A DNA stretch of 62,720 nucleotides from a virus. The DNA lies in IMG/VR virus record IMGVR_UViG_3300037242_000251, positions 1 through 62,720 of that record; one strand, given 5' to 3'. Position numbers and translations under genes: made by a program. Every line of letters starts with the position of its first letter. Position 1 is the first letter of the stretch. A model generated the notes under the pieces. That model was given only the letters and a program-made list of their open reading frames with translations, had not been told where the DNA came from and did no database searches. Below are positions 1 through 62,720 of the stretch, in pieces.

Positions 1-122
1 GAGCAGCGGGCGATGTGAAGTAAATTGGCCGCTGCCTCAGCCTTTGGCGGGCAGTCGTTTGCTCCGTCTTCGATTTGATCTAGACCGTTATTGACGTAGA
101 CTTGGCCGATTGCCCCCATATG
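1..122. repeat. Terminal direct repeat, left copy
   Basis: Bases 1-122 are identical to 62599-62720. A reading frame continues through the join, so this is the overlap of a circular assembly or the redundancy of a permuted phage genome. The sequence alone cannot tell a physical terminal repeat from an assembly overlap. Confidence 0.97.
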
Positions 123-305
123 CTCACCACCGAAAATGTGTCGGCAGTTGCAGGAATGGTTGTCGTCTGCCAGATGCCCGGCCACCCACGGCCCCGGCGT
201 CACACCTTGCAGCCCGTCGCGTATCTCGCGGGCGATCCTGGTGGCCTCAGCGTCGTCTAGTGCGATCTGCTCTGCGGCGGTGTCGGTGGGGTTGTCGGTT
301 GCCAT
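1..305 (-). CDS. Phage protein of unknown function, N-terminal part (continues at 62361-62720)
   Basis: Starts at ATG 305-303 (MATDNPTDTAAEQIALDD), reads leftward off the window edge and continues through the identical terminal repeat to a stop at 62361. Joined across the circle it is 543 nt, 180 aa. The middle contains LLHIARCSPDRIGVLLDAF and AELRAALEPFA, a coiled-coil style seen in small phage accessory proteins. The preceding gene on this strand (308-730) stops two bases upstream, and its last codons supply an AAGGTG Shine-Dalgarno. No function recognised. Confidence 0.85.
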   Translation of the reverse strand, partial: MATDNPTDTAAEQIALDDAEATRIAREIRDGLQGVTPGPWVAGHLADDNHSCNCRHIFGGEHMGAIGQVYVNNGLDQIEDGANDCPPKAEAAANLLHIARC

Positions 306-307
306 TT

Positions 308-730
308 TCACTTCACCTTCCCTCTGCTCTTCAACCACGCCGCCTCGCGCTCTGCGACGCGCTTCTGCCAGACATCGGCCTTTTGTGAGAACGTGATAGC
401 CCAATATGGCCCGACCATCTCGCCGTCTGTGATGCTCCAGAAGCGGCGCAATTCGTGGACGGGCAGAGCGAAGGCCAGTGCCGCAGCGACGGCGCGCGGG
501 CCTTCGTGCTGGGGGCCGTGAAACTCGATCGTCGGCTCCGGGTAGGTGTGCCCCGGCCCTCCCTCGCACGACTGACAGGTCTCGATGCCCTGCGAGCGAA
601 GGATCTGGACGTAGTGCGCGATGCCGACGTCGAGCCCGGGCAGATCGAAAGCTTCAAGGCCGTCCAGCGACCCGATTGGCAGTTTGTTATGCGGGTCGGG
701 ACCCGCTCCCTTGGCTCTCTGGGTGCTCAT
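308..730 (-). CDS. Conserved phage protein of unknown function, 140 aa
   Basis: ATG with an AGGAG ribosome site eight bases upstream. It has a CQSCEGG motif and a PEPTIEFHG stretch followed by a basic, Trp-rich C-terminus. I recognise the overall pattern from small proteins in alphaproteobacterial phages but no activity. It lies in the minus-strand accessory array with the join-crossing gene immediately downstream. Three very short ATGA-coupled frames (MRVGNQQRG, MSEIARRYGQ, MTPKPNPDTALTGEKR) lie between it and the gene at 865-1119. Confidence 0.8.
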   Translation of the reverse strand: MSTQRAKGAGPDPHNKLPIGSLDGLEAFDLPGLDVGIAHYVQILRSQGIETCQSCEGGPGHTYPEPTIEFHGPQHEGPRAVAAALAFALPVHELRRFWSITDGEMVGPYWAITFSQKADVWQKRVAEREAAWLKSRGKVK

Positions 731-864
731 CTCTTCTCTCCTGTCAAGGCGGTGTCGGGATTGGGCTTGGGGGTCATTGGCCGTATCGGCGAGCTATCTC
801 GCTCATCCCCGCTGCTGGTTCCCGACCCTCATGCTTGCGCGCGGCTTTGGGGAATGGGGCGCCT

Positions 865-1119
865 CTATGCCGATGGCGACAGATCCGTCTCGATATCGTG
901 GAGGCCAACCACTTTCTTTGCCGCGGGCGCCGCGCTGGGCAGCGTTGGCTGTGGCTCGCCGTTCCACACCCGCAGGCGCTCGTCGATCCCCGCCATCAGC
1001 TTATCGCGTGACTTGCCGACCGCCACGCTGTAGACGCGCTGCGCCTCCTCGATCGCGTCGTTCTGGGCCTCCTGGGCCGCCATCAGCTCGGCGAGATGAG
1101 CGTCGATGATATCTTGCAT
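865..1119 (-). CDS. Small alpha-helical protein, 84 aa, unknown function
   Basis: I start it at ATG 1119 (MQDIIDAHLAELMAAQ), which has GGAGG six bases upstream. An ATG at 1143 would add eight residues but lacks a ribosome site. The first 50 residues are Ala/Glu-rich predicted helix. It is divergent from the HTH gene at 1190, and the two share an operator-filled region (1137-1191), so they are probably controlled together. No function recognised. Confidence 0.75.
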   Translation of the reverse strand: MQDIIDAHLAELMAAQEAQNDAIEEAQRVYSVAVGKSRDKLMAGIDERLRVWNGEPQPTLPSAAPAAKKVVGLHDIETDLSPSA

Positions 1120-1136
1120 GTCGTCCTCCAAGGTGC

Positions 1137-1191
1137 TTGACATAACAATACGTATCGTTATAGCGTGCGCTTGTCAATAACAATCTGTTAT
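1137..1191 (+). promoter_or_regulatory. Divergent early promoter with two operators
   Basis: Plus strand: TTGACA (1137-1142), 16-bp spacer, TATAGC (1159-1164). Operator 1147-1161 (AATACG-TAT-CGTTAT) lies in the spacer and operator 1177-1191 (ATAACA-ATC-TGTTAT) overlaps the start of the HTH gene. The two sites are 30 bp apart. A TTGACA also faces left at 1178-1173, but its -10 is unclear. This layout suits autoregulation by a dimeric HTH protein; the binder is inferred. Confidence 0.75.
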
Positions 1192-1426
1192 GAGAATGAC
1201 GCAGAAGCCCTCCTTCGACTTCGCCAGGTTCCTCACCGACAAGTGGGGCGATCCTGACCGGCTACTCGCCTTCTTGCAGGCCTACGGTTACGCCGACGTG
1301 CCGCGCCCGACGATCAACCAGTGGTTCCGCCGCGGCAGCGTCCCCGCCGAGCACTTCGCCACCCTGGTGAGCCTGCTCAAGATCGAGACCGGCAAGGATG
1401 TCCCGATCGAGGAGTATCTGCGGTGA
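1190..1426 (+). CDS. Small Cro-like helix-turn-helix regulator candidate, 78 aa
   Basis: Short helical protein with a plausible HTH near residues 30-50 (PRPTINQWFRRGSVPAEHF), resembling small phage Cro/XRE regulators. The start is ATG 1190, or ATG 1196 two codons in. No Shine-Dalgarno is visible, and the first codons overlap the operator at 1177-1191, which implies a very short leader and autoregulation. It overlaps the resolvase gene by GTGA. Alternative: a DNA-binding protein with no repressor role. Confidence 0.7.
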   Translation: MRMTQKPSFDFARFLTDKWGDPDRLLAFLQAYGYADVPRPTINQWFRRGSVPAEHFATLVSLLKIETGKDVPIEEYLR

Positions 1427-1830
1427 TCGAAATCCGCATGGACGGCCAACCGATCGGCAAGGGGCGGCCACGCTTCGTGCGCGCCACCGGGCGCACCTAC
1501 ACACCCGAGAAGACGGCCCGCTATGAGGACCGGCTGGCGTGGGCGGCGCAGGCCGTCATGGCGGGTCGGCCGCTGCTGACGGGGCCGCTCAACGTCACGG
1601 TCATCGCTTATATGGAGGTCCCGGCGAGCCGATCGAAGAAGTGGCGCACCGAGGCGTTGGTCGACGAGCACAAGCCGACCACCAAGCCGGATGCCGACAA
1701 CATAGCCAAGCTGCTGGATGCTCTAAATAAAATAGTCTGGGTTGATGACGCTCAAATTGTCGCACTTCTTATTTTCAAGAAATATTCGAGTCGACCCAGA
1801 ATCGAAATAGAAGTGACGCCGATCGCTTGA
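1423..1830 (+). CDS. rusA: RusA-like Holliday junction resolvase, 135 aa
   Basis: Endonuclease that resolves branched DNA during recombination and before packaging. The RusA pattern is visible: GQPIGKGRPRF near the N-terminus, and the metal-binding KPDADNIAKLLDALN segment followed by WVDDAQIV. Length suits the family (about 120-140 aa). I start at GTG 1423, which overlaps the upstream stop; the open frame further upstream runs across the HTH gene and is not coding. Confidence 0.9.
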   Translation: MIEIRMDGQPIGKGRPRFVRATGRTYTPEKTARYEDRLAWAAQAVMAGRPLLTGPLNVTVIAYMEVPASRSKKWRTEALVDEHKPTTKPDADNIAKLLDALNKIVWVDDAQIVALLIFKKYSSRPRIEIEVTPIA

Positions 1831-1856
1831 CACTCTATAACAAGCTGTTATTATAG
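1827..1856 (+). promoter_or_regulatory. Promoter with embedded operator
   Basis: TTGACA (1827-1832), 16-bp spacer and TATTAT (1849-1854), with operator ATAACA-AGC-TGTTAT at 1837-1851. The operator begins four bases after the -35 box, exactly as in the promoter at 1137. It should drive the helicase-nuclease-polymerase operon from 1888. Confidence 0.8.
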
Positions 1857-1887
1857 CCGGGCGAACCTGAGAATCGGAGAAACTGAG

Positions 1888-2100
1888 ATGCAGATACAGA
1901 AGCACTGGGCGGTCGGCGATAAACTTTTCGACAGCTACGCTGATGCGCGCATCTACATGGTGTCGCGACGCAGCGAACTGCAGCGCGATTTGCTTGTCTA
2001 CATCTTAGCTGAGAATATCGGCGCTTCTGCGGAAATTCCATTGGCGGACATCGCCGACGCGATCCTTGCCAAGTTCAAGATCACTCCGCGCAAGCCGTGA
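1888..2100 (+). CDS. Small protein of unknown function, 70 aa
   Basis: First gene after the promoter at 1827, with GGAG upstream of its ATG. MQIQKHWAVGDKLFDSY is followed by a charged helical region. It overlaps the helicase by GTGA. No recognisable domain; position suggests an accessory early protein. Confidence 0.75.
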   Translation: MQIQKHWAVGDKLFDSYADARIYMVSRRSELQRDLLVYILAENIGASAEIPLADIADAILAKFKITPRKP

Positions 2101-3419
2101 CGCCGATGCCCACCCAGATTGTAGCGGCCGATTTCCTCGCGCGCCGACGCCGGGCGTTTCTGTGGGACGCCCCGCGCGTCGGCAAGACCGGCTCCGCGAT
2201 CATGGCGGCCGACTACGTCGGCGCTCGCTCGATCCTGGTCGTGACAACGGCCAGCGGCCGTGGCGTGTGGCGCAGAGCCTTTCCGGCCTGGCAGGCGACG
2301 CCGCGCCGCGTGCGGGTGCTGGGCAGCGACCCGGAAGGCTCGACCGATGTCGGTATCGTCTCCTGGGGCATGCTGGCTTCGCTGCCGCGGGCGATCGGCC
2401 AGCGACCCGATCTGATCATTCTCGACGAGGACCAGGAAGCGACCAATCCCGAGGCGCAGCGCTCGCAGCACATCTACGGGACACCAGTCGGCGACAAAAT
2501 GCTAACGGCGCGCGCCATCGTTCAACCCGCCGACCGGGTGTGGCACCTGTCGGGCAGCCCCTTCCCGCACGACCTCGGCAACGGCTGGATGCGGCTGCGC
2601 GCTTCGTTTCCCGATCTCCTCAAGGCCCAGAACGGCTGGCCGGACGTCACCCGCTTCGGCGATTTCCGCGAACGATACTGCAAGATGGGTCGCAAGAAGT
2701 TGCCGAACGGCGAACGCATTCCGGTGGTGCTGGGCGGGCGCAACGAAGCCGAGCTCAGAGAGAGGATCGCCGGCACGTTCCTGCGCAGAACACAGATCGA
2801 CGTCGGCATCCAGCCGCCGCGCTACGACACGCTGCCGCTGATCGTCTCGGACGCCGAGCGGGCGCGCTTTGCCCAGACACCCAACGAGGCGGCGATTCTC
2901 GCAGCCGCCGCAGCCGGCTCGACCTACGACCTCGAGATGGAGCTCGGCGCGCTGTGGCGCCAAACCGGCGTCGTCAAAGCGCGCGCGACTGTCGAGGCGG
3001 TGCGCGAGCAGATGCGCTGCGGGCTCGACAAGCTGGTTCTCGCCTATTGGCACCGCGATGTCGGCGACATTCTCGAAGAGGGGCTTAAGTCTTTCGGATT
3101 AGTCCGTCTGGACGGGAACACATCGCCGGCGGACCGGGAACAGTGCGAGCGTCGCTTTCGCGCGCCCTCGAACCGCATTTTTCTCGGTCAGATCAAGTCC
3201 GCCGGCGAGGCCATCGACCTGTCCGCCGCCGACGAGATGTGGCTGGTCGAGTACGCACTGAGCCCGCGCCTGATGGAACAGGTGTCGAAGCGCATCGTCA
3301 ACGTCGAGAAGAAGCGCAACTGCTTTGTGCGCGTGGTGACGATCGATCAAAGCGTGGACGACCGAATCGCCGAACGGCTCTTGGATTTGTGGAAGTCTAT
3401 CAACGAGGTGACGAGATGA
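2097..3419 (+). CDS. SNF2/DEAD-like superfamily II helicase, 440 aa
   Basis: ATP-dependent DNA translocase, probably for replication or recombination. Motif I is DAPRVGKTGSAIMAADY (about residues 24-40). Motif II reads LIILDEDQEATN, so DEDQ replaces the usual DEAH. Motif III is LSGSPFP, and the C-terminal lobe has VRLDGNTSPADREQ and a final QVSKRIV-type arginine-finger region. Start is GTG 2097 (GTGA overlap) or ATG 2106. The nuclease and DUF2815 protein downstream make a recombination module. Confidence 0.88.
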   Translation: MTPMPTQIVAADFLARRRRAFLWDAPRVGKTGSAIMAADYVGARSILVVTTASGRGVWRRAFPAWQATPRRVRVLGSDPEGSTDVGIVSWGMLASLPRAIGQRPDLIILDEDQEATNPEAQRSQHIYGTPVGDKMLTARAIVQPADRVWHLSGSPFPHDLGNGWMRLRASFPDLLKAQNGWPDVTRFGDFRERYCKMGRKKLPNGERIPVVLGGRNEAELRERIAGTFLRRTQIDVGIQPPRYDTLPLIVSDAERARFAQTPNEAAILAAAAAGSTYDLEMELGALWRQTGVVKARATVEAVREQMRCGLDKLVLAYWHRDVGDILEEGLKSFGLVRLDGNTSPADREQCERRFRAPSNRIFLGQIKSAGEAIDLSAADEMWLVEYALSPRLMEQVSKRIVNVEKKRNCFVRVVTIDQSVDDRIAERLLDLWKSINEVTR

Positions 3420-4348
3420 TCAAGATCGAAATTAGCTGCCTGCCGGAAGAAGTCGACGCGCATCTCAAGGCGCTCGGCTTGATGAAGAAAATCGCTGAGC
3501 GACAAATATCGGTTCAGTGGGCCGTCGTCGAGAAGCCGGAGACTGAACAGGAGGCGGTCGCAGAGGCCGAAAACCCTACCTCGTCAAATTCAGCCCCGGA
3601 GCAGCCGAGCGTGTCTGGCGACGCCTCTACCAAAGCCGCGGAACCTCAGCATGAAACAGCGCCCGGCGCAGTCGCGATGGACGGCGACCGCGAGCGCGGC
3701 AAGGCTGGTCCTGGTCATCGGCGCCGCACCAACGAGCAGATCAAGAGCGACGACGCCTATTTCGCTTCGCTACCCAAGAGCGAACCGCTTGCGCCCGGCT
3801 CCGAGGCTCCGCTGATCTCGACCGGCGAAGAGCGGCTGGACTCGCGCGACGCCGCTGACGAAGCGGCTGAGACTGCCGCGCGCAAGAGCGACAAGCCGAC
3901 GCGAGAGGACCTGCGAGCCGCTGTTGGGCGCTACACCGAAAAGTTCGGCCCCAAAGCGTCGATCGACAACATCCGCCAGATCATCGGCAAACCAATAATC
4001 GAAGTGACGGAAGACGAGATGGCGGCGGCGATCGCGCGAGTCGAGAAGGCAACGACCGAAGAGGTGCAGCCGATCAACCCCGAACCGGTCGAAGCGCCGC
4101 AGGCGACCAAGGCCGATGTCGTCGAGGCGATCAGGGCCTACGGCAAGAAATATGACGGCGAGTCGGACGATCCCAAGAAGATGCCCTTCACTCAGGAAGA
4201 CATGCCGAAAATCTTCGCTGCCGCGTTTGGCCCCGGCGTCGTCGGGCTGAAAACAGCGCCGCAGACGCCGGAGGGCCTCGGCAAGGCGCTCGCCGCCGTC
4301 AACGCCGCGGTGCGCGACAATCCGTTCAAGCGCGAGGCGAAAGGATGA
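3416..4348 (+). CDS. Acidic linker-rich protein, 310 aa, unknown function
   Basis: Starts at ATG 3416, overlapping the helicase stop by ATGA. N-terminus MIKIEISCLPEEVDAHLKAL is followed by a long acidic, Ala/Pro-rich low-complexity stretch and two similar helical segments (AVGRYTEKFGPKASID and AIRAYGKKYDGESDDP), perhaps a duplicated small domain. It overlaps the DUF2800 nuclease, so a partner role in recombination is likely. No catalytic motif seen. Confidence 0.75.
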   Translation: MIKIEISCLPEEVDAHLKALGLMKKIAERQISVQWAVVEKPETEQEAVAEAENPTSSNSAPEQPSVSGDASTKAAEPQHETAPGAVAMDGDRERGKAGPGHRRRTNEQIKSDDAYFASLPKSEPLAPGSEAPLISTGEERLDSRDAADEAAETAARKSDKPTREDLRAAVGRYTEKFGPKASIDNIRQIIGKPIIEVTEDEMAAAIARVEKATTEEVQPINPEPVEAPQATKADVVEAIRAYGKKYDGESDDPKKMPFTQEDMPKIFAAAFGPGVVGLKTAPQTPEGLGKALAAVNAAVRDNPFKREAKG

Positions 4349-5631
4349 GCGAAGCGCACCACACCCGCGACCACGAAGAATGGTCAGCCTCGTCGACCGC
4401 CGCGAACTGGACCTGTTCGGGCCGCATCGCCATGTGCACGCTCGTCGGCGAAGAGAAGGAAAGCGAACACGCGGCGCGTGGCACCGCTGCTCACACTGTT
4501 GCGGAACGCTGTCTGCGGCAGAACGTCGAAGCCGTGGCGCTTCTCGGCGAGACGATTCAGACAAAGCAGCACGAGATCGAAATTGACCAGGAACTTGTCG
4601 ATTCGGCGCAGACGCATGTCGACTACGTCAAGTCGCTTTCGCGAGCGCCGGAAGACCGCACCTTCATCGAGCAGAAGTTTTCACTGGCGAAGCTCGATCC
4701 GCCGTTCGGCGCCGGCGGCACTTGCGACGCGATCGTCCTCCATGCCGACAGTCTCGAAGTGGTCGATCTCAAGAACGGCATGGGTGTTGTCAGCGTCAAC
4801 GAGAACAAGCAGCTTCGCACTTATGCGCTATGCGCGCTGCTGAACACGCCAGACGCAAGCGGTGTCAAGACGGTCATTTCGACGATCGTCCAACCGCGCG
4901 CGCCGCACAAGGACGGCCGCATTCGCTCCGAGACCTATCATGTTGCCGACCTGATCGACTGGACCGTCGATCTGCTGGCGCGCATGAAGCGGTCCAAGCA
5001 GGCGTTGACCGAGTTCGAGGCGCTTGGCGGCAGCCGTGTCAAGTTCGACGAATGGGCAGAGACATGGCTGCAGACTGGCGCCTGTACCTTCTGCCCCGCA
5101 ATGGGCATCTGCCCCAAGCAGCGCAAGGAGGCGCTGTCGATCATGGGCGACACCGCGCAGAAGTGGTTCGAGGAGCCGACGAGCGAAGAGCCACTAGCCA
5201 TCGGCAACGCGCCGTCGATCGCTTCGCCGGAAGAACTGGCGCACTGGCTTGACGGCTTGAAGGCGCTGGAAGAATGGATCAAGGCGGTGCGCGGCTATGC
5301 GCACTCGGCGGCCGAGCGCGGCGTTGAGATTCCCGATTGGGTGATCGTCGATAAGATAGGCAACCGCGCGTACATCGAGAAAGACGAAGCGAAGCTGGCG
5401 GCGCTAATCAAGGCCAAGCTGGCGCTGACCGACGATCAGATATTCGAGCGTTCAGTGCGCTCGGTAGCGCAGCTTGAGAAAGTGCTCGGCGCCAAGCGTA
5501 AAGCAGAACTTACAGCACTCGAAAAAGTGCTGTGGGAGAAGCCCGTCAAGGGAACCAACCTTGTGCGGGTTGACAAAACCACCCGACCGGCGGCGAAGGG
5601 CCTGACCGAGCGGCATCACGAAGAACTGTGA
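4345..5631 (+). CDS. DUF2800 PD-(D/E)XK nuclease, Cas4/RecB-like, 428 aa
   Basis: Matches the phage DUF2800 family. It has an N-terminal SSTAANWTCSGRIAMC motif, RGTAAHTVAERCL, the nuclease core GGTCDAIVLH...LEVVDLKNGMGVVSVNENKQLRTYA (D...DLK), and C-terminal cysteines ACTFCPAMGICPKQ that probably hold an Fe-S cluster as in Cas4. Likely a 5'-3' exonuclease working with the ssDNA-binding-like protein just downstream. Overlaps the upstream gene by ATGA. Confidence 0.88.
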   Translation: MSEAHHTRDHEEWSASSTAANWTCSGRIAMCTLVGEEKESEHAARGTAAHTVAERCLRQNVEAVALLGETIQTKQHEIEIDQELVDSAQTHVDYVKSLSRAPEDRTFIEQKFSLAKLDPPFGAGGTCDAIVLHADSLEVVDLKNGMGVVSVNENKQLRTYALCALLNTPDASGVKTVISTIVQPRAPHKDGRIRSETYHVADLIDWTVDLLARMKRSKQALTEFEALGGSRVKFDEWAETWLQTGACTFCPAMGICPKQRKEALSIMGDTAQKWFEEPTSEEPLAIGNAPSIASPEELAHWLDGLKALEEWIKAVRGYAHSAAERGVEIPDWVIVDKIGNRAYIEKDEAKLAALIKAKLALTDDQIFERSVRSVAQLEKVLGAKRKAELTALEKVLWEKPVKGTNLVRVDKTTRPAAKGLTERHHEEL

Positions 5632-5647
5632 AACGGAGAAACTGAAA

Positions 5648-6301
5648 ATGGCTAGTAGCGAAGAAATCAAAACGCCTCTGTGCCGCCTCTCATACGCTCG
5701 TGACCTGTTCACGGCGCGCGCCGCCGACGAGAAGTATCCCGACAAGAACCTCAAGTTTGGCTGCACCCTCATATTTCAAAAAACTGACACGGCGGCGCGC
5801 GCCATGTTGGAGAAGTTGGCCGCCGACACGATCGTCGCCGAATGGGGTCCTAAGGGTCTCGAACGGGCGAAGATGAAGCTGATCAAGACCCCGTTCTTTG
5901 CCGGTGACGGCCCTGAAGCCCGCTACAAGAAAGGCGAGCGAGTCGGCGAACTCAACCCGGGCATGGGCCCGGACGTATGGTTCATCCGCGTCAGCGCCCA
6001 GGCCAACCGGCCTCCGGCGGTGTGGTGGAAAAACCACAACGTGCAGGAGACTGAGAAAACGGTCTACAGCGGCTGTTACGGTAAGGCGGTCGTCAACGCC
6101 TTCACGTCCGACCACGCGACCGGCGGCCAGCGGGTGTCGTTTGGCATTTCCGGCTTTCAAAAACACGCCGAAGGTGAACGACTCGGCGGCAGCCCCGGCG
6201 ACATCGACAAGGAGAAGTGGTCCGAGACAATCGCCGACGAGGGCGAGGCGCCTGCCGAAACGAGAACCGGCGCCGGACCAGGTGGTTTGTTCGGCGAATA
6301 A
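5648..6301 (+). CDS. DUF2815 protein, probable ssDNA-binding/recombination partner, 217 aa
   Basis: Resembles the DUF2815 family, which in phages follows DUF2800 nucleases. Pattern: TPLCRLSYARDLFTARAADEKYPDKNLKFGCTLIF, then AVNAFTSDHATGGQRVSFGISGFQKHAEGERLGG. The C-terminus is acidic and ends GGLFGE, the kind of tail by which single-strand binding proteins contact partners. GGAG precedes the ATG. Confidence 0.85.
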   Translation: MASSEEIKTPLCRLSYARDLFTARAADEKYPDKNLKFGCTLIFQKTDTAARAMLEKLAADTIVAEWGPKGLERAKMKLIKTPFFAGDGPEARYKKGERVGELNPGMGPDVWFIRVSAQANRPPAVWWKNHNVQETEKTVYSGCYGKAVVNAFTSDHATGGQRVSFGISGFQKHAEGERLGGSPGDIDKEKWSETIADEGEAPAETRTGAGPGGLFGE

Positions 6302-6312
6302 GGAGAGACGCT

Positions 6313-6516
6313 ATGGCCGACTTCTGTAAGCAATGCTCGATCGCCGAGTTCGGTGAAGATTTCGGCGACATGGCGAACATTACGACCGCAGAGGACGAAG
6401 CGCAGAATCGCTACGCGCTCGTCCTCTGCGAGGGCTGCGGACCCACGCAAGTCGACCGTGAGGGTCGCTGCGTCTCCCCGGACTGTCACGAAAAACACGG
6501 AGCCAAAGATGTCTGA
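6313..6516 (+). CDS. Small zinc-ribbon-like protein, 67 aa
   Basis: AGGAG precedes ATG 6313. Cysteines pair as CKQC (residues 5-8), CEGC (39-42) and CVSPDC near the end, suggesting zinc binding. It overlaps the next gene by eight bases. Function unknown. Confidence 0.78.
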   Translation: MADFCKQCSIAEFGEDFGDMANITTAEDEAQNRYALVLCEGCGPTQVDREGRCVSPDCHEKHGAKDV

Positions 6517-6790
6517 ACTGACAAAGATCACCGGCGGCAAAGTCACATTCGGCCTGACGCTCTCACCGAAGCAGTACGAGTCGAAGAGGGCGGACGTTGA
6601 ACTGACGTTCACCATTGGCGAAGGCGATTCTTACGACGAGGTGTTCGACAAAGCGTCGCGCGCCGTTGTCAATCGTGTGCGACAGCTGGTCGACTTGCCA
6701 AAGCTGCCGGAGCCTGCTGCGAAACTAGCAGAGAAGACTGAACCACCGAAGACTGATCCATCGAAGCCGACAAGTCTGTTCGGTGACTGA
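6509..6790 (+). CDS. Phage protein with acidic FGD tail, 93 aa
   Basis: ATG 6509 lies inside the end of the preceding gene. ITGGKVTFGLTLSPKQYESKRADVELTFTI suggests a small beta-rich domain, followed by a Pro/Lys/Glu-rich tail ending SLFGD, similar to the GLFGE end of the DUF2815 protein. The shared tail hints at a common binding partner. Function unknown. Confidence 0.75.
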   Translation: MSELTKITGGKVTFGLTLSPKQYESKRADVELTFTIGEGDSYDEVFDKASRAVVNRVRQLVDLPKLPEPAAKLAEKTEPPKTDPSKPTSLFGD

Positions 6791-6880
6791 TTTCCGGCGC
6801 CGGGTAAAAGCGTAGCCGGAACGGCGGTCGCGTCGCGTTTCCTCCCCGCGGCGCGACTGCCACCAACTCAAGAGGGCGAA

Positions 6881-7084
6881 ATGGCGAAGCAACTCGTCGA
6901 TCTGAAACTGTTCGTGTGTCGCGATGTCGACACCGATCTGGCGATCCTGGTGCGGCTTGACGAGGACGCGAAGAAGGTCTGGCTGCCGCGCAGCGAGATC
7001 GAAGTCGAGTACGAACGCGGCAGCATGAACATCGCAACGGTGACGATGCCGGTCTGGCTCGCCGAAGAGAAGGAACTCGTCTGA
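6881..7084 (+). CDS. Small protein, 67 aa, unknown function
   Basis: AAGAGGG precedes ATG 6881. Alternating charged and hydrophobic residues with WLPRSEIEVEY suggest a compact beta fold. It ends one base into the start of gapR. The 90-bp gap before it holds only GC-rich partial inverted repeats. Confidence 0.75.
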   Translation: MAKQLVDLKLFVCRDVDTDLAILVRLDEDAKKVWLPRSEIEVEYERGSMNIATVTMPVWLAEEKELV

Positions 7085-7359
7085 TGCCGAAGCAAGAAGC
7101 AGCCAAGCACGATCCGACGCATCTCGGCAACGCCGAGAGCGGCCATCTGCGCGCTTTCATTGAGCGGGTGGAGCGAATGAACGAGGAAATCAAAGCGCTC
7201 TCGGACGATCGGAAAGACATTTTCGCCGAGGCGAAGGGCCACGGATTCGACGTCAAGCAGATGCGCCGCGTCATCAAGATACGCTCTCAGGACCGGGAGA
7301 AATGGGAAGAGGAAGAGCAGATTCTCGATCTCTACCTCAGCGCGCTCGGTCTCCTATGA
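7084..7359 (+). CDS. gapR: GapR/DUF2312 nucleoid-associated protein, 91 aa
   Basis: Matches DUF2312 in length and pattern: HLRAFIERVERMNEEIKAL, DIFAEAKGHGFDVKQMRRVI and a C-terminal EEEQILDLYLSALG. In Caulobacter GapR is essential and clamps overtwisted DNA ahead of replication forks. A phage copy in the replication operon could support fork progress or redirect host chromosome organisation. It overlaps the GcrA-like gene by ATGA. Confidence 0.9.
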   Translation: MPKQEAAKHDPTHLGNAESGHLRAFIERVERMNEEIKALSDDRKDIFAEAKGHGFDVKQMRRVIKIRSQDREKWEEEEQILDLYLSALGLL

Positions 7360-7583
7360 CAGCCGTGGCGCACTGGACCACCGAGGAAGACGTCGAACTG
7401 ATGCGCCACGTCGATCCAACGTGGCCGAACGGCGCCTTTGTCGCGCGACTGAAGCGACCGGCCAGCGTCGTCGCCGAGATCATGACACGGAAGTTCGGAC
7501 GCCGTATCACGAAGAACGCGGTGATCTCACGCAAGAATCGGCTGCGCCGGCCAGCACAAGGAGGACCGCGTGGAGATCAGTAG
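7356..7583 (+). CDS. GcrA-like DNA-binding protein, 75 aa
   Basis: Has the GcrA-type helix-turn-helix signature: WTTEEDVELM at the N-terminus and ITKNAVISRKNRLRRP at the recognition helix (GcrA: WT-E-VELL and VTRNAVIGKVHRL). It lacks the long C-terminal sigma-binding part of full GcrA (about 170 aa). It sits between gapR and a small gene. It could imitate or compete with host GcrA at promoters; that is inference. Confidence 0.7.
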   Translation: MTAVAHWTTEEDVELMRHVDPTWPNGAFVARLKRPASVVAEIMTRKFGRRITKNAVISRKNRLRRPAQGGPRGDQ

Positions 7584-7899
7584 CTTCAATCATCTGTTCG
7601 CCGAGGCGCAAGAGCGCAGCATCCATCTCGACACGCTGCATCAGAACGCCGGCGGCGAGTTCGTCGCGGCGTGGCGCGCCACGCGCCCGCACCGGCTCGG
7701 CCCGAGCATCGCACACCAGCGGCCATTCGACGCGGCGCGCGACGCCTTCGTGGCGCTACTTGACGAGCCGAAAACGTTCAACGGCATACCTATAATTCTT
7801 GATTCATCCATTGGGCCAAACACGGTCGAGATCAAGGAGCCGCGCCATACTGTAGTGGTCACGAACATCGCTGGTTCTGAGGAGGGCTTGTTCGGATGA
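7570..7899 (+). CDS. Phage protein of unknown function, 109 aa
   Basis: GTG start with AAGGAGG six bases upstream. The C-terminus ends EEGLFG, resembling the acidic FG tails of the DUF2815 protein and the 6509-6790 product. No domain recognised; overlaps neighbours on both sides. Confidence 0.75.
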   Translation: MEISSFNHLFAEAQERSIHLDTLHQNAGGEFVAAWRATRPHRLGPSIAHQRPFDAARDAFVALLDEPKTFNGIPIILDSSIGPNTVEIKEPRHTVVVTNIAGSEEGLFG

Positions 7900-8153
7900 G
7901 CAGACCTCGTATCTACCGCTACGTCCGCGGCGGCGAGCCGCGCTTCGTCCCACTCCGGCCGGCGATCCGCATCAGCGACGACGATCTGACGGCGCTCAGG
8001 CTCGCGCACCCCGGCTCGACCGGCCACCCGCGCGGCCTGCCGAGACGCTGCGGCGTCAAGACCGGGCTGAGGGCGATCGCCGCGATCCTGGGATGCAGCG
8101 AGCACGTGGTGCGCTATCGGCTGCGAAAGATCGCCGAGCGGGAGGAATCATGA
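7896..8153 (+). CDS. Helix-turn-helix protein, 85 aa
   Basis: A C-terminal HTH is visible: GLRAIAAILGCSEHVVRYRLRKIAE. The first 50 residues are basic and Pro/Arg-rich. Overlaps the methylase by ATGA. Likely a DNA-binding regulator; target unknown. Confidence 0.75.
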   Translation: MSRPRIYRYVRGGEPRFVPLRPAIRISDDDLTALRLAHPGSTGHPRGLPRRCGVKTGLRAIAAILGCSEHVVRYRLRKIAEREES

Positions 8154-8629
8154 GCGAATGGGAGACAATCGGAAAATCCGACGACTGGCGCTCGCCGAAA
8201 TATATTTTTAACGCGATGAATGTCGTTTTCTGGCTCGACGTTGCCGGCATTCAAGGAACATTTGGTAACGTTCCGTGTCAGCACGCGCTGCTACAAGATA
8301 GTCTCGAAGCGGAATGGGGTGGCTTCGTCTGGATGAACCCACCGTTCGGCGGTCGCAACGCGATCCGGCCGTGGTTAGAGAAGTTCTTCGCTCACGGCAA
8401 CGGCGTGGCGCTCATGCCTGACCGCACGTCGGCGCCATGGTTCCAATGGGCGGCGCGACGCGCCGACGCGGTGCTGTTTCTGTCGCCGAAGGTGAAGTTT
8501 GAGCGACCCGACGGGACAATCGGTAAGTCGCCCGGCAGCGGCACGGCACTGATGGCGGCGGGATCGGAGGGTGTTCAAGCACTCGTCAACGCAAAGAAAC
8601 TCGGTTGGTTGGTGAAATCCTATGGCTGA
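8150..8629 (+). CDS. Phage Dam-like DNA N6-adenine methyltransferase, 159 aa
   Basis: Resembles the short phage Dam family: KSDDWRSPKYIFNAMN near the N-terminus (W-TP-like motif), catalytic WMNPPFGGRNAIRPWLEKF (NPPF) near residue 62, and FLSPKVKFERPDG after it. Length fits. Likely methylates phage DNA to block host restriction or to mark it. Overlaps the polymerase by eight bases. Confidence 0.88.
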   Translation: MSEWETIGKSDDWRSPKYIFNAMNVVFWLDVAGIQGTFGNVPCQHALLQDSLEAEWGGFVWMNPPFGGRNAIRPWLEKFFAHGNGVALMPDRTSAPWFQWAARRADAVLFLSPKVKFERPDGTIGKSPGSGTALMAAGSEGVQALVNAKKLGWLVKSYG

Positions 8630-10850
8630 ATGCCGCTGCGACTTCGAGACTAGATCCGATGTCGATCTGAAAACTCGCGGCGCCGGGCCGTACTTCGCCT
8701 CTCCACACTGGCGGGCGCTCATTCTGGTCTACAGCATCGACGATGCGCCGATCCAGACGTGGACCGGCGGACCGTGCCCCGACGATCTACGATCGCATAT
8801 CGAGGACGGCGGTTGGATCAGGGCTTTTAATTGTTCGTTCGAGCGCCATTGCTTCGACGAGATGGCCCGACGCTGCGGCTGGCCATTGCCCGCCTTCGAC
8901 CGCTATCGCTGCTCGATGGCGACGGCGTCGGCGCTCGGCCTGCCGCGCAGCCTCGACAAGCTGGGAGAAGCGCTGGGCCTGAAGGTCCGCAAAGACAAGC
9001 GCGGCGCGGCGTTGATCCGCTTCTTCTCGGTTCCGGCCAAGCATGAGCCACTCATCTTCCGGGAGCCGGCCGACCACCCGAAGGAATTCGCCGAGTTCAT
9101 TGCCTACTGCCGGCAGGACGTCGAGACCGAGGCGGAGGCCGACCGGCGCATGGTTCCGCTCAGCGACGACGAGCAGGCCGTCTACACGCTCTCCGAGACG
9201 ATCAACCAGCGCGGCATCCGCATCGATACAGCCTCGGCGCGCGCCGCGATCCGGCTGATCGAGAAAGAGAAGGCGCGGCTCGACGCCGCCATGACCGAAG
9301 CGACGGGCGGCGCGGTGACGGCCTGCACGCAGGCGGCGCGACTGACGGCTTGGCTCGCCCGAGAAGGCGTGACGATGGACGGCGTCGCCAAAGACGACGT
9401 CCTGGAGGCGTTCGAGCTCGACGATCTTCCCGAACAGGCGCGGCGCGCTCTTGAGCTTCGCCAGGAGGCGTCCAAACCGTCGACCACCAAACTGCTGGCG
9501 TTTCTGCGCTGTGCCGACAAAGACGAGAGAGTGCGCGGAACCTTTGGCTATCACGGGACCGGTCCGGGCCGGTGGACGTCGGCTGGTGGTGTGAATCTCT
9601 ATAATCTTCCGAGGCCACGCCCCGTCTTCGACAACGCAGACCTCGACCCGGCGACGTTATTCGCTGCCTTCCGCGGCGAGGAGCCAGCGCTGCTGCGCGA
9701 GATGTACGGCGACAACCTCGGCAAACCGACGCACCTCGTGTCGGACGCCATGCGCGGGTTCCTGATCTCAGCGCCCGGCAAGGACTTCATCGCGGTCGAC
9801 TACTCCGGCATTCAAGGCGCGCTCTGCGCCTGGTTCGCCGACGAGAAGTGGAAGATGCAGGCGATGCGCGAGATCATCGCCGACCCGGCACGCCCGGACC
9901 TCTATCGCCGCACTGCGGCGAGCATCCTCAACACAACGACGGATGTCGTCACCAAGAAGCATTGGGGCCGTCAAATCGGGAAAGTTGCCGAACTGGCGCT
10001 GGGCTTCCAAGGATCCGTAGCCGCGCTGGTGTCGATGGCGGCGAACTACAACATGCTGCGCCGCAATCTGCACGACCTTTACCCCGGCGTGTGGTCGGCG
10101 GCTGACGAAGCGGCGCGCGAGCGCGCAACCAAGCGGTATGAACAGCGGCTAAAGAGTCGCGATCGACAGAAGACCGATATTCTCACCCGAGAGGCGTGGC
10201 TCGCCTGTATGATCGTGGTTCACGCTTGGCGGCGCCAAAACGCCGATATCGAGGCAGCGTGGAGCGATCTAGAAAATGCGGCGCGCGCCGCGCTGCGCGA
10301 ACCCGGCGTCAAACAACGCGCACTAGGCCGCATCGACTATCTCTACAAGAATGGCTTTCTGTGGTGCCGGCTACCGAGCGGGCGTTGCATCGCCTACGCC
10401 AAACCGCAGCTACGCGACCAAGTCTGGGCCAAACTGCAACTGAATGACGGGACTTGGGGCGAAGCTGAAGTCGTCGACCGTGAAGAAGCTGAAAAGCTAT
10501 CACTCGTCGGGCGAGCGCAGATTCAAGGAGTGACATCTGCGAAGGTCACGGCGCTGGGCTTCGATTCCACGACCCAGAAGATGATCCGCTACGGCCTGTA
10601 TGGAGGACTTCTCATGGAGAACTGCGCGCTCGGAACAGAATCCGACATCCTGCGCATCGCGATGCGGAAGTGCGAAAGTGCAGGATACCCGATCGTGCTG
10701 CACGTCTACGACGAAGCCGTCGCCGAGGTCGAGCGAGGCTACGGCTCGATCGAGGAGATGGAGCGACTCATGCTCGACATGCCGGCGTGGGCTGAGGGTT
10801 TACCGCTCGACGCACATGGCTGGCGCGGCAAGCGATATGCTAAAAAATAA
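8622..10850 (+). CDS. Family A DNA polymerase with 3'-5' exonuclease, 742 aa
   Basis: Replicative polymerase. The exonuclease begins CDFETRSDVDLKTRG (D-x-E). The palm has motif A FIAVDYSGIQGALCAWFA (around residue 385), finger motif GRQIGKVAELALGFQGS and motif C HVYDEAVAEV (HxYDE instead of the plain HDE of Pol I). There is no separate exonuclease gene, so both activities sit in one chain as in other phage polymerases. The stop is followed at once by a promoter element. Confidence 0.93.
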   Translation: MAECRCDFETRSDVDLKTRGAGPYFASPHWRALILVYSIDDAPIQTWTGGPCPDDLRSHIEDGGWIRAFNCSFERHCFDEMARRCGWPLPAFDRYRCSMATASALGLPRSLDKLGEALGLKVRKDKRGAALIRFFSVPAKHEPLIFREPADHPKEFAEFIAYCRQDVETEAEADRRMVPLSDDEQAVYTLSETINQRGIRIDTASARAAIRLIEKEKARLDAAMTEATGGAVTACTQAARLTAWLAREGVTMDGVAKDDVLEAFELDDLPEQARRALELRQEASKPSTTKLLAFLRCADKDERVRGTFGYHGTGPGRWTSAGGVNLYNLPRPRPVFDNADLDPATLFAAFRGEEPALLREMYGDNLGKPTHLVSDAMRGFLISAPGKDFIAVDYSGIQGALCAWFADEKWKMQAMREIIADPARPDLYRRTAASILNTTTDVVTKKHWGRQIGKVAELALGFQGSVAALVSMAANYNMLRRNLHDLYPGVWSAADEAARERATKRYEQRLKSRDRQKTDILTREAWLACMIVVHAWRRQNADIEAAWSDLENAARAALREPGVKQRALGRIDYLYKNGFLWCRLPSGRCIAYAKPQLRDQVWAKLQLNDGTWGEAEVVDREEAEKLSLVGRAQIQGVTSAKVTALGFDSTTQKMIRYGLYGGLLMENCALGTESDILRIAMRKCESAGYPIVLHVYDEAVAEVERGYGSIEEMERLMLDMPAWAEGLPLDAHGWRGKRYAKK

Positions 10851-10885
10851 TTCGACAATCGCTTGACACACGCCATACAGACGTG
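10851..10885 (+). promoter_or_regulatory. Promoter element shared with the 20.3 kb operon
   Basis: Bases 10851-10872 match the reverse complement of 20318-20339 at 20 of 22 positions and include TTGACA (10863-10868). In both places the element points at the operon that follows. The -10 box is poor (AGACAG at 17 bp), suggesting an activator or a non-housekeeping sigma factor. Confidence 0.6.
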
Positions 10886-10927
10886 AGACAGTTCACGCAG
10901 AGAAAATTGACAAGTGAGGGCACGGCC

Positions 10928-11344
10928 GTGGAGAAACACTTCATCATCTTCGCATCGCCAGGAACATTTTTCCCGGAGACAACCGAACGGCCGATCGACA
11001 GTTGGGATGTGGCAAAGGCCATCAAGATGAGCCACACCGTCTTAGAGCGCTACAACGCGCGACCTTACGGGTTCTACTTCTCGACGAGATCGCGCAGGGC
11101 TGACGATCTTGACAGCCGAGAAACGGCCAAAAGCAACTTCTACTATCTCGGCGGGAAGATCGAGACGAAGGCCGAAGTGTTCGCTCGCAACGACCCGGAG
11201 GAAAATGTCCTGCGCGCCAATATGGAGTGCAACAGCATCGACCGGATCATCATCAACGATAATTCATGGCGCTTCACCGGACCGTTGCGAGACACAGATG
11301 TCGTGCTTGACTACGAGCCGGCGCAACGAGAGATCACGCCGTGA
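10928..11344 (+). CDS. Phage protein of unknown function, 138 aa
   Basis: I choose GTG 10928 (MEKHFIIFASPGTFFPETTE) because GAGGG lies upstream; the open frame extends to 10883, inside the promoter. Aromatic-rich, with SWDVAKAIKMSHTVLERYNARPYGFYF; the pattern resembles conserved phage hypotheticals without assigned activity. First gene of a short operon, overlapping the RHH gene by GTGA. Confidence 0.8.
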   Translation: MEKHFIIFASPGTFFPETTERPIDSWDVAKAIKMSHTVLERYNARPYGFYFSTRSRRADDLDSRETAKSNFYYLGGKIETKAEVFARNDPEENVLRANMECNSIDRIIINDNSWRFTGPLRDTDVVLDYEPAQREITP

Positions 11345-11529
11345 AACTCGCCGAGAACAAGAAGCGCCGCCGGGTCCAGCTGGGCGTCCGCCTGCCGGTC
11401 GATCTGGCCGAGACGATGGACAAGCTGTGCGAGAGCGGCGACATCACGCGCACCGATCTGGTCGTCGCGGCGCTGAGAAAGCACCTGGGCAAGCCGGCGC
11501 CGGCGGCGCTGGGGAGGAGCGAGACATGA
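11341..11529 (+). CDS. Ribbon-helix-helix DNA-binding protein, 62 aa
   Basis: Arc/CopG pattern: basic arm ENKKRRR, strand VQLGVRLPVDLAE, helices TMDKLCESGDITRTDLVVAALRKHL. Probably a dimeric transcription regulator. GTG start overlapping the previous stop. Confidence 0.8.
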   Translation: MKLAENKKRRRVQLGVRLPVDLAETMDKLCESGDITRTDLVVAALRKHLGKPAPAALGRSET

Positions 11530-11771
11530 CCGAAAAGCAGACGCATGGAATATGGGGTGTCAAGATGTCCGATTCACCTGCAAAGACGCAGAATATCGCC
11601 GTTTGCGACGGCGGCGACGGTCTCGTATGGCTGCACCGCACGTCTTACGAAGGCGCCGGGTTAACGCCTGACGAGGCCGAATGGTTTGCCGAGCAAATCG
11701 TCGCGTCGGCCAAGCGTGTTCGCATCAGAGCAAACAAGAACGGCGTCGGTCTCGCCGGGGCCTTGCCATGA
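11526..11771 (+). CDS. Phage protein, 81 aa, unknown function
   Basis: ATG 11526 overlaps the RHH stop by ATGA. Contains VWLHRTSYEGAGLTPDEAEWFAEQIVASAKRV, a pattern of small phage proteins. No activity assigned. Confidence 0.75.
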   Translation: MTEKQTHGIWGVKMSDSPAKTQNIAVCDGGDGLVWLHRTSYEGAGLTPDEAEWFAEQIVASAKRVRIRANKNGVGLAGALP

Positions 11772-11974
11772 TCGTCCTGTTGATCTGCATCCCGCTGGCG
11801 CTGATCGTCGGACTTCTGTGGGGCTACGCCGCCGGGCTGAACAGCCGGCGCGCGCCAACCGCCGACGACATCCGGCACGAACGCGAAGCGGAATGGGCGC
11901 GGCATCGGACGTGCGGCGATCTTCATACGCGCTGGCTGGCGGTTCTGCCGGACGATCCTGGCGTCGAGCGATGA
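11768..11974 (+). CDS. Small membrane-anchored protein, 68 aa
   Basis: Starts at ATG 11768 (ATGA overlap). Residues 1-22 form one hydrophobic segment (MIVLLICIPLALIVGLLWGY), followed by a charged cytoplasmic-type tail. It precedes the SPFH membrane protein and may work with it. Confidence 0.75.
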   Translation: MIVLLICIPLALIVGLLWGYAAGLNSRRAPTADDIRHEREAEWARHRTCGDLHTRWLAVLPDDPGVER

Positions 11975-12024
11975 TAGCTTTCGACTTCTGAGAGAAGACT
12001 ACCTGGGCAAATGAGGAGAGAAAA

Positions 12025-13266
12025 ATGTCAATCGTATTTCGCATCATCGTCAGTTTGATCTTGCTGACAATCTTCGGTGCGTTCGCCGCTCTCTACCAGA
12101 GCGGCGAGACGATCGCGCTCGGCGAAGTCGCCGGGCATCAATTCGACAACAGCGACGTCGCCGCGCTTGGCGTGCAGGGCGTCTTTTCGTTCTCGCGTTT
12201 CCTACGCGCGTGGGGTTTCTTCATTGTGGTCGGTGCGCTCGCGCTAATCTGGTGGCGACCCGTATGGAAGTGGGCGACGACGCTCGCCGCCATGACGCTG
12301 CTCGTCGGCTTCATGGCTCCGCACTCGGCGCACGCCTACTACGACAAGACGGACTACGCCGAGGTCTATCTGGTGTTGCCGAACGAGTCGGCATTCTGGA
12401 TCCCCGACACCGGCGCCAATGCGACGACGCAGACCAACATGGATTCGGAAGCCTACTTCCAAGCCAACAAGATCGCGACGAAACGGTTCCAGATTCCCCA
12501 CGCCGTGCTGCCTGGATCTGGCTGGTTCTCCGGCTACTACGTCCCGACCGGGCGCCTGATCGTCGTCGATCGCACGCCGTACAACCGCGAGTGGACGAGG
12601 GATTCCGGTCGCGGCACGTCGGCCAAAGACGAATCGTTCCCCTGCCAGACCTCAGAGGGAATCAACGTCACCGTCGAGATCGGCATCGCCTCGTCCGTGG
12701 TCGAGCAGAACGCCGCGAAATTCCTCTACTACTTCGGCGTTCGCGCGCCGCAGGGCGACCGCAAAGACCCGGTTGTCATCTTCAATTCGGTTTACCAGGG
12801 GCGGTCCTTGGCCGAAGTGATGGATGGCGTCGTGCGCGGTAAGGTCTCGGCGCTCGTCTGCGCGGAGATCGGCGCTCGCACACTCGACAAAGCGAACGGC
12901 GAGATCAACGCCATCATGGCGAAAGTGCAGGACAACGTCGCCGCGTTCCTCGACACGCGAGGAATCACACTCGACTACGTCGGCTGGGCTGGCACGTGGT
13001 CTTTCGACGCCCCCATCCAGGACGCGATCAACCGCCGTTACGTCTCGACGCAGGACAAGATCGTCGCCGAGACGCTGCAGCCCTACGCGCAGACCATCAT
13101 GACGCTGGCTGTTGCCGACGGTATTCGCACGTCGGTCGGCAAGTTCGACGGCAAGCTCCCGCAGACACTTTCTGGCCTGTGGCTATTTCCGTCAAACTGG
13201 ATCGAGAGCATCGCCGGGGTCGCAAAAGCCGTAACTACGCCAGCCGCCGCTCCAATCGCCAAATGA
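12025..13266 (+). CDS. SPFH/band-7 domain membrane protein, 413 aa
   Basis: Two N-terminal membrane segments (about residues 4-26 and 57-82) are followed by a prohibitin-like region: YVPTGRLIVVDRTPYNREW, FPCQTSEGINVTVEIGIASSV and a helical NGEINAIMAKVQDNVAAFLDTRGITLDYV. SPFH proteins form oligomeric membrane scaffolds; HflKC, a host member, controls FtsH and affects the lambda lysis-lysogeny choice. AGGAG precedes the ATG. The stop codon overlaps the left target duplication of the inserted element, which leaves the protein intact. Confidence 0.8.
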   Translation: MSIVFRIIVSLILLTIFGAFAALYQSGETIALGEVAGHQFDNSDVAALGVQGVFSFSRFLRAWGFFIVVGALALIWWRPVWKWATTLAAMTLLVGFMAPHSAHAYYDKTDYAEVYLVLPNESAFWIPDTGANATTQTNMDSEAYFQANKIATKRFQIPHAVLPGSGWFSGYYVPTGRLIVVDRTPYNREWTRDSGRGTSAKDESFPCQTSEGINVTVEIGIASSVVEQNAAKFLYYFGVRAPQGDRKDPVVIFNSVYQGRSLAEVMDGVVRGKVSALVCAEIGARTLDKANGEINAIMAKVQDNVAAFLDTRGITLDYVGWAGTWSFDAPIQDAINRRYVSTQDKIVAETLQPYAQTIMTLAVADGIRTSVGKFDGKLPQTLSGLWLFPSNWIESIAGVAKAVTTPAAAPIAK

Positions 13267-13272
13267 TCTTCT
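13265..13272. repeat. Target site duplication, left
   Basis: GATCTTCT, repeated at 14238-14245. It overlaps the TGA stop (13264-13266) of the SPFH gene. Confidence 0.93.
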
Positions 13273-13289
13273 GGTAGTGTCTCAGTTTG

Positions 13290-13620
13290 AAAATTGATGG
13301 GCTTGACGCCCGCTCGCACGGCCCCGACGATGATATGCGCCTGTTTCACGACCGCAGGATTGATAGGCTTACCATCAGCTTCGGCCGCGACGACCGCTCG
13401 GCAAACGTCGATCAGAATCGAAACGTCGTACCCATGCACCTTCGTCAAGGTAGTGGAATTTCCGCCCGCGGAACGCGATTGAAATATAACGGGATTTGCC
13501 AATTTTTCCCGCAAAGTTCGCCCGACATAAGGCGCCATTCTTTTGCTGTTCACGAACTCCGGGAGGCGACTTCCGCTGACACCAAGACCTAGCGCCGCAC
13601 CCATCTTCGTCATTGCGAAG
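13290..13620 (-). pseudogene. Truncated P63C-domain gene fragment inside the element
   Basis: The minus frame reads GAALGLGVSGSRLPEFVNSK, MAPYVGRTLREKLANPVIF and VHGYDVSILIDVCRAVVAAE, then VKQAHIIVGAVRAGVKP. This matches the P63C domain pattern (conserved YGYDA-I-VC-V and QAHIIV). It lacks a natural start and ends at the element's terminal repeat, where the frame runs on into phage sequence. Captured host DNA rather than a working gene. Confidence 0.65.
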
Positions 13621-13791
13621 AACGTTGGTGACCATGCACGGGCGAAGCCGGAGACCCCCCGGCTTCGGTTTGGTCTCCGGGTAATAGGCGGTGACGATGT
13701 CGTATGCGGCAGGCGGGCGGTCAACCCATTTTGCGCTTATCGGGGTCGCGGACGTAGCCATCGATAATTGTCCAATGCCCCTTAGACATCG
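13600..13791 (-). pseudogene. Gene fragment, possibly PemK/MazF-like N-terminus
   Basis: In a different frame from the P63C fragment, the minus strand reads AKWVDRPPAAYDIVTAYYP, ETKPKPGG and LRLRPCMVTNVLRNDE. The pattern of a lead-in followed by KPGPK-LRP-LV resembles small PemK-type proteins. Similarity stops near 13620, where the P63C fragment begins in another frame, so two fragments appear joined. The family assignment is a guess from a short stretch. Confidence 0.4.
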
Positions 13792-13942
13792 TCTCCGCAG
13801 CCGCAGCGCGGAGTTGAGCAATTCCTTCCGGCGTTACGTCATCGTCGTATTGGAAGGCCTCCGGCGGGCAGGGGGGAGAGCCCTCATAGCGATGGTCGCT
13901 CTTCTTCCCTGCGGGGGGGCGCCTACGAAGAAACGACAGCAT
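13721..13942 (-). CDS. Passenger gene of the mobile element, 73 aa
   Basis: ATG 13942 (MLSFLRRRPPAGKKSDH) has GGAGG five bases upstream, so it is a properly built gene. It contains FQYDDDVTPEGIAQLRAAAAETMSKGHWTIIDG and overlaps the next fragment. Function unknown; if the fragment after it is a toxin, this might be an antitoxin partner, but nothing in the sequence proves it. Confidence 0.6.
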   Translation of the reverse strand: MLSFLRRRPPAGKKSDHRYEGSPPCPPEAFQYDDDVTPEGIAQLRAAAAETMSKGHWTIIDGYVRDPDKRKMG

Positions 13943-14237
13943 CGATACCTCCAAAGAGAGTAGCGGACCGACAGGCGCGAGCGGATTCGCTGACTGTCGC
14001 TTGATTGGTATTTTTTGTGGCTACGGTGGCATGGACGCCTGAACAATGGCTGAACCGCGTCCGCTCGTCTTGATATTTAAGACCTCCCGAGAAATTTTTA
14101 AGTGGGGGTGCGGCTTTTGCGGCACACCCTTTTTCAGATTTGGTAGGCCACTTCCGTCAATCTGACAACTCGGGTCGCCCCCGCTTGTTCCCAGCCTCTA
14201 TGCATAAAAATTCAGTTCGGCAAACTGAGACACTACC

Positions 14238-14245
14238 GATCTTCT
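14238..14245. repeat. Target site duplication, right
   Basis: GATCTTCT, identical to 13265-13272, directly outside the right inverted repeat. Confidence 0.93.
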
Positions 14246-14285
14246 TAGGCGACTTGCACCGAACACGATTCTATCACAAAGTAAT

Positions 14286-14313
14286 GGCCCCGCCGGGGCA
14301 AACCGGCGGGGCC
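14286..14313 (+). other. Strong intergenic hairpin, no U-tract
   Basis: GGCCCCGCCGG / CCGGCGGGGCC, an 11-bp perfect stem with a GGCAAA loop, 51 bases before the leader peptide start. No T-run follows, so it is a pause, attenuator or stability element rather than a standard terminator. A similar hairpin precedes the second leader at 15509. Confidence 0.75.
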
Positions 14314-14363
14314 TGAAGGCTGCTGAGCGACCAGCGGCCGGGCGCCTGGGCGAGAGGCAATCC

Positions 14364-14417
14364 ATGTCTACCACTGCTCGTGCTAGGGGTCAACGACGCA
14401 CGCGAGCGGCGGTATGA
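14364..14417 (+). CDS. Leader peptide of the methyltransferase, 17 aa
   Basis: MSTTARARGQRRTRAAV, with GAGG seven bases before its ATG. Its TGA overlaps the ATG of the methyltransferase (ATGA), so translation is coupled. It is homologous to the leader at 15509-15565 (10 of 17 positions identical), and the two share upstream sequence (GCGCCTG...GAGAGGC) and a hairpin. Too short for routine gene callers. Confidence 0.7.
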   Translation: MSTTARARGQRRTRAAV

Positions 14418-15382
14418 ACGCCCTTCCCTCGACATTGGCGCCCATCGTCGAGATATGGCAGGGCGACGCACTGCGTTGCCTCGAGCTGCTGCCGAGCGAT
14501 ACGTTTGATTGTGTCGTGACGTCGCCGCCCTATTGGGGGCTGCGCGATTATGGCGTCGAGGGCCAGATAGGCCTTGAGCCAACGATGGCGGCCTATCTCG
14601 CAACGATGATCGGCGTCTGTCGCGAGCTACGGCGCGTGCTCAAACCGAGCGGCACATTCTGGCTCAACATCGGCGATAGCTATTCAGGATCATGGGGCGC
14701 ACAGGGGCGACGAATCACCGAAAGCGACGACCCGTCTTGGCACGGATCGCAAATCAAGAATCATCCACGATTCGCTAGTGGGACAGGATCATCAAAGCGG
14801 AGCGGTCTGAAGCAAAAAGACCTCTGCATGATCCCCAACCGGCTTGCCATCGCGCTTCAAGACGACGGCTGGTGGGTACGCAGCGAGATCATCTGGGCAA
14901 AACCGAACCCGATGCCCGAGAGCGTTACTGATCGGCCGACATCATCACACGAGAAGATATGGCTGCTGGCGAAGAGCGAGCGCTACTATTTCGATGCGGC
15001 GGCGATTGCCGAGCCGTCCGTCGCCGACCACGGATCGGGCAACGGCTTCAAACGCGACGCGAGATTGAGCTACGCCGACGCGAGCGGAGCACGCGGCAGC
15101 GAAGAACAATGGACGGGAGTCAGCGGAACGCGCAACGCCCGCAATGTCTGGACGATCAGCACCAAACCCTTCAAAGGCGCCCATTTCGCGACTTTCCCGC
15201 CCGATCTCGCCGAACGCTGCATCAAAGCCGGCTGCCCACCAAGCGGACGCGTTCTCGACCCGTTCGGCGGCGCCGGAACAACCGGTCTGGTGGCGCAGCG
15301 TCTGGGTCGCAGTGCGCTGCTGATCGAACTGAACGAGGGCTACTGCGAAATGGTGCGTCGGCGCATCGAGGCGGCGCGATGA
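14414..15382 (+). CDS. Site-specific DNA methyltransferase (N4-cytosine/N6-adenine), 322 aa
   Basis: Amino-methyltransferase of beta-type order: the catalytic motif comes first (CVVTSPPYWGLRDYG, about residues 34-48) and the AdoMet site last (VLDPFGGAGTTGLVAQRLGR near residue 283). SPPYW favours N4-cytosine or mixed specificity over the DPPY of CcrM. It carries a target-recognition insert between residues 100 and 230. Translation is coupled to the leader peptide. No partner restriction enzyme is nearby, so it is a solitary protective or regulatory methylase. Confidence 0.9.
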   Translation: MNALPSTLAPIVEIWQGDALRCLELLPSDTFDCVVTSPPYWGLRDYGVEGQIGLEPTMAAYLATMIGVCRELRRVLKPSGTFWLNIGDSYSGSWGAQGRRITESDDPSWHGSQIKNHPRFASGTGSSKRSGLKQKDLCMIPNRLAIALQDDGWWVRSEIIWAKPNPMPESVTDRPTSSHEKIWLLAKSERYYFDAAAIAEPSVADHGSGNGFKRDARLSYADASGARGSEEQWTGVSGTRNARNVWTISTKPFKGAHFATFPPDLAERCIKAGCPPSGRVLDPFGGAGTTGLVAQRLGRSALLIELNEGYCEMVRRRIEAAR

Positions 15383-15425
15383 CGAGGGACTTTACAAGCC
15401 ACAAAATTGAGATCAGAAATGGAAA

Positions 15426-15455
15426 CCCCCGATCCGCGGCGAGACGGACCGGGGG
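15426..15455 (+). other. Intergenic hairpin before the second leader
   Basis: CCCCCGATCCG / CGGACCGGGGG, an 11-bp stem with one mismatch and an 8-base loop. It lies 54 bases before the second leader peptide, close to the 51 bases seen for the first. No U-tract. Confidence 0.65.
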
Positions 15456-15508
15456 CTCGATTGCGGGCGCTGATAACGCCGGCGGAGCGCCTGTATGAGA
15501 GGCCCCTG

Positions 15509-15565
15509 ATGAGTACCATCGCTAGCGCCTGCGGTCAATCTGACCTGCGAGCGATTGTCTCGTGA
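15509..15565 (+). CDS. Leader peptide of the primase-helicase, 18 aa
   Basis: MSTIASACGQSDLRAIVS, with GAGG six bases before its ATG. Its TGA overlaps the GTG of the primase-helicase. Paralogue of the leader at 14364 (shared pattern MST-x-A-x-A-x-GQ then RA-x-V). Two adjacent genes with the same leader cassette suggest a duplicated regulatory unit. Confidence 0.7.
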   Translation: MSTIASACGQSDLRAIVS

Positions 15566-17697
15566 ACGTTCAGCCAAAGATCAGCCCGTTCCAGCACCTG
15601 TGGTCGCTCGGCTACCGCAGGCTCATCCCGATCATCCCACCCAACGCCCCGGTCACGCCGACATGCGCCGTCGGCAAGAAGCTGGCGAAGGGTAAGGACA
15701 CCCGCGGCAAAACGCCGGGCAAGCGGCTGGCATCGGGCGAATGGACCTCAATCACCGACTGGCAGACGCTCGAGCCGACCGAGGCGGACCTGTCGGCGTG
15801 GGCCCAAATGGGCGCCAGCGTCGGCGTCAAATGCGGCCGCGGTGTCGTGGCGATCGACGCCGACTGTCTCAACCCTGAGCACGCCGCGCTGGTGCGCGCC
15901 GAGGTCGAAAAGTACGTCGGTCCGACGCCGGTGCGGATCGGCCGAGCCCCCAAGGCGCTTTATCTCTGCCGCAGCGAGGGCGACGTCTCGCTTGCCTACG
16001 CCAGCGTCAACTATGGCGACGGCGCCGAGAAGGTGGAGATCCTGAGCGGGCAATTCGTCGCCGAGGGCCTCCACCAGTCCGGAACGCCCTATCGCTGGGA
16101 GAGTGGCGTCTGGCCGTTCGATAAGCTGCCGATCGTCTCAACGCAGGCGCTGTCCGACCTGATCCGGTCGCTGGAGCGCCAGCTACCCAAAGCCAAGCGC
16201 AGCGTCGAGCTCTCGGCGCTGGCGCCGGTCGACCAGAAGTTGCTGGTGGGCAGCGTCGACATCATGCGCGAGGCCGTGCGGCTAACGCCGAACAGAGTGG
16301 AGCGGCGATCAAAGTACGTCGAGTTCGGCACGGCGTTGAGGGCGGCCCTGCCATTCAACGAAGACGCCGCTCACGAGATGTGGGTCGACTGGTGCGGGCG
16401 CTGGGAAGACGGCGAGAACGACGCCGAGACGATCGAAGTCGACTGGAAGTCGTTCAAACCGCCACACAGCATCGGCGCCAATTACATCTACGACATGGCG
16501 TTCACGGCGACCGAAGGCGCATTCCGCGGTCGCGCGCATGATCTGATGCGGCGCTTTCATGAGCGCCCAGCCGAAAGCGAAGCCGCCAAGTCGGAGTTGT
16601 TTGTCGTCAGCGCCGCCAGCCTGACCGGAGCCGAACCGCCGGCGCAGGCGTGGCTGGTGCGGGACCTTATTCCGACGCGCAACGTGACGATGCTGTCGGG
16701 CGACGGCGGGGCGGGCAAGAGCCTCCTGGCGCTGCAGCTAGCCGCCTCGGTTGCCGCCGGCGCCAACTGGCTCGGAATACCACTTGAGCGTGGGCGGGCC
16801 CTGTTCCTGACGGCCGAGGACGAGATCGAGGAGCTGCACAGGCGGCTGAGCGCGATCGTGCGCGGGACGGCAGCGTTCAAGATGGCGGACCTGACTGGGC
16901 TGAGCCTTGTTTCGCTCGACGGACAGGACGCCGTGATCGCAGCGCCGTCAGGCAAGGACGGGTTGCTGAAGCCGACCGAGATGATGACGCGAGTTCGCCA
17001 GACCGTGAAGCGGCTGGCGCCGACGCTGGTGGTTCTGGACACGCTGGCGGATTTATTCGGCGGCGATGAGATCAAGCGCGTCCATGCGCGCCAGTTCATC
17101 GGAATGCTTAAGGGGCTGTGCAACGAGTTTGGGACGACCGTGCTGCTGCCGGCGCACCCATCTCTGAGCGGCATGAGCAGCGGCTCGGGGATGTCGGGCA
17201 ACACGGCATGGAACAACTCGGTACGGTCGCGGCTGTACCTCGAGCGTCGTTTCGGAAAGTCAGAACAGGATGAGCCCGATCCTGATGTTAGAGTGCTGAC
17301 GACGAAGAAGGCGAACCGGGCCCGCCGCGGCGTGCGCTACGTGCTGCGGTGGTCAGCGGGGCGCTTCGTGCGCGAAGGCGTGGAGGTGGAATCGCGAGAG
17401 GCGGATCAGGAACGCGAAATCGAGTCGATATTCATGCGGGTGTTCGATGAGACAATCGACAGCGGGCGCACTTTATCGCACCTCGTTACAGCGCCGAACT
17501 ACGCTCCGAAAGTCGCCGAGGCGCACGCGATCGCCGGCGGCGTGAACCAGGCTCGCTTCACTGAGGCGATGGAGCGCCTGTTCGCTCGTCGCGCGATTGA
17601 GGTCAAGGAGGTCGGACCACCGTCTCGGGTCCGCAGGACGGTGGTTAGAACAAAACGTATCGTTGAAGATAGCGAGGAGAATGACCTATTCGGATGA
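15562..17697 (+). CDS. Primase-polymerase / RepA-like helicase fusion, 711 aa
   Basis: The N-terminal half resembles the bifunctional prim-pol fold (GVKCGRGVVAIDADC, acidic pair IDAD near residue 97). The C-terminal half is a RecA-fold helicase: Walker A LSGDGGAGKSLL (about residues 378-389), then LFLTAEDEIEELHRRL and Walker B LVVLDTLADLFGGDE. It primes and unwinds DNA for the family A polymerase. It is translated from a GTG coupled to the leader peptide and followed by repeats that could be its origin. Confidence 0.88.
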   Translation: MNVQPKISPFQHLWSLGYRRLIPIIPPNAPVTPTCAVGKKLAKGKDTRGKTPGKRLASGEWTSITDWQTLEPTEADLSAWAQMGASVGVKCGRGVVAIDADCLNPEHAALVRAEVEKYVGPTPVRIGRAPKALYLCRSEGDVSLAYASVNYGDGAEKVEILSGQFVAEGLHQSGTPYRWESGVWPFDKLPIVSTQALSDLIRSLERQLPKAKRSVELSALAPVDQKLLVGSVDIMREAVRLTPNRVERRSKYVEFGTALRAALPFNEDAAHEMWVDWCGRWEDGENDAETIEVDWKSFKPPHSIGANYIYDMAFTATEGAFRGRAHDLMRRFHERPAESEAAKSELFVVSAASLTGAEPPAQAWLVRDLIPTRNVTMLSGDGGAGKSLLALQLAASVAAGANWLGIPLERGRALFLTAEDEIEELHRRLSAIVRGTAAFKMADLTGLSLVSLDGQDAVIAAPSGKDGLLKPTEMMTRVRQTVKRLAPTLVVLDTLADLFGGDEIKRVHARQFIGMLKGLCNEFGTTVLLPAHPSLSGMSSGSGMSGNTAWNNSVRSRLYLERRFGKSEQDEPDPDVRVLTTKKANRARRGVRYVLRWSAGRFVREGVEVESREADQEREIESIFMRVFDETIDSGRTLSHLVTAPNYAPKVAEAHAIAGGVNQARFTEAMERLFARRAIEVKEVGPPSRVRRTVVRTKRIVEDSEENDLFG

Positions 17698-17705
17698 GAG
17701 TGCGG

Positions 17706-17720
17706 TATACGTTTTGTTAT
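17706..17720 (+). promoter_or_regulatory. Operator variant with TATAAT
   Basis: TATACG-TTT-TGTTAT; the right arm runs into TATAAT (17718-17723), the -10 position seen at the other sites. The -35 is weak. It is nine bases past the primase-helicase stop. Confidence 0.5.
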
Positions 17721-17726
17721 AATTGT

Positions 17727-17840
17727 CTTCCAACCCCTTCCAACCCCCCTTCCAACCCCTAAAAACGGTCTTCCAACCCCCCTTGCAACCCCCCTTGCAA
17801 CTCCCCTTCCAACCCCCTTCCAACCCCCTTCCAACCCCCC
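17727..17840. repeat. Tandem CTTCCAACCCCC repeats, candidate iterons / G-quadruplex region
   Basis: Nine imperfect 10-19 bp units of TTCCAACCCCC (two read TTGCAAC) lie in tandem. The complementary strand is a series of G4-G6 tracts separated by short linkers, able to form G-quadruplexes. They follow the primase-helicase gene directly and precede two hairpins and an operator, so replication origin iterons are the leading idea. A minus-strand frame through them encodes only Gly/Val/Arg repeats and is not a gene. Confidence 0.7.
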
Positions 17841-17852
17841 TACTCACACCCC

Positions 17853-17889
17853 TACCCCCTACGGGGGTATAGGGGGCTTGGAAGCCCCC
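17853..17889. other. Two adjacent GC hairpins at the putative origin
   Basis: TACCCCC-TAC-GGGGGTA (17853-17869) and GGGGGCTT-GG-AAGCCCCC (17872-17889), both perfect stems of 7 and 8 bp. The second could terminate primase-helicase transcription but has no U-tract. Confidence 0.65.
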
Positions 17890-17917
17890 ACCCCTCCCGT
17901 ATGGGGTCCGCGATAAA

Positions 17918-17932
17918 ATAACAATGTGTTAT
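17918..17932 (+). promoter_or_regulatory. Operator ATAACA-ATG-TGTTAT
   Basis: Perfect inverted arms. The right arm runs into TATAGA (17930-17935), a -10-like box in the same register as at 1159 and 1849, but no TTGACA lies upstream. The next 130 bases hold no gene. Confidence 0.7.
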
Positions 17933-18063
17933 AGAAGATAGAAAAACACTCCGACGAATAAGCGAATAACCGACGCGACCCAACCCCAATCCGACGATCT
18001 TTAGAAAAGGGGCGCCAAGGCGCATCGCAGCGTCGGGAGGCTGTGAGACACCTAAAAATGAAA

Positions 18064-18085
18064 AGAGCGGCCCTGAGACCGCTCT
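18064..18085 (-). terminator. Rho-independent terminator of the minus-strand operon
   Basis: Read leftward: AGAGCGG stem, 8-base loop, CCGCTCT, then TTTTCATTTTT. It lies 27 bases after the last gene of the 20.3-18.1 kb operon. Confidence 0.8.
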
Positions 18086-18111
18086 AATCGCTTCCTACAC
18101 CCTATCGGGCG

Positions 18112-18210
18112 CTACCCTCTCGCCCACCACAGCGCCGCGAGCGCGGCGGCGAGATAGATCGCCTGAGCGGCGAACGGCAGAAGCGCTTCTGCGACGCGGC
18201 GGGCGGTCAT
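18112..18210 (-). CDS. Small membrane peptide, 32 aa
   Basis: MTARRVAEALLPFAAQAIYL continues to LAALWWARG: one hydrophobic helix with basic ends. Its ATG overlaps the stop of 18207-18428 by ATGA, so it should be translated by coupling. Last gene of the operon. Confidence 0.6.
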   Translation of the reverse strand: MTARRVAEALLPFAAQAIYLAAALAALWWARG

Positions 18211-18428
18211 GACGGCGCCTTGAGCGTGCTCAGTGCTGCGCGGGCTTCTTTGGCGGCGCGTTCAAGGAGTTCGGCAGGTAGGCAAACGCTATTCGACGCA
18301 AAGCCTGATTCGATCCGTCCGGCCCATGCGCGTAGCTCTCGTGCGTTACCGCTGTAGAAGCGGATGAACCTCGCAGCGCGTTCGCACTCTTCGGCGAGGT
18401 AGCGAATCAGATATTCTTGCTCGGTCAT
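18207..18428 (-). CDS. Small helical phage protein, 73 aa
   Basis: AAGGAG precedes the ATG. MTEQEYLIRYLAEECERAAR and the rest are helical and charged with no recognised domain. It is coupled to the 32-residue membrane peptide downstream. Confidence 0.75.
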   Translation of the reverse strand: MTEQEYLIRYLAEECERAARFIRFYSGNARELRAWAGRIESGFASNSVCLPAELLERAAKEARAALSTLKAPS

Positions 18429-18493
18429 TTTTTCTCCTTTTCAGAATGTTTGCCGCGTCGCCTGAGTGGCTCGGCGCGGGCGCAGTATTTCTG

Positions 18494-18673
18494 TTAATGC
18501 GAAAGAGCGTAGAGCACGGCAAGTAGGCCGGCGACGAAGATCGACAGTGCGGTGAGCTCGGCCGCAGCGCGAGCGGGCGCAGCGAGCCGGCGGAGTATCC
18601 GACGGCGGAGGTAGCCTGGCGGCCTCAGGAGCGGGCGTCGCGGCGCATTGGGTGATATACAGGGCGCGCTCAC
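18494..18673 (-). CDS. Small membrane protein, 59 aa
   Basis: GTG 18673 overlaps the preceding stop (GTGA). The N-terminal 35 residues are Pro/Arg-rich, followed by a hydrophobic helix (LTALSIFVAGLLAVLYALSH). Together with the 32-residue peptide it gives this operon two membrane products. Function unknown. Confidence 0.6.
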   Translation of the reverse strand: MSAPCISPNAPRRPLLRPPGYLRRRILRRLAAPARAAAELTALSIFVAGLLAVLYALSH

Positions 18674-18957
18674 GTCGTCACCTTGGCGCGAACGAAAATG
18701 GCGTCTCGGCCCGGTTGGCAGCGCGGTCGATCAACCTCGACCCAGACGCGCGAACCGTCCGGCAATCCGCCGCTAAAGTAGTCGCCTTCCCAGCCGAATG
18801 TTTCGCACAGGGCGAGCGCCGCGGCGGCGTGGTTGGCATCGTCGCCTAGCGCGTCATCCCAGCCGAGCGTAATCGCGCCAGCGCTCGCCGTCGCCTTGAC
18901 GCGCGATCCGCGCACGTTGCCTGGTCCGTGGTATTTCGTGACGATAGCTTGTGACAT
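18670..18957 (-). CDS. Conserved phage protein, 95 aa
   Basis: Starts at ATG 18957 (MSQAIVTKYHGPGNVRGSR), with GGAG nine bases before. The pattern (KYHGPGNVRGSRVKA, WDDALGDDANHAAAALALCE) is familiar from small phage proteins found next to the 19041-19451 type. Function unknown. The open frame extends upstream without a ribosome site. Confidence 0.82.
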   Translation of the reverse strand: MSQAIVTKYHGPGNVRGSRVKATASAGAITLGWDDALGDDANHAAAALALCETFGWEGDYFSGGLPDGSRVWVEVDRPRCQPGRDAIFVRAKVTT

Positions 18958-19002
18958 TTTTATCGCTCCACATTGTCGATCAATTTTTCGTGATCGCTCA
19001 AG

Positions 19003-19031
19003 CGCCGGCGCGCATCGCACGCGCGCCGGCG
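19003..19031 (-). other. Strong intergenic hairpin
   Basis: CGCCGGCGCGC / GCGCGCCGGCG, an 11-bp perfect stem with a 7-base loop between two genes of the minus operon. No U-tract follows, so it is probably an mRNA processing or stability element. Confidence 0.7.
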
Positions 19032-19040
19032 GTTCAGCGG

Positions 19041-19451
19041 TCAGGCTGCGCGCAGCTTCGGCATGTCGGCGCAGGTTTGCCGCGCAGCTTTGATCGCTTC
19101 GCTGATCATGCTCGGAAAGTAGTCGCAGATAGCGCGGTTCTGCGCCTTCAGCGCTAAGGTGTTGCGCGCATCGTCCGGCGAGCGGAAATGCGATTCGCGA
19201 AATTCTTGCGGCGACGCGTAGGCGCACCCGCCGAGATAGTCGGCGCCGACGATGTTTCCGCGATCGCTACGGCCGTCGAGCAGGTAAACCGCAACGCGGG
19301 CGGTAAACCAGTCGACGGCGCCGCTGCGCACGGCTTCGATATCCTCGGCGAATTCGAAGGAGTCGGCGGGATCGCATTCTTCTGGCGTCACGTCGAACGC
19401 GACAAGGAAGTGGCGCGTGCGGAATTCCCAGATTGTTTCCCAGTGAGACAT
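19041..19451 (-). CDS. Conserved phage protein of unknown function, 136 aa
   Basis: Starts MSHWETIWEFRTRHFLVAFD; contains VTPEECDPADSF, VGADYLGGCAY and a C-terminal SMISEAIKAARQTCADMPKL. I recognise this as a family spread among phages and plasmids with no assigned activity. Flanked by strong hairpins on both sides. Confidence 0.85.
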   Translation of the reverse strand: MSHWETIWEFRTRHFLVAFDVTPEECDPADSFEFAEDIEAVRSGAVDWFTARVAVYLLDGRSDRGNIVGADYLGGCAYASPQEFRESHFRSPDDARNTLALKAQNRAICDYFPSMISEAIKAARQTCADMPKLRAA

Positions 19452-19483
19452 GATCGTTCCTCTCGTTTGGCGTGGTCGCCGTG

Positions 19484-19506
19484 CATGCGCCCTTGCGAGG
19501 CGCATG
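19484..19506 (-). other. Intergenic hairpin
   Basis: CATGCGCC / GGCGCATG, an 8-bp perfect stem with a 7-base loop, upstream of the 19041-19451 gene in the same operon. Confidence 0.6.
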
Positions 19507-19514
19507 GGCTGCGA

Positions 19515-19760
19515 TCAGACCTTGGGTTCGCGGGAAAGGCGATCCACAACCCAGCGTTCGGCTTGAGCCTTCAGCGCCACCCTCAGGCGCGCGTCATCGT
19601 TTTCGTGGTAGTAGTAGGCCACATAGCGATCAGGCACTCGCGCGATAATAACGCGCCATGCTCCCGTCATTGCTTCGTCGCTGACTCCTATCGGAGCCCG
19701 CGCTACAGCCGCTTGTTCCGCCGTTGGAGTTGCCGCAACCCGGTTCGGATGGTTTGTCAT
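19515..19760 (-). CDS. Small protein, 81 aa, unknown function
   Basis: ATG 19760 has GGAG eight bases upstream; a GTG three codons earlier is less well placed. Contains GAWRVIIARVPDRYVAYYYHE. It shares an almost identical ribosome-site stretch (GGAGTGAAGACGATGAC) with the neighbouring gene, a sign of local duplication. Confidence 0.78.
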   Translation of the reverse strand: MTNHPNRVAATPTAEQAAVARAPIGVSDEAMTGAWRVIIARVPDRYVAYYYHENDDARLRVALKAQAERWVVDRLSREPKV

Positions 19761-19773
19761 CGTCTTCACTCCC

Positions 19774-19998
19774 TCAAAAATCAGGGCTCAACCCAAGGTC
19801 ATCGCGGTCAAAGCCGTCAACGTGGTCAGTGACGCGATGGATAGCGGCTTGTCGGCGATCATAAGCTGCTTGAGCCTTGCGGTTTTGCGCGAGCCAGCTA
19901 GCGACGTTTCGTTTTCGCACATTGGCGTCTTTAGGCGGCAGCCCTTGCGCTGCGCGCCATGCGGCATTTTTGGCGAGACGCTTTTCTTCGTAAGTCAT
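19774..19998 (-). CDS. Small basic protein, 74 aa
   Basis: Starts at ATG 19998 (MTYEEKRLAKNAAWRAAQG) with the same GGAG context as its neighbour. Rich in Lys, Arg and Ala in the first half, acidic at the end. Function unknown. Confidence 0.75.
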   Translation of the reverse strand: MTYEEKRLAKNAAWRAAQGLPPKDANVRKRNVASWLAQNRKAQAAYDRRQAAIHRVTDHVDGFDRDDLGLSPDF

Positions 19999-20053
19999 CG
20001 TCTTCACTCCGCCCCTGAAAGCCCCGAGGCGCGGGCTTGTTCGATGCTGGCGA

Positions 20054-20269
20054 TCAGTCGACAATATTCGCGTAATCCCAGTCGAGACGCCAAAGTTTCA
20101 GGCGCCGCTTGATTTGCGGGTGATCCATTTTGACCAGAACGTAATCGCTTTGCCCGGCCGCACCGTGGCGGAAAGCCGTCACTTCACCAAAGCGGGCGCC
20201 GCGCATCCAAGCGTCATAGTGCACGGGGATTTCGATGCGTTTGCCGACAAGGCCGGATTGGTCGCTCAT
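20054..20269 (-). CDS. Small beta-rich phage protein, 71 aa
   Basis: AGGAG precedes the ATG. IEIPVHYDAWMRGARFGEVT and YVLVKMDHPQIKRRLKLWR suggest a small barrel (KOW/SH3-like). First gene after the promoter at 20339-20318. Confidence 0.78.
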   Translation of the reverse strand: MSDQSGLVGKRIEIPVHYDAWMRGARFGEVTAFRHGAAGQSDYVLVKMDHPQIKRRLKLWRLDWDYANIVD

Positions 20270-20317
20270 GATTTGCGCTCCTCTCGTTCGATGAAATGAG
20301 TCTGCGCTTATGTTTGA

Positions 20318-20339
20318 CGTTTGTCAAGCGTTTGTCGAA
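20318..20339 (-). promoter_or_regulatory. Minus-strand promoter element shared with 10851
   Basis: Read leftward it contains CGCTTGACAAACG; 20 of 22 bases match the element at 10851-10872. The plus strand here shows GTTTGAC-GTTTGTC-AAGC-GTTTGTC repeats. It lies between the minus operon and the divergent RHH gene, which is the natural candidate for binding it. Confidence 0.6.
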
Positions 20340-20388
20340 ATATTTTTCTCATGTTGAGATTAGTGCACTACACGCCTATTTTTCAAGG

Positions 20389-20664
20389 ATGGCGTATAAG
20401 CGGCCGGCGAAGCATCAGCCTCTCACGGTTCGGTTTCGCGTTCCTCAGCGAGCGGCTATTCTCAGCATGGCGGCTCGGCGCGGAATGACGGTTCCGGCAT
20501 TGCTGCGCTCTTTTGTTTTGCCGCATATTGACGTAGCGAGCGACGTAGAACTCATACAAGTTGTTACGCCGTCTATTCCGCAGCGCTCGATCGTGGCGCC
20601 CGAGAATCGCGGGAAGACAGAGCGGCCGGCGAACGGCTCGGGCTTTGCTGACCGGCTAAAATAA
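20389..20664 (+). CDS. Ribbon-helix-helix regulator candidate, 91 aa
   Basis: RHH pattern: strand QPLTVRFRVP, helices QRAAILSMAARRG and MTVPALLRSFVLPHI, then a long polar tail. I choose ATG 20389 (MAYKRPAKHQ); AAGG lies too close to be a good ribosome site, so an upstream start or leaderless translation is possible. It is divergent from the minus operon and followed by a terminator. Confidence 0.65.
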   Translation: MAYKRPAKHQPLTVRFRVPQRAAILSMAARRGMTVPALLRSFVLPHIDVASDVELIQVVTPSIPQRSIVAPENRGKTERPANGSGFADRLK

Positions 20665-20677
20665 CAGGCTGTTCGAT

Positions 20678-20705
20678 CTCGGCCGGTTAGCCGAGCCGCT
20701 TTTTT
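20678..20705 (+). terminator. Rho-independent terminator
   Basis: CTCGGC-CGGTTA-GCCGAG stem-loop, then CCGC and six T (20700-20705). It ends transcription of the RHH gene. Confidence 0.8.
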
Positions 20706-20990
20706 CATCAAGAATCGCGTCCGAACCACCTTCCAGACGTCGCGATTGATCGCCGACCTAGCGCGGCCACTTTCGATCGCTTATGCTTTAAACCTTTGAT
20801 ATACCTTGTGTTTCAACGAGCGAGCACTTGAAATCCGATCCGGCGCTGCAGCTCGCCAGGCCGGGGCGCCGGCTCGCCGGGACTGCTTTTCGCGTTAAAA
20901 CGTTGTTTTTGTTAGAGAATTGGACACCGGCCCCGGCATGGTTTCGAGTGCCCCATCTCGCACCACCCCCCAAAAGTTCCTCCGCACAGG
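20706..20990. other. Noncoding stretch upstream of the recombinase
   Basis: No convincing gene on either strand. It contains short GC-rich inverted repeats and AT-rich patches (around 20785 and 20895). A recombination or attachment site for the serine recombinase could lie here, but nothing proves it. Confidence 0.5.
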
Positions 20991-21063
20991 CGTACAATCT
21001 GTTATAGAAATCAGATACTTATACGAATTGTTACTGCGCCGGACCGCCATAACCGATTGTTAT
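20991..21063 (+). promoter_or_regulatory. Three operators phased at 29 bp
   Basis: Sites at 20991-21005 (CGTACA-ATC-TGTTAT), 21020-21034 (TATACG-AAT-TGTTAC) and 21049-21063 (ATAACC-GAT-TGTTAT) start exactly 29 bp apart. They share the right arm with the operators at 1.1, 1.8 and 17.9 kb. The arrangement recalls tripartite repressor operators and also the three-subsite res regions of resolvases; shared use elsewhere favours a repressor. Confidence 0.72.
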
Positions 21064-21119
21064 TGACGCGCGCGTCGGGCCGCCACATGCTCAACAGATT
21101 GAAAAGAGGAGCAAATCCA

Positions 21120-21803
21120 ATGCAGGCAGTCGCTTATCTCCGCGTCAGCACCGGACGCCAGGGTCGCAGCGGGCTCGGCATCGAGGGCCAGCGTGAGTTG
21201 ATCCGGGTCTTTGCTGCGGCAAATAACGTCGAAATTGTCGCCGAATTCGTCGAGATTCAGACCGGAAAGGGTGTAGACGCCTTCAATCGCCGGCCTCATT
21301 TGGCTGCGGCGTTTGCCGAGGCTCGCAAGCGCAAGTGCGCGGTGTTGGTCGCCAGACTCGACCGTCTCAGCCGCAACGCCGCTTTCGTCGCGGCGCTGAT
21401 GGAGCGCAAGGTGCCGTTCTTTGTCGCCGAGCTCGGGCTCGACGTTGATCCGTTCATGCTGCACATCTACGCGGCGGTGGCCGAGAAGGAGCGTCGGATG
21501 ATCGGTGCCCGCGTCAAGTCGGCGCTGGCGGCGGCGAAGGCGCGCGGCGTCACCAGGGCCGGCAAACCGTTTCGCGTCGGCAATCCGCGTATCATGGAGG
21601 CCCACGGCAAGGCGCTCGCCGCAGTCCGTCTTGAGGCCGATCGCTTCGCCGCCAATGTCGCGCCACTGATCCGGCCGCTGCGTGATCAGGGCCTCACGCT
21701 GCGCGAGATCGCTGGCGCGCTCGATGCGCGTGGCGTCGCTACCGCCAGGGGCGCTCCGTGGTCGCCCACCACCGTCTCGGCCGCTCTGCGCCGGGCCGCT
21801 TGA
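21120..21803 (+). CDS. Serine recombinase, resolvase/invertase type, 227 aa
   Basis: N-terminal resolvase domain with catalytic [19 protein letters not shown] (Ser of RVST), [10 protein letters not shown] and [22 protein letters not shown]. The C-terminal HTH reads [20 protein letters not shown] then [12 protein letters not shown] start at ATG 21120 (AGGAG nine bases before). At 227 aa it is resolvase-sized, not a large serine integrase, so it may resolve dimers, invert a segment or integrate the phage. Three operators lie just upstream. Confidence 0.88.
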
Positions 21804-21828
21804 CTGATACTATGGTATCGAGTAATTT
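21800..21828 (+). promoter_or_regulatory. Late promoter with palindrome GATACTATGGTATC
   Basis: TTGACT (21800-21805, overlapping the recombinase stop), 17-bp spacer, TAATTT (21823-21828). The palindrome GATAC-TATG-GTATC fills the spacer (21806-21819). Related palindromes mark the starts of the units at 32.6 and 48.7 kb. Confidence 0.7.
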
Positions 21829-21954
21829 CGATTCGCTGCTCGCAAGGCGGTCGTGGCGGCGACGACTTCTCAGGGTCCGACACTTAAGTGGCCGGATGAA
21901 GCCTTAGGAAACTTGGGTTTGTCGCTGCTGCCGTCGCTTTCTCGGGAGGCGGGA

Positions 21955-22047
21955 ATGAAGATTCACTGGGAAGACGCAATGTTTGCTGGGTTCTTCCTCG
22001 CGGGTCTCGTTATTCTAGCCGCCATGCTGAAAGGATTGCTGTGGTGA
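21955..22047 (+). CDS. Small membrane peptide, 30 aa
   Basis: MKIHWEDAMFAGFFLAGLVI then LAAMLKGLLW: one hydrophobic helix. GGAGG five bases before ATG 21955 supports this start; the frame opens upstream to GTG 21853 (64 aa), a weaker alternative. Its stop overlaps the next GTG. Confidence 0.6.
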   Translation: MKIHWEDAMFAGFFLAGLVILAAMLKGLLW

Positions 22048-22301
22048 GCGCACTCATTGGCGCCAAGTCTTGCCGCTCCTGTCAGCACCGGCGCATCATG
22101 GGTCAGGAAACCTTCTGCTATCGCTACCCGCCGGCGACCCACGTCGTGCCGGTCCAGCAGCCGAACGGCAAGCCAGGCTTCGGCTTTCAGTCGGTCTACC
22201 CCAGCGTCAATCCCGACATGCCGTGCGGCGAATACGCGCGCAGCGAGATTTTCGCGGCCGAAGAAGCGCAGCCTCCGCTCAGCGCCAGGATGCAGCAATG
22301 A
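22044..22301 (+). CDS. Cys-containing phage protein, 85 aa
   Basis: GTG 22044 overlaps the previous stop. Contains KSCRSCQHRR, ETFCYRYPPATHVVPV and MPCGEYARSE, with four cysteines arranged like a small zinc or metal-binding domain. Function unknown. Confidence 0.75.
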   Translation: MSALIGAKSCRSCQHRRIMGQETFCYRYPPATHVVPVQQPNGKPGFGFQSVYPSVNPDMPCGEYARSEIFAAEEAQPPLSARMQQ

Positions 22302-22492
22302 GCGAACTCGACGAACTCGAGCGCGATCTGCTCGCGGCGGCCGACACCTGGTTTTCTCAGGCGCTGCACTTGAAGCTGCAGCGGCTCATCCAGATCGCGC
22401 GCGACGGCGAGCGTTCGAAGCTGGCGCTCCATCGCAAGATGCAGGACGAGACGGCCGATTACGTCGGCGACCAGGAGCCGCTCGACATATGA
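22298..22492 (+). CDS. Small helical protein, 64 aa
   Basis: ATGA overlap with the gene before. MSELDELERDLLAAADTWFS and LKLQRLIQIARDGERSK form two amphipathic helices. No domain recognised. Confidence 0.72.
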   Translation: MSELDELERDLLAAADTWFSQALHLKLQRLIQIARDGERSKLALHRKMQDETADYVGDQEPLDI

Positions 22493-22683
22493 CCCGGCAC
22501 TGGCGCGACAAGGGCGACGACGCCAAGCGTCACCACGTGACGATCGCCGTGTCGCAGAAGCTGCGGGACCGGCTGTGGGCTTTCGCCGCGGCGATGGGCA
22601 AGCCGCCGACGGTGGTGGCGCACGATCTGATCGACCGCGGCGTGCCAGTTCCGATTGATGAGAAGCGGGGAGAGGTGGGATGA
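22489..22683 (+). CDS. Small basic protein, 64 aa, RHH-like
   Basis: ATG 22489 (ATGA overlap). KRHHVTIAVSQKLRDRLWAF followed by PPTVVAHDLIDRGV fits a ribbon-helix-helix DNA-binding fold. Possibly a late-region regulator. Confidence 0.65.
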   Translation: MTRHWRDKGDDAKRHHVTIAVSQKLRDRLWAFAAAMGKPPTVVAHDLIDRGVPVPIDEKRGEVG

Positions 22684-22919
22684 TCGTCACGTTTGGCGGT
22701 GTGGCGGCCAATATTGTTGGGCGCGGTAAAGAATTCGTTGTTGTCAACGCGACGGAAAGAGAGTGGCTGCGTAATGGCGTTACGCATCATGTTGCTGGGT
22801 TTGAAAACGGCCAATGCCGATTAGTAACATGGCATAAAGGGGATTCTTCGATGCTGCAAGAAGTGGCGGCGTGGCAGGCACGAGGATTTCAGCGGTCAGA
22901 GCAAGGAGAGCGAAAGTGA
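22680..22919 (+). CDS. Small protein, 79 aa, unknown function
   Basis: Overlaps the previous gene by ATGA. MIVTFGGVAANIVGRGKEFV suggests a beta-rich N-terminus. No recognised family. Confidence 0.65.
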   Translation: MIVTFGGVAANIVGRGKEFVVVNATEREWLRNGVTHHVAGFENGQCRLVTWHKGDSSMLQEVAAWQARGFQRSEQGERK

Positions 22920-22938
22920 TGATCGACGAGGCGCTGCG

Positions 22939-23133
22939 GTGAACTACGATCACGGCTATATGAGCCCTGAGTTCGCGCTCATCTCGGCTGGCTATCTGAG
23001 GGTCGACGTGTGTCATCTTCCGGCGATGCTGCGCGCTTTGCCCGATCCCGTCAGCATCCGCGAGCGGGCTGTCGTCGCGGCGATTCGCTGGCGGATTAAT
23101 CATGCGCGGCTGACTGAACGGAGGCGGGCGTGA
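22939..23133 (+). CDS. Small protein, 64 aa, unknown function
   Basis: GTG 22939 (MNYDHGYMSPEFALISAGYL). Ends overlapping the hydrolase start. No domain recognised. Confidence 0.62.
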   Translation: MNYDHGYMSPEFALISAGYLRVDVCHLPAMLRALPDPVSIRERAVVAAIRWRINHARLTERRRA

Positions 23134-23699
23134 CGATCATTTGTGTGAAGAGCGGCGTGATCGCCGCCGACGGTTCCTCGTGGCAGATCGATGTTCTTGT
23201 TCAGGAAGACAAGCGTAAGATTGTGCGGTCGTTCGACGGCGCGCTGGGCGCTGCGTCCGGGGTGTCCAGCGATGCGCATAGTTTTCAGTCGTGGTTCATG
23301 GTCACAAGTTCGCTCGTCGAACGTGTCGCAGCCACCGTGGAGTTTTTGGCTCTCGATGAGAAGGCGGAGTTCTCAGCGATCTGGATCGAGCCGGATGGCG
23401 ATGTGTGGAAAATCGCCTATGGCGGCAGGTCTCATCCGGTGAGCAAGGATCAACCGCAAGCGATTGGCGGCGCCTGGGAGATGGCGCTCGGCGCGATGTA
23501 CGCTGGGGCTTCGGCCGAGCAGGCTGTCAGCATCTGCGCGAGCCGCCATCGTTATTCGGGAGGGCGAGTGTTCGTTGAGCGTCTCGCGCCAGTCGAGAAG
23601 CCGGACGAGGAGGCGTCCGCCGAGGTTGTCGACGTCGGCGATCGTGAGCCGCTTGTGGCGTCTCCACAGGAATGGGCCGTCAGGATGGGGCTCGCGTGA
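23130..23699 (+). CDS. HslV/proteasome-like Ntn-hydrolase, 189 aa
   Basis: Pattern of the phage HslV-like family: MTIICVKSGVIAADGSSWQ places Thr2 as N-terminal nucleophile after Met removal. Then LGAASG, FSAIWIEPDGDVWKIAYGG, AIGGAWEMALGAMYAGASAE and SICASRHRYSGGRV. A peptidase just ahead of packaging genes might process virion proteins or act on host proteins. Overlaps the J-domain gene by GTGA. No HslU-type ATPase is present. Confidence 0.82.
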   Translation: MTIICVKSGVIAADGSSWQIDVLVQEDKRKIVRSFDGALGAASGVSSDAHSFQSWFMVTSSLVERVAATVEFLALDEKAEFSAIWIEPDGDVWKIAYGGRSHPVSKDQPQAIGGAWEMALGAMYAGASAEQAVSICASRHRYSGGRVFVERLAPVEKPDEEASAEVVDVGDREPLVASPQEWAVRMGLA

Positions 23700-24337
23700 A
23701 AGCCGATCTTTACCAGGCGCTCGGCGTCGGGCGCGATGCGAAGTCCGACGAGATTCGCCGGGCCTATCGCAAGGCCGCCAAGCGCGCGCATCCTGATGGC
23801 GGCGGCACGGTCGAGTCCTTCGCGCTGGTGCGAACGGCGGTCGATGTTCTCTCCGACGATGAGCGTCGCAAACAGTACGATCAGACTGGCGAGTTCGGCG
23901 ACAAGCCGGTCGACAATCGCGACGCGCTGGCGATGACGGTGGCGATGAACGCCATCGATGCGGTGATCGGCGCGATCATCAAGCATGGCGGCGATCCGGC
24001 GCATTACGACGTCGTTGCTGACGCTAAGAAGCATCTGACGAAGTGTCTGCTAGAAGTCGCCGTAAAGACGGCGAGCACGTTTGATGAAGCCAAAGCGATC
24101 CGAAAATTAGCTAAGCGGTTCAAGTCGAAGAAGGACAAGCCGAATCGCATCGGCGCGATGCTGGACGCACGCGCTGCTGAAACTGAGCGCAATGCGTCTA
24201 ATGGACTGGTCGAAGAAGAGAATATCCGAGACGCGGTGAAGATTCTCGATGAGCATGAGTTCGAATGGGTTGATCAGCCTTATGGCGCTCCAGCTGGCCA
24301 GAGCGCCTTGGCGAATTTTCAGTATCGGGGCTTCTGA
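23696..24337 (+). CDS. J-domain (DnaJ-like) protein, 213 aa
   Basis: A J-domain occupies residues 1-65: LYQALGVGRDAKSDEIRRAY, KRAHPDGGG with intact HPD, and DVLSDDERRKQYDQTG. The rest (about 150 aa) is a phage-specific helical region. It should recruit host DnaK, for example to capsid or tail assembly. GTG start coupled to the hydrolase. Confidence 0.85.
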   Translation: MKADLYQALGVGRDAKSDEIRRAYRKAAKRAHPDGGGTVESFALVRTAVDVLSDDERRKQYDQTGEFGDKPVDNRDALAMTVAMNAIDAVIGAIIKHGGDPAHYDVVADAKKHLTKCLLEVAVKTASTFDEAKAIRKLAKRFKSKKDKPNRIGAMLDARAAETERNASNGLVEEENIRDAVKILDEHEFEWVDQPYGAPAGQSALANFQYRGF

Positions 24338-24609
24338 TGGCGCCGGAGGATGTTGTTCGTTTGCTCGGCGTCTCAAAAGTTCATTTGACGCCCGATGATT
24401 TGGAGGCTCGCGGCTGTTGTCTGTTTGGGCCGCAGTGGCAATGCGCGATGGCGCGAGCGCTGCACGTCAATGATCGAACGGTTCGCAGATGGAAGTCGGG
24501 TGATCGGCCTATCCCAGGTTCTGTTTCGGTGGCTCTTGATGCTTTGCTTCTTAGGCAGGCAATCGCTATCGGTGTGTTGATCCAGATGATCGACAGGAAG
24601 GCCGGCTGA
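24337..24609 (+). CDS. HTH protein, candidate small terminase subunit, 90 aa
   Basis: A central HTH is visible: QWQCAMARALHVNDRTVRRW then KSGDRPIP. Its stop overlaps the large terminase start (TGATG), the usual place for the small subunit, which recognises the packaging site. Shorter than typical TerS (about 120-180 aa), so it could be an unrelated regulator. Confidence 0.6.
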   Translation: MAPEDVVRLLGVSKVHLTPDDLEARGCCLFGPQWQCAMARALHVNDRTVRRWKSGDRPIPGSVSVALDALLLRQAIAIGVLIQMIDRKAG

Positions 24610-26495
24610 TGGCGCCGCGCGCGAAGAAGTGGCTCAAGCTGCTGGAGGCGTTTGTCGCTGAACTTCGCATCAAATCGAAGGAGGTCGTCTCGTCCGACGA
24701 GCGTGGCGCGAAGCTGGAGATGTGGGAGAGCCAGCGCCGCTTTCTGCATGAGGTCGGGCAGGGCCTCGACGACGGCGTTCATTCGTTCAACTGTCTCAAG
24801 AGCAGGCAGCTCGGGATCACCACGATCTCTCTCGCGATCGATGTTTTCTGGCTTGCGGTCCATCGTGACCTGATCGGATGTCTCGTCACCGACACCGAGA
24901 AGAACCGCGAGGTCGATCGCGGCATCATCGAGGGTTACGTCGCCTCGGTCGAGGACGGTTACTTTGGCGACAGCTTCCGCATCATAAAGTCGAATCGGCA
25001 GATGCTGCAGTTCTCGAACGGCTCTCGGCTCGATCTGCTGGTCGCCGGCACCAAGAAGAAGTCGATTAGCTGGGGCGAGGGGCAGGGCTACGCGTTGGCA
25101 CACGAAACGGAGGTGGCCGCATACGGCGACGTCGAGGGCCTGAAATCGCTGGAGGAGGGCTTCGCGCAGAACAATCCGAATCGGCTGTTCATCCGCGAGT
25201 CGACCGCCAAGGGTATGAATCACTGGCGCACGCGCTGGATGTCCGGTCTCAACGATTTGACCGAGCGTTCGTTCTTCATCGGCTGGTGGGCCGGCGACAA
25301 CAACCGCATTGAGCGGTCGGACCCGCGCTATTCGTCTTTCGCGTTGGCGCCAACGACTGGCGCTGAGGCGCACATGCTCAAGCAGGTCGACAAGCTCTAC
25401 CAGCATCGCGTCACGACCGAGCAATTGGCGTGGTTCCGCTGGAAGCAGACCAAAGCTGGCGCCGAGCAGAACTTGCTCGAGCAAAATCAGCCTTCGACGG
25501 CCGAGGACGCGTTCGTCCAGACCGGCTACTCGTTCTTCCAGGTCGCCGTCATCGGTCAGGACATGAAAAGGATTCAGGACGATCCGCCGATCTTCAAGGG
25601 CTACCGCTACGAGGTCGACGGCGACTTCTTTCATTTCAAGATGCACGAGATGGATCCGAGCGTCGATGACGTCGACGACGTCGAATTGAAGATTTGGGAG
25701 GAGCCGGTCGAGGATGGCCGCTATGTGATCGGCTTCGACCCGGCCTATGGGCGAAACGACCACAAGGACCACCACTTGATTCATGTCGCGCGTTGTTTCG
25801 CCGACAAGATGGTGCAGGTCGCCGAGTATTGCACCGCCGACGTCGAGACCAAGCACGCCTCGTGGGTGCTGTTTCACCTGTGCGCCGCTTATCGCAACTC
25901 GATGTGCAATGTCGAGCTCGGCGGGCCGGGGCGTCTCGTGATGGCTGAGTTCGAGCACTTGCGTCAGTTGATCGGCGCCGAGATGAACCAGGCCAAGACC
26001 GCGGCGCGCGGCTGGGAGGACGCCGGAGCCAATGCGCGCTGGTATCTCTACCACAAGGCCGACAGTCCCGGCGCCGGCTACATGGCGAACTTTGAGACCA
26101 ACTGGCGCACCAAGATGGAACTGCTGCACGGTTATCGCGGCGTCTATTCCAGCCGTGAGATCGTCATCAAGTCCTACGGTCTCTTGCGCGAGATGTCGAT
26201 CGTGGTCGTCAACGACGGCGACATCGGCGCACCCGAGTCGAGCGACGAGAACATGAAGGATGATCGGGTGTTCGCCGCCGCGCTAGCGTCGCGCGCATGG
26301 ACCGATTGGGTGCGCAAGGATATGATCGCTCAAGGGCTGACCTATGAGGTCGTGATGCGGATGGAGTCGGGTCAAGAGACCAAGCAGGAAACGGCGATCA
26401 ACTCGATCGTTCGCAATTTCCTGAAGACGCAGGAAGAACGGGCGAACATGGAGCCCGAGCCGCCGAAGTGGATGACCGACCAGGGATTGGCTTGA
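24609..26495 (+). CDS. terL: Terminase large subunit, 628 aa
   Basis: DNA packaging motor and nuclease. ATPase Walker A variant LKSRQLGITTISLAID (about residues 62-77), motif II ALAHETEVAAYGDVEG near residue 163, and coupling FIRESTAKGMNH. The nuclease starts YVIGFDPAYGRNDHKDHHLI near residue 370. Length and order fit headful-type terminases. TGATG overlap with the HTH gene. Confidence 0.9.
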   Translation: MAPRAKKWLKLLEAFVAELRIKSKEVVSSDERGAKLEMWESQRRFLHEVGQGLDDGVHSFNCLKSRQLGITTISLAIDVFWLAVHRDLIGCLVTDTEKNREVDRGIIEGYVASVEDGYFGDSFRIIKSNRQMLQFSNGSRLDLLVAGTKKKSISWGEGQGYALAHETEVAAYGDVEGLKSLEEGFAQNNPNRLFIRESTAKGMNHWRTRWMSGLNDLTERSFFIGWWAGDNNRIERSDPRYSSFALAPTTGAEAHMLKQVDKLYQHRVTTEQLAWFRWKQTKAGAEQNLLEQNQPSTAEDAFVQTGYSFFQVAVIGQDMKRIQDDPPIFKGYRYEVDGDFFHFKMHEMDPSVDDVDDVELKIWEEPVEDGRYVIGFDPAYGRNDHKDHHLIHVARCFADKMVQVAEYCTADVETKHASWVLFHLCAAYRNSMCNVELGGPGRLVMAEFEHLRQLIGAEMNQAKTAARGWEDAGANARWYLYHKADSPGAGYMANFETNWRTKMELLHGYRGVYSSREIVIKSYGLLREMSIVVVNDGDIGAPESSDENMKDDRVFAAALASRAWTDWVRKDMIAQGLTYEVVMRMESGQETKQETAINSIVRNFLKTQEERANMEPEPPKWMTDQGLA

Positions 26496-26505
26496 GGAGA
26501 TTTTA

Positions 26506-26910
26506 ATGGCGAAACCGCAGCAGCGAGAGGTTCAGAAGGCGGCGTCGCAGCCGGACGACGGCCTGTTCGATGACGCGCCGTCGAGCGAACCGGTGGTTGA
26601 GTCGCCTGTCCTGGCGGTCGCGGAAGAGGCGCAGGTCGAGCCGGTCGCCGCTGAAGTGATCCTCGCGGAAGGCTTCAGCGCCTTCCCGCTTGAGCCGCCA
26701 GAGGGCCGCTACAGCAAAGAGCCGCCTTACGATCATGCGCCGGTGTGGTTGACCAATGGTGAGCACGGCGCTGTCGGTCAGTGGCAGGTGACGCGGCGTT
26801 GGGACGGCCCGAAGAAGCGCTGGGGGCCGGTCGGCTTCTGGGCGCTGCGGGCGACGGGTGGACGACCGGTTGGCTTTACGCCGACGGGCTGGCGCGTGTG
26901 GAGAGACTGA
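26506..26910 (+). CDS. Protein with acidic Pro/Ala linker, 134 aa
   Basis: GAGGAG precedes the ATG. The first 75 residues are acidic low complexity. The C-terminus has Trp-rich QWQVTRRWDGPKKRWGPVGF and WRVWRD. Function unknown; overlaps the zinc-ribbon gene by TGATG. Confidence 0.75.
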   Translation: MAKPQQREVQKAASQPDDGLFDDAPSSEPVVESPVLAVAEEAQVEPVAAEVILAEGFSAFPLEPPEGRYSKEPPYDHAPVWLTNGEHGAVGQWQVTRRWDGPKKRWGPVGFWALRATGGRPVGFTPTGWRVWRD

Positions 26911-27539
26911 TGGCCACGTCCACTGTCGAGGCCGAGTGGGTCGACTCGGAGCATTATCTGGGGCCGAAGATGAAGCGCATCACGTTTCAGTGCGGCAAGT
27001 GCAACCACCGCTGGGTGCGCACGCTGAAGGTCGAACCTAAGCGTGACCCGCCATGCCCCAACCGCCGCTGCGAGGAGGCGGCCGAGAAGGCTGAGATGCG
27101 GCGCGAGATCGAGAACCTGAGGCAAATGCTGGAGGAGCAGCGCGCGCCAGCGACCGTCGGCGCCAATGTGCGCGTCAGGGCGATTGACGAGACGGCGAAG
27201 ATCGTCATGGAGGATCAGAAGCTGACCAATCTGCGCGATGGTCTGCGCGAGGGCGACACGATGGCGCCCAAGTTGCCGCAGCGCCAGCAGGAACTCGCCG
27301 ATGCGATGTTCTCGCCCAAGACGACCGGCGTCACGCCGGTGATCGATATGGGTGGGCGGCGTCAGTCGATCCCGTCGGCGCGTCTTCGTCAGGTCGGCCT
27401 GCGCGCGATCGGCGGCGCCTACGCGCAGAACTCGGTCAAGCCGACGGCGATTATCCCGAAGGATCGCCCGGCGACGGTGGCGGTTAAGAATGAGCGTTAC
27501 AATCCCGGTCGGCCAAGCGCCGAAGGATACAAGAAGTAG
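26910..27539 (+). CDS. Zinc-ribbon, coiled-coil protein, 209 aa
   Basis: A C4 zinc ribbon (FQCGKCNHRW...CPNRRC, about residues 24-50) is followed by a coiled coil (KAEMRREIENLRQMLEEQ) and a basic C-terminus. It lies between terminase and the inverted portal block; a DNA-packaging or head role is possible. Confidence 0.75.
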   Translation: MATSTVEAEWVDSEHYLGPKMKRITFQCGKCNHRWVRTLKVEPKRDPPCPNRRCEEAAEKAEMRREIENLRQMLEEQRAPATVGANVRVRAIDETAKIVMEDQKLTNLRDGLREGDTMAPKLPQRQQELADAMFSPKTTGVTPVIDMGGRRQSIPSARLRQVGLRAIGGAYAQNSVKPTAIIPKDRPATVAVKNERYNPGRPSAEGYKK

Positions 27540-27548
27540 GAGAAAGCC

Positions 27549-27713
27549 ATGAAGACATCGAAGCCGACGCGCGGCGTCGGGCCATTCGCCAAAGCTGCCG
27601 TGCCGGTTCAGGCGGCGGTGAAGCCGACTGCTGTTAAGACGGCTCCTGGCCGCATCGGCAATCTCGGCGCTTTCGCGCACGCGCCGAAGAAGAAATCGTC
27701 GAAATCGCGTTGA
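27549..27713 (+). CDS. Small basic protein, 54 aa
   Basis: AGGAG precedes ATG 27549. MKTSKPTRGVGPFAKAAVPV continues Lys/Ala/Pro-rich to KKKSSKSR, net strongly positive. Could bind DNA or a capsid surface. Last gene before the terminator. Confidence 0.65.
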   Translation: MKTSKPTRGVGPFAKAAVPVQAAVKPTAVKTAPGRIGNLGAFAHAPKKKSSKSR

Positions 27714-27800
27714 CGTTTCGGCCGGGCGCGCGCATCATCGTTCTCGATCCGCAGGCCCCCGTCTGCTGGTCTGTTTGCACTCCCCTATTCCGTAGACTTG

Positions 27801-27825
27801 AGCCCCGCTTCGGCGGGGCTTTTTT
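27801..27825 (+). terminator. Rho-independent terminator
   Basis: AGCCCCGC-TTCG-GCGGGGCT followed by TTTTT: an 8-bp stem with a UUCG tetraloop. It ends the terminase operon where it converges with the minus-strand portal block. Confidence 0.92.
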
Positions 27826-29726
27826 CAATTCAGCAGCGGTCGCGCGAAGCGGTTGAAGATGTTGATCGCGCCGCGCGCGGCGACGTTGGCGCCCTCAAAG
27901 ATTGCCCATGTCGCGATTGACACTTCGATTGCGCCGACCGGGACGGTCCACTCGGCGAAGCGCCGGTAGCCGGTCGCGCTCAGCGGTGCGGTGAAGGTCG
28001 CCGGCCCGGCGTTGGTCTGGTAGCTCACGACCACTGTCGCGGCGATCGGCGTCAGCACGATCGAGCGGTTGACGTAGAACGACACCGCCCAGGTCAGCGT
28101 GTCGCCGATCCGCGCGTAGCGCGACGTTCCTCTCCCCATCTGTGGCGCCGTGAAGTTCGGCGTCAGCGAGTAGATGCACGTCATCGTGACGATCGGCGGG
28201 ACCGGCGGCGTGACGGGTTCTACATAGGACGCCGACTGGTCCCACATCGTCGGCGGGCGCAGCAGCGTCCAGCGCCCGAGGCCGCTCTCCTCCATCCAGA
28301 AGACCGACGGCGTCGGTGTCGGCGGCGGGGGCGGCGCGATCGACAGCGAGGCGCTGTCGGGCGGCTGCGGTAGGCGCAGACGCGACACATCACTCTGGCC
28401 GAGCCACTGCGAGACGAAGCTGATCGATGGTGCGGCGACGGGCGCCGAGGGGTTGCGTGCGTCGTCGAGCGGCCGGATCGGCGCCAGCCGCTTGATATCG
28501 CTCTGGCCGAGCCACTGCGCCGGCGTCACGAGGATCGTCGAACCGGTCGGCGTCCATGCGACGAAGCGGGCGTCGCTCGGTTTTGGCGGCGATAGGTGTG
28601 GTGTGTCGCTTTGTCCGAGCCACTGCGCGATGTCGTTCGGCAGGAACTCCGTCCCGTAGCCGATCGGCGCTGCGAGGTCGTCGATGCGCCGGTTCGGCGG
28701 TAGCCGCGCGGTGTCGCTCTGGCCGAGCCACTGCGACACGTAGGTGATGGCTGCGGCCGGCGTGATTTTCTGCGGCGGCCACGGCGTGTTGTCGAGTGCG
28801 TGAAGCGGCGGTAGGTGTGTTGGTAGGTTGTGGTCGTCACCCCACTGCGAGACATAGATTGGTGTGACGACGGCAGGTGGCTGCGCTGGCCACGGTGTGT
28901 TGTCGAGCATGCGAGGCGGCGGCAGTCGCGCGGCGTCGCTTTGACCGAGCCATTGCGAGACGAAAGTTGTGACGGGAGCGGCCGAGATGATGCCGACGGC
29001 GCCAGCCAGATCGGCGACTTGCCGCGGCGGCGCCAGTCTCGGCAGCGGGGTTGAGTCGAGCCACGGCGGCGCGAACAAGAATGTATAAGCGATCTGGCCG
29101 CGAGCGCCTGCGCCAGATGTAACAGCGGCTACGGTGGAACCACCACCGCCGCCCGGTGCGGAGCCCGATGTTGGGGAAGTAGGACTGCCGTTGCCACCGG
29201 CGCCACCATCCGGCGTGCCGCCCGCAGCGCCGCCCGTACTAGACGAACTACTACCAGCGCTACCCGATCCAGCGCCGCCACCCCCTCCGTCTGTGCCGTT
29301 TGCCGTGCTTTTGCCATTACCGCCAGCGAATAGCGTCGTGCCAATGCAACTCGCCGTTGCTCCGCCGTTCCCCTGAGAACTGGCTAACCCCCCGAAGCCG
29401 AGAGCCCCAAGACATCCGGTTGTCGAGGAGGCGGGCGAGGAATTTGTTCCGAGGTTAACCCAAGAACTAACGCCGTTGCCACCGCCGCCATTAAGACGAC
29501 CTGCGCCGCCGGTCCCTACATTCCAGAATAAAGTTTGCCCCGGAGAGCAGGCAATAGTTGACGCGGCATAGGCTCCTCCACCACCTCCGCCGGGTCCGAC
29601 ACCTCCGGTGTCTGCGCCGCTACCACCGGCGCCCGCACCACCATAAGATTCTACGATGGCGGCGATTGCTCCAATAGGGACGACAACGCTGCCAGCCCCG
29701 GTCGTAGTGACGACGACGCGGGCCAT
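27825..29726 (-). CDS. Glycine-rich receptor-binding/tail protein with QWLGQSD repeats, 633 aa
   Basis: AAGGA precedes the ATG. Residues about 30-210 are extremely Gly/Ser-rich (GGVGPGGGGGGAYAAS), like phage adhesins built of polyglycine helices. Residues about 225-450 hold six clear repeats of about 30-40 residues (VSQWLGQSD-x-x-RLPP-x-R), one of them diverged to VSQWGDDHN. The C-terminal 130 residues look beta-rich. Likely host-recognition protein. End of the inverted portal operon. Confidence 0.8.
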   Translation of the reverse strand: MARVVVTTTGAGSVVVPIGAIAAIVESYGGAGAGGSGADTGGVGPGGGGGGAYAASTIACSPGQTLFWNVGTGGAGRLNGGGGNGVSSWVNLGTNSSPASSTTGCLGALGFGGLASSQGNGGATASCIGTTLFAGGNGKSTANGTDGGGGGAGSGSAGSSSSSTGGAAGGTPDGGAGGNGSPTSPTSGSAPGGGGGSTVAAVTSGAGARGQIAYTFLFAPPWLDSTPLPRLAPPRQVADLAGAVGIISAAPVTTFVSQWLGQSDAARLPPPRMLDNTPWPAQPPAVVTPIYVSQWGDDHNLPTHLPPLHALDNTPWPPQKITPAAAITYVSQWLGQSDTARLPPNRRIDDLAAPIGYGTEFLPNDIAQWLGQSDTPHLSPPKPSDARFVAWTPTGSTILVTPAQWLGQSDIKRLAPIRPLDDARNPSAPVAAPSISFVSQWLGQSDVSRLRLPQPPDSASLSIAPPPPPTPTPSVFWMEESGLGRWTLLRPPTMWDQSASYVEPVTPPVPPIVTMTCIYSLTPNFTAPQMGRGTSRYARIGDTLTWAVSFYVNRSIVLTPIAATVVVSYQTNAGPATFTAPLSATGYRRFAEWTVPVGAIEVSIATWAIFEGANVAARGAINIFNRFARPLLN

Positions 29727-29736
29727 CGGTCAGTCC

Positions 29737-30012
29737 TTAGGAGCAGGCGGCGATGTGGCGACGAGATTCCATGCGGTCAAGCCATTTCTCGATCGGCCGG
29801 CAGCCCTTGCCGACGCAGCGCATGCAGATTGGCCCGTTGCAGCAGTGGCACCACGCGCCGATACCGTCGTCGGTCGCCCGCTTGAACGGCGGCTTGTCGA
29901 CGACCTTCGAACAGTGGAGACACGTGAACGTCTCGACTTCTGTCGGCCGGGCGAAAGCCGGGTCGGTGATGATCGAGTAGCCTCGAGACTTTCTCTGACG
30001 GCTAGGTCCCAT
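29737..30012 (-). CDS. Zinc-binding protein, 91 aa
   Basis: Cysteine pairs FTCLHCSKVV, AWCHCCNGPICMRC and GCRP suggest two zinc sites. Overlaps the preceding gene. Located between portal-proximal genes and the adhesin; the pattern resembles zinc-ribbon proteins of phage structural operons. Confidence 0.75.
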   Translation of the reverse strand: MGPSRQRKSRGYSIITDPAFARPTEVETFTCLHCSKVVDKPPFKRATDDGIGAWCHCCNGPICMRCVGKGCRPIEKWLDRMESRRHIAACS

Positions 30013-30343
30013 GATCGCGGTCCCATAGGAAGCGGGTGTAGTCGGCGAATTCGGCCTTGTTCCACCCGGTCTGGTTGTCGCACAGTGGGAAGACGAAGCC
30101 TTCGCCGCTGTAGGAGAGATTCCACGCCCGCGCGTCCGCTTCGATCACGACTGGCGCCTCACTGCCGCGCATCGTCAGCTTCGTGTTGCTGCACACAACG
30201 CGCGTGTCGGCGGCGTTGGCGGGGCTGTTCGAGTTTGCCTTCGCGCCGATCCCGCGCGGCGCGACGTAGCCTTTGTCGTCGGCGGTGAGCGCGCCGCGCA
30301 CCTGTTCGGCCGCCGGCGCGCCGCAGAACCTGCAGGGCTTCAC
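30002..30343 (-). CDS. Phage protein of the portal operon, 113 aa
   Basis: GTG 30343 (VKPCRFCGAPAAEQVRGALT) overlaps the preceding stop by GTGA. It has an N-terminal CRFC pair and a C-terminal GWNKAEFADYTRFLWDRDHG. Unknown function. The longer open frame upstream overlaps the 30340-30813 gene and is not used. Confidence 0.7.
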   Translation of the reverse strand: MKPCRFCGAPAAEQVRGALTADDKGYVAPRGIGAKANSNSPANAADTRVVCSNTKLTMRGSEAPVVIEADARAWNLSYSGEGFVFPLCDNQTGWNKAEFADYTRFLWDRDHGT

Positions 30344-30813
30344 AGGTCGTCGTACTCGATGCCGAACAGAACGTTCGACGCGTAGGTTGGCGACAGCGCC
30401 AGCAGCGACAGGCCGACGAGATTGGTCGCCGCCCAGGTCAGCATCGCGTCGGTGTCCTGCGCCGCCCACTGCATCGACGCGCGCTGGTTGAGCGAGCGCG
30501 AGAAGATGTCGAGCGTATAGGTTCCCTCGGCGGTGTAGGCGTTATGTGCCACGGTGCGCGAGGCGACGTCGGCAGGGTTGAGCGGATCGGGCGTGACGGC
30601 AGTCGAGGTGCCGTCGGCTGTGGCGCGCTGGACCTCGTAGACGATCTGGCAGTCGGTTGCGTTGGGCGCGCCGTCGGGGCCCATCTGCAACGCGACGGCG
30701 CGGCCGCGGCACAGCGTTGCGGTGGCCGCCCAGACCTGGACCTGCGTTTTGAAAGTGGTGGTGATCGCTTGCTGGGCGTTGGTCATGCGGTTGTCGACGT
30801 GAAATCTTGCCAT
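30340..30813 (-). CDS. Structural protein candidate, 157 aa
   Basis: AAAGGA precedes the ATG. Alternating hydrophobic/polar beta-type sequence with SRSLNQRASMQWAAQDTDAM. It directly follows the portal gene; a head or head-tail joining role is likely by position only. Confidence 0.7.
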   Translation of the reverse strand: MARFHVDNRMTNAQQAITTTFKTQVQVWAATATLCRGRAVALQMGPDGAPNATDCQIVYEVQRATADGTSTAVTPDPLNPADVASRTVAHNAYTAEGTYTLDIFSRSLNQRASMQWAAQDTDAMLTWAATNLVGLSLLALSPTYASNVLFGIEYDDL

Positions 30814-30831
30814 GGGTTTTCCTTTCGTGAG

Positions 30832-32619
30832 TTACTTCTTGCCGCCTTGGTGCAGAGCCAATTTTGTCGCCTGTTCCTTCTCCGCCGCTTCGGCCTGCGC
30901 AACTGCGCGGCGTGTGATGTCGGCTTGCAGTGCCTCGGGATCGGTGACGTCGAGATGTTCGACGGCGGTCGCGGGCGACATCAGGCCGGTCTTCAGCATG
31001 TCGAAGACCAGAGCCTTGGCGTCGGCCGAGAACGCGGGCGAAGAACTGTGCTCGTCGACGGTCAGCGTCACGTCGTCGGGCAGATCTTCGTAGCTGAAGT
31101 AGACCGGAACCATGCCTTTGGCGGGCGGCGTCAACAACAGCGCCTCGTCTTTCGACGCGACGCTCTGCACGCCGGCCTCGGCCTCGGGAACCCAGGCGAC
31201 CAGCTTCTTGTCGACGTGGGCGCGGAACATGTCGAGCGTCAGGGCGCCCATGTGCTCGACGTCGCGCTCGATCAACAGTGCGCGGTCCTTGAAGCGCGGC
31301 GAGAACATCCGCACCAGCGTGTCGGCGTGCGCGCCCGACCGCACGCCCTTCTCGCCGTGGCCCTTGGCGATCGGCGGCACACCCATCATCTCGTCGAACA
31401 TGCGCTCGTACTCGTGCAGCGAGGCCCACAGGTCTTGGGGGATCTCGGTGCGGTCCTTCTCGATTTTGGCGTTGGGGTTGGTGTCGACGAAATGACCGCC
31501 CGGCTTCTTGTACTTCGACAGCGCCAGCTGCGTGACGCCGGTCGAGCCGACGAATTTCGTCGTCGGGTCTTCTTGCATTCGCAGCATCCGGTTGGTGCCC
31601 ACTAGCCGTGTGTTGATCGCCTCCTGCAGATAGACGAGCCGCTGCACCTCGGAGGCGCCCCAGAAATAGGTCGGGACCGGGTTCGGGCAGAAGGTCGAGT
31701 AGGGGTGGTCGCCTTTCAGGCACGGCGCCGAGGTTTGGTTCGACGGATCCCACGCGAGTGCGTTCTGGATCGTGTATTTGCCCATGATCAGCATGTCGTC
31801 GCCGACCAGTTGGAACGTCGCCCAGTCCTCGCGCTCGTCGTCCCATATCCAGGTCTCGTTGATCTCGATCAGGCTCTGCTCGACGGTCGGGTCGAGCTGC
31901 GGCTGCGGCCGGCCCATCCAGTCGACCAGCCCGCGCGTTGGGTTGTTGTTCTGCCCCGCCGCTTGCAGCGGGTACAGGCCGCCGACGACGATGTTCATCG
32001 CCGTGCCGCGCGTGTCGGTGAGTCCGCCGGCGCTCTCGCGCGAGTAGTTCCTCACCTTGCGCATCAGTTCGTTCTTGTCGGGGTGATTCTTCACTAGGCC
32101 GAGGAACTGGTCGCGCGTGATCAGCATCGCGTGGTTGAAGGCGCTCATGCTTTCGTCGAGCTTGTCGTAGTTTTCGCGCAGCACGCCGAAATCCTCGGGC
32201 TGCACCAGCCAGGTCGACATTCGTCCGCCCGAGAACGACTGCTTGATGATTCCCTTGCCGCGTACGAGGCCGATGTTGACTGCCTGGCTCAGCATCGAGT
32301 CGGCGTCGCAGCGCCGGTACTGGTTGCGGATGTGCGCCGCCGCGGCGCGGCCCTTCGCTTCGTTGACGACCGAGGGATAGTCGGGGTCGCCGATGTGGAA
32401 GCGCAGCGATACCGGCGAGAACAGTAGCGATTCGAGGTCGTCGAGCGACACCCACAGCTTGTTGTACATCGCCGGTGTCGAGGGGTCCGCCGAGCCGGTG
32501 TCGACGTAGTTCTGGTAGAAGACGCCGCGGTTCATCCTCGCCTGGCGCGAGGACATGCAGTGCGAGGCGGTCTCCCGCACGAACTGGGTGAGGCGCTTGG
32601 CGTCTCGCGGTATCCTCAT
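30832..32619 (-). CDS. Portal protein, 595 aa
   Basis: Dodecameric ring at the packaging vertex. The sequence has the podovirus portal style: an N-terminal AMYNKLWVSLDDLESLLFSP, a central FWGASEVQRLVYLQEAINTR followed by MLRMQEDPTTKFVG, then a long helical clip/stem region and an Ala/Glu/Lys-rich C-terminus. It is on the minus strand although terminase and capsid are on plus, so the portal block is inverted. The start lies in a palindromic motif region. Confidence 0.83.
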   Translation of the reverse strand: MRIPRDAKRLTQFVRETASHCMSSRQARMNRGVFYQNYVDTGSADPSTPAMYNKLWVSLDDLESLLFSPVSLRFHIGDPDYPSVVNEAKGRAAAAHIRNQYRRCDADSMLSQAVNIGLVRGKGIIKQSFSGGRMSTWLVQPEDFGVLRENYDKLDESMSAFNHAMLITRDQFLGLVKNHPDKNELMRKVRNYSRESAGGLTDTRGTAMNIVVGGLYPLQAAGQNNNPTRGLVDWMGRPQPQLDPTVEQSLIEINETWIWDDEREDWATFQLVGDDMLIMGKYTIQNALAWDPSNQTSAPCLKGDHPYSTFCPNPVPTYFWGASEVQRLVYLQEAINTRLVGTNRMLRMQEDPTTKFVGSTGVTQLALSKYKKPGGHFVDTNPNAKIEKDRTEIPQDLWASLHEYERMFDEMMGVPPIAKGHGEKGVRSGAHADTLVRMFSPRFKDRALLIERDVEHMGALTLDMFRAHVDKKLVAWVPEAEAGVQSVASKDEALLLTPPAKGMVPVYFSYEDLPDDVTLTVDEHSSSPAFSADAKALVFDMLKTGLMSPATAVEHLDVTDPEALQADITRRAVAQAEAAEKEQATKLALHQGGKK

Positions 32620-32621
32620 AT

Positions 32622-32641
32622 CTATACCATCCTATAGTATT
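32622..32641. promoter_or_regulatory. Palindromic late motif between portal and capsid units
   Basis: Read on the minus strand: AATACTATAGGATGGTATAG, arms ATACTAT and ATGGTAT around AGG. It is a longer-spaced relative of GATACTATGGTATC (21806) and ATACTATAGTAT (48699-48710). It separates the divergent portal and capsid operons. A TTGACA also lies on plus at 32671. Confidence 0.55.
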
Positions 32642-32758
32642 GATATTCTTCGTCTTTTCCGCACGTTATATTGACATGAGCTTTCGGTCCAGCGTAGTCT
32701 CGCGTCCGTTCGGGGGTGAGGCTAGTCTCTTCCCCTCTTTCGTGAAAAGGAGACTCCC

Positions 32759-32803
32759 ATGGTTCGTCATCGTCACAAGGGCCGCAAGGGCCGTCGGAAG
32801 TAA
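32759..32803 (+). CDS. Tiny basic peptide, 14 aa
   Basis: MVRHRHKGRKGRRK, with AAAAGGAG eight bases upstream of its ATG: the strongest ribosome site in the region, on a 45-base frame. Eleven of 14 residues are basic. It could bind nucleic acid, or be a leader controlling the capsid operon. Confidence 0.6.
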   Translation: MVRHRHKGRKGRRK

Positions 32804-32871
32804 TCGACCATGCCAGCCGGGCGGGGAGCTAAGGCTCCTCGCCCATTCTTCTCTCTGAGGTCCGCTCGTTC

Positions 32872-33267
32872 ATGCCGATGCCCATGCCGATGCCCGGCGC
32901 TCCTGCTCCCGCACCTCAGGGTGTGGCGGGACCGGCGTCCGCTCCGGGACCGATGAAGGGCGCCGCGGCGGGCGGCATGGAGAAGCTCAAGCTCTCGCTC
33001 AAGGGTTTGCAGGAGTCCCTGCCCAATCTGCCGATGGGCTCCGCCATCCACACCGCCGTCCTCAAAGCTTTGACCGACATCGGCAAGGCGGTCGAGAAAG
33101 AAGGCGGCGGCCAGGGCGATCCTGGCGCCATGATCCAGCAGCTCGTCGAGATGGCCCGCAACGCCAAGCAGGCTGGGGTTCCGCCCCCGCAGATGCCCGG
33201 CGCCGGCGGCCCGGCGCCGCCGATGGGCGGCGCTCCCCCCGTCCCCCCGCCCCAGATGGGCGCTTGA
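32872..33267 (+). CDS. Pro/Met-rich head protein candidate, 131 aa
   Basis: Starts MPMPMPMPGAPAPAPQG. The middle 60 residues are helical (MEKLKLSLKGLQESLPNLPM, MIQQLVEMARNAKQAG) between Pro/Gly-rich ends. It lies directly before scaffold and capsid genes. Similar short proteins occur in podovirus head operons; role unknown. Confidence 0.75.
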   Translation: MPMPMPMPGAPAPAPQGVAGPASAPGPMKGAAAGGMEKLKLSLKGLQESLPNLPMGSAIHTAVLKALTDIGKAVEKEGGGQGDPGAMIQQLVEMARNAKQAGVPPPQMPGAGGPAPPMGGAPPVPPPQMGA

Positions 33268-33281
33268 GAGGAATTACACAG

Positions 33282-33479
33282 ATGACCAGTGGAAAATTTC
33301 CCAAGGCGTATGACGGCGACGTCAAGGTCGATAACTCTTTGATGGAATACACGCAATTCCCGCAGATGGACATCGGCGCTCGTCCTTCTGGCATGCCGAA
33401 GGGCGGCGTCAGCGGCATCAAGTCACTTGAGCATGTCGGCAAGGACGGTTCGCGCGGCTCCGCGCCGAGGGCCAAGTAA
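33282..33479 (+). CDS. Small head-operon protein, 65 aa
   Basis: GAGAGGA precedes ATG 33282. MTSGKFPKAYDGDVKVDNSL, then a Gly/Lys-rich C-terminus. It touches the scaffold start (TAATG). Function unknown. Confidence 0.72.
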   Translation: MTSGKFPKAYDGDVKVDNSLMEYTQFPQMDIGARPSGMPKGGVSGIKSLEHVGKDGSRGSAPRAK

Positions 33480-34063
33480 TGGCTGAGGCTACCCAGTCGC
33501 AGATTCGCGCCGAGGAACTCCTGAACGAGTTGCTGCGTGACGGTGAGGTCGGCGGCAAGGTCAGGAAGCTCGCCAAGGCGAAGTACCCTGACGCGCGTAT
33601 CGTCGACATCGACAGTGTCGCCGAGCCGCTCGTCGCGCCGCTGAAGGCCGAGAACGCCGCGCTCAAGGAGCGTCTCGACAAGCTCGAGGAGGCTCGCGCC
33701 ACCGAGAAGGAAGACGCGGAGAAGCGCGTTGCTCAGACCAATCTCGAAACGGCGCTGACCAAGGCCCGGCAGGATTACAACCTGACCGACGAGGGCTTCG
33801 ACAAGATGGTCGCCCGGATGAAGGAGACCGGCAACTACGCCGACGCGGACGCCGCGGCGGCCTGGGTTGCCTCCAAGACGCCGGCGCCCGCCGCTCCCGG
33901 CCCGACGTGGCGCGGGCAGGATTTGAACCTCTTCGGTTCGAAGGATAGGGACGAGGCGCTGGTCAAGCTCCACCGCGACCCGGAGGGGTACCGCGACGAT
34001 CAGATCGAGGAGTTTCTGCGCGATCCCGACAAGTTCACGCGGGAGACGCTGGGCGTCCAATGA
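33479..34063 (+). CDS. Scaffolding protein candidate, 194 aa
   Basis: Highly charged helical protein with a coiled coil (LKAENAALKERLDKLEEARA) and a basic/acidic C-terminus, directly before the major capsid gene: the classical position and composition of a scaffold that templates procapsid assembly. No protease gene is adjacent. Confidence 0.78.
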   Translation: MAEATQSQIRAEELLNELLRDGEVGGKVRKLAKAKYPDARIVDIDSVAEPLVAPLKAENAALKERLDKLEEARATEKEDAEKRVAQTNLETALTKARQDYNLTDEGFDKMVARMKETGNYADADAAAAWVASKTPAPAAPGPTWRGQDLNLFGSKDRDEALVKLHRDPEGYRDDQIEEFLRDPDKFTRETLGVQ

Positions 34064-34142
34064 CGATTTTTGTCGCTCATGAATTCATCGCGCTCGGTGC
34101 GGAAATCACCGGGCGCGGTCTTTTGTTTCAAGGAGTGCTGTG

Positions 34143-35213
34143 ATGGCCTATCCGAATTCTCCGGTTTCGACGCTAACCGGCTCAGGAATCACGCCTTCTG
34201 GGCAACTTGGGGCGCAGTTGGCCGCCCTGACGCGCCGTGCCTTTTTGAGCACTTGCTACGTCCAAATCTATCAGAGCCACCCCCTTCTTTCACTTTTCAT
34301 GTCGAACAGCAAAGCAGCGCGCGGCGGCGTCTCGCAGATCACCGTTCCGGTGCAGGGCAACAGCTTCGTCCAGTTCTCGTGGGGCGGCTTTGACGGCAAC
34401 TTCCCGATGCCGACCGATCAGGCGGCGATCCAGAACGCGCAGTTCAGTCTCAAGCTCGGCATGGTGCCGATTGGCTTTTTCGGGATGGAGGCCATCCTGC
34501 AAAGCTCCGAGGTTGTCATTCCCAAGCTGCGCGCCGTGATGAGCGACGCCGCGGTGGTGATGAAGCAGTCCTATGCGCAGGCGCTCTATTCGAACAACTA
34601 CGCCAACACGCAGATTTGGGATTCGCTCAGCCAGGCTTTCGACGACGGCACCAACGTCCCGTCTTACGGCGGCATCGCGCGCTCGCCCGGCTCGTTCTGG
34701 GCCGGCCAGCTGATCAGCAACACCGGCGCCGCAGTGACGACGAGGGTCGGCGCGGCGCAGATTCTGACGCGCATCCAGTCCGGCGCTGGCGGCGAGGCGC
34801 CCGATTTCGGTGTGATGAACCCGGCCAACTGGGCCGAGCTCATGACCGACTTCATGAGCCTCGAGATGTACCAGACCCGGCCGCGCTCGATCTACGAGAA
34901 GGACGATGTGGTCAACGCCGGCTTCCGCGGCATCAAGGTGCTCGACACGCCGATCTTCCCCGATCCGTTCTGTCCGCTCGGCTCGGCCTACTTTCTCAAC
35001 AGCCGCTACACCGGCATGTACATGTCCGAATACGCGCCGATGACCTTCTCCGGCTTCGAGCCGCTGATCAACGTCGGCCAGATCGCTGACGTCGGCGTTC
35101 TCATCTCGTGCGCCGATCTCGTCTGCGCCAAACCGTCCTCGGGCGCTCAGGTGACGGGCATCACCGGCGCGGCGTGGCAGTCTGTTCCGGGCACTTCGCC
35201 CGCCGTGATCTGA
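34143..35213 (+). CDS. Major capsid protein, 356 aa
   Basis: AAGGAG seven bases before ATG 34143 (a GTG at 34140 is possible). Contains NFPMPTDQAAIQNAQFSLKL, PDFGVMNPANWAELMTDFMS and FEPLINVGQIADVGVLISC. Position after the scaffold, length and lack of low complexity fit a major capsid protein. HK97 fold expected but not proved here. Confidence 0.82.
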   Translation: MAYPNSPVSTLTGSGITPSGQLGAQLAALTRRAFLSTCYVQIYQSHPLLSLFMSNSKAARGGVSQITVPVQGNSFVQFSWGGFDGNFPMPTDQAAIQNAQFSLKLGMVPIGFFGMEAILQSSEVVIPKLRAVMSDAAVVMKQSYAQALYSNNYANTQIWDSLSQAFDDGTNVPSYGGIARSPGSFWAGQLISNTGAAVTTRVGAAQILTRIQSGAGGEAPDFGVMNPANWAELMTDFMSLEMYQTRPRSIYEKDDVVNAGFRGIKVLDTPIFPDPFCPLGSAYFLNSRYTGMYMSEYAPMTFSGFEPLINVGQIADVGVLISCADLVCAKPSSGAQVTGITGAAWQSVPGTSPAVI

Positions 35214-35225
35214 AGGAGTTGAACG

Positions 35226-36350
35226 ATGGGTGTCTATGGCGGTAACGGCCTCGCTCCGTCTCTCGGCGGCGGTTTGTCGACCAACAGACTCGTGCTCAAA
35301 GCTGGCAACGTGTGGCCCATCCCTTCTGGATGGTTCATGATTCGCACTGGCCCCTACACGACGATCCAGCAATACGACGTGATCACCGGTATCTGGTTTT
35401 CGATTGGCGGTGGCGGGTTCGGCGCCAGCGTCGAGTACGTCCATTCGGATGGCCAGAATTATCGGCTCGCCAATCAGAATGGCTGTGTCGTTGGCGCGGT
35501 GCTCACCAACGTCGGCTCGGGCTACACTTCGGCGCCTGTCGTTACGGCTTCGGCTGGCGGCTCGGTGTGGAAGGCTATCGTCGGCGGCGCGGTCAGCCAG
35601 ACCGTTACCGTCTCCAACGCCGGCACGAACTACACCTATCCGCCGCTGGTTCTGTTTTCCGCGCCGCCGCCCGGCGGTGTTCAGGCGACCGGCTACTGCA
35701 CGCTGTCGGGCTCGACGGTCTCCACCGTTACGATGGTCGACCAGGGCGCTGGCTATCTTTCGGCGCCGACGGTCGTCTTCCAGAACGATCCTCGCGAAGG
35801 CCTGAACGGGACGACCGTCGGCGCCGGCGCCACCGCTGTCGCGGTGTTGACCGGTTCGCAGACGATCACCGCGCTCCTCTGTCTCGACCACGGCAATCCG
35901 ATCGCCTTCACCGCCGGTTCGGCGACGACCATCCCGACGCTGGCCTTCTCGGGTGGCGGCGGCTCGTCGGCCGCCGCGACGTCGCTGATGAACTGGTCGG
36001 TGGTTGGTCTGCAAAGCGGCTCCTACGCCAACGGCACCTCGGGTATCACCGGCTCGCAGGCGATCATTGTCGGCGTCGACCAGCCGACTGCAGCCAACAG
36101 CACCGTGCTCAACACCGCGGTGCAGGCGAGCCTCGTACGCGGTCGCCAGTGCTTCTTGTCGGCCGCGCCGGCCGCCGGCGTGTTGCCGGCCTATACGGCT
36201 TGGGTGGTGCGTGACGGCGGTATTTACCAGGGCACGCCGCTGCTGGTCATCGAGACCAGCCAGGCGACGACGCCCGGCGCGCTGGTCACGGCGCTGGCGA
36301 CGATGGGTTATATCACGTCGGACACGAGCTACATCGAAGGGCCGGCCTGA
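35226..36350 (+). CDS. Structural protein with GSGYTSAP repeats, 374 aa
   Basis: AAGGAG precedes the ATG. Three repeat-like units (NVGSGYTSAPVVTASAGG, NAGTNYTYPPLVLFSAP, DQGAGYLSAPTVVFQND, about residues 90-200) are of the beta-solenoid style also found in the tail hub (37797) and fibre (48762) genes. It follows the capsid gene, so a capsid decoration or head fibre is likely. Confidence 0.75.
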   Translation: MGVYGGNGLAPSLGGGLSTNRLVLKAGNVWPIPSGWFMIRTGPYTTIQQYDVITGIWFSIGGGGFGASVEYVHSDGQNYRLANQNGCVVGAVLTNVGSGYTSAPVVTASAGGSVWKAIVGGAVSQTVTVSNAGTNYTYPPLVLFSAPPPGGVQATGYCTLSGSTVSTVTMVDQGAGYLSAPTVVFQNDPREGLNGTTVGAGATAVAVLTGSQTITALLCLDHGNPIAFTAGSATTIPTLAFSGGGGSSAAATSLMNWSVVGLQSGSYANGTSGITGSQAIIVGVDQPTAANSTVLNTAVQASLVRGRQCFLSAAPAAGVLPAYTAWVVRDGGIYQGTPLLVIETSQATTPGALVTALATMGYITSDTSYIEGPA

Positions 36351-36393
36351 TGTAGTTGTGAGCCGAGAGTATTTTTCAACAGGAGACGCGCAT

Positions 36394-36660
36394 ATGGCCC
36401 AGATTGTCACGAAGTTCAAAGATGTTTCGGTTGGCGACGTCGTCAACCTCAAGTCCGGCAGCCCCGACCTCACGGTTGTCGGCTTCGCTATGGCCGACGC
36501 CGTCGGCCCGATCCCGCCGACGACCGCCGGCGCGACTTTCGTCGAGGAGTCACTCGCGGCGGTCTGTTACGGCTTCACCACGACCGGCGCGCCGATCTCG
36601 GCCAAGTTTCCGGTCGAGGTTCTCAACGTCAAGACGCCGGTCGCTCCCGTCAAAGACTGA
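36394..36660 (+). CDS. YodC/DUF2158-like small protein, 88 aa
   Basis: AGGAG precedes ATG 36394. VSVGDVVNLKSGSPDLTVVG resembles the DUF2158/YodC signature (GD-V-LKSG-P-MTV). Small beta barrel; possibly capsid-surface. Followed by a hairpin. Confidence 0.72.
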   Translation: MAQIVTKFKDVSVGDVVNLKSGSPDLTVVGFAMADAVGPIPPTTAGATFVEESLAAVCYGFTTTGAPISAKFPVEVLNVKTPVAPVKD

Positions 36661-36679
36661 CACGACGCTCGGACGTCTT

Positions 36680-36720
36680 AAGAGCCCGCGCCTGCGAATA
36701 GCGGGCGTGGGTTCTTTGTT
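36680..36720 (+). terminator. Probable terminator hairpin
   Basis: AGAGCCCGCGCC pairs with GGGCGTGGGTTCT (one G-T pair, small offset), then TTTGTT. It could reduce transcription after the capsid genes, keeping capsid message higher than connector message. Confidence 0.55.
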
Positions 36721-36728
36721 GGTGAGCC

Positions 36729-37529
36729 ATGCCTCTTAGCGCCATTCTCAACGACGCCTCGCAGCTGCTGAATGACCCCAACTACAGCTTCACTTCGAAG
36801 CCGCAGCTGATCCGCTGGGTAAATCAGGCCCGGCGCGAGTGCGCCAAGCGAACGCAGTGTGTGCGCCGTCTGATCACCGGCCAGTCGGCGTTCGGGGCCA
36901 GCGCGCAGGCGGGCTACGCGATCCCTGGCGCGATGCAGCCTGGCGCGCTGCCGGGCGCGTTTCCGCAGGGCGCCTCGGGGACTTATGGCGCGGTGCAGAA
37001 TGCGATGATGACGATCGTCGGCGTCGAGCGTTACCCCTACAACGGCTTCTTCAACACTTTCCTGCGCCAGCAGTACGCCGGCTGCGGCCAGGTGATCGAC
37101 TCGGTGGCGCTGGCGGTCAACTGGGGTGGTACGACGCGGCCCCAGCTCGACTATCTGACTTGGGACGACTTGCAGGCCTACGCGCGCGCCTATGCGGTGC
37201 TGAACACGTCGTGGCCGTCGGTCTGGTCGGTTTATAACGACGGGCCGCAGGGCGAGATTTGGGTGTTCCCGGTTCCCAGCCAGGCGACCGAGATGGAGCT
37301 CGACGCGATCTGTCTGCCGAGCAACCTCAACACAGACAATGACTTCGACGCGATCCCCGACGGCTTTCAGGAGTCGTTGATGTTCGGCGCCGCCAAGTTC
37401 GCTTTCATGGCGCGTGGCCGCTATGCGCAGGCCCAGGTGATGGAGGGCGAGTTCGCCGACGCGATGGGCGTCGCGCGCGTCGCCGTCGATCGTGGAAAAA
37501 CGAAGTCGTATTATTATTCGGTGCCTTAA
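36729..37529 (+). CDS. Head-tail connector/adaptor protein candidate, 266 aa
   Basis: Begins LSAILNDASQLLNDPNYSFT followed by LIRWVNQARRECAKRTQCVR, the opening of connector/tail-tubular-A type adaptors that bind the portal. Contains LDYLTWDDLQAYARAYAVLN and ends AVDRGKTKSYYYSVP. Position between capsid and hub supports this. Confidence 0.68.
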   Translation: MPLSAILNDASQLLNDPNYSFTSKPQLIRWVNQARRECAKRTQCVRRLITGQSAFGASAQAGYAIPGAMQPGALPGAFPQGASGTYGAVQNAMMTIVGVERYPYNGFFNTFLRQQYAGCGQVIDSVALAVNWGGTTRPQLDYLTWDDLQAYARAYAVLNTSWPSVWSVYNDGPQGEIWVFPVPSQATEMELDAICLPSNLNTDNDFDAIPDGFQESLMFGAAKFAFMARGRYAQAQVMEGEFADAMGVARVAVDRGKTKSYYYSVP

Positions 37530-37804
37530 TGCCGCAGGACCGCATCGCCTCTATTATCGCCCAGGCCCGCGTCATTCGCGACGGGATCGACCAGGCGCGC
37601 GACGAGACGCTGGTGCGCACCGCGACGCTCGAGCTTCTGCTCGGCGCGCTGATCGATCTTGGCGCGCAGATCAGCGACGACAAATTCCGCGAGGCGCTGC
37701 GCAACAATGTCGCCAGCCAGACGATGTCGATAGTCCGCACTCAGGAAGCGTTCCAGAAGGTGCTTGACGCCGAGCGCGCGGCGGCGGAGGCGCGTGATGC
37801 CTGA
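37529..37804 (+). CDS. Helical structural-operon protein, 91 aa
   Basis: Overlaps both neighbours (TAATG, then eight bases). Almost entirely helical and Ala/Arg-rich (RIASIIAQARVIRDGIDQAR). Function unknown. Confidence 0.7.
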   Translation: MPQDRIASIIAQARVIRDGIDQARDETLVRTATLELLLGALIDLGAQISDDKFREALRNNVASQTMSIVRTQEAFQKVLDAERAAAEARDA

Positions 37805-40610
37805 CCCGCGCGGCCAGATGGCGGCGAAGGCCCAGGAGACTCTCGGGCTCCCGCCGGGTTTTAAATCGTATTCCCCATATCCTTTTGGCGGGATGAACGT
37901 TCAGGCCTCGGCGGTGGCGATCGCCGACAATGAGTTTCTGTGGCTCGAGAACTTCGTTCGGCTCGGCGACGGCAATCTGCGCACGGTGTGGGACCGCGGC
38001 GCGCCGATCTTCACCGCCTTGGGCGGTCTGACGATCGTCTGGAAGTGCTTCTACAACATCGCGACGACCTACTACTGCGCGGTCTTCCTGTCCGACGGCT
38101 CCGCCGTTCAGGTCGAGGTGGCGACGCAAACACAGACGCAGATCGGCCCGGCGGGCCTGTTCTACGACGCTTCGAGCGGCGATCTGCCCTACGCGCGCCA
38201 GTGGGGCACGCAGTACCTGCTGATCAGCAATCGCAACACCGACAACGACTACTGGGCCTGGGACGGCGTGCTGCTCTACTCAGCCGGCTCGGTCGCGCCG
38301 GGTGGCGTCGACCTTAACTCCGGTGGCGCTGGCTACTCGACCCCGCCGACGCTGACCGTTTACGGCGGCTTTGGCTCCGGCGTCGAGATCACGCCGGTCG
38401 TACTCGGTGGCCAGGTGGTCGAGATGAACATCACCGATCCCGGCTCGGGTTACCAGCCCGGCGACGTCGTCCAAGTGGCGTTCAGCGGCGGCGGATCGAA
38501 TAACTCGGCGATTCTGACCGCTTCGCTCGCCGCGACGACGCTGGCCGGCGTAACGGTGACGGCGGAGGGTGAGGGCTACACTTTCGCCAGCGTCCAGTTC
38601 GTCGGCGGTGGCGGCGGATCGGGCGCGGTCGCCACGGCGACGATCGTCGACGGCGCCATCACGGCGATCGTGGTGACCAACCAAGGCTCGGGCTACACTA
38701 CCGCGCCGTCGGTCGAGATCATCGGCGACGGGACGGGCGCCGAGGCTTCGGCCGTGCTGACACCTTCCAGGGTGGCCTCGGGGTTGGCGCCGACTTCCGT
38801 CGCCAGTCTGACGCGCACCAGCGGCGGGTCTGGTTACACCGGTTCGGCCTTCGTCTTTTTCCTCGGCGGCGGGGGAACGGGGGCGACCGCCACGGCGACG
38901 GTGTCGGGCGGCGCGGTGTCGGCGTTGACGCTGACCAGCGGCGGCTCGGGTTACACCTCGGCGCCGGAGGTGCTGATCTTCGCCAGCGCCGGGACGGGCG
39001 CGACTGCGACGGCGACCCTAACTTCCAGCGGCGCGTTGAGTGGCGTCACCGTGGTCAACGGTGGTTCGGGCTTTACCAGCGTGCCGCTGCTGACGATCGT
39101 CGGGGGCGGCGGGGCCGGCGCCACCGCGATCGCGGTGCTGACCGCGACGTCAATTGCTTCGGTCAATCTGACGGCGGGGGGCTCGGGCTACACTTCGGCG
39201 CCGTCGGTCGCCTTTGTTGGCGGGGGTGGTACGGGGGCGGCGGCGACCGCCTACCTCAGCGGCGACGCGGTCGCCTACATCGTCGTCACCAATGCGGGCT
39301 CCGGTTACACCGCGCCGATCCAGGTGACGCTGAGCGGCGGGGGTGGCTCGGGCGCCGGGGCGACCGTGCTTTATGCGCCGACCTCGATCGCTTCGGCCGA
39401 AGTCATGTCGACCGGCCAGTTCTACACCACCGCGCCCGCCGTCGAGGTCTCGCCCGGCGCTAACAACGCCGCGTCGGCGACGATTACGCTGATGCCCTTC
39501 GGGGTCAGTGGCTCGGTGATGGAGACGTTCCTGTCGCGGCTGTGGGTATTCAATCCGGCGCCCTCGCAGACTTCGACCCTGCCGCCGGGCGGCGACTGGT
39601 CGGTTTCGGCGCCAGGATCCTTCGTTGATTTTGCAACTTCCGACGGCGGCGTCGATGCGGTCAACACCGACGCTTTCCTCGATCTTCAGTACACGCAGGT
39701 GCGCCAGTCGTCGGGCTATCTCTACGCCTTCGGCAACGGCTCGGTCAGCGTCGTCTCCAACGTCAACTCGTCCGGCAGCCCGGTCTCGACGACGTTCAAC
39801 TACCAGAACGTCGACCCGCAGGCTGGCTGCGCGTGGCGCGACGCTCTTCAGGACTTCGGTCGCTCGACGATCTTCGCCAATACGACTGGCGTCTTCGGCC
39901 TCTACGGCGGCGCGGCGACCAAGATTAGCGGCAAGCTCGATCAGCTGTTCACCAGTGCAATCTTCCCGCCGGCGGCGGGCGCGGTGACGCCGTGCGGCGC
40001 GATCGCGACGATCTTCAGTATCAAGCACTACATGCTGCTGATGACGGTTCTCGATCCCGATACCGGAGCCATGCGCAACGTCATGGCGACGTGGAACGAG
40101 AAGGACTGGGTCGTCACTTCGCAGACCGTCAGCTTTCAGTTCATCGCCACCCAGAAGCAGGGTAGCGAGTACGTCGCTTACGGGACCGACGGGACTTCGG
40201 TCTACCCGCTGTTCGCCTCGCCGTCCTCCAGCTTGCAGAAGCGGTTCGACACCAAGCTCTACGGCTCCGACCGCATCTTCATCGAGAAAGCGGCGCAGGG
40301 CGTCTGGTTTCAGGCGCAGGACAACTCGGCCGCCGAGGTCGGAATCAACGGTGTCGTGGATGTGGCGATTTCAGGCATGAACGGGGGTGAAGTCAGCGAT
40401 TTGGCCGAGACCGTGCCGTCCGGGGTGTCCCAGCCGTTGCAGAACCAAGTGCAGTTGGCGTCCTCGCCACCGGCGTGGAACGTCTGGGGTACGTCAATTC
40501 AGGGCAATGCCTTCTTCTCGATGGGCCTGCGATTTGTCAGCAGCAGCCCGGATTTCACCTTAGCCGATCTCGTGATAGGCTACACCGAGCACACCGCGTT
40601 CTTCGCGTGA
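37797..40610 (+). CDS. Tail hub/stabilisation protein (gp10-like) with inserted solenoid, 937 aa
   Basis: N-terminal 155 residues and C-terminal 370 residues resemble podovirus tail-hub proteins (WLENFVRLGDGNLRTVWDRG; later YLYAFGNGSVSVVSNVNSSG and WNEKDWVVTSQTV). Between them, about residues 165-560, are around ten GSGYTSAPSV-GGGGTGA-ATA repeats, a beta-solenoid of the type seen in surface proteins. I start at ATG 37797, eight bases inside the previous gene. The repeats also appear in 35226 and 48762. Confidence 0.75.
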   Translation: MPDPRGQMAAKAQETLGLPPGFKSYSPYPFGGMNVQASAVAIADNEFLWLENFVRLGDGNLRTVWDRGAPIFTALGGLTIVWKCFYNIATTYYCAVFLSDGSAVQVEVATQTQTQIGPAGLFYDASSGDLPYARQWGTQYLLISNRNTDNDYWAWDGVLLYSAGSVAPGGVDLNSGGAGYSTPPTLTVYGGFGSGVEITPVVLGGQVVEMNITDPGSGYQPGDVVQVAFSGGGSNNSAILTASLAATTLAGVTVTAEGEGYTFASVQFVGGGGGSGAVATATIVDGAITAIVVTNQGSGYTTAPSVEIIGDGTGAEASAVLTPSRVASGLAPTSVASLTRTSGGSGYTGSAFVFFLGGGGTGATATATVSGGAVSALTLTSGGSGYTSAPEVLIFASAGTGATATATLTSSGALSGVTVVNGGSGFTSVPLLTIVGGGGAGATAIAVLTATSIASVNLTAGGSGYTSAPSVAFVGGGGTGAAATAYLSGDAVAYIVVTNAGSGYTAPIQVTLSGGGGSGAGATVLYAPTSIASAEVMSTGQFYTTAPAVEVSPGANNAASATITLMPFGVSGSVMETFLSRLWVFNPAPSQTSTLPPGGDWSVSAPGSFVDFATSDGGVDAVNTDAFLDLQYTQVRQSSGYLYAFGNGSVSVVSNVNSSGSPVSTTFNYQNVDPQAGCAWRDALQDFGRSTIFANTTGVFGLYGGAATKISGKLDQLFTSAIFPPAAGAVTPCGAIATIFSIKHYMLLMTVLDPDTGAMRNVMATWNEKDWVVTSQTVSFQFIATQKQGSEYVAYGTDGTSVYPLFASPSSSLQKRFDTKLYGSDRIFIEKAAQGVWFQAQDNSAAEVGINGVVDVAISGMNGGEVSDLAETVPSGVSQPLQNQVQLASSPPAWNVWGTSIQGNAFFSMGLRFVSSSPDFTLADLVIGYTEHTAFFA

Positions 40611-40620
40611 GGAGAGAGCC

Positions 40621-40890
40621 ATGACCATGCGCACCAAAGGCGTCAAAATGGACTTCGAGAACCTGATCGCGCGCGGTGAGAACCCGCGCGGCCTGACCGC
40701 TCAGACTGCCAACGGTACGGCGCATTGGAAGGGCACTGGCTGGAACAAGGATGAGCCGAATTGGGGCGACGGTTTTCCCGCAGCGGTAGGCGCCGCTACG
40801 GCCGCGCAGGCTGAGTGGAACTCGCCTGATCGTCAGGTTCGTCCCGGTCCGACGCGGCCCGACGGGCGTTCGAATCGGACGGGCGAGTGA
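40621..40890 (+). CDS. Small structural-operon protein, 89 aa
   Basis: GAGGAG precedes the ATG. Trp-rich middle (GTAHWKGTGWNKDEPNWGDG) and Arg/Pro-rich end. Function unknown. Confidence 0.7.
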   Translation: MTMRTKGVKMDFENLIARGENPRGLTAQTANGTAHWKGTGWNKDEPNWGDGFPAAVGAATAAQAEWNSPDRQVRPGPTRPDGRSNRTGE

Positions 40891-40891
40891 C

Positions 40892-41224
40892 GTGCTCCCC
40901 GCGCTCGAGAACCTCCCGCAGACGCAGGACGAGTGGAGCCGATTCTCGTGGGACCACCGCGACAGTCATGACCGCATCCGCGCGGCGATCAAGGTGCAGT
41001 ACAGCGTCAATCTGAGCGACTACCAGATCGACCCGATCAACCCGAACTCGACCAACGATTTCTTGCAGAACAATTCGCAGCTGCATAGCGACATGAACGG
41101 CATTCTCGGCTTGCAGAGCGCCAATTTGCAGGACGCCGATCTCGGCGACCCGAAGCAGTTGCAGGCATGGATTCAGCTACACTATCAAGAGCACCTCTAC
41201 GCTGAGCTGAAACTGGAGATTTGA
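40892..41224 (+). CDS. Virion-associated protein candidate, 110 aa
   Basis: GTG start. WSRFSWDHRDSHDRIRAAIK, LNNSQ-type middle and AWIQLHYQEHLYAELKLEI at the end give a pattern shared by small proteins near tail genes in several podoviruses. Role unknown. Overlaps the region of the next start. Confidence 0.7.
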   Translation: MLPALENLPQTQDEWSRFSWDHRDSHDRIRAAIKVQYSVNLSDYQIDPINPNSTNDFLQNNSQLHSDMNGILGLQSANLQDADLGDPKQLQAWIQLHYQEHLYAELKLEI

Positions 41225-41226
41225 TC

Positions 41227-41793
41227 GTGGCGCCGTTCATCGTCTTCGCGCTACCGAGAAGCAGAACGGCGTGGCTGGCGCGCTATCTGTCCTACAACGG
41301 CAGGCTTGTCGGTCACGACGTCGCGGCGAAGAGCGCCTCGATAGCGGGTTTCTTCCACAACTTTGCGACCGACATGGACGGCACGGTTGAGACTGGCGCG
41401 ATGATGGGCTGGCGGCTGTTTCGCGAGCAATTTCCCGAAGCGCCGATCGCGGTTATTCGCCGGCCCATCGAGGATGTGAAACTGAGCCTGTCGCAGTTCG
41501 GCGTTGTTCCTCGTGATGGCGATTTGGAAGCACGCGACGTTTTTCTAGACGAGATCGAGAGACAGTTTGGTGTGTTGACGATGTCGTTTCGAGATTTGTA
41601 TAGCAACGAAAATCGGCAGCGCATGTTCGAGCATTGCCTCCATCGTCCATGGGACCCGCATTGGGATGCGAAGCTGGCGCCGATCAATATCCAGATCGAC
41701 GTCGACGCCGCGCTGCGGGCAGTTGCGACAAATCAAATTGCGATCGCCGCGATGAAGAGAGAGGTGGCGGCGCGCTCTTCGGTCGATGCGTGA
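41227..41793 (+). CDS. Sulfotransferase-like P-loop protein, 188 aa
   Basis: The N-terminal phosphosulfate-binding loop is visible: FIVFALPRSRTAWLARYLSY (PRS-x-T-x-WL). IAVIRRPIEDVKLSLSQFG corresponds to the 3'-phosphate motif (R-P-D---S). GTG 41227 has GGAG eight bases upstream. It could sulfate host surface sugars or virion components. Paired with an acetyltransferase-like gene. Confidence 0.75.
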   Translation: MAPFIVFALPRSRTAWLARYLSYNGRLVGHDVAAKSASIAGFFHNFATDMDGTVETGAMMGWRLFREQFPEAPIAVIRRPIEDVKLSLSQFGVVPRDGDLEARDVFLDEIERQFGVLTMSFRDLYSNENRQRMFEHCLHRPWDPHWDAKLAPINIQIDVDAALRAVATNQIAIAAMKREVAARSSVDA

Positions 41794-42253
41794 CGTCGTC
41801 ATCGCGTGGGAGACGTGGGCTTCGGTGTGGCCCGAGGGAGACGCGTTGGCGCGAGCGCACTTCGGCGAGGTCGAAGGAAGCCTCGCCGAGAAGCGGCCGT
41901 ATGAGGTCGACGCACAGTTGATGGTGGAAGCGGAGAGATGCGGTGCGCTTCGTGTCGTCGGGGCGCGCGTCGGGGGTCGTCTGGTCGGGTACTGCACGTG
42001 GAGCCTGATGCGCGATCCAGAGTCGAGAGGGCTCGTTATGGCGAACCAAGGCGCGATCTACGTCGATCCCGAGTTTGCTGGCGTCGGCTACAAGATGGTG
42101 GCTTTTTCGCTTCCAGGGCTTAAGATGTTTGGCGCTGACTACGCGCTGATGCACCACCGCATGCTGGGGCGCGGAGCGCGCCTCTGGGTGTGGTTCAAGC
42201 GGCTCAGAGCGACGCTGATCAAGCATGAATATTATCTGTGGCTAGGAGACTAG
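41786..42253 (+). CDS. GNAT-like acetyltransferase, 155 aa
   Basis: GNAT order: ALRVVGARVGGRLVGYCTWS (strands 2-4), GAIYVDPEFAGVGYKMVAFS (motif A, but lacking the full Q/R-x-x-G-x-G/A) and a C-terminal KRLRATLIKHEYYLWLGD. It overlaps the sulfotransferase-like gene by eight bases. Such genes sit among virion genes of podoviruses; the substrate is unknown. Confidence 0.68.
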   Translation: MRDVVIAWETWASVWPEGDALARAHFGEVEGSLAEKRPYEVDAQLMVEAERCGALRVVGARVGGRLVGYCTWSLMRDPESRGLVMANQGAIYVDPEFAGVGYKMVAFSLPGLKMFGADYALMHHRMLGRGARLWVWFKRLRATLIKHEYYLWLGD

Positions 42254-42255
42254 GC

Positions 42256-43446
42256 ATGCCGAGTGTTTCTCTTCCAGCCGCCATCGCCGGCGGCATCGGT
42301 GACGCCACTGCCGGGATCGGTGGTCTTCTCAGCGGTCTATTTGGTGGCGGCGCTGCCGCCGCGACGGGCGCGGCTGCTGCGGGCGCCGGGGCGGCGGACG
42401 CAACCGGCGGCCTGCTGGCGATTCCCGGTCTCGACGCCGCCGTCACGGCAGCGCCCTCGCTCGCCACGTCGCTAGCTGGCGCCGGCGGCGCGGCTGGCCT
42501 CGACGCGACGATCGGCTCGGTTGGCGCCGACGCCGCGGCGCTGAGCGGGTTCTCGTCGCTCGCCGGCGCTGACGCTGCGGGCGCGGCTGACGCGCTTGGC
42601 GCCGGCGTCCCCGGTTCGGCGGGCGGCGCGAGCGCACCGCTGGCCTCGCCCGGCGCAGCCGTCACGACTCCCGCCACCGGCGCCGCGCCGACCGCCGGTT
42701 CGGCGGGATCGGCCACCGCTGGCGCGGCCCCGGCTGGCGTCGCCGCCTCGCCGAGCGCTACCGGGACTTTCGGCGCGGTCGACCCCTCGCTGATCCAGGG
42801 CGCCTCGGCGCCGGCCGGCCTGACCGGCGACGCGGCGGCTGGCGTCGGCTCGTCTTCCGCGCCGGCGGGCCTGACGAGCGCCGCCAATGGCGTCGCGGCG
42901 GCTGCTCCGGGCGCTCCCGCAGCCGCGCCGACCGGCGCGGGTCTGCTTGGCTCGCTGAAGACCTACGGCCCGCTGGCGCTTAGCGGCGCCGGTCTGCTGT
43001 CGTCGGTGCTGAGCGGCGATAAGAAACCCGCCTTCGAAGGCCAGATCAGCGCCGAAGCGGCTCAAGCAGGTGCGCAGGGCCAGCAGCTTGAGTCTTATCT
43101 CACCTCCGGCACGCTGCCGCCCGGCGTCTCGGCAGGCCTGACTTCGGCGCACGACGCCGCCGCCGCGACGATTCGCTCGCAATACGCCGCGCGCGGCCAG
43201 ACCGGTTCGTCGGCCGAGGCGCAGGATCTCGCCAATCTCGCCAACACGACGGTCAGCCAGGGCGCACAGATCGCCACCAATCTTCTCCAGCAGGGCGTCA
43301 GCGAGAGCGAGTTCTCGGCGCAGCTTTACGAGGAGTTGATGAAGACCTCGATCCAGCAGGACGCCTCGCTCAGCCAGTCGATCGCCAGCTTCGCTGGCGG
43401 CCTTGCCGGGCTCGGGCTCAAGTCCGCGCCGACGGCGACAGGGTGA
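42256..43446 (+). CDS. Ala/Gly-rich internal virion protein candidate, 396 aa
   Basis: AGGAG seven bases before ATG 42256. The first 250 residues are Ala/Gly/Pro-rich and hydrophobic, and the last 130 are helical (LESYLTSGTLPPGVSAGLTS, YAARGQTGSSAEAQDLANLA). It leads the three-gene ejection-protein block; such proteins leave the capsid with the DNA and help form a channel. Confidence 0.72.
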   Translation: MPSVSLPAAIAGGIGDATAGIGGLLSGLFGGGAAAATGAAAAGAGAADATGGLLAIPGLDAAVTAAPSLATSLAGAGGAAGLDATIGSVGADAAALSGFSSLAGADAAGAADALGAGVPGSAGGASAPLASPGAAVTTPATGAAPTAGSAGSATAGAAPAGVAASPSATGTFGAVDPSLIQGASAPAGLTGDAAAGVGSSSAPAGLTSAANGVAAAAPGAPAAAPTGAGLLGSLKTYGPLALSGAGLLSSVLSGDKKPAFEGQISAEAAQAGAQGQQLESYLTSGTLPPGVSAGLTSAHDAAAATIRSQYAARGQTGSSAEAQDLANLANTTVSQGAQIATNLLQQGVSESEFSAQLYEELMKTSIQQDASLSQSIASFAGGLAGLGLKSAPTATG

Positions 43447-43449
43447 TCC

Positions 43450-45342
43450 ATGCCGACTGCTTTTCCGCTTGCAGCCGATCCATTCGCCACCGGCGCCTCG
43501 CCACTCGCGCCGGCGCCAAGCCCGCTCGATGACTCGAACGACCGGGTGAAGACGTTCGACGCCAAGCAGGACCAGCTGGCGGCCAAGCTCGACACGATCC
43601 GCGCCGACACGGCGGCCAAGAACGACAAGTTGGAGGACTTCTTCGCCGCGAACAAGCCGCCGGTCTACAAGCCGCCCGCGCCCTATAAGCCGCCCGAGCA
43701 GTCCGGGCCGATTGAGGCGTGGGGCTCGTTGGCGATGGCCTTCGCTATGCTCGCGTCTCGTTTCACTCGGACGCCGATGACCACGGCGATGAACGCCGGC
43801 GCCGCGGTGATGACGGCGATCAAGCAGAAGAACGCTGACGCCGCGACGGCTGCTTATCAGCAGTGGAAGGACGCCAACACGCAGGCGCTCGACATGGCCA
43901 AGTACCAGCAGTCCGCCTATGCGAATCTGATGGCGACGATCGAGCGGCGCGAGAAGAACAACGTTGATCTCTCCAAGGACCAGCAGGACGACGTGCGCGC
44001 GCAGATCACCGCGCTCGCCTCGGCGTTCAAGGACGAGACGATGCTGAAGATCGGCGAGGCGCACGACCTCAACGCGCAGAAGTTGGAGTACGACCGCCGT
44101 CAGCACGAGCTCGATATGCTCGACACTCAAACCAAGCGGCTCGAGCAGGGCTGGGAGAAGATGCAGGGTCAGGTCGAGGGCGCCAAGGCCGAGAAGGAAG
44201 CCATGCAGACGCCGGAGTACAAGGCCGCGATCGCGGCGGGCGACACGATGGCGATCGGCAAGATTCTCGCCGAGGCCAACCCGGACAAATATCTGGAGAA
44301 GTATCAAGCCGAGAAGGACAAACAGGAGAAGGAGCAGGACAGTATCGCTGGCCAAGCCCGCGCGCAGTATAGCGATTGGGTCGCTTCGCCGGAGGGGCAG
44401 TCCGCCTCGCCTGACGAACGGATGAAGAAAGAAGCCGCGATTTATGGCGCCTTCAAGTCGCAGGGCGGCGCGCGTTTGCTGCCGCCGCTGACCGACGCCA
44501 ACAAGCACTGGCAGGCCGGCGAGCTCGCCTCCTATCAGATGCCGTCGCCGGGCCAGCTGCAGATTGCTCGTGAGCCGGGCTGGGATGGGCCGGACGGCGC
44601 GCTGGAAGAGGCCAAGAAGATTAACCCGGATTTCAACCCGGCCAAGTACAAATCAGTGCAAGCCGTTCGGCAAAAATTCACAGCTGGTAAAGGGGCTGAC
44701 GCCATCGCCTCCTACGTGCGGCTAGATCAGCATCTTCAATTTTTCAAGGGCCTCGTTACGAATTTGTCCGACGGAACTGATGTCAAGACGCTTAACGCTA
44801 TTGCGAAATTGTGGGGCCAGCAAACCGGCAATTCGAATGTCTCATCCTATGAGACTGCGTTGGAATTAGTCGGCGATGAAATCGTCAAGGCGGCGACTGG
44901 AGCCGGCGTCGCTGGGGCGCTCAGCGATCGTGAGAATATCAAGAAGAATTTCGATCCGTCGCTTACCAAGGAACAGCTACGCGCTAACATCAACGCGGTG
45001 GAGGTGCTGGTCGGCGGCGCGATGACCTCGACGCTCAATCAAGCACGCCAAGCGCTCAGCCCGCAAGAGATGGCCGATGCTGTCGGCGGCCCAGAAGTGA
45101 TGGAGCATTTTCACGTTGATCCTGCTACTGGCAAGCCGCGCGTCGATGGGGCCTACGACTTTGGCGGGCAGAAGTACGGCGTCGGGCCGGACGGGATTAA
45201 AGCGGATCAGGTTGCTCAGCCCGCTCAAGGCGCGGCGAAGGGCCCGCCCGGCGCGACCCGCAGCGCAACACTGGCGGATGGCCGCAAAGTCTATTTGGTT
45301 GGCGGCGCTTGGGTGGACGAGAGCGGAAAGCCCACCCAATGA
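43450..45342 (+). CDS. Internal virion (ejection) protein candidate, 630 aa
   Basis: Helical, charged, Ala/Lys/Gln-rich protein. The first 70 residues include a coiled coil (LAAKLDTIRADTAAKNDKLE) and Pro repeats (KPPVYKPPAPYKPP). It contains one hydrophobic patch (WGSLAMAFAMLASRF). Position between the Ala-rich protein and the transglycosylase matches the second ejection protein of podoviruses. Confidence 0.72.
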   Translation: MPTAFPLAADPFATGASPLAPAPSPLDDSNDRVKTFDAKQDQLAAKLDTIRADTAAKNDKLEDFFAANKPPVYKPPAPYKPPEQSGPIEAWGSLAMAFAMLASRFTRTPMTTAMNAGAAVMTAIKQKNADAATAAYQQWKDANTQALDMAKYQQSAYANLMATIERREKNNVDLSKDQQDDVRAQITALASAFKDETMLKIGEAHDLNAQKLEYDRRQHELDMLDTQTKRLEQGWEKMQGQVEGAKAEKEAMQTPEYKAAIAAGDTMAIGKILAEANPDKYLEKYQAEKDKQEKEQDSIAGQARAQYSDWVASPEGQSASPDERMKKEAAIYGAFKSQGGARLLPPLTDANKHWQAGELASYQMPSPGQLQIAREPGWDGPDGALEEAKKINPDFNPAKYKSVQAVRQKFTAGKGADAIASYVRLDQHLQFFKGLVTNLSDGTDVKTLNAIAKLWGQQTGNSNVSSYETALELVGDEIVKAATGAGVAGALSDRENIKKNFDPSLTKEQLRANINAVEVLVGGAMTSTLNQARQALSPQEMADAVGGPEVMEHFHVDPATGKPRVDGAYDFGGQKYGVGPDGIKADQVAQPAQGAAKGPPGATRSATLADGRKVYLVGGAWVDESGKPTQ

Positions 45343-48167
45343 GCCTGCTCGACGACAATCCCGTTCTTGATCAAACGCCGCCTTGGGCGCCGAAGGCTCC
45401 GCTCGCTCAGCCGGCGCCCAGCCCGGCGGCACCTGTTAAGATCGAAGCGTCAGCTCCTAAGATGACGCCCGAGACGCATCCGCACTATTTCAGCACCCCT
45501 GCCGCCCCTACCGCGCCCGGCGCGCCGGCGCAGACCGCTGCCGAGAAGCCGGCGGCGGGCGACTACATGGCGGTGGTGCGCCGACGCGAGAGCGGCGGCA
45601 ACGACATGGCCGGCAACGGCGTCGCCTTCGGTCGCTACGCCTTCACGCCCAAGACGTGGCTGGGCGTCGCCGCCGCGCATCCCGAGCTCGGGCTAAAGCC
45701 CGAGGACATCTGGAGCGGCGACAAGCAGGATCAGGCGATGCAGGCGATCACCGCCGACAACGCTAAGGTTTTGGCCCAAAACGGTATCGCGGCTTCGCCG
45801 GGCAACCTCTACATGATGCATTTCCTCGGAACCGGAGGCGGGCCGAAGTTTCTAAAAGCGATGCAGGCTCAGCCGGGCGCCGACGCGGCGGCGATGTTTC
45901 CGCTTGAGGCGCGCTACAATCCGACGATCTTTTTTCAGAACGGTCAGCCGCGCTCGCTCGGTCAGATATACGCTTCGATGACGAAGGACTTCGGCGGAGC
46001 ACTCTCCGACGGGCTTCAGACGAAATCCGTCGAAAATTCTGGGCTGCAAATCGCTTCCGACGCCATGTCCGATGCGACGAACGATTCTTCGTTGCCGCCG
46101 CTCCCGCCGGGCGCGAAATTGGACCCGCTCGGCGAGGCCGCGAAGATTGACGCGTCGAAAATTGACATTCCGCCGCTACCGCCCGGCGCCACGCTCGACT
46201 CGCAGGAAGCCTATCAGCAGGACGTGCAGGGCAAGTCCTATGAGTCCGAAGCGGAAAAGACGAAAGCGGCGAGCGAGAAACCGCTGAGCGTCTGGGAGGC
46301 GCTTTCGCCGTCTCGTTTCTTTCAAGCGCGAGAGGACCTTGGCAAAGGCGTTGCTTCCGGTCTCGCTCAAGACGTGACCGGCGCAGGCGAGCTACTGCCG
46401 AACGCCTTGGGCGGGGGAAAGGCGGCGGAGGCGACTCGCGCGCTGCAAGGTGTGGGCGACCCGACAGGACAGAAGATTGGTGAGGTTGGCGGTCTGCTCG
46501 CTCCTATCGGCGAAGGTCTGGCAGGAGTGGGCGCCAGCGCCAAGGCGTTGGTCGAAGAGGGACCAAAGCTGGCGACCATGGCGAAAGGCGCTTTGAGCGG
46601 CGCGCGTGGCGCGGGGCTCGCCGGGGCGATGACGCCAACCGGCGAGAGCGACGATGAACAGCGGGCCAAAGACAAGCTGGCTGACACCGGGCTCGGCGCG
46701 GTGACAGGGGCCGCTGCTGGCGGTGTGATCCCAGCGGCTTCTGGCGCGGTCAAGTGGGTTGGCAAGGAGGCAAGCACGCTCCTCGGAACCACGGCGAAGA
46801 AGGCTGTCGCCGAAGCCAAGACGCTCGCCGAGGAACTCCGCAGCGGCATCGATGCCGAGACCGGCAAGGCGCTGACCGCCGAAGAAAAGGCGGCGAAGGT
46901 CGCTCAGATCGAGAAGACGAACGCCAAGGCCCAAGGCGCCGGTGACGAGGCCGAGACAGTCGTTCATCAGGCGAAGATCGCCACTGAGGCGGCCAAGCCG
47001 GTCTCGACGCCCGAAGCGCTGGGCGAGCAGGTCCACGACACCGCGGTCAAGGACATGGAGTCCTTGAAGGCCGAGCGGACCGAAAAGTCAGGCTTCGACA
47101 AGGCGGTCAAGTCGGACGGCGGCGCGCCGTTGGTGCCGACTAGCCAATTCGCTGCCAAGGCTAAGGCAATGGAAGCTGAGACCAAGAGCCCGGAGCTGAA
47201 GACCGCGCTGGAGCAATTCCGCAAGTCGTTGACCAACGCGCCGAGCGTTAAGGGGCAACCGGTCGTCAAGGCAGTGTCGATCCGCCAGGCGCGCGAGATC
47301 ATCGAGACGCTCAACAGAAGCATCGACGAGATGGCGCCGAATGCGGCTCATCGGCTTACCGAGGTCCGCGACGAGTTCTTGAAGCACCTAGAAGCGACGC
47401 ATCCACAGATGAAGGCGGCGCGGTTGAAATACGCCGAATTGTCGCGGCCGCTCGACGTCTATGAGCGCACCGGCGCGCTCAAGAAAGCGGCGATGGAGGA
47501 CCCCTACTCCGGCGCCGCAACGATGGACCCGGTCAAGATCAAGGCCGCCGTCACTGGCAAGACGCAGGCCGGCGCCGAGGCCCTGCAGAGGCTGATCGGG
47601 AAGAACCCGGCGATCAAGGAGTCGGTTCGCAACGTCCTGCAGCGTGAGCTGTACGGCGCCGGGGCGACGAACCGCACGCCGACCGCCGCGCAACTGCGCT
47701 CGTTCTTGCAGAACAATCGCATGACGCTGGAAAAGACTGGCCTTTACGACGAATTCTCCAAAGTGAAGCCGAGCCTTGAGGCGGTCGAGGCGGCGCCAAA
47801 GCGGGCGGCTGAGACGCAGCGTAACATTGCCGATTTGGCGAAGACCAAGGTCGACGCCACCACGGCGCGCAACAAGCTGAAGTCGCTACAGATCACGATG
47901 AACGAGCCGAAGAACACCCCGGCTCAGGTCGTGGCCGAGAGTAAATCGACGGCGGAGTGGCTGCGCGGCAGACAACTCATGACCGACAGCCAATACGAGA
48001 AATTCACCAGCGATCTTCGCGACGCTCAAAAGAGCATCGCCGAGGCCAAAACTCAGGAAGAGGCGCGGGACAGGGCTCGGTCATTGGCGGCCAAAGTCGG
48101 CGTCGGGCTCGGGCTCCTCGGGACCGCCGGCGAGCAGATATTCCAGCACAAGATCAGGCTCCAGTGA
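45339..48167 (+). CDS. Ejection protein with lytic transglycosylase domain, 942 aa
   Basis: Starts at ATG 45339 (ATGA overlap). Residues about 70-210 carry a lysozyme-like domain: YMAVVRRRESGGNDMAGNGV (catalytic Glu in RES), FGRYAFTPKTW and LYMMHFLGTGGGPKFLKAM. The remaining 700 residues are helical, with Ala/Lys-rich coiled coils. It opens the cell wall locally during DNA entry. Confidence 0.85.
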   Translation: MSLLDDNPVLDQTPPWAPKAPLAQPAPSPAAPVKIEASAPKMTPETHPHYFSTPAAPTAPGAPAQTAAEKPAAGDYMAVVRRRESGGNDMAGNGVAFGRYAFTPKTWLGVAAAHPELGLKPEDIWSGDKQDQAMQAITADNAKVLAQNGIAASPGNLYMMHFLGTGGGPKFLKAMQAQPGADAAAMFPLEARYNPTIFFQNGQPRSLGQIYASMTKDFGGALSDGLQTKSVENSGLQIASDAMSDATNDSSLPPLPPGAKLDPLGEAAKIDASKIDIPPLPPGATLDSQEAYQQDVQGKSYESEAEKTKAASEKPLSVWEALSPSRFFQAREDLGKGVASGLAQDVTGAGELLPNALGGGKAAEATRALQGVGDPTGQKIGEVGGLLAPIGEGLAGVGASAKALVEEGPKLATMAKGALSGARGAGLAGAMTPTGESDDEQRAKDKLADTGLGAVTGAAAGGVIPAASGAVKWVGKEASTLLGTTAKKAVAEAKTLAEELRSGIDAETGKALTAEEKAAKVAQIEKTNAKAQGAGDEAETVVHQAKIATEAAKPVSTPEALGEQVHDTAVKDMESLKAERTEKSGFDKAVKSDGGAPLVPTSQFAAKAKAMEAETKSPELKTALEQFRKSLTNAPSVKGQPVVKAVSIRQAREIIETLNRSIDEMAPNAAHRLTEVRDEFLKHLEATHPQMKAARLKYAELSRPLDVYERTGALKKAAMEDPYSGAATMDPVKIKAAVTGKTQAGAEALQRLIGKNPAIKESVRNVLQRELYGAGATNRTPTAAQLRSFLQNNRMTLEKTGLYDEFSKVKPSLEAVEAAPKRAAETQRNIADLAKTKVDATTARNKLKSLQITMNEPKNTPAQVVAESKSTAEWLRGRQLMTDSQYEKFTSDLRDAQKSIAEAKTQEEARDRARSLAAKVGVGLGLLGTAGEQIFQHKIRLQ

Positions 48168-48490
48168 GCGACCTCCTCGACACGATCGACGCCGCTGCCG
48201 CCAGTCTGTTGGACGCGGCTGGTTTCGGTGCTAAGGTGGAAGGCGTCGAGCCGCCTAAGGTCGAACTCGCCGAGCGAGTGAACGCCTTCAAGGCGGTGGT
48301 CGACTGGGCCAAGACACGCAGCGCGTTGAAGCCGACGGAACCGGGAAAGTCGAAGTTCGATGCCATCCGAGACAAGTTCCGTGACCCGCCTAAGCGTCGA
48401 GGACGTGGCGCCGCGACCGAGAGCGGTCCCGAGCCCGCCGCCTCAGCCGAGCCCACCGACACCAACGGAGCCGACCTCTTCGACGCATGA
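48164..48490 (+). CDS. Small helical protein, 108 aa
   Basis: GTG 48164 overlaps the transglycosylase stop (GTGA). Helical N-terminus (LLDTIDAAAASLLDAAGFGA), then a basic and acidic tail (PPKRRGRG...ADLFDA). Function unknown. Confidence 0.7.
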   Translation: MSDLLDTIDAAAASLLDAAGFGAKVEGVEPPKVELAERVNAFKAVVDWAKTRSALKPTEPGKSKFDAIRDKFRDPPKRRGRGAATESGPEPAASAEPTDTNGADLFDA

Positions 48491-48494
48491 TACG

Positions 48495-48689
48495 ATGGTC
48501 GCGACCTTCCGCAGCCTCGCCTACGTGCTTAGCGCTCGCGCTCTCCTGTTTCTGGCGCTGATCTTCTCCTTCGTTCTCGCCGTCATGGCGATGCTGAGCC
48601 AGACCCAGTTCTCGCTCTACGTCCTGTTGGCGGGGTCCGCCTTTACCGTCATCCCCGTCGCCTATCTGGAGACGCGCCGCCGAACCTGA
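48495..48689 (+). CDS. Small two-helix membrane protein, 64 aa
   Basis: Two hydrophobic segments (ARALLFLALIFSFVLAVMAM and LYVLLAGSAFTVIPVAYL) with a basic end (ETRRRT), the layout of small holins, though it is not next to the endolysin. Last gene before the motif at 48698. Confidence 0.65.
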   Translation: MVATFRSLAYVLSARALLFLALIFSFVLAVMAMLSQTQFSLYVLLAGSAFTVIPVAYLETRRRT

Positions 48690-48697
48690 CGCATATC

Positions 48698-48711
48698 CAT
48701 ACTATAGTATC
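48698..48711 (+). promoter_or_regulatory. Palindromic late motif CATACTATAGTATC
   Basis: The core ATACTATAGTAT (48699-48710) is a perfect 12-bp palindrome, 13 of 14 positions matching GATACTATAGTATC. It lies 50 bp before the first tail-fibre gene. No good -35/-10 pair is visible, so it may be an activator or antiterminator site. Confidence 0.55.
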
Positions 48712-48761
48712 GAAACATGTCAAGCCAAAAGCGGTCCTCGACATAAAAATGAGGTGACAAA

Positions 48762-49403
48762 GTGCAGTGGGTCGGCGTCGGAAATCAGGCTAAACAACAC
48801 CCCATTTACACGGCGGACGGTGCGGTCGTAGCGGGCGGAACGCCGCAGCTCGTGCTGCCGGTGACGCCGTCGCGCTCCTTCCTGATGCTCCAAAACCTGT
48901 CGGCGGGTTCGCTCTATTTCGAGTTCGGCTCGGCGCGCGCCACGGCGGCGTTGACCAGCGGCGTGATCTCGTCGATCACGGTGACGAACGCCGGTTTCAA
49001 CTTCACCAAACCGCCGGTAGTGCGCTTCGCCGGCGGCGGCAATTCCGGCAACACCTCTTTCCTCGGTCTCAACCAGCCTGGTGGCGACAGTCCAAACTCG
49101 TCGATCACCGCCGGCCGTGTCGCGCGGGCGCACTGCGTGATGACCGGCACGGCGCCGAACCTGTTCGTCTCTTCGATCGTCATTGACGACGGCGGCGCCG
49201 GCTACGTCATCGCACCCTACGTCTTCATCTTCAATTCGGACCTTGACCCCTACGGCTGCGCCGCGCCGTCGGCGACCTCGGGACTGCTGATGGCGACCGG
49301 CGCGGCGCCGCTCATCCTCAACGGCTCGTCGTGCCCTACCGACTCGATCTCCGTCTACGGCGGCACGACTGCTTGGGCCTATCTCTGCCGCTGGATGACC
49401 TGA
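48762..49403 (+). CDS. Tail-associated protein with solenoid-like repeats, 213 aa
   Basis: GTG start with GAGGTGA upstream. Contains NAGFNFTKPPVVRFAGGG and DDGGAGYVIAPYVFIFNSD, degenerate forms of the repeats in the hub and capsid-decoration proteins. Probably a tail or baseplate part that anchors the fibres encoded next. Confidence 0.68.
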   Translation: MQWVGVGNQAKQHPIYTADGAVVAGGTPQLVLPVTPSRSFLMLQNLSAGSLYFEFGSARATAALTSGVISSITVTNAGFNFTKPPVVRFAGGGNSGNTSFLGLNQPGGDSPNSSITAGRVARAHCVMTGTAPNLFVSSIVIDDGGAGYVIAPYVFIFNSDLDPYGCAAPSATSGLLMATGAAPLILNGSSCPTDSISVYGGTTAWAYLCRWMT

Positions 49404-49404
49404 C

Positions 49405-49971
49405 GTGGCGGCGCCGCTACCGACCGTCAACATCCAAGGCATCGGCGCTGTCGGCGCTGACCAGCTCAATACCTACGTCCAGACCGTGATCAATTTCGCG
49501 CAGCTGCGCACCTTCACCGGCCTGACGAACATGCTGGCGGCGGTGCAAGGCGGCTCGGCGCCGGGCGACGGGTTGGGCGGCTTCTTCTGGTACAACGCCG
49601 CCAGCACGGCGAGCGACAACGGAACGAGCATCATCGTTCCAAGCGGCGCGGTGCAGGGCGCATGGCTGAAGCTGTCGCCAGTCTACTCCTACCAGACGCC
49701 GACGACCGGCTTTTCGATCCAGCCGGCGAACGGCGTCACGTCGCTGCTGCTGGATCCAGCCGGAACGCTGGCGGCGGGCACGATCGTCTTTCCCGCGACG
49801 CCGATTGACGGTCAGATGTTCAACGTCTCGACCAGCCAGATCATCACCGCGCTGACGCTCTCGGCGCCGGCGGGTCAGACGATTCTTGGAACGATCACGA
49901 CGCTCGCCGCCAACGCTCATGCCGCGTGGCAATACGTCGCCTCGGTCGCCAAGTGGTTCAGGGTGTCCTGA
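49405..49971 (+). CDS. Tail fibre protein, short paralogue, 188 aa
   Basis: GTG start. N-terminus PLPTVNIQGIGAVGADQLNT, then FAQLRTFTGL, is nearly the same as that of the next gene, followed by a shared FFWYNAASTASDNGTSIIVP pattern. The C-terminus is a different short beta domain. TGATG overlap with the next gene: tandem duplicates with exchanged tips. Confidence 0.75.
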   Translation: MAAPLPTVNIQGIGAVGADQLNTYVQTVINFAQLRTFTGLTNMLAAVQGGSAPGDGLGGFFWYNAASTASDNGTSIIVPSGAVQGAWLKLSPVYSYQTPTTGFSIQPANGVTSLLLDPAGTLAAGTIVFPATPIDGQMFNVSTSQIITALTLSAPAGQTILGTITTLAANAHAAWQYVASVAKWFRVS

Positions 49972-51461
49972 TGGCGCCGCCGCTCCCCACCGTCACGCAG
50001 CAAGGACAGGGCGTCGTCGGCGCTGACCAGCTCAACACCTACGTCCAGACGGTGCAGAACTTCGCGCAGCTGCGCACCTTCGCCGCGCTCGACGACATGT
50101 GCGTGATGGCGCTCGGTGGCGCTGCGGAAGGTGACGGCAGCCAAGGTCTCTTCTGGTACGACGCCACCAGCACCGCGGCTGACAACAACACGACGGTGAT
50201 CGTCCCGACCGGCAATCTGCAGGGCGCCTGGCTGCTGCTGCCACCGGGGTCCAACTCGCCGGGCAACTTTGCCAGCTTGACGGTCAGCGGCAACGCGACG
50301 ATTGGCGGCAATCTCGCCGTCGGCGGTACGTTGAGCGTGACTGGCGTCGCCAGTTTTGCCGCTGACATCTTGATGACCGGCACAGGTGAGATCGAAATTC
50401 CGGCCGGCACGACCGGGCAGCGCAGCGCCTCGCCGGTAGCGGGCATGATCCGCTACAACACCTCGCTCAGCCAGTTCGAGGGCTACGGCGCTTCGTGGTC
50501 GCCGCTGGCGGGAACTGGCGTCGCTTTCCCGCCCGGCGGTCGGTTGACGCTGACCAGCGGTGTTCCGGTTCTCTCCGCGACCGTCACCGCGGCGAGCGGG
50601 CTCATCTACACGCCCTACGTCGGCGCCACCGTACCGCAATGGAACGGCTCGGCGTGGAGCTCGACGACTTTCGCTGAGATCAGCCAGTCGCTCAGCGACA
50701 CGGTGAACTCGCCGGCCGCCGCGGTATCGGCGAGCGTCTACGACCTTTTCGTCTGGTTCAAGAGCGGCGTCGCGACACTCTCGCGCGGGCCAGTCTGGAC
50801 GAACGTTACGACGCGCGCACAGGCGTTGTCGCGCGTACAGGGTTTCCTCGTCAATTCGCTCAGCATCACCAACGGTCCTGCCGCTGGCTATGGCCTGTGG
50901 GTCGGCACGATCATGACCGACACTTCCGCCGCGGCGGTGACGTTCGCTCCGAACCCGGCGGCGGCGGTCGGCGGTCCGTTCACCGGGTCGGGCGGCGGCA
51001 ACTCCGGGGCGTGGGTCGGGCTGTGTAATGCGTTCAACCGCGTATCGTTGACGGCGGTCGCGCGCGACAGCTCGACGAGTTGGACCTACGCAACGGCGAC
51101 GTGGCGCCAGGCCGACAACGCTCCTCAGAACCGTATCAGCTTCGTCGTTGGCTTCGGCGTTGCCGGCAGCTCGCCGGAGGATTCGATCTTCGCCGGATAC
51201 ACGTCCTATTCGACGACCGCCAGCTCGCAAATCGGGTACATCGGGGTGGGTATCAACAGCACTTCGTCTCCCTCCGGTCAGGTGGCTTCCAACGCGTCGA
51301 GTACTGATCCCAACAGCCAGACGGCGGCATATGCAGGCGTAACGAGCGCCGGGCAGCAGTACGTTCAGGCGCTCGAATACGCAGCCGGCGCGACGATCAC
51401 CACCGTTGGCTCCACTGCGGTCGGCCAGCTCATGCAGCTCGTCGCACAGTTGAGGTTCTGA
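49971..51461 (+). CDS. Tail fibre protein, long paralogue, 496 aa
   Basis: The first 100 residues match the previous gene (PTVTQQGQGVVGADQLNTYV, LFWYDATSTAADNNTTVIVP). Then come triple-helix-like beta repeats (GNATIGGNLAVGGTLSVTG, about residues 105-125) and a 300-residue beta-rich tip. Likely trimeric host-recognition fibre. Confidence 0.78.
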   Translation: MAPPLPTVTQQGQGVVGADQLNTYVQTVQNFAQLRTFAALDDMCVMALGGAAEGDGSQGLFWYDATSTAADNNTTVIVPTGNLQGAWLLLPPGSNSPGNFASLTVSGNATIGGNLAVGGTLSVTGVASFAADILMTGTGEIEIPAGTTGQRSASPVAGMIRYNTSLSQFEGYGASWSPLAGTGVAFPPGGRLTLTSGVPVLSATVTAASGLIYTPYVGATVPQWNGSAWSSTTFAEISQSLSDTVNSPAAAVSASVYDLFVWFKSGVATLSRGPVWTNVTTRAQALSRVQGFLVNSLSITNGPAAGYGLWVGTIMTDTSAAAVTFAPNPAAAVGGPFTGSGGGNSGAWVGLCNAFNRVSLTAVARDSSTSWTYATATWRQADNAPQNRISFVVGFGVAGSSPEDSIFAGYTSYSTTASSQIGYIGVGINSTSSPSGQVASNASSTDPNSQTAAYAGVTSAGQQYVQALEYAAGATITTVGSTAVGQLMQLVAQLRF

Positions 51462-51462
51462 G

Positions 51463-51765
51463 ATGCGCTGGCTCGTCCTATTCGCTTTGCTCGCTGCGCC
51501 GGCGCTCGCTCACGACGCTTGGTCCGACGGCTCGGCGGTTCCACCGTGGGTTAAGTCGATGTGCTGTGGCGAGGCCGACGCGCATCAGCTCGCCGACGGC
51601 GAGGCTTGGCAGGAAAGCGATGGTTGGCATTTCCGCGCCGTCGACGCGGTCGTTCCCGACACAAGCGTGCTGCCGAGCCAAGACGAGCACGTGTGGGCGT
51701 TTTGGAACCTGGCTTATGGGCGCGCCGCGCCAATCTACTGTCTGTTTATCCCGATGGGCGCCTGA
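51463..51765 (+). CDS. Secreted protein with signal peptide, 100 aa
   Basis: The N-terminal signal peptide MRWLVLFALLAAPALA has a clear cleavage site before HDAWSDGS. The mature part has three Cys (KSMCCGEADAH, IYCLF). Similar short exported proteins occur near lysis genes of alphaproteobacterial phages. Periplasmic; function unknown. Confidence 0.75.
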   Translation: MRWLVLFALLAAPALAHDAWSDGSAVPPWVKSMCCGEADAHQLADGEAWQESDGWHFRAVDAVVPDTSVLPSQDEHVWAFWNLAYGRAAPIYCLFIPMGA

Positions 51766-51767
51766 CA

Positions 51768-51953
51768 ATGATCGCGCTCAAACCCTTCGTCGTCCCGACT
51801 GTCACAGCGCTCATCGGCATGGCGCTGCTGATCTTCTGGGCCTATGACAACTACGACGGCTGGGGTAAGTTCGTCCTTGGCGGAGGGTTTCTGGTCGCCG
51901 GGCTGTACGGCGTGTCCGAAGCGGCGGAAACGAGAAAGGACGACGAATCGTGA
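51768..51953 (+). CDS. Small membrane protein, holin candidate, 61 aa
   Basis: Two hydrophobic segments (VVPTVTALIGMALLIFWAY and FVLGGGFLVAGLYGVSEA) and a charged tail (ETRKDDES). It directly precedes and overlaps the endolysin gene, so it is one of several holin candidates. Confidence 0.65.
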   Translation: MIALKPFVVPTVTALIGMALLIFWAYDNYDGWGKFVLGGGFLVAGLYGVSEAAETRKDDES

Positions 51954-52639
51954 CCGGCATAGCGCTCACCTCGACTCAACTCCTTGCCGCTGCGCCGAAC
52001 GCGCTTCCGAACGTCGTCGCGGCGATCGTCGAGGACTGGCCGGTGCAGTCGGTTAAGTACCAGATCACCACGCGCAACCGGATGCTTGGCTTCCTGTCGG
52101 TGTGCATCGAAGAGTCCGGCGGTCTGACGGCGCTGGTTGAGGACGACAATTACTCCGCCGCACGCGCCGCGCAAGTCTTCCCGTCGATCTTCCCGACCGT
52201 CGCGTCGGCTGAACCCTACGCCGGCAACCCGGTAGCCTTCGCTAACAAGGTCTACGACGGACGCATGGGCAACATCCTCGGCTCCAACGACGGCTGGAAT
52301 TTTCGAGGCCAGGGCTTGCTGCAGGTGACGGGGCGCGACGAATTTGCGGCGCTTTCCAAGGCGACTGGTCTATCCCTGCTGGCAAATCCGAACTTGGTCT
52401 CCAGCGACGAGTATCTGTTGGAGTGCGCGTTGGCGACCTTCAACATGTACGCCTACGGCAACATTCTCGTCCTATGCGACGCCGGCAATTTCGAAGGCGT
52501 CTGGGCGCTGGTCGGCGACGGCACGCCGAGCGGCCCGGTCGTCAATCTGGCGAACCACGAGGCCGCGCTCGCGGCGCTGGAGAAGACGCTGACGGCGCTG
52601 CGGCTAGCGTTTTCGCAACTGGAGAAGGTGATCCTGTGA
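51950..52639 (+). CDS. GH19 endolysin, 229 aa
   Basis: Glycoside hydrolase 19 pattern: MLGFLSVCIEESGGLTALVE (catalytic-type Glu after the helix), FANKVYDGRMGN and GWNFRGQGLLQVTGRDEFAA. It cleaves peptidoglycan at lysis. GTG start; its stop overlaps the phosphorylase start by GTGA. Confidence 0.87.
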   Translation: MTGIALTSTQLLAAAPNALPNVVAAIVEDWPVQSVKYQITTRNRMLGFLSVCIEESGGLTALVEDDNYSAARAAQVFPSIFPTVASAEPYAGNPVAFANKVYDGRMGNILGSNDGWNFRGQGLLQVTGRDEFAALSKATGLSLLANPNLVSSDEYLLECALATFNMYAYGNILVLCDAGNFEGVWALVGDGTPSGPVVNLANHEAALAALEKTLTALRLAFSQLEKVIL

Positions 52640-53298
52640 CCACGCTGGTCGTCGTCGGCATGAAGTCTGAGGCCAACATCGTCTCGACGATGCCCGACAC
52701 GGTCGTCGTGATTGGCGCTGGCGCCGCCATCCAGCTGACTGCGGACATCGAAGCGGCGATCGCCGGCGGCTGCGACCACGTCTTGTCATTCGGAACCTGC
52801 GGCGCGCTGGCGCCGGACCTCGTCGCTGGACAACTGGTCGTCGGCACGCTGATCGAGGACGCGCCGAACCTCGACATCGACTGCGACGAGACGTGGGCCG
52901 CCAGCATCGAGGCGGCGACAGGCGCGACGCCGGTCAGCGTGACGACCGCCGCCACAACGGTGGCGACGGTCGCCGAGAAAGCCACGCTGTTCGCCTCGAG
53001 CCACGCCGACGTCGTCGATCTTGAATCCTGCGTCGCGGCGCGAGTCGCCAAGGCCCACAACCTGCCCTTCGCTGTGCTGCGCGCGGTTTCCGACGCCGCC
53101 GATCAGGACATCCCGCCCGCCGCGCTCGCGGCGCTGACCGCGACCGGAAATATCGACGTCGGGGCGATCATCGCGTCGCTGACGATCGACGACGATCAGA
53201 TACCGGCGCTGCTGAAGCTGGCCGACACCTCGGCGCTGGCTTTCAACGCACTGGCGCAGGCGCTCGCCGACCTAGGCATAAACTACGGAGAGTGCTAG
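52636..53298 (+). CDS. Nucleoside phosphorylase family protein, HpnG-like, 220 aa
   Basis: Phosphorylase-superfamily pattern: TLVVVGMKSEANIV, VIGAGAA, HVLSFGTCGALAPDLVAGQL, DVVDLESCVAARVAKAHNLP (Met/Asp-x-Glu-Ser type) and FAVLRAVSDAADQDIPPAAL. The C-terminal LTATGNIDVGAIIASL...IPALLKLADTSA strongly recalls HpnG, which removes adenine from adenosylhopane. It could instead act on other nucleosides such as methylthioadenosine. Coupled to the endolysin gene. GTG start. Confidence 0.78.
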   Translation: MTTLVVVGMKSEANIVSTMPDTVVVIGAGAAIQLTADIEAAIAGGCDHVLSFGTCGALAPDLVAGQLVVGTLIEDAPNLDIDCDETWAASIEAATGATPVSVTTAATTVATVAEKATLFASSHADVVDLESCVAARVAKAHNLPFAVLRAVSDAADQDIPPAALAALTATGNIDVGAIIASLTIDDDQIPALLKLADTSALAFNALAQALADLGINYGEC

Positions 53299-53348
53299 TA
53301 TAGAGAAACCCCGCGCCCGGCGGTCTCCGAGCAAAAAGGAGAGTTGCC

Positions 53349-53564
53349 ATGATTGGCTTAGCGATCGGCATCCTGTGGCTCGCGATCGGAGTGATCGTTC
53401 TCGGCGCGATCCTCTACATCCTGTTCTGGGCGGTTCGCATGTTCTTCCCGATTCCGCCCAACGTCGAGAAGGCGGTATGGGCCGTGTTCGGAATTCTCAT
53501 CCTGATCTACTTGCTGATGGCGGTCGAAGGGGGCACTCTTCCCCATCCCGCTTTGTTTCGATAA
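53349..53564 (+). CDS. Small membrane protein, holin candidate, 71 aa
   Basis: AAAAGGAG precedes the ATG. Two long hydrophobic helices (GLAIGILWLAIGVIVLGAIL and AVWAVFGILILIYLLMAV) with a short loop. Typical class II holin layout. Confidence 0.7.
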   Translation: MIGLAIGILWLAIGVIVLGAILYILFWAVRMFFPIPPNVEKAVWAVFGILILIYLLMAVEGGTLPHPALFR

Positions 53565-53668
53565 CCGGGAGAGTCAGGTTCCCGATCTCCCGCCTGAGCC
53601 GCGCCCACCGGGACCGATCTGCACGAATTGCTGAACCTGCGCGATGAACGAATTAGAGAGGACGAAGA

Positions 53669-54007
53669 ATGGAAATCGGCCCGAACATCAAAGGGTACAT
53701 CAACCTCGTCATCGCCATCTGCGGCGTGATCGGGACAGTCGGCGTGAGCGCCTTTCCCGACTACATCCCGCCGGGCGTGGCGAAGGACGTCGTCCAGACC
53801 GCCGCGCTGATTTTCGCGATCTACGGCGGTCTCAACAGCGCCGGGAATTTCCTGTCGTCCAACCAGCCGGGTCTCTTCGCTCCCAAGGATCCACCCGTCG
53901 TGGTGGCGGCGAAGAAAGTGGCTGATCTGCCCTCGACGGCGACCTCTGCGGCGATAGCGGGGGCCAAGGCGTCGGCCGTGTCCGCCATCGACGCGCATCA
54001 ACCGTGA
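53669..54007 (+). CDS. Membrane protein of the lysis region, holin candidate, 112 aa
   Basis: GAGAGGA precedes the ATG. Two hydrophobic segments (INLVIAICGVIGTVGVSAF and TAALIFAIYGGLNSAGNFL) and an Ala/Lys-rich soluble tail. This is the most holin-sized protein of the cluster. The 100-bp gap before it holds no gene. Confidence 0.68.
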   Translation: MEIGPNIKGYINLVIAICGVIGTVGVSAFPDYIPPGVAKDVVQTAALIFAIYGGLNSAGNFLSSNQPGLFAPKDPPVVVAAKKVADLPSTATSAAIAGAKASAVSAIDAHQP

Positions 54008-54016
54008 GATAAGAAG

Positions 54017-54187
54017 ATGCTCGTCGTCGCGATCCTCGGAACCATCGGCGCCGTCGTCTGGACGGTGTTGGCGATCCAAGCGAAGGCTTTGTCAAAGGCG
54101 CCTTCACTGGGGTTTGAGGGTGGCGGATTAGTTGCGATTATGTGGCTGATCGTGGCGGCGTTGTGGGCCGTGTGGTGGTTCGCATGA
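54017..54187 (+). CDS. Small membrane protein, 56 aa
   Basis: MLVVAILGTIGAVVWTVLAI, a polar loop, then GLVAIMWLIVAALWAVWWF: two membrane helices. It overlaps the next gene by ATGA. Short enough to be missed by a 60-residue cutoff. Confidence 0.6.
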   Translation: MLVVAILGTIGAVVWTVLAIQAKALSKAPSLGFEGGGLVAIMWLIVAALWAVWWFA

Positions 54188-54357
54188 TCCTCATCGTTGT
54201 CGCCGCCGCGTCCGCAGCCGCTGGCGTCATCTTCGGCATGTGGGCGGAGCGCCGCAGCATCGCCGCGAACGACGCGCGCGTGAAGCAAACAATCTGTGAC
54301 CTCGGCGCGGCGATCGCGCAGGGGATTAGCATCGACCAGAAGGAAACTACGCCATGA
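54184..54357 (+). CDS. Single-pass membrane protein, inner-spanin candidate, 57 aa
   Basis: ATG 54184 (ATGA overlap). N-terminal helix (ILIVVAAASAAAGVIFGMWA), then a charged periplasm-facing part. The lipoprotein gene follows with overlap, the layout of spanin pairs, though it is shorter than usual inner spanins. Confidence 0.55.
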   Translation: MILIVVAAASAAAGVIFGMWAERRSIAANDARVKQTICDLGAAIAQGISIDQKETTP

Positions 54358-54722
54358 GAAAATTGTTCGTTTCAATGATCGTCGCCCCGGCGATCATGCT
54401 CGCCGCCTGCACCTCAACCGAAGTTCAGGCCAACGTGTTGGCGGCTTGCCAGGCGCTCGGCGCCGGGGCGTCCGCCGTCGCCACTGTCGCCGGGCTCCTG
54501 CCCGATGGGACGGAGGTTTCCTCTGTGGTCACAGGGATCGTGACCGATGTGACCAACGACTGCCCGGCCTTCGCCAGCGACGTCGCCAACGCGGTGGCGG
54601 CGATCTCGAACATCGGCGGGTCGGGCACCGTGTCGGTGGCGGCGCAGACTGCGTCGATGAAGGCTCGCGGCGAGCGGATGCGGGTGTCGGCGCCGTTCCA
54701 CTTCGGTCCCTACGGCAGCTAA
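54354..54722 (+). CDS. Lipoprotein, outer-spanin candidate, 122 aa
   Basis: Lipobox MLAAC at residues 15-19 after a hydrophobic signal. The mature part is Ala/Val-rich with two further Cys. It overlaps the small membrane protein upstream, so the pair may disrupt the outer membrane. Larger than typical outer spanins. Confidence 0.65.
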   Translation: MRKLFVSMIVAPAIMLAACTSTEVQANVLAACQALGAGASAVATVAGLLPDGTEVSSVVTGIVTDVTNDCPAFASDVANAVAAISNIGGSGTVSVAAQTASMKARGERMRVSAPFHFGPYGS

Positions 54723-54734
54723 CGAGGAGGCCCC

Positions 54735-54872
54735 ATGCGGCCCGTACTCGAAATCGGCGCAGCCGTCATAGGCGTGGTCGCGTTCCTGTACCTCGTGTTT
54801 GTGGTCGTCGCGTGGGGCGTCGTTCCGTGGATCATTGATAAGTTCAGAGGGTGGCATGCCAAACTCAGTTAG
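54735..54872 (+). CDS. Small membrane protein, 45 aa
   Basis: GGAGG precedes ATG 54735. One hydrophobic helix (IGAAVIGVVAFLYLVFVVVA) and a short basic tail. Its end overlaps the start of the papain-like gene. Confidence 0.6.
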   Translation: MRPVLEIGAAVIGVVAFLYLVFVVVAWGVVPWIIDKFRGWHAKLS

Positions 54873-56055
54873 CGTCGCCGCGACCTCGAGCAGCGGTATC
54901 GACTACACCATCGCCCTAACCGTCACCGGACCGAAAACGGCGACGATCGATCTCGGCAACGGAGAGAGCTACGCGCTGACCGGAATGCAGCGCAACGGTG
55001 ATTCAGCGACCTGCCAAACCTCAGTGCTGTTCGCCACAGCCCAAGTCGCGGTGCTGGTCGGTCCAGCGTCGGTCGAGATCGAAGTCAGCGGCATTTGGCT
55101 TGCCCCTCCGCCCGCAACCTATGCGATCAGTGCGGCTGACAGCGCCGCCATCATCGCTTGGCTGCAGAACTTCCCCGAAGGAGGCGCCGCAGTGGTCTTC
55201 CCGTACGAATTTGGAAAAGGGCCGCCCTTGTCGTTTCCGTTCAAGTTCGGCCGCCGCAGGATGGTCGCACCGAAGGCGTGCATGCGCTTCCGTGACTATC
55301 AGCTATTGAGCTTCCCTGGCGCGCCGGCATCGGGGGATTACCGTCCACAGGCTGCGCAGGCGCTCGCCCAGATGTACGACAACGATACACTGGGCGACTG
55401 CGTCATCGCCTGGATGGCTCACGCGATCGGCGTCTTTACCGGCAACGCCAGCGGCACGCCGGATATTTTCTCGACGCAGGATATCGTCTCGATGTACGCG
55501 GCGATCGGCGGCTACAACCCGGCCGACCCAAGCACCGACCAGGGCTGCGACGAGAACACCGCGCTCGACTACTGGCAGGCGACTGGCTTCGTCGGTCACA
55601 AGATCAGTGGCATCCTGTCGGTCGACGCCACCAATCCGAAAGAGTGCGCGGCCGCGGTCTGGCTGTTCGAGAATCTGATGTTCGGCGTGGCGTTGCCCGA
55701 CGAGTGGACGCACCCGACTCCCGCCGGCTCCGGCTTCGTCTGGGACGTTGCCGGTGATCCTGACCCAGATCAGGGCCACTGCTTCGGCTCGGCGTCGTGG
55801 GACGAGAATGGCGTCGGGGTGCAGTCGTGGGGCATGAGCGGGTCGATCACTTATGCGGCCGTCGCGAAGTACGCCGTCGCCTCAGCTGGAGGGCAACTGT
55901 TCAGCGTCATCACGCCCGAGATCCTCAACAAGGCGACGCTGAAGTCCCCGGCTGGGTTTGACTTCAATCAGCTCACTGCCGACTTCGTCGGCATGGGCGG
56001 TACGGTGACGACCGCGCAGCCGCCAAACCCGACGCTGGTCGGGAAGAAGGCGTGA
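54856..56055 (+). CDS. Papain-like cysteine peptidase-fold protein, 399 aa
   Basis: Residues 1-110 form a beta domain. Residues about 135-370 show a papain-like order: NDTLGDCVIAWMAHAIG (candidate Cys), GHKISGILSVDA, then QGHCFGSASWDENG (candidate His) and VQSWGMSG (SWG block). It may cleave cell-wall or host peptides, or be inactive; the Cys context differs from the classical Q-x-x-x-C-W. Confidence 0.65.
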   Translation: MPNSVSVAATSSSGIDYTIALTVTGPKTATIDLGNGESYALTGMQRNGDSATCQTSVLFATAQVAVLVGPASVEIEVSGIWLAPPPATYAISAADSAAIIAWLQNFPEGGAAVVFPYEFGKGPPLSFPFKFGRRRMVAPKACMRFRDYQLLSFPGAPASGDYRPQAAQALAQMYDNDTLGDCVIAWMAHAIGVFTGNASGTPDIFSTQDIVSMYAAIGGYNPADPSTDQGCDENTALDYWQATGFVGHKISGILSVDATNPKECAAAVWLFENLMFGVALPDEWTHPTPAGSGFVWDVAGDPDPDQGHCFGSASWDENGVGVQSWGMSGSITYAAVAKYAVASAGGQLFSVITPEILNKATLKSPAGFDFNQLTADFVGMGGTVTTAQPPNPTLVGKKA

Positions 56056-56240
56056 CGAGATCGAAGTTCCACGGCGCCTCGTGGGCGCTTCTGGTACGAC
56101 GGGCTGAAGGAGGAAAGATCGCACGCATGGCTGAGACAGAGAGGCGGATGCGAGAAGCCTGTGCCGATCCCGACCGTCGTGCGCGTCTCGTGCAGATCGT
56201 CGGCGAAGCGCCGCTGAAACGGTTCTCTGGAGCTGCTTGA
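56052..56240 (+). CDS. Small basic protein, 62 aa
   Basis: GTG start overlapping the previous stop. Arg-rich with helix EGGKIARMAETERRMREACA. Function unknown. Confidence 0.6.
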   Translation: MTRSKFHGASWALLVRRAEGGKIARMAETERRMREACADPDRRARLVQIVGEAPLKRFSGAA

Positions 56241-56242
56241 GT

Positions 56243-56962
56243 ATGGCTATGGCGAAGACCCCGTTAGGGCGTGAGGACAACATCGTGACGGAACCCAGGA
56301 ATGGAGGCAGCCGTCCGGTCCCCGATCCGACCGCGCTGACCAACGAGCTCGTCGCACAGGCGACGCTGGCGCTGCGAGAATTTCTTGAGTCTCAAATCGC
56401 CAACGTCAAAGAACTATCCGACCAGAAAGTTCAAGCACTCACTGAGACAGTGGCTGTCTTCAAGACGGCGGTCAACGAACGGTTTCAACTTGGCGACGTC
56501 CAGACCGAGAAGGCGGCGCGCGACGTGAAGTCGGCCGTCGATGCGGCCTTCGCGGCGGCGAAAGAGGCCGTCGGCGAACAGAACAAGTCGAACGCCTTGT
56601 CCATCGCCAAGAGCGAACTCGCCACCACGAAACAGATCGACCAGATCGTCGAGAACCAACGAGTCTCGACCAAAAACACCGATGACAAGATCGACACGCT
56701 CAAGAGCAACTCCGACGACAAGTTCGCTGACCTGAAGAACCGTTTGGTCGCAATGGAGGCGCGCGGCAGCGTGATGGATCCAGCCACCGCGAAAGCCATC
56801 AGCGACATGGCTCATTCGTTGTCAAACTTACGGGCTGGTTCGGATAACGGGGTGGGGCGAGACCAGCAAACTGATCGCATCGGTAATCTGGTGGTCGGAT
56901 TCTTCGCGGTGCTCGCCACTTTGATCTCGCTGGTCGCTATCATCCTTCACTTCGTTCATTGA
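56243..56962 (+). CDS. Coiled-coil protein with C-terminal membrane anchor, 239 aa
   Basis: ATG 56243. A long coiled coil (about residues 35-185; VDAAFAAAKEAVGEQNKSNA, TDDKIDTLKSNSDDKFADLK) ends in one membrane helix (LVVGFFAVLATLISLVAIIL). Last gene of the lysis operon. It could be a unimolecular envelope-spanning lysis factor or an anti-superinfection membrane protein; neither is proven. Confidence 0.72.
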   Translation: MAMAKTPLGREDNIVTEPRNGGSRPVPDPTALTNELVAQATLALREFLESQIANVKELSDQKVQALTETVAVFKTAVNERFQLGDVQTEKAARDVKSAVDAAFAAAKEAVGEQNKSNALSIAKSELATTKQIDQIVENQRVSTKNTDDKIDTLKSNSDDKFADLKNRLVAMEARGSVMDPATAKAISDMAHSLSNLRAGSDNGVGRDQQTDRIGNLVVGFFAVLATLISLVAIILHFVH

Positions 56963-57010
56963 CGGCGCTGATCCCCGCTGCGCCGGTCATGCAGGGGAAG
57001 TAGGGCCACG

Positions 57011-57340
57011 TCACGGCACGATAAATCCATCGACGATGCTGCCGTGAAACGCGCAGGCCGGTTTTTTCGGCCCATGCGCAGCTACGGTGTAGTTGATGCT
57101 TGGAGTGATGGTGACGCGCTCAAACCAGTCGGTTGCGCCGGGCATTGGCGTCGCCTGCCAGCGTCTCGGCTCTTCTTCCCGAACGCTCTCACCGAGCAGG
57201 ATTGAACACGCAAATGGTTTGCCACAGCGAGGGCACCAGAACGACAATTCCCAGTCTTCGGTCGGCGCCATCATTACCGGGTGCTGCGTTGTAGCCTTCA
57301 TAATCTGACGAACGTTGGGGCTGAGATCGGCCAAGCGCAT
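57011..57340 (-). CDS. DUF6527-like zinc-binding protein, 109 aa
   Basis: Contains WELSFWCPRCGKPFACSILL, RVTITPSINYT and CAFHGSIVDGFI, an arrangement like DUF6527 (Cys pair, TLSPSI, C-x-x-H-x-x-I-x-x-G). A metal site is likely. First gene of the minus array from this side, converging with the lysis operon. A GC hairpin without U-tract lies around 56960-56990. Confidence 0.72.
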   Translation of the reverse strand: MRLADLSPNVRQIMKATTQHPVMMAPTEDWELSFWCPRCGKPFACSILLGESVREEEPRRWQATPMPGATDWFERVTITPSINYTVAAHGPKKPACAFHGSIVDGFIVP

Positions 57341-57352
57341 CTCGTCTCTCCA

Positions 57353-57574
57353 TTATTCCGGCGCGCGAAGGTCGCGGGCGCAGATGGCTTCGTCTTTTCG
57401 TAGCACTTCGCCGGTGTCGAGATTGAGAACGATGACACGGCTCCTACGGTTGCCGCCGACCGGCAGCGTCGCCGCGAAATTCATCGCTTCGGTGGCGCTC
57501 ATGCGATGCCACGTTCTGTGTTCACGCGAGCGACCATCTTCGCTATCTCGCGTGTGGAGAATCTGAGTGACCAT
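57353..57574 (-). CDS. Small accessory protein, 73 aa
   Basis: ATG shortly after the stop of the 22-residue signal-like peptide. Contains MSATEAMNFAATLPVGGNRR and VIVLNLDTGEVLRKDEAICA. Function unknown. Confidence 0.7.
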   Translation of the reverse strand: MVTQILHTRDSEDGRSREHRTWHRMSATEAMNFAATLPVGGNRRSRVIVLNLDTGEVLRKDEAICARDLRAPE

Positions 57575-57575
57575 C

Positions 57576-57644
57576 TTACGTCAGCCCCATCGCCGGTCCT
57601 GCGGCGAGAAGAACGGCGAGGAGGGGGAGGGTGAGGCGGGTCAT
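57576..57644 (-). CDS. Signal-peptide-like micro-ORF, 22 aa
   Basis: It reads MTRLTLPLLAVLLAAGPAMG plus two residues, i.e. a complete signal peptide with an A-x-A-type end and no mature protein. AAAGGAG eight bases upstream is a strong ribosome site. It may be a decayed secreted gene, a membrane micropeptide or a leader for 57353-57574. Confidence 0.5.
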   Translation of the reverse strand: MTRLTLPLLAVLLAAGPAMGLT

Positions 57645-57862
57645 GGGAGGGCTCCTTTGCCGTGGCGCTCTAACTCGTGAACATCACGGCATGAAGGGTT
57701 GCCGCAGACGTGAACGCTCTGCTTGCCGGCGGAATCAATCGCGCAATCGGAACAAGCGAAGATGGTCGGCTTGCCGCAGACTACACACGGAGCGAGCGTG
57801 AACGGGCAATCGTTGTGGCCGACATGCGTTCCGCCGCAAGTTGGGCAGTTCTCAATGCTCAT
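57641..57862 (-). CDS. Multi-zinc-ribbon protein, 73 aa
   Basis: MSIENCPTCGGTHVGHNDCP, CVVCGKPTIFACSDCAID and VHVCGNPSCRDVHELERH: ten cysteines and several histidines, enough for two or three zinc sites. ATG 57862; AAGGA upstream. Function unknown. Confidence 0.75.
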   Translation of the reverse strand: MSIENCPTCGGTHVGHNDCPFTLAPCVVCGKPTIFACSDCAIDSAGKQSVHVCGNPSCRDVHELERHGKGALP

Positions 57863-57912
57863 GCGCTCATTCCTTCCATTCGCCCAACGCGGGATGCGCT
57901 GGGGGTTTGCAG

Positions 57913-58083
57913 TCACTTGGCGAGCAGCCACACCATGATCTTCGCCAGCGTCCCAGAATCGCAAGCGTAGCCGCGCTCGACCCGACTTAGAGTCGCGTGT
58001 GAAACGCCAATCTGCTTTGCGAGCGCTCGCACAGTGAGCGACCGCGAGTCGCGATAGCCGGATAGCGCCAGACCGAGCTTCAT
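57913..58083 (-). CDS. XRE-family helix-turn-helix protein, 56 aa
   Basis: Clear HTH: SLTVRALAKQIGVSHATLSR followed by VERGYACDSGTLAKIMVWL, the Cro/C1-type pattern in full. GGAAGGG precedes the ATG. At 56 residues it escapes a 60-residue cutoff. It is a candidate repressor or Cro for the ATAACA operators. Confidence 0.8.
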   Translation of the reverse strand: MKLGLALSGYRDSRSLTVRALAKQIGVSHATLSRVERGYACDSGTLAKIMVWLLAK

Positions 58084-58421
58084 CCCTTCCCCTTTCGTAT
58101 GTCTTCGAGAGTTGAGCGGGCGAGGCGGAAGTCTCTAACGATGACCCCCGGTGCGTATCGTCTATTATCGTGCCCTGGAGGATACTTTCCCTCGAAACTA
58201 CGGGCGCATTTGCCAAACGGCTCCAGCGCCTTCTCCGCACGGTCGAGTAGGGCGCGGAGGGTGGCGATCGTGGCGTCGCGGGGGTCGGGCGGCGAATCCC
58301 AAGTGCAGTATTCTGTCTTGCGATCGCCCGTGTTGCGCCAACCGACCATCGTCGGACAATCACAAGGCTTTGTCAGTCCGACGGCTTCTGCGCCACACCC
58401 GCAGCATTTGAACGGAGCCAT
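58080..58421 (-). CDS. Cys-rich N-terminal accessory protein, 113 aa
   Basis: Starts at ATG 58421 (MAPFKCCGCGAEAVGLTKPC), with AAGGAGG upstream from the end of the previous gene. A zinc-type Cys cluster is followed by an LRALLDRAEKALEPFGKCA helix typical of this array. Overlaps the XRE gene. Confidence 0.75.
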   Translation of the reverse strand: MAPFKCCGCGAEAVGLTKPCDCPTMVGWRNTGDRKTEYCTWDSPPDPRDATIATLRALLDRAEKALEPFGKCARSFEGKYPPGHDNRRYAPGVIVRDFRLARSTLEDIRKGKG

Positions 58422-58425
58422 CCCC

Positions 58426-58689
58426 TCATCCCTCCTTGCTGGCACGGTCGGCTGACCGCTTGATCCGCTCGATTTCGTCGTCTAGAGCGCGCTCTAGTGT
58501 CGCCTTAAAATCAAGCTCGTCGTTTATCCAGACTTCGCAGCCAGAGACGTCTATCTTGAGCACGATCGCACGCGGATTGTCGCCGGTCGACGAAATATCA
58601 ACCTCTGGCCCAAATGATGTGACAAGCGCGCGCCAACGAGCCGCGTCTTTCGACGCCACCGCCTCCGGGCTCATATCAACCTCAGCCAT
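58426..58689 (-). CDS. Accessory protein, 87 aa
   Basis: MAEVDMSPEAVASKDAARWR shares its opening MAEVD-x-S-x-EAV with the 61709-62368 protein. The last codons (SKEG) are AAG GAG GGA TGA, so the C-terminus doubles as the ribosome site of the next gene. Function unknown. Confidence 0.75.
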   Translation of the reverse strand: MAEVDMSPEAVASKDAARWRALVTSFGPEVDISSTGDNPRAIVLKIDVSGCEVWINDELDFKATLERALDDEIERIKRSADRASKEG

Positions 58690-58693
58690 TCCC

Positions 58694-59026
58694 TCATCCC
58701 TCCTTGCGGGCGCGGAGCTTCGCAGCCCACTCGCTGATTAAACTCCAGACATCGCCCATGTGTTCAAGGCCACCCGGCGTATCAACGAAACCTGCTTCTT
58801 GTTGCCGGAGATATTCGTCATGGATTCCGACAATATCGTCGCAAATCTGCTTCTCCACCGACTCTGCGGTAGAGGGGGATTCGGCGGCGTGGCTCCCAAG
58901 CACCATTTGGAAGCCCGGTAGATGTTCTCTGGCGGGTCGGCTGGGGTAGTGTGCCACGAGCGACTCGACGATGCGGCCGGCCTCGTCAAAGTCCATGCTG
59001 GCATTGGCGCAGAGCTTCTCACTCAT
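58694..59026 (-). CDS. Accessory protein, 110 aa
   Basis: ATG in a 30-bp junction (59021-59050) that is repeated exactly at 60852-60881. AESPSTAESVEKQICDDIVG resembles AESPSVAEAVEKEREACAVV in the 60549-60857 protein. The C-terminus LRARKEG again contains the next ribosome site. Function unknown. Confidence 0.75.
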   Translation of the reverse strand: MSEKLCANASMDFDEAGRIVESLVAHYPSRPAREHLPGFQMVLGSHAAESPSTAESVEKQICDDIVGIHDEYLRQQEAGFVDTPGGLEHMGDVWSLISEWAAKLRARKEG

Positions 59027-59094
59027 CGCGGGGCTCCTTTGGTGGGGTGGTCACGGCTCAATGTTCTCTGCAATCAACACGTCAGATATGAGTT

Positions 59095-59373
59095 CTACGA
59101 TCGTAGGCGAGAACGTGCGAAGCTCTTGCGCCATTTGCCGTTGTTCTCACGGCGCCATTTCGCGCCTGCACGTGCGCAGTTATATGCTTCATCGACCATC
59201 GCTTGATCACTCTCGGGGCGTTCCCCACACGCTATTGCGAACTGCCGATTTCGCGCCCACTCGGCGACACGGCGCTCAAAATCTGTGTCGCGCGCCAGCA
59301 AGATAAACATCGGCTCGTCAGGCAGCGCGTTCCCGTAGCAATCGAATGAACCTGGATTGTTCTTGGTTCCCAT
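59095..59373 (-). CDS. Accessory protein, 92 aa
   Basis: Starts at ATG 59373 (MGTKNNPGSFDCYGNALPDE). Contains DTDFERRVAEWARNRQFAIA and NCARAGAKWRRENNGKWRKS. It resembles small phage proteins of unknown role. The start sits in a repeated junction sequence. Confidence 0.73.
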   Translation of the reverse strand: MGTKNNPGSFDCYGNALPDEPMFILLARDTDFERRVAEWARNRQFAIACGERPESDQAMVDEAYNCARAGAKWRRENNGKWRKSFARSRLRS

Positions 59374-59396
59374 CTCATCCCTCCTTGCGGGCGCGG

Positions 59397-59627
59397 TCAT
59401 TTTACCACGCAAGAGCCAAAAAGCTGCGCTAGTCCTTGCAATTGAACGCTTAATAGCGCGTCGGTTTCAGAGGTTAATTTGCTCGCCTGCTCCATCAGCA
59501 TTGCGGCATGAAAAGCGTTGTCGCCACGCAGAAAGACGCCGGGCCAGTCGTCATCTCCAAATTGAATCGGCCCCGTTTCAACACGTCCGCTGGTTTCCGG
59601 CATCGACAGTTTGCGAATCTCACTCAT
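59397..59627 (-). CDS. Accessory protein, 76 aa
   Basis: MSEIRKLSMPETSGRVETGP then DDDWPGVFLRGDNAFHAAML. The opening MSEI and the junction context match the 60549-60857 gene. Function unknown. Confidence 0.73.
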   Translation of the reverse strand: MSEIRKLSMPETSGRVETGPIQFGDDDWPGVFLRGDNAFHAAMLMEQASKLTSETDALLSVQLQGLAQLFGSCVVK

Positions 59628-60013
59628 CGCGCGCCTCCTTTGGTCTGCGCCTCAGCCTCAGCCTCAAGCTCGGCGGCGCGGCCGATCTCGTTGCCAATAT
59701 GCTTGAGTGCTGCCTCCCATCCTGCACCGAATAGCGGGCCGATTGGCGCTGGGCCTATAAGGTGGCTATCCGCGATCACCTTCGCCATTGCCTCGACGCA
59801 TTCCCGCAGCCCAGCGGCATGGGCGCGGCGGGCGAAGGCGAGTACAAGCTTTGTCGCAAGCCCGATTGCGCGATCAATATACTTTTGCTCTTCGCCGGTG
59901 TTGAGGCACCGCACATATCGCACAGGGTCTGCATAGTGCGACGCGCAGTCCGCCAAGATTTCGATCGCAAGCTCTCTCGCCTCGGTATCGAAGCGGTCGG
60001 GGGGAGGGGTCAT
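59624..60013 (-). CDS. Mosaic accessory protein, 129 aa
   Basis: MTPPPDRFDTEARELAIEIL; the middle has FARRAHAAGLRECVEAMAKV and the end is RAAELEAEAEAQTKGG. Both ends and the RRAHAAG block recur in the 61434-61712 protein, while the rest differs. Function unknown. Confidence 0.75.
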   Translation of the reverse strand: MTPPPDRFDTEARELAIEILADCASHYADPVRYVRCLNTGEEQKYIDRAIGLATKLVLAFARRAHAAGLRECVEAMAKVIADSHLIGPAPIGPLFGAGWEAALKHIGNEIGRAAELEAEAEAQTKGGAR

Positions 60014-60207
60014 GGCTTGGACTCTCGTTCTCTGCGTTCGATCATTTTGGTGAGTTCGTGTAGGTCTGGCTCTGAGGTCATAACGAAATCGAGCGTCGAC
60101 TCGTTTGGCGTTCGGACAAAAACGGAAATCTTCACGCCGGGCATGAACAGCCACAGCATATTGTCCATGTGCGCCGCAACTTCGTCTTGCACTTCGGCGA
60201 GCGTCAA
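60010..60207 (-). CDS. Small accessory protein, 65 aa
   Basis: Best start is TTG 60207, overlapping the stop of the small membrane gene upstream (ATTGA). MTLAEVQDEVAAHMDNMLWL then VKISVFVRTPNESTLDFVMT suggest a small alpha-beta fold. Function unknown. Confidence 0.65.
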   Translation of the reverse strand: MTLAEVQDEVAAHMDNMLWLFMPGVKISVFVRTPNESTLDFVMTSEPDLHELTKMIERRERESKP

Positions 60208-60335
60208 TTTCGTTTTTTTCCCATGAGAATGGCGAGAAGAAACACGACGGAGGCGGCGGGGACTGCTATAATCGCAATCACAGTCGCGAGTAGAACATCG
60301 CCGACTGTGATTGCGTGGTGAAGGATAGCATCCAT
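60204..60335 (-). CDS. Small membrane protein, 43 aa
   Basis: MDAILHHAITVGDVLLATVI continues hydrophobic to LLAILMGKKRN, with a basic C-terminus. AAGGA lies upstream. Too short for standard cutoffs, but coupled to the next gene. Confidence 0.6.
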   Translation of the reverse strand: MDAILHHAITVGDVLLATVIAIIAVPAASVVFLLAILMGKKRN

Positions 60336-60359
60336 CTTTTCATCCTTCCTTGCGTGGCT

Positions 60360-60545
60360 CTACCGACAGGTACAAGTGCAGCGGCGAGTTCCACCATCAA
60401 CAAATAGTCCCTCGTTGTTCTTCATGCGCGGGCGCTTGCTATATGGCACGAAGTCACGGTCTATTGGGGCCAACACGAAGCGCGCTGAGGGTGTGGTGGG
60501 CTTGACATCACTCGGTGTTGATTTCCAGTTTGGGTCATAAAGCAT
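60360..60545 (-). CDS. Small accessory protein, 61 aa
   Basis: MLYDPNWKSTPSDVKPTTPS, with a Cys-rich basic end (TRRCTCTCR). No recognised domain. Confidence 0.62.
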   Translation of the reverse strand: MLYDPNWKSTPSDVKPTTPSARFVLAPIDRDFVPYSKRPRMKNNEGLFVDGGTRRCTCTCR

Positions 60546-60548
60546 TCA

Positions 60549-60857
60549 TCAATCCCTTCTTGCACGGATCGTGGCAGCACATTCCCGCGCTTTAAGTTGA
60601 CTGTCTGATCCGTTAAGGCAATCAGCAGCTAGTTTGTCGCACACTACAGCACATGCCTCCCGTTCCTTCTCCACCGCCTCTGCAACAGAGGGGGATTCGG
60701 CGTATCGGCGATTGAGCGCGTCAACGATGTATTCGGCGATATGCCACTCGCAGACAGCGATATTGACGCCCTCGTGGGTTCCGTTCTCAATCACAGCCTG
60801 ACCATCGTCCAACGGACGGCTGCGGATGAACCAAGGCAGGTGCGGAATCTCACTCAT
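60549..60857 (-). CDS. Accessory protein, 102 aa
   Basis: MSEIPHLPWFIRSRPLDDGQ; C-terminal block VEKEREACAVVCDKLAADCL followed by ARECAATIRARRD, a common end module of phage accessory proteins. The start lies in the junction repeated at 59021-59050. Confidence 0.75.
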   Translation of the reverse strand: MSEIPHLPWFIRSRPLDDGQAVIENGTHEGVNIAVCEWHIAEYIVDALNRRYAESPSVAEAVEKEREACAVVCDKLAADCLNGSDSQLKARECAATIRARRD

Positions 60858-61437
60858 CGCGGGGCTCCTTTGGTGGGGTGGGGACTGCGCCCCATTGATC
60901 AGCCATCGCGGCGGCGATACCTGTCAACGTTCGGCTTCGTTCTTTCCAACGATCGGGACCAGGTGATTCGTAATGCACGCGCGGTTCACGCCCCGATACA
61001 ATCTTGGTCGGCTTGAGCGGCGGCAGATTTTTCAGCCAGAGACAGGTCGCCTTTGTCTCGCCGTGGCCGAACTGCCACGGCTGGATGATCTGGTCCGGCT
61101 TGCGGATGCGACTCGATATAATCGAGATCGGATTTTCGAGCGCGATGCATGGTATATCCGCATCAAGAAGTTCCCGAACGAACAGCAAAGCTTCTTTCTG
61201 CTCAGCAACCTTATCCTTAAACCAGCGCGCGCCGCTGACGGCCAAATGGGTGCAAGGAGGATGAGCAATCAGCAAATCCCAATCACCAAAACTCAAGCAT
61301 CCTCGAACGTCGTTTTGATAGTGGTGCGGTGAGCTATCTTCCGCCGGCAAAAGATCGCAGGACCACGCATCATGCCCGCGATCACGGAAAGCGCGGCGCA
61401 CGCCCCCCGAAAATTCGCAGGCGACCAACACCCTCAT
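60850..61437 (-). CDS. C5-cytosine DNA methyltransferase-like protein, 195 aa
   Basis: RVLVACEFSGGVRRAFRDRG (AdoMet motif I-like, acidic D next at SCDLLPAE), LLIAHPPCTHLAVSG (motif IV with PPC) and CIALENPISIISS (ENP, motif VI ENV-like). At 195 aa it lacks a long target-recognition domain. It could methylate cytosine or be a modified-base enzyme. Its last ten codons lie in the duplicated junction. Confidence 0.78.
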   Translation of the reverse strand: MRVLVACEFSGGVRRAFRDRGHDAWSCDLLPAEDSSPHHYQNDVRGCLSFGDWDLLIAHPPCTHLAVSGARWFKDKVAEQKEALLFVRELLDADIPCIALENPISIISSRIRKPDQIIQPWQFGHGETKATCLWLKNLPPLKPTKIVSGREPRVHYESPGPDRWKERSRTLTGIAAAMADQWGAVPTPPKEPRDE

Positions 61438-61712
61438 TTCCCCTCTCCCTTCTTCGCCTCAGCCTCAAGCTCGGCGGCGCGGCGCTCAAATTCATCGCGT
61501 AGATTTTGAAAGGACCACCATGTCGGCGTGTTTTCAAATTGCTTCAACGACGCGGCATAGGCTTCAATATAACCGACGCTATTTCTCAACCCCTCCACTT
61601 TCCCAGCGGCATGGGCGCGGCGTAGGGCGCGAGCGATTGCAGGCTCAAATTCAGCGATACCACCAGCTAGGGGTATCGCCTCGGTCTCGAAGCGGTCGGG
61701 GGGAGGGGTCAT
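61434..61712 (-). CDS. Mosaic accessory protein, 92 aa
   Basis: MTPPPDRFETEAIPLAGGIA; RALRRAHAAG in the middle and RRAAELEAEAKKGEGK at the end. It shares both ends with the 59624-60013 protein but has a different core (SVGYIEAYAASLKQFENTPT). Function unknown. Confidence 0.75.
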   Translation of the reverse strand: MTPPPDRFETEAIPLAGGIAEFEPAIARALRRAHAAGKVEGLRNSVGYIEAYAASLKQFENTPTWWSFQNLRDEFERRAAELEAEAKKGEGK

Positions 61713-62368
61713 GTCTGGGTCTCGGGTGGGGAGGGGAGCGGACGCCAGCCAACTATCTCGAACAAGTCGTCGCCAACATTGAACCCCTCAAATGCGTCGT
61801 GCAGGTTGCCGTCAGAATTAGTCCACTGGTCGTCGAACCAGACGGCATTTTCCACTCGAAATTCGACCGCGAGTTGCTTCGTACCGTCCGCATTCATGAA
61901 ATATGAGCGGCACCACAGGTCGATTGGCTGCATATCGCTCTGACGCGGCGCGCTCTCAATCGGCCGCCACTCATTCTCCGCGCGCAGCTTCGCCAGTTCG
62001 GCGCGGGCGGAGTCGCGTTGGGCGAGCATGGCGGCAGCGTCAGCCAGCGCTTTCTCTTTAAGACGGTAAATTCGTAGATTTGAATCTTCACTATCTCGCA
62101 GTTGTTGAAGTACTTCGGCATCAGAAAGATGGCACGCTGGAACCGATATAGCGTTTGGGCCGAAATGATCGCGCGCCGCCTCGCGTGTTGTGAACGTCTC
62201 GCCACAATGAAAGCATCGCCAACTTTGCTCCGCTCGCTCTGCTCTGGCGAGCAGAGATTCGAGAAAATTGGCAGAGTCCCTGTGGTCTTCCCAGTTGCGG
62301 GCATCATCCTTGCGTAGATCGGCGATCTTTTTCCTCACCGCCTCCGCAGACGTATCGACCTCAGCCAT
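61709..62368 (-). CDS. DUF551-type protein with C2H2-like zinc site, 219 aa
   Basis: Starts at ATG 62368 (MAEVDTSAEAVRKKIADLRK), AAGGAG eight bases before. A zinc-finger-like CFHCGETFTTREAARDHFG is followed by a coiled coil (ALADAAAMLAQRDSARAELA). The C-terminal WRPIESAPRQSD...DLWC...VGWRPLPSPP is the DUF551 pattern. A multi-module accessory protein; function unknown. Confidence 0.78.
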   Translation of the reverse strand: MAEVDTSAEAVRKKIADLRKDDARNWEDHRDSANFLESLLARAERAEQSWRCFHCGETFTTREAARDHFGPNAISVPACHLSDAEVLQQLRDSEDSNLRIYRLKEKALADAAAMLAQRDSARAELAKLRAENEWRPIESAPRQSDMQPIDLWCRSYFMNADGTKQLAVEFRVENAVWFDDQWTNSDGNLHDAFEGFNVGDDLFEIVGWRPLPSPPETQT

Positions 62369-62720
62369 TGGGGTTCTCCTTGGCGCGCAGGGCGGAACGG
62401 GCGCGGCGAAGGTCGCCAACCCGAATATGTGGGGCCTCGTTGTGCTGCATCATCGGTCGAAACATGTCGCGGTCAGACTCATCAGAGCCCACGTCACGTT
62501 CTGCCTTGATAGCAAACGGCTCCAGCGCCGCCCGCAACTCCGCGATCGCCTTCGTCTGGGCGTCGAAGGCGTCGAGCAACACGCCGATGCGGTCGGGGGA
62601 GCAGCGGGCGATGTGAAGTAAATTGGCCGCTGCCTCAGCCTTTGGCGGGCAGTCGTTTGCTCCGTCTTCGATTTGATCTAGACCGTTATTGACGTAGACT
62701 TGGCCGATTGCCCCCATATG
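62361..62720 (-). CDS. C-terminal part of the join-crossing gene (begins at 305)
   Basis: Continuation of the 180-residue protein that starts at 305 and passes through the terminal repeat. This part holds LLHIARCSPDRIGVLLDAFD, AELRAALEPFAIKAERDVGS and DLRRARSALRAKENPNG. Its stop overlaps the start of the DUF551-type gene. Confidence 0.85.
   Translation of the reverse strand, partial: HMGAIGQVYVNNGLDQIEDGANDCPPKAEAAANLLHIARCSPDRIGVLLDAFDAQTKAIAELRAALEPFAIKAERDVGSDESDRDMFRPMMQHNEAPHIRVGDLRRARSALRAKENPNG
62599..62720. repeat. Terminal direct repeat, right copy
   Basis: Exact copy of bases 1-122. Joining the two copies gives a circle of about 62,598 bp and restores a 180-residue gene split by the window ends. 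Confidence 0.97.

Follow-up and report, generated by a model that had tools for sequence, protein, structure and literature searches.

How did a short mobile unit with perfect ends, no transposase, and pieces of genes come to stand in a phage genome? The DNA analyzed here, which we refer to as the window and which spans the whole of a metagenomic virus record, is 62,720 bp long, and the unit lies directly 3' of a phage gene for an SPFH/Band 7 protein (Table 1). The first-pass annotation of this DNA had proposed a gene-capturing element resembling the Pack-type elements of eukaryotes. We consider it likely that the unit is, rather, a non-autonomous cassette (mobile insertion cassette [MIC]) of an IS1-related family of passenger transposons, which suffered internal deletion and was mobilized in trans.

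The structural part of the earlier description was borne out. The length of the unit, the perfection of its inverted repeats, and the intact target duplication are exactly as claimed, and the duplication does overlap the TGA of the SPFH gene without harming it (the stop codon, positions 13264 to 13266, is undamaged). Nor is a transposase encoded: an HMM built from the transposases of the family detected none in the window, and Pfam returned no match to the open reading frames of the element. The G+C content of the element is 56.6%, versus 62 to 64% in its flanks, and an 18-bp end with three or fewer mismatches is expected by chance only 0.01 times in the window. The two ends differ in their subterminal sequences. 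The left one is of the kind that we call end B (its first 35 bp are of this type), and its subterminal stretch agrees at 17 of 18 bases with end B of one relative (L045), compared with a mean of 7.1 of 18 over 280 ends. The right subterminal sequence is identical at 17 of 23 positions in L025 and L100 and at 14 of 23 in L082, the mean over the 280 ends being 5.1.

Table 1. Positions of the mobile unit, its parts, and its neighbors in the window, and of selected genes and elements in relatives (locus handle before the colon)
Feature	Position	Strand	Remark
SPFH/Band 7 phage gene	12025-13266	+	413 aa, intact; Pfam PF01145, E 1.7e-8
Left target-site duplication copy, 8 bp, GATCTTCT	13265-13272	.	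overlaps GA of SPFH stop codon
Mobile unit	13273-14237		965 bp; perfect 17-bp inverted ends; transposase-less
Left terminal inverted repeat, 17 bp, GGTAGTGTCTCAGTTTG	13273-13289	+	seen in the sequence
Left subterminal sequence AAAATTGATGGGCTTGAC, end B type	13290-13307	+	precedes the small companion ORF in relatives
P63C-family middle fragment	13302-13604 (aligned 13317-13604)	-	lacks 5' and 3' parts; extends into left end
Second gene, 5' part (MATSATPISAKWVDRPPAAYDIVTAYYPETKPKPGGLRLRPCMVTNVLRN)	13612-13761	-	cut at P63C junction
Short gene	13721-13942	-	intact; 73 aa from ATG; overlaps second gene
GGAGGT, Shine-Dalgarno-like site	13947-13952	-	before ATG of short gene; seen in the sequence
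Right subterminal sequence CCGAACTGAATTTTTATGCATAG	14198-14220	-	common to other ends of the family
Right terminal inverted repeat, 17 bp	14221-14237	-	100% complementary to left copy
Right target-site duplication copy GATCTTCT	14238-14245	.	identical to left copy
N6/N4 DNA methyltransferase phage gene	14414-15382	+	322 aa; Pfam PF01555, E 2.4e-48
Transposase-less element, lone SAM methyltransferase	L230:5395-6162		768 bp
Transposase-less element, lone RibD_C-type gene	L226:5192-5930		739 bp
Antitoxin/defense-type passengers	L198:4110-4580, L012:5552-6703, L223:4629-5702, L110:5145-6230, L073:1775-3016		
Small companion ORF, examples	L195:4690-4923, L198:1740-2030, L077:11278-11592, L045:1369-1614		

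Transposition of the element as a unit is well supported, and exact 8-bp duplications recur on the same ends elsewhere. Comparison loci were picked by exact 17-mer match in viral contigs and bacterial genomes and are not a random sample. Among the matches listed, 67 of 110 inward-facing pairs of ends have identical 8-bp flanks, compared with 0 to 1 pairs in controls with flanks shifted by 1 to 50 bp, and an 8-bp duplication is therefore a genuine signature of transposons with these ends. Its length is exactly 8 bp, with flank identity extending to 9 bp in 1 of the 110 pairs among the matches listed. Phage contigs and bacterial genomes contain at least 66 further distinct elements that have the same ends and exact 8-bp duplications. 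The first-pass annotation had proposed searching for transposase-bearing relatives with the same ends and for elements that share the ends and carry different cargo, and both kinds were found. Among the 66 listed, 31 encode a full transposase, 16 a broken or partial one, and 19 none, and different cargo includes a SAM methyltransferase (L230) and a RibD_C-type gene (L226). The hosts among the matches listed include Proteobacteria, Bacteroidota, Acidobacteriota, Nitrospirota, and Planctomycetota. The window element is one among many transposase-less members of this family.

An assembly chimera or chance repeats, with no real insertion at all, could be suspected in a metagenomic record for which an empty site was not found. 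The exact 20-mer joining the two flanks is absent from the viral contigs, and no phage with an SPFH gene at the same place was found. The nearest phage (L257), with a DNA polymerase 76% identical, has neither the SPFH gene nor the element and therefore offers no clean empty site. However, the homology to this related, element-free phage resumes at about positions 14249 to 14264, a few bases past the right duplication, and the combination of perfect ends and an exact 8-bp duplication is that of the at least 66 other, independent elements, so that we regard an artifact as extremely improbable. Open reading frames made of regular short repeats occur in both phages (window, 17499 to 17847, minus strand, and L257:11611-13203; GVGRGVARGV... 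and AVGSAVRSAV...).

The complete relatives encode a single-ORF transposase of about 280 to 330 aa. Its best Pfam family is IS1 (PF03400, above the cutoff), and the NCBIfam model transpos_IS1 matches it with an E value of 1e-18, which is below that model's 100-bit cutoff. Judging from these matches, the transposase appears to be divergent and distantly related to that of IS1. The ends point the same way: those of Escherichia coli IS1A (NC_000913.3) begin GGTAATGACTC and GGTGATGCTGC, versus GGTAGTGTCTC here, and the start GGTnnTG is common to both. The target duplication of IS1 is 8 to 9 bp, and the relatives, with 8 bp, resemble the IS1 family in this respect also. In contrast to IS1, which has overlapping insA and insB genes, the relatives have one ORF of about 300 aa, an organization that occurs in some members of the IS1 family, and they are 1.3 to 4.2 kb long, with passengers and a small companion ORF. 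A subgroup of long IS1 elements goes by the name ISMhu11; our literature search returned no paper naming it.

Elements of the IS1595 family and the transporter ISs carry passenger genes and generate 8-bp duplications, and the present family is like them in both respects. For these IS-like elements, see Siguier et al. 2009 (cited in PMC3129680). An IS1595 transposase (L004) near a matching plasmid end in Methylocystis rosea had offered a lead, which was dropped when tblastn with this transposase matched no element of the family. Unlike the IS1595 family, the relatives with these ends gave no match to an IS1595-type transposase in that search.

Between the ends of the window element, one piece belongs to the P63C family. 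It covers positions 85 to 177 of about 346 in our own P63C HMM (E 2.4e-14) and positions 94 to 175 of 338 in phrog_2384 (E 1.3e-10), and by tblastn (E 5e-6) it matches a protein of Pseudomonas phage Lodos that is annotated as P63C. The earlier assignment as P63C-like was thus right as to family; what is present is the middle of the protein, and the PF10546 domain itself is absent from the fragment. In relatives with P63C, the P63C gene is divergent from that of the transposase and convergent with the small ORF, which adjoins end B. This layout is kept in every such element with flanking genes (L095, L126, L195, L198, L208, L077, L013, and L104), and two partial ones (L062 and L175) fit it as far as their sequence reaches. 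The fragment in the window likewise reads toward a type B end. Its codons GGC GTC AAG overlap the CTTGAC of the left end, and the junction between P63C and the end therefore falls within a short stretch common to both.

The remaining cargo is the short gene, which would encode 77 aa if started at an upstream TTG, and the truncated second gene that it overlaps. A relative of the short gene occurs in a phage contig (L275), with 47% identity over 53 aa, including 14 consecutive identical residues (PPEAFQYDDDVTPE). The beginning of the second gene, with its overlap, is shared there as well (WVTRPPSAYDM versus WVDRPPAAYDI). Because this contig repeats the short gene together with the overlapping start of the second gene, the two form a genuine overlapping two-gene unit, and their order is the usual order of toxin-antitoxin pairs. 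The similarity to the second gene ends after about 19 residues in the contig (L275:499-730), a pattern like that of an orphan antitoxin. No model in Pfam, NCBIfam, or PHROGs backed the suggestion that the second gene is PemK-like. No other convincing relative of either gene turned up in plasmids, in phages, or in about 1,200 sequence searches of genomes (the samples partly overlap); matches in genomes proved on inspection to be noise, and a similarity of the second gene to formate dehydrogenase of a Limimaricola plasmid was a chance local match.

One could imagine from these features that the unit is a selected cassette, retained because an intact antitoxin-like short gene is of use to the phage or lysogen, with the broken genes as debris. 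The short gene is intact and has a GGAGGT site, and both the overlap and PPEAFQYDDDVTPE are kept in the second phage, where the match to the second gene also breaks off. However, there are only two examples, neither with a functional homolog, and no family model indicates the role of a toxin or antitoxin, which makes selection for the short gene rather doubtful. Such selection would be compatible with an origin by deletion; the two are not exclusive.

How the fragments came together is best approached through the relatives. P63C is rare outside the family: 6 of 289 alphaproteobacterial genomes had it. Of seven places with P63C, one (L269, target duplication CATATCTC) is within such a transposon and the other six are without such ends. 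In contrast, 5 of the 31 full elements among the matches listed carry a near full-length P63C gene. Random capture would rarely pick up P63C, and more rarely still in this orientation and at this end. Since P63C recurs as a passenger of the autonomous elements, oriented as here and at the matching end, a relic of deletion is a simpler explanation than pickup from a host. Products of comparable deletions are seen elsewhere in the family. L030 (454 bp) retains positions 72 to 147 of P63C, standing against the terminal inverted repeat, together with the C terminus of the transposase, and this element, of which L083 and L112 (396 bp) are relatives, is an independent deletion product of the same sort as the window element.

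We propose that the parent was laid out like L195, with end A followed by a passenger, a transposase in the opposite orientation, P63C, the small ORF, again opposite, and end B. In L195 the passenger and P63C read in one direction, the passenger pointing inward from the far end, and the mirror image of this arrangement is how the short and second genes are ordered and oriented in the window. One deletion would have taken out the transposase along with the 3' part of the second cargo gene on one side of it and the 5' part of P63C on the other, and another the 3' part of P63C together with the small ORF, closing at the short CTTGAC match beside end B. With two intact ends, the remnant could then have been mobilized in trans by the transposase of a full relative in the host, and insertion 3' of the SPFH gene would have duplicated the 8 bp. 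Placing the breakpoints to the exact base would require donors; a parent carrying both the short gene and the second gene was not found, nor did the plasmids, phages, viral contigs, and genomes sampled yield a donor of either fragment.

Under Pack-type capture, template switching or abortive gap repair would have brought fragments of two genes, unrelated to each other and of host or phage origin, into a small element with these ends, which subsequently moved. Such an origin might be read from the two truncated genes with their out-of-frame junction, from transposase-less relatives with single ordinary genes (the methyltransferase and RibD_C-type elements in Table 1), and from the one relative of the short gene, which is in a phage and has no such transposon ends near it. 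P63C, too, may possibly have been captured from elsewhere, since it also occurs outside transposons, as in phage Lodos, where it is outside any such element. Nevertheless, P63C is an established passenger of the autonomous parents, with the same orientation and type of end, which would not be expected of chance capture, and no donors were found in the plasmids, phages, viral contigs, and genomes sampled; for these reasons the gene-capturing origin of the first-pass annotation appears quite unlikely. Passengers must first have been acquired by an ancestor of the family through capture, and what we doubt is a fresh capture by the small unit.

Origin by deletion places the element among known kinds. 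MICs consist of IS ends around passenger DNA, encode no transposase, and can be moved in trans by the cognate transposase (PMC3129680); MIC231 of Bacillus cereus is one (De Palmenaer et al. 2004, cited in PMC3129680). The window element resembles them in having no transposase, ends common to transposase-bearing relatives, a target-site duplication, and passenger content, namely, an intact short gene and two gene fragments. It differs from MIC231 in its IS1-related rather than IS231 ends, its cargo of mostly gene fragments, and its location in a phage. With eukaryotic Pack-type elements it shares a non-autonomous nature and gene fragments between terminal repeats, but deletion from a parent that bore passengers accounts better for its P63C fragment; Pack elements thus serve as an analogy only, and the bacterial MICs are the closer known kind. 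Unlike a strict noncoding MITE, the element has an intact short gene with a conserved relative. As MICs and passenger-bearing ISs are already described (PMC3129680), we assign the element to a known kind. An apparent prokaryotic Pack element may accordingly have arisen from a passenger transposon by deletion, and this affects counts of gene capture in bacteria.

The wider family, with its conserved companion gene and cargo of antitoxin and defense type, is the more interesting lead. Its ends, companion gene, and defense-like cargo occur in many phage contigs and several bacterial phyla, and it provides a testable route by which toxin-antitoxin and defense-type genes could enter phage genomes. 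The passengers of complete elements include P63C, XRE/ImmA-IrrE-like proteins, SocA/Panacea antitoxin-like proteins, ClpP or SDH proteases, AAA/STAND ATPases, DinD-like proteins, and NYN proteins, and a second ORF in L126 resembles a DNA methylase. Antitoxin- or defense-type domains are frequent among them (SocA/Panacea, XRE with IrrE [M78], and AAA/STAND ATPases). Among the transposase-less elements, L109 has an intact DNA methylase gene, and those with the lone methyltransferase and RibD_C-type genes are the family's best candidates for true gene capture. Tentatively, and with low confidence, we suggest that this is a largely unremarked IS1-related family, spread across phyla and common in phages, which routinely moves antitoxin, protease, STAND/AAA, and methylase genes, that its companion is a transposition or end-binding factor, and that its cassettes spread orphan antitoxin-like genes.

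The companion is an ORF of about 80 aa that adjoins one end in many elements and matches no Pfam family. The CTTGAC-type motif goes with the end next to this ORF (Fisher P value of 7e-5, from contigs that are related and samples that are not fully independent). Its protein has the C-terminal motif KGGxARAxxLTPEERSEIAKKAAxxRW, which recurs at the N terminus of the P63C passenger proteins.
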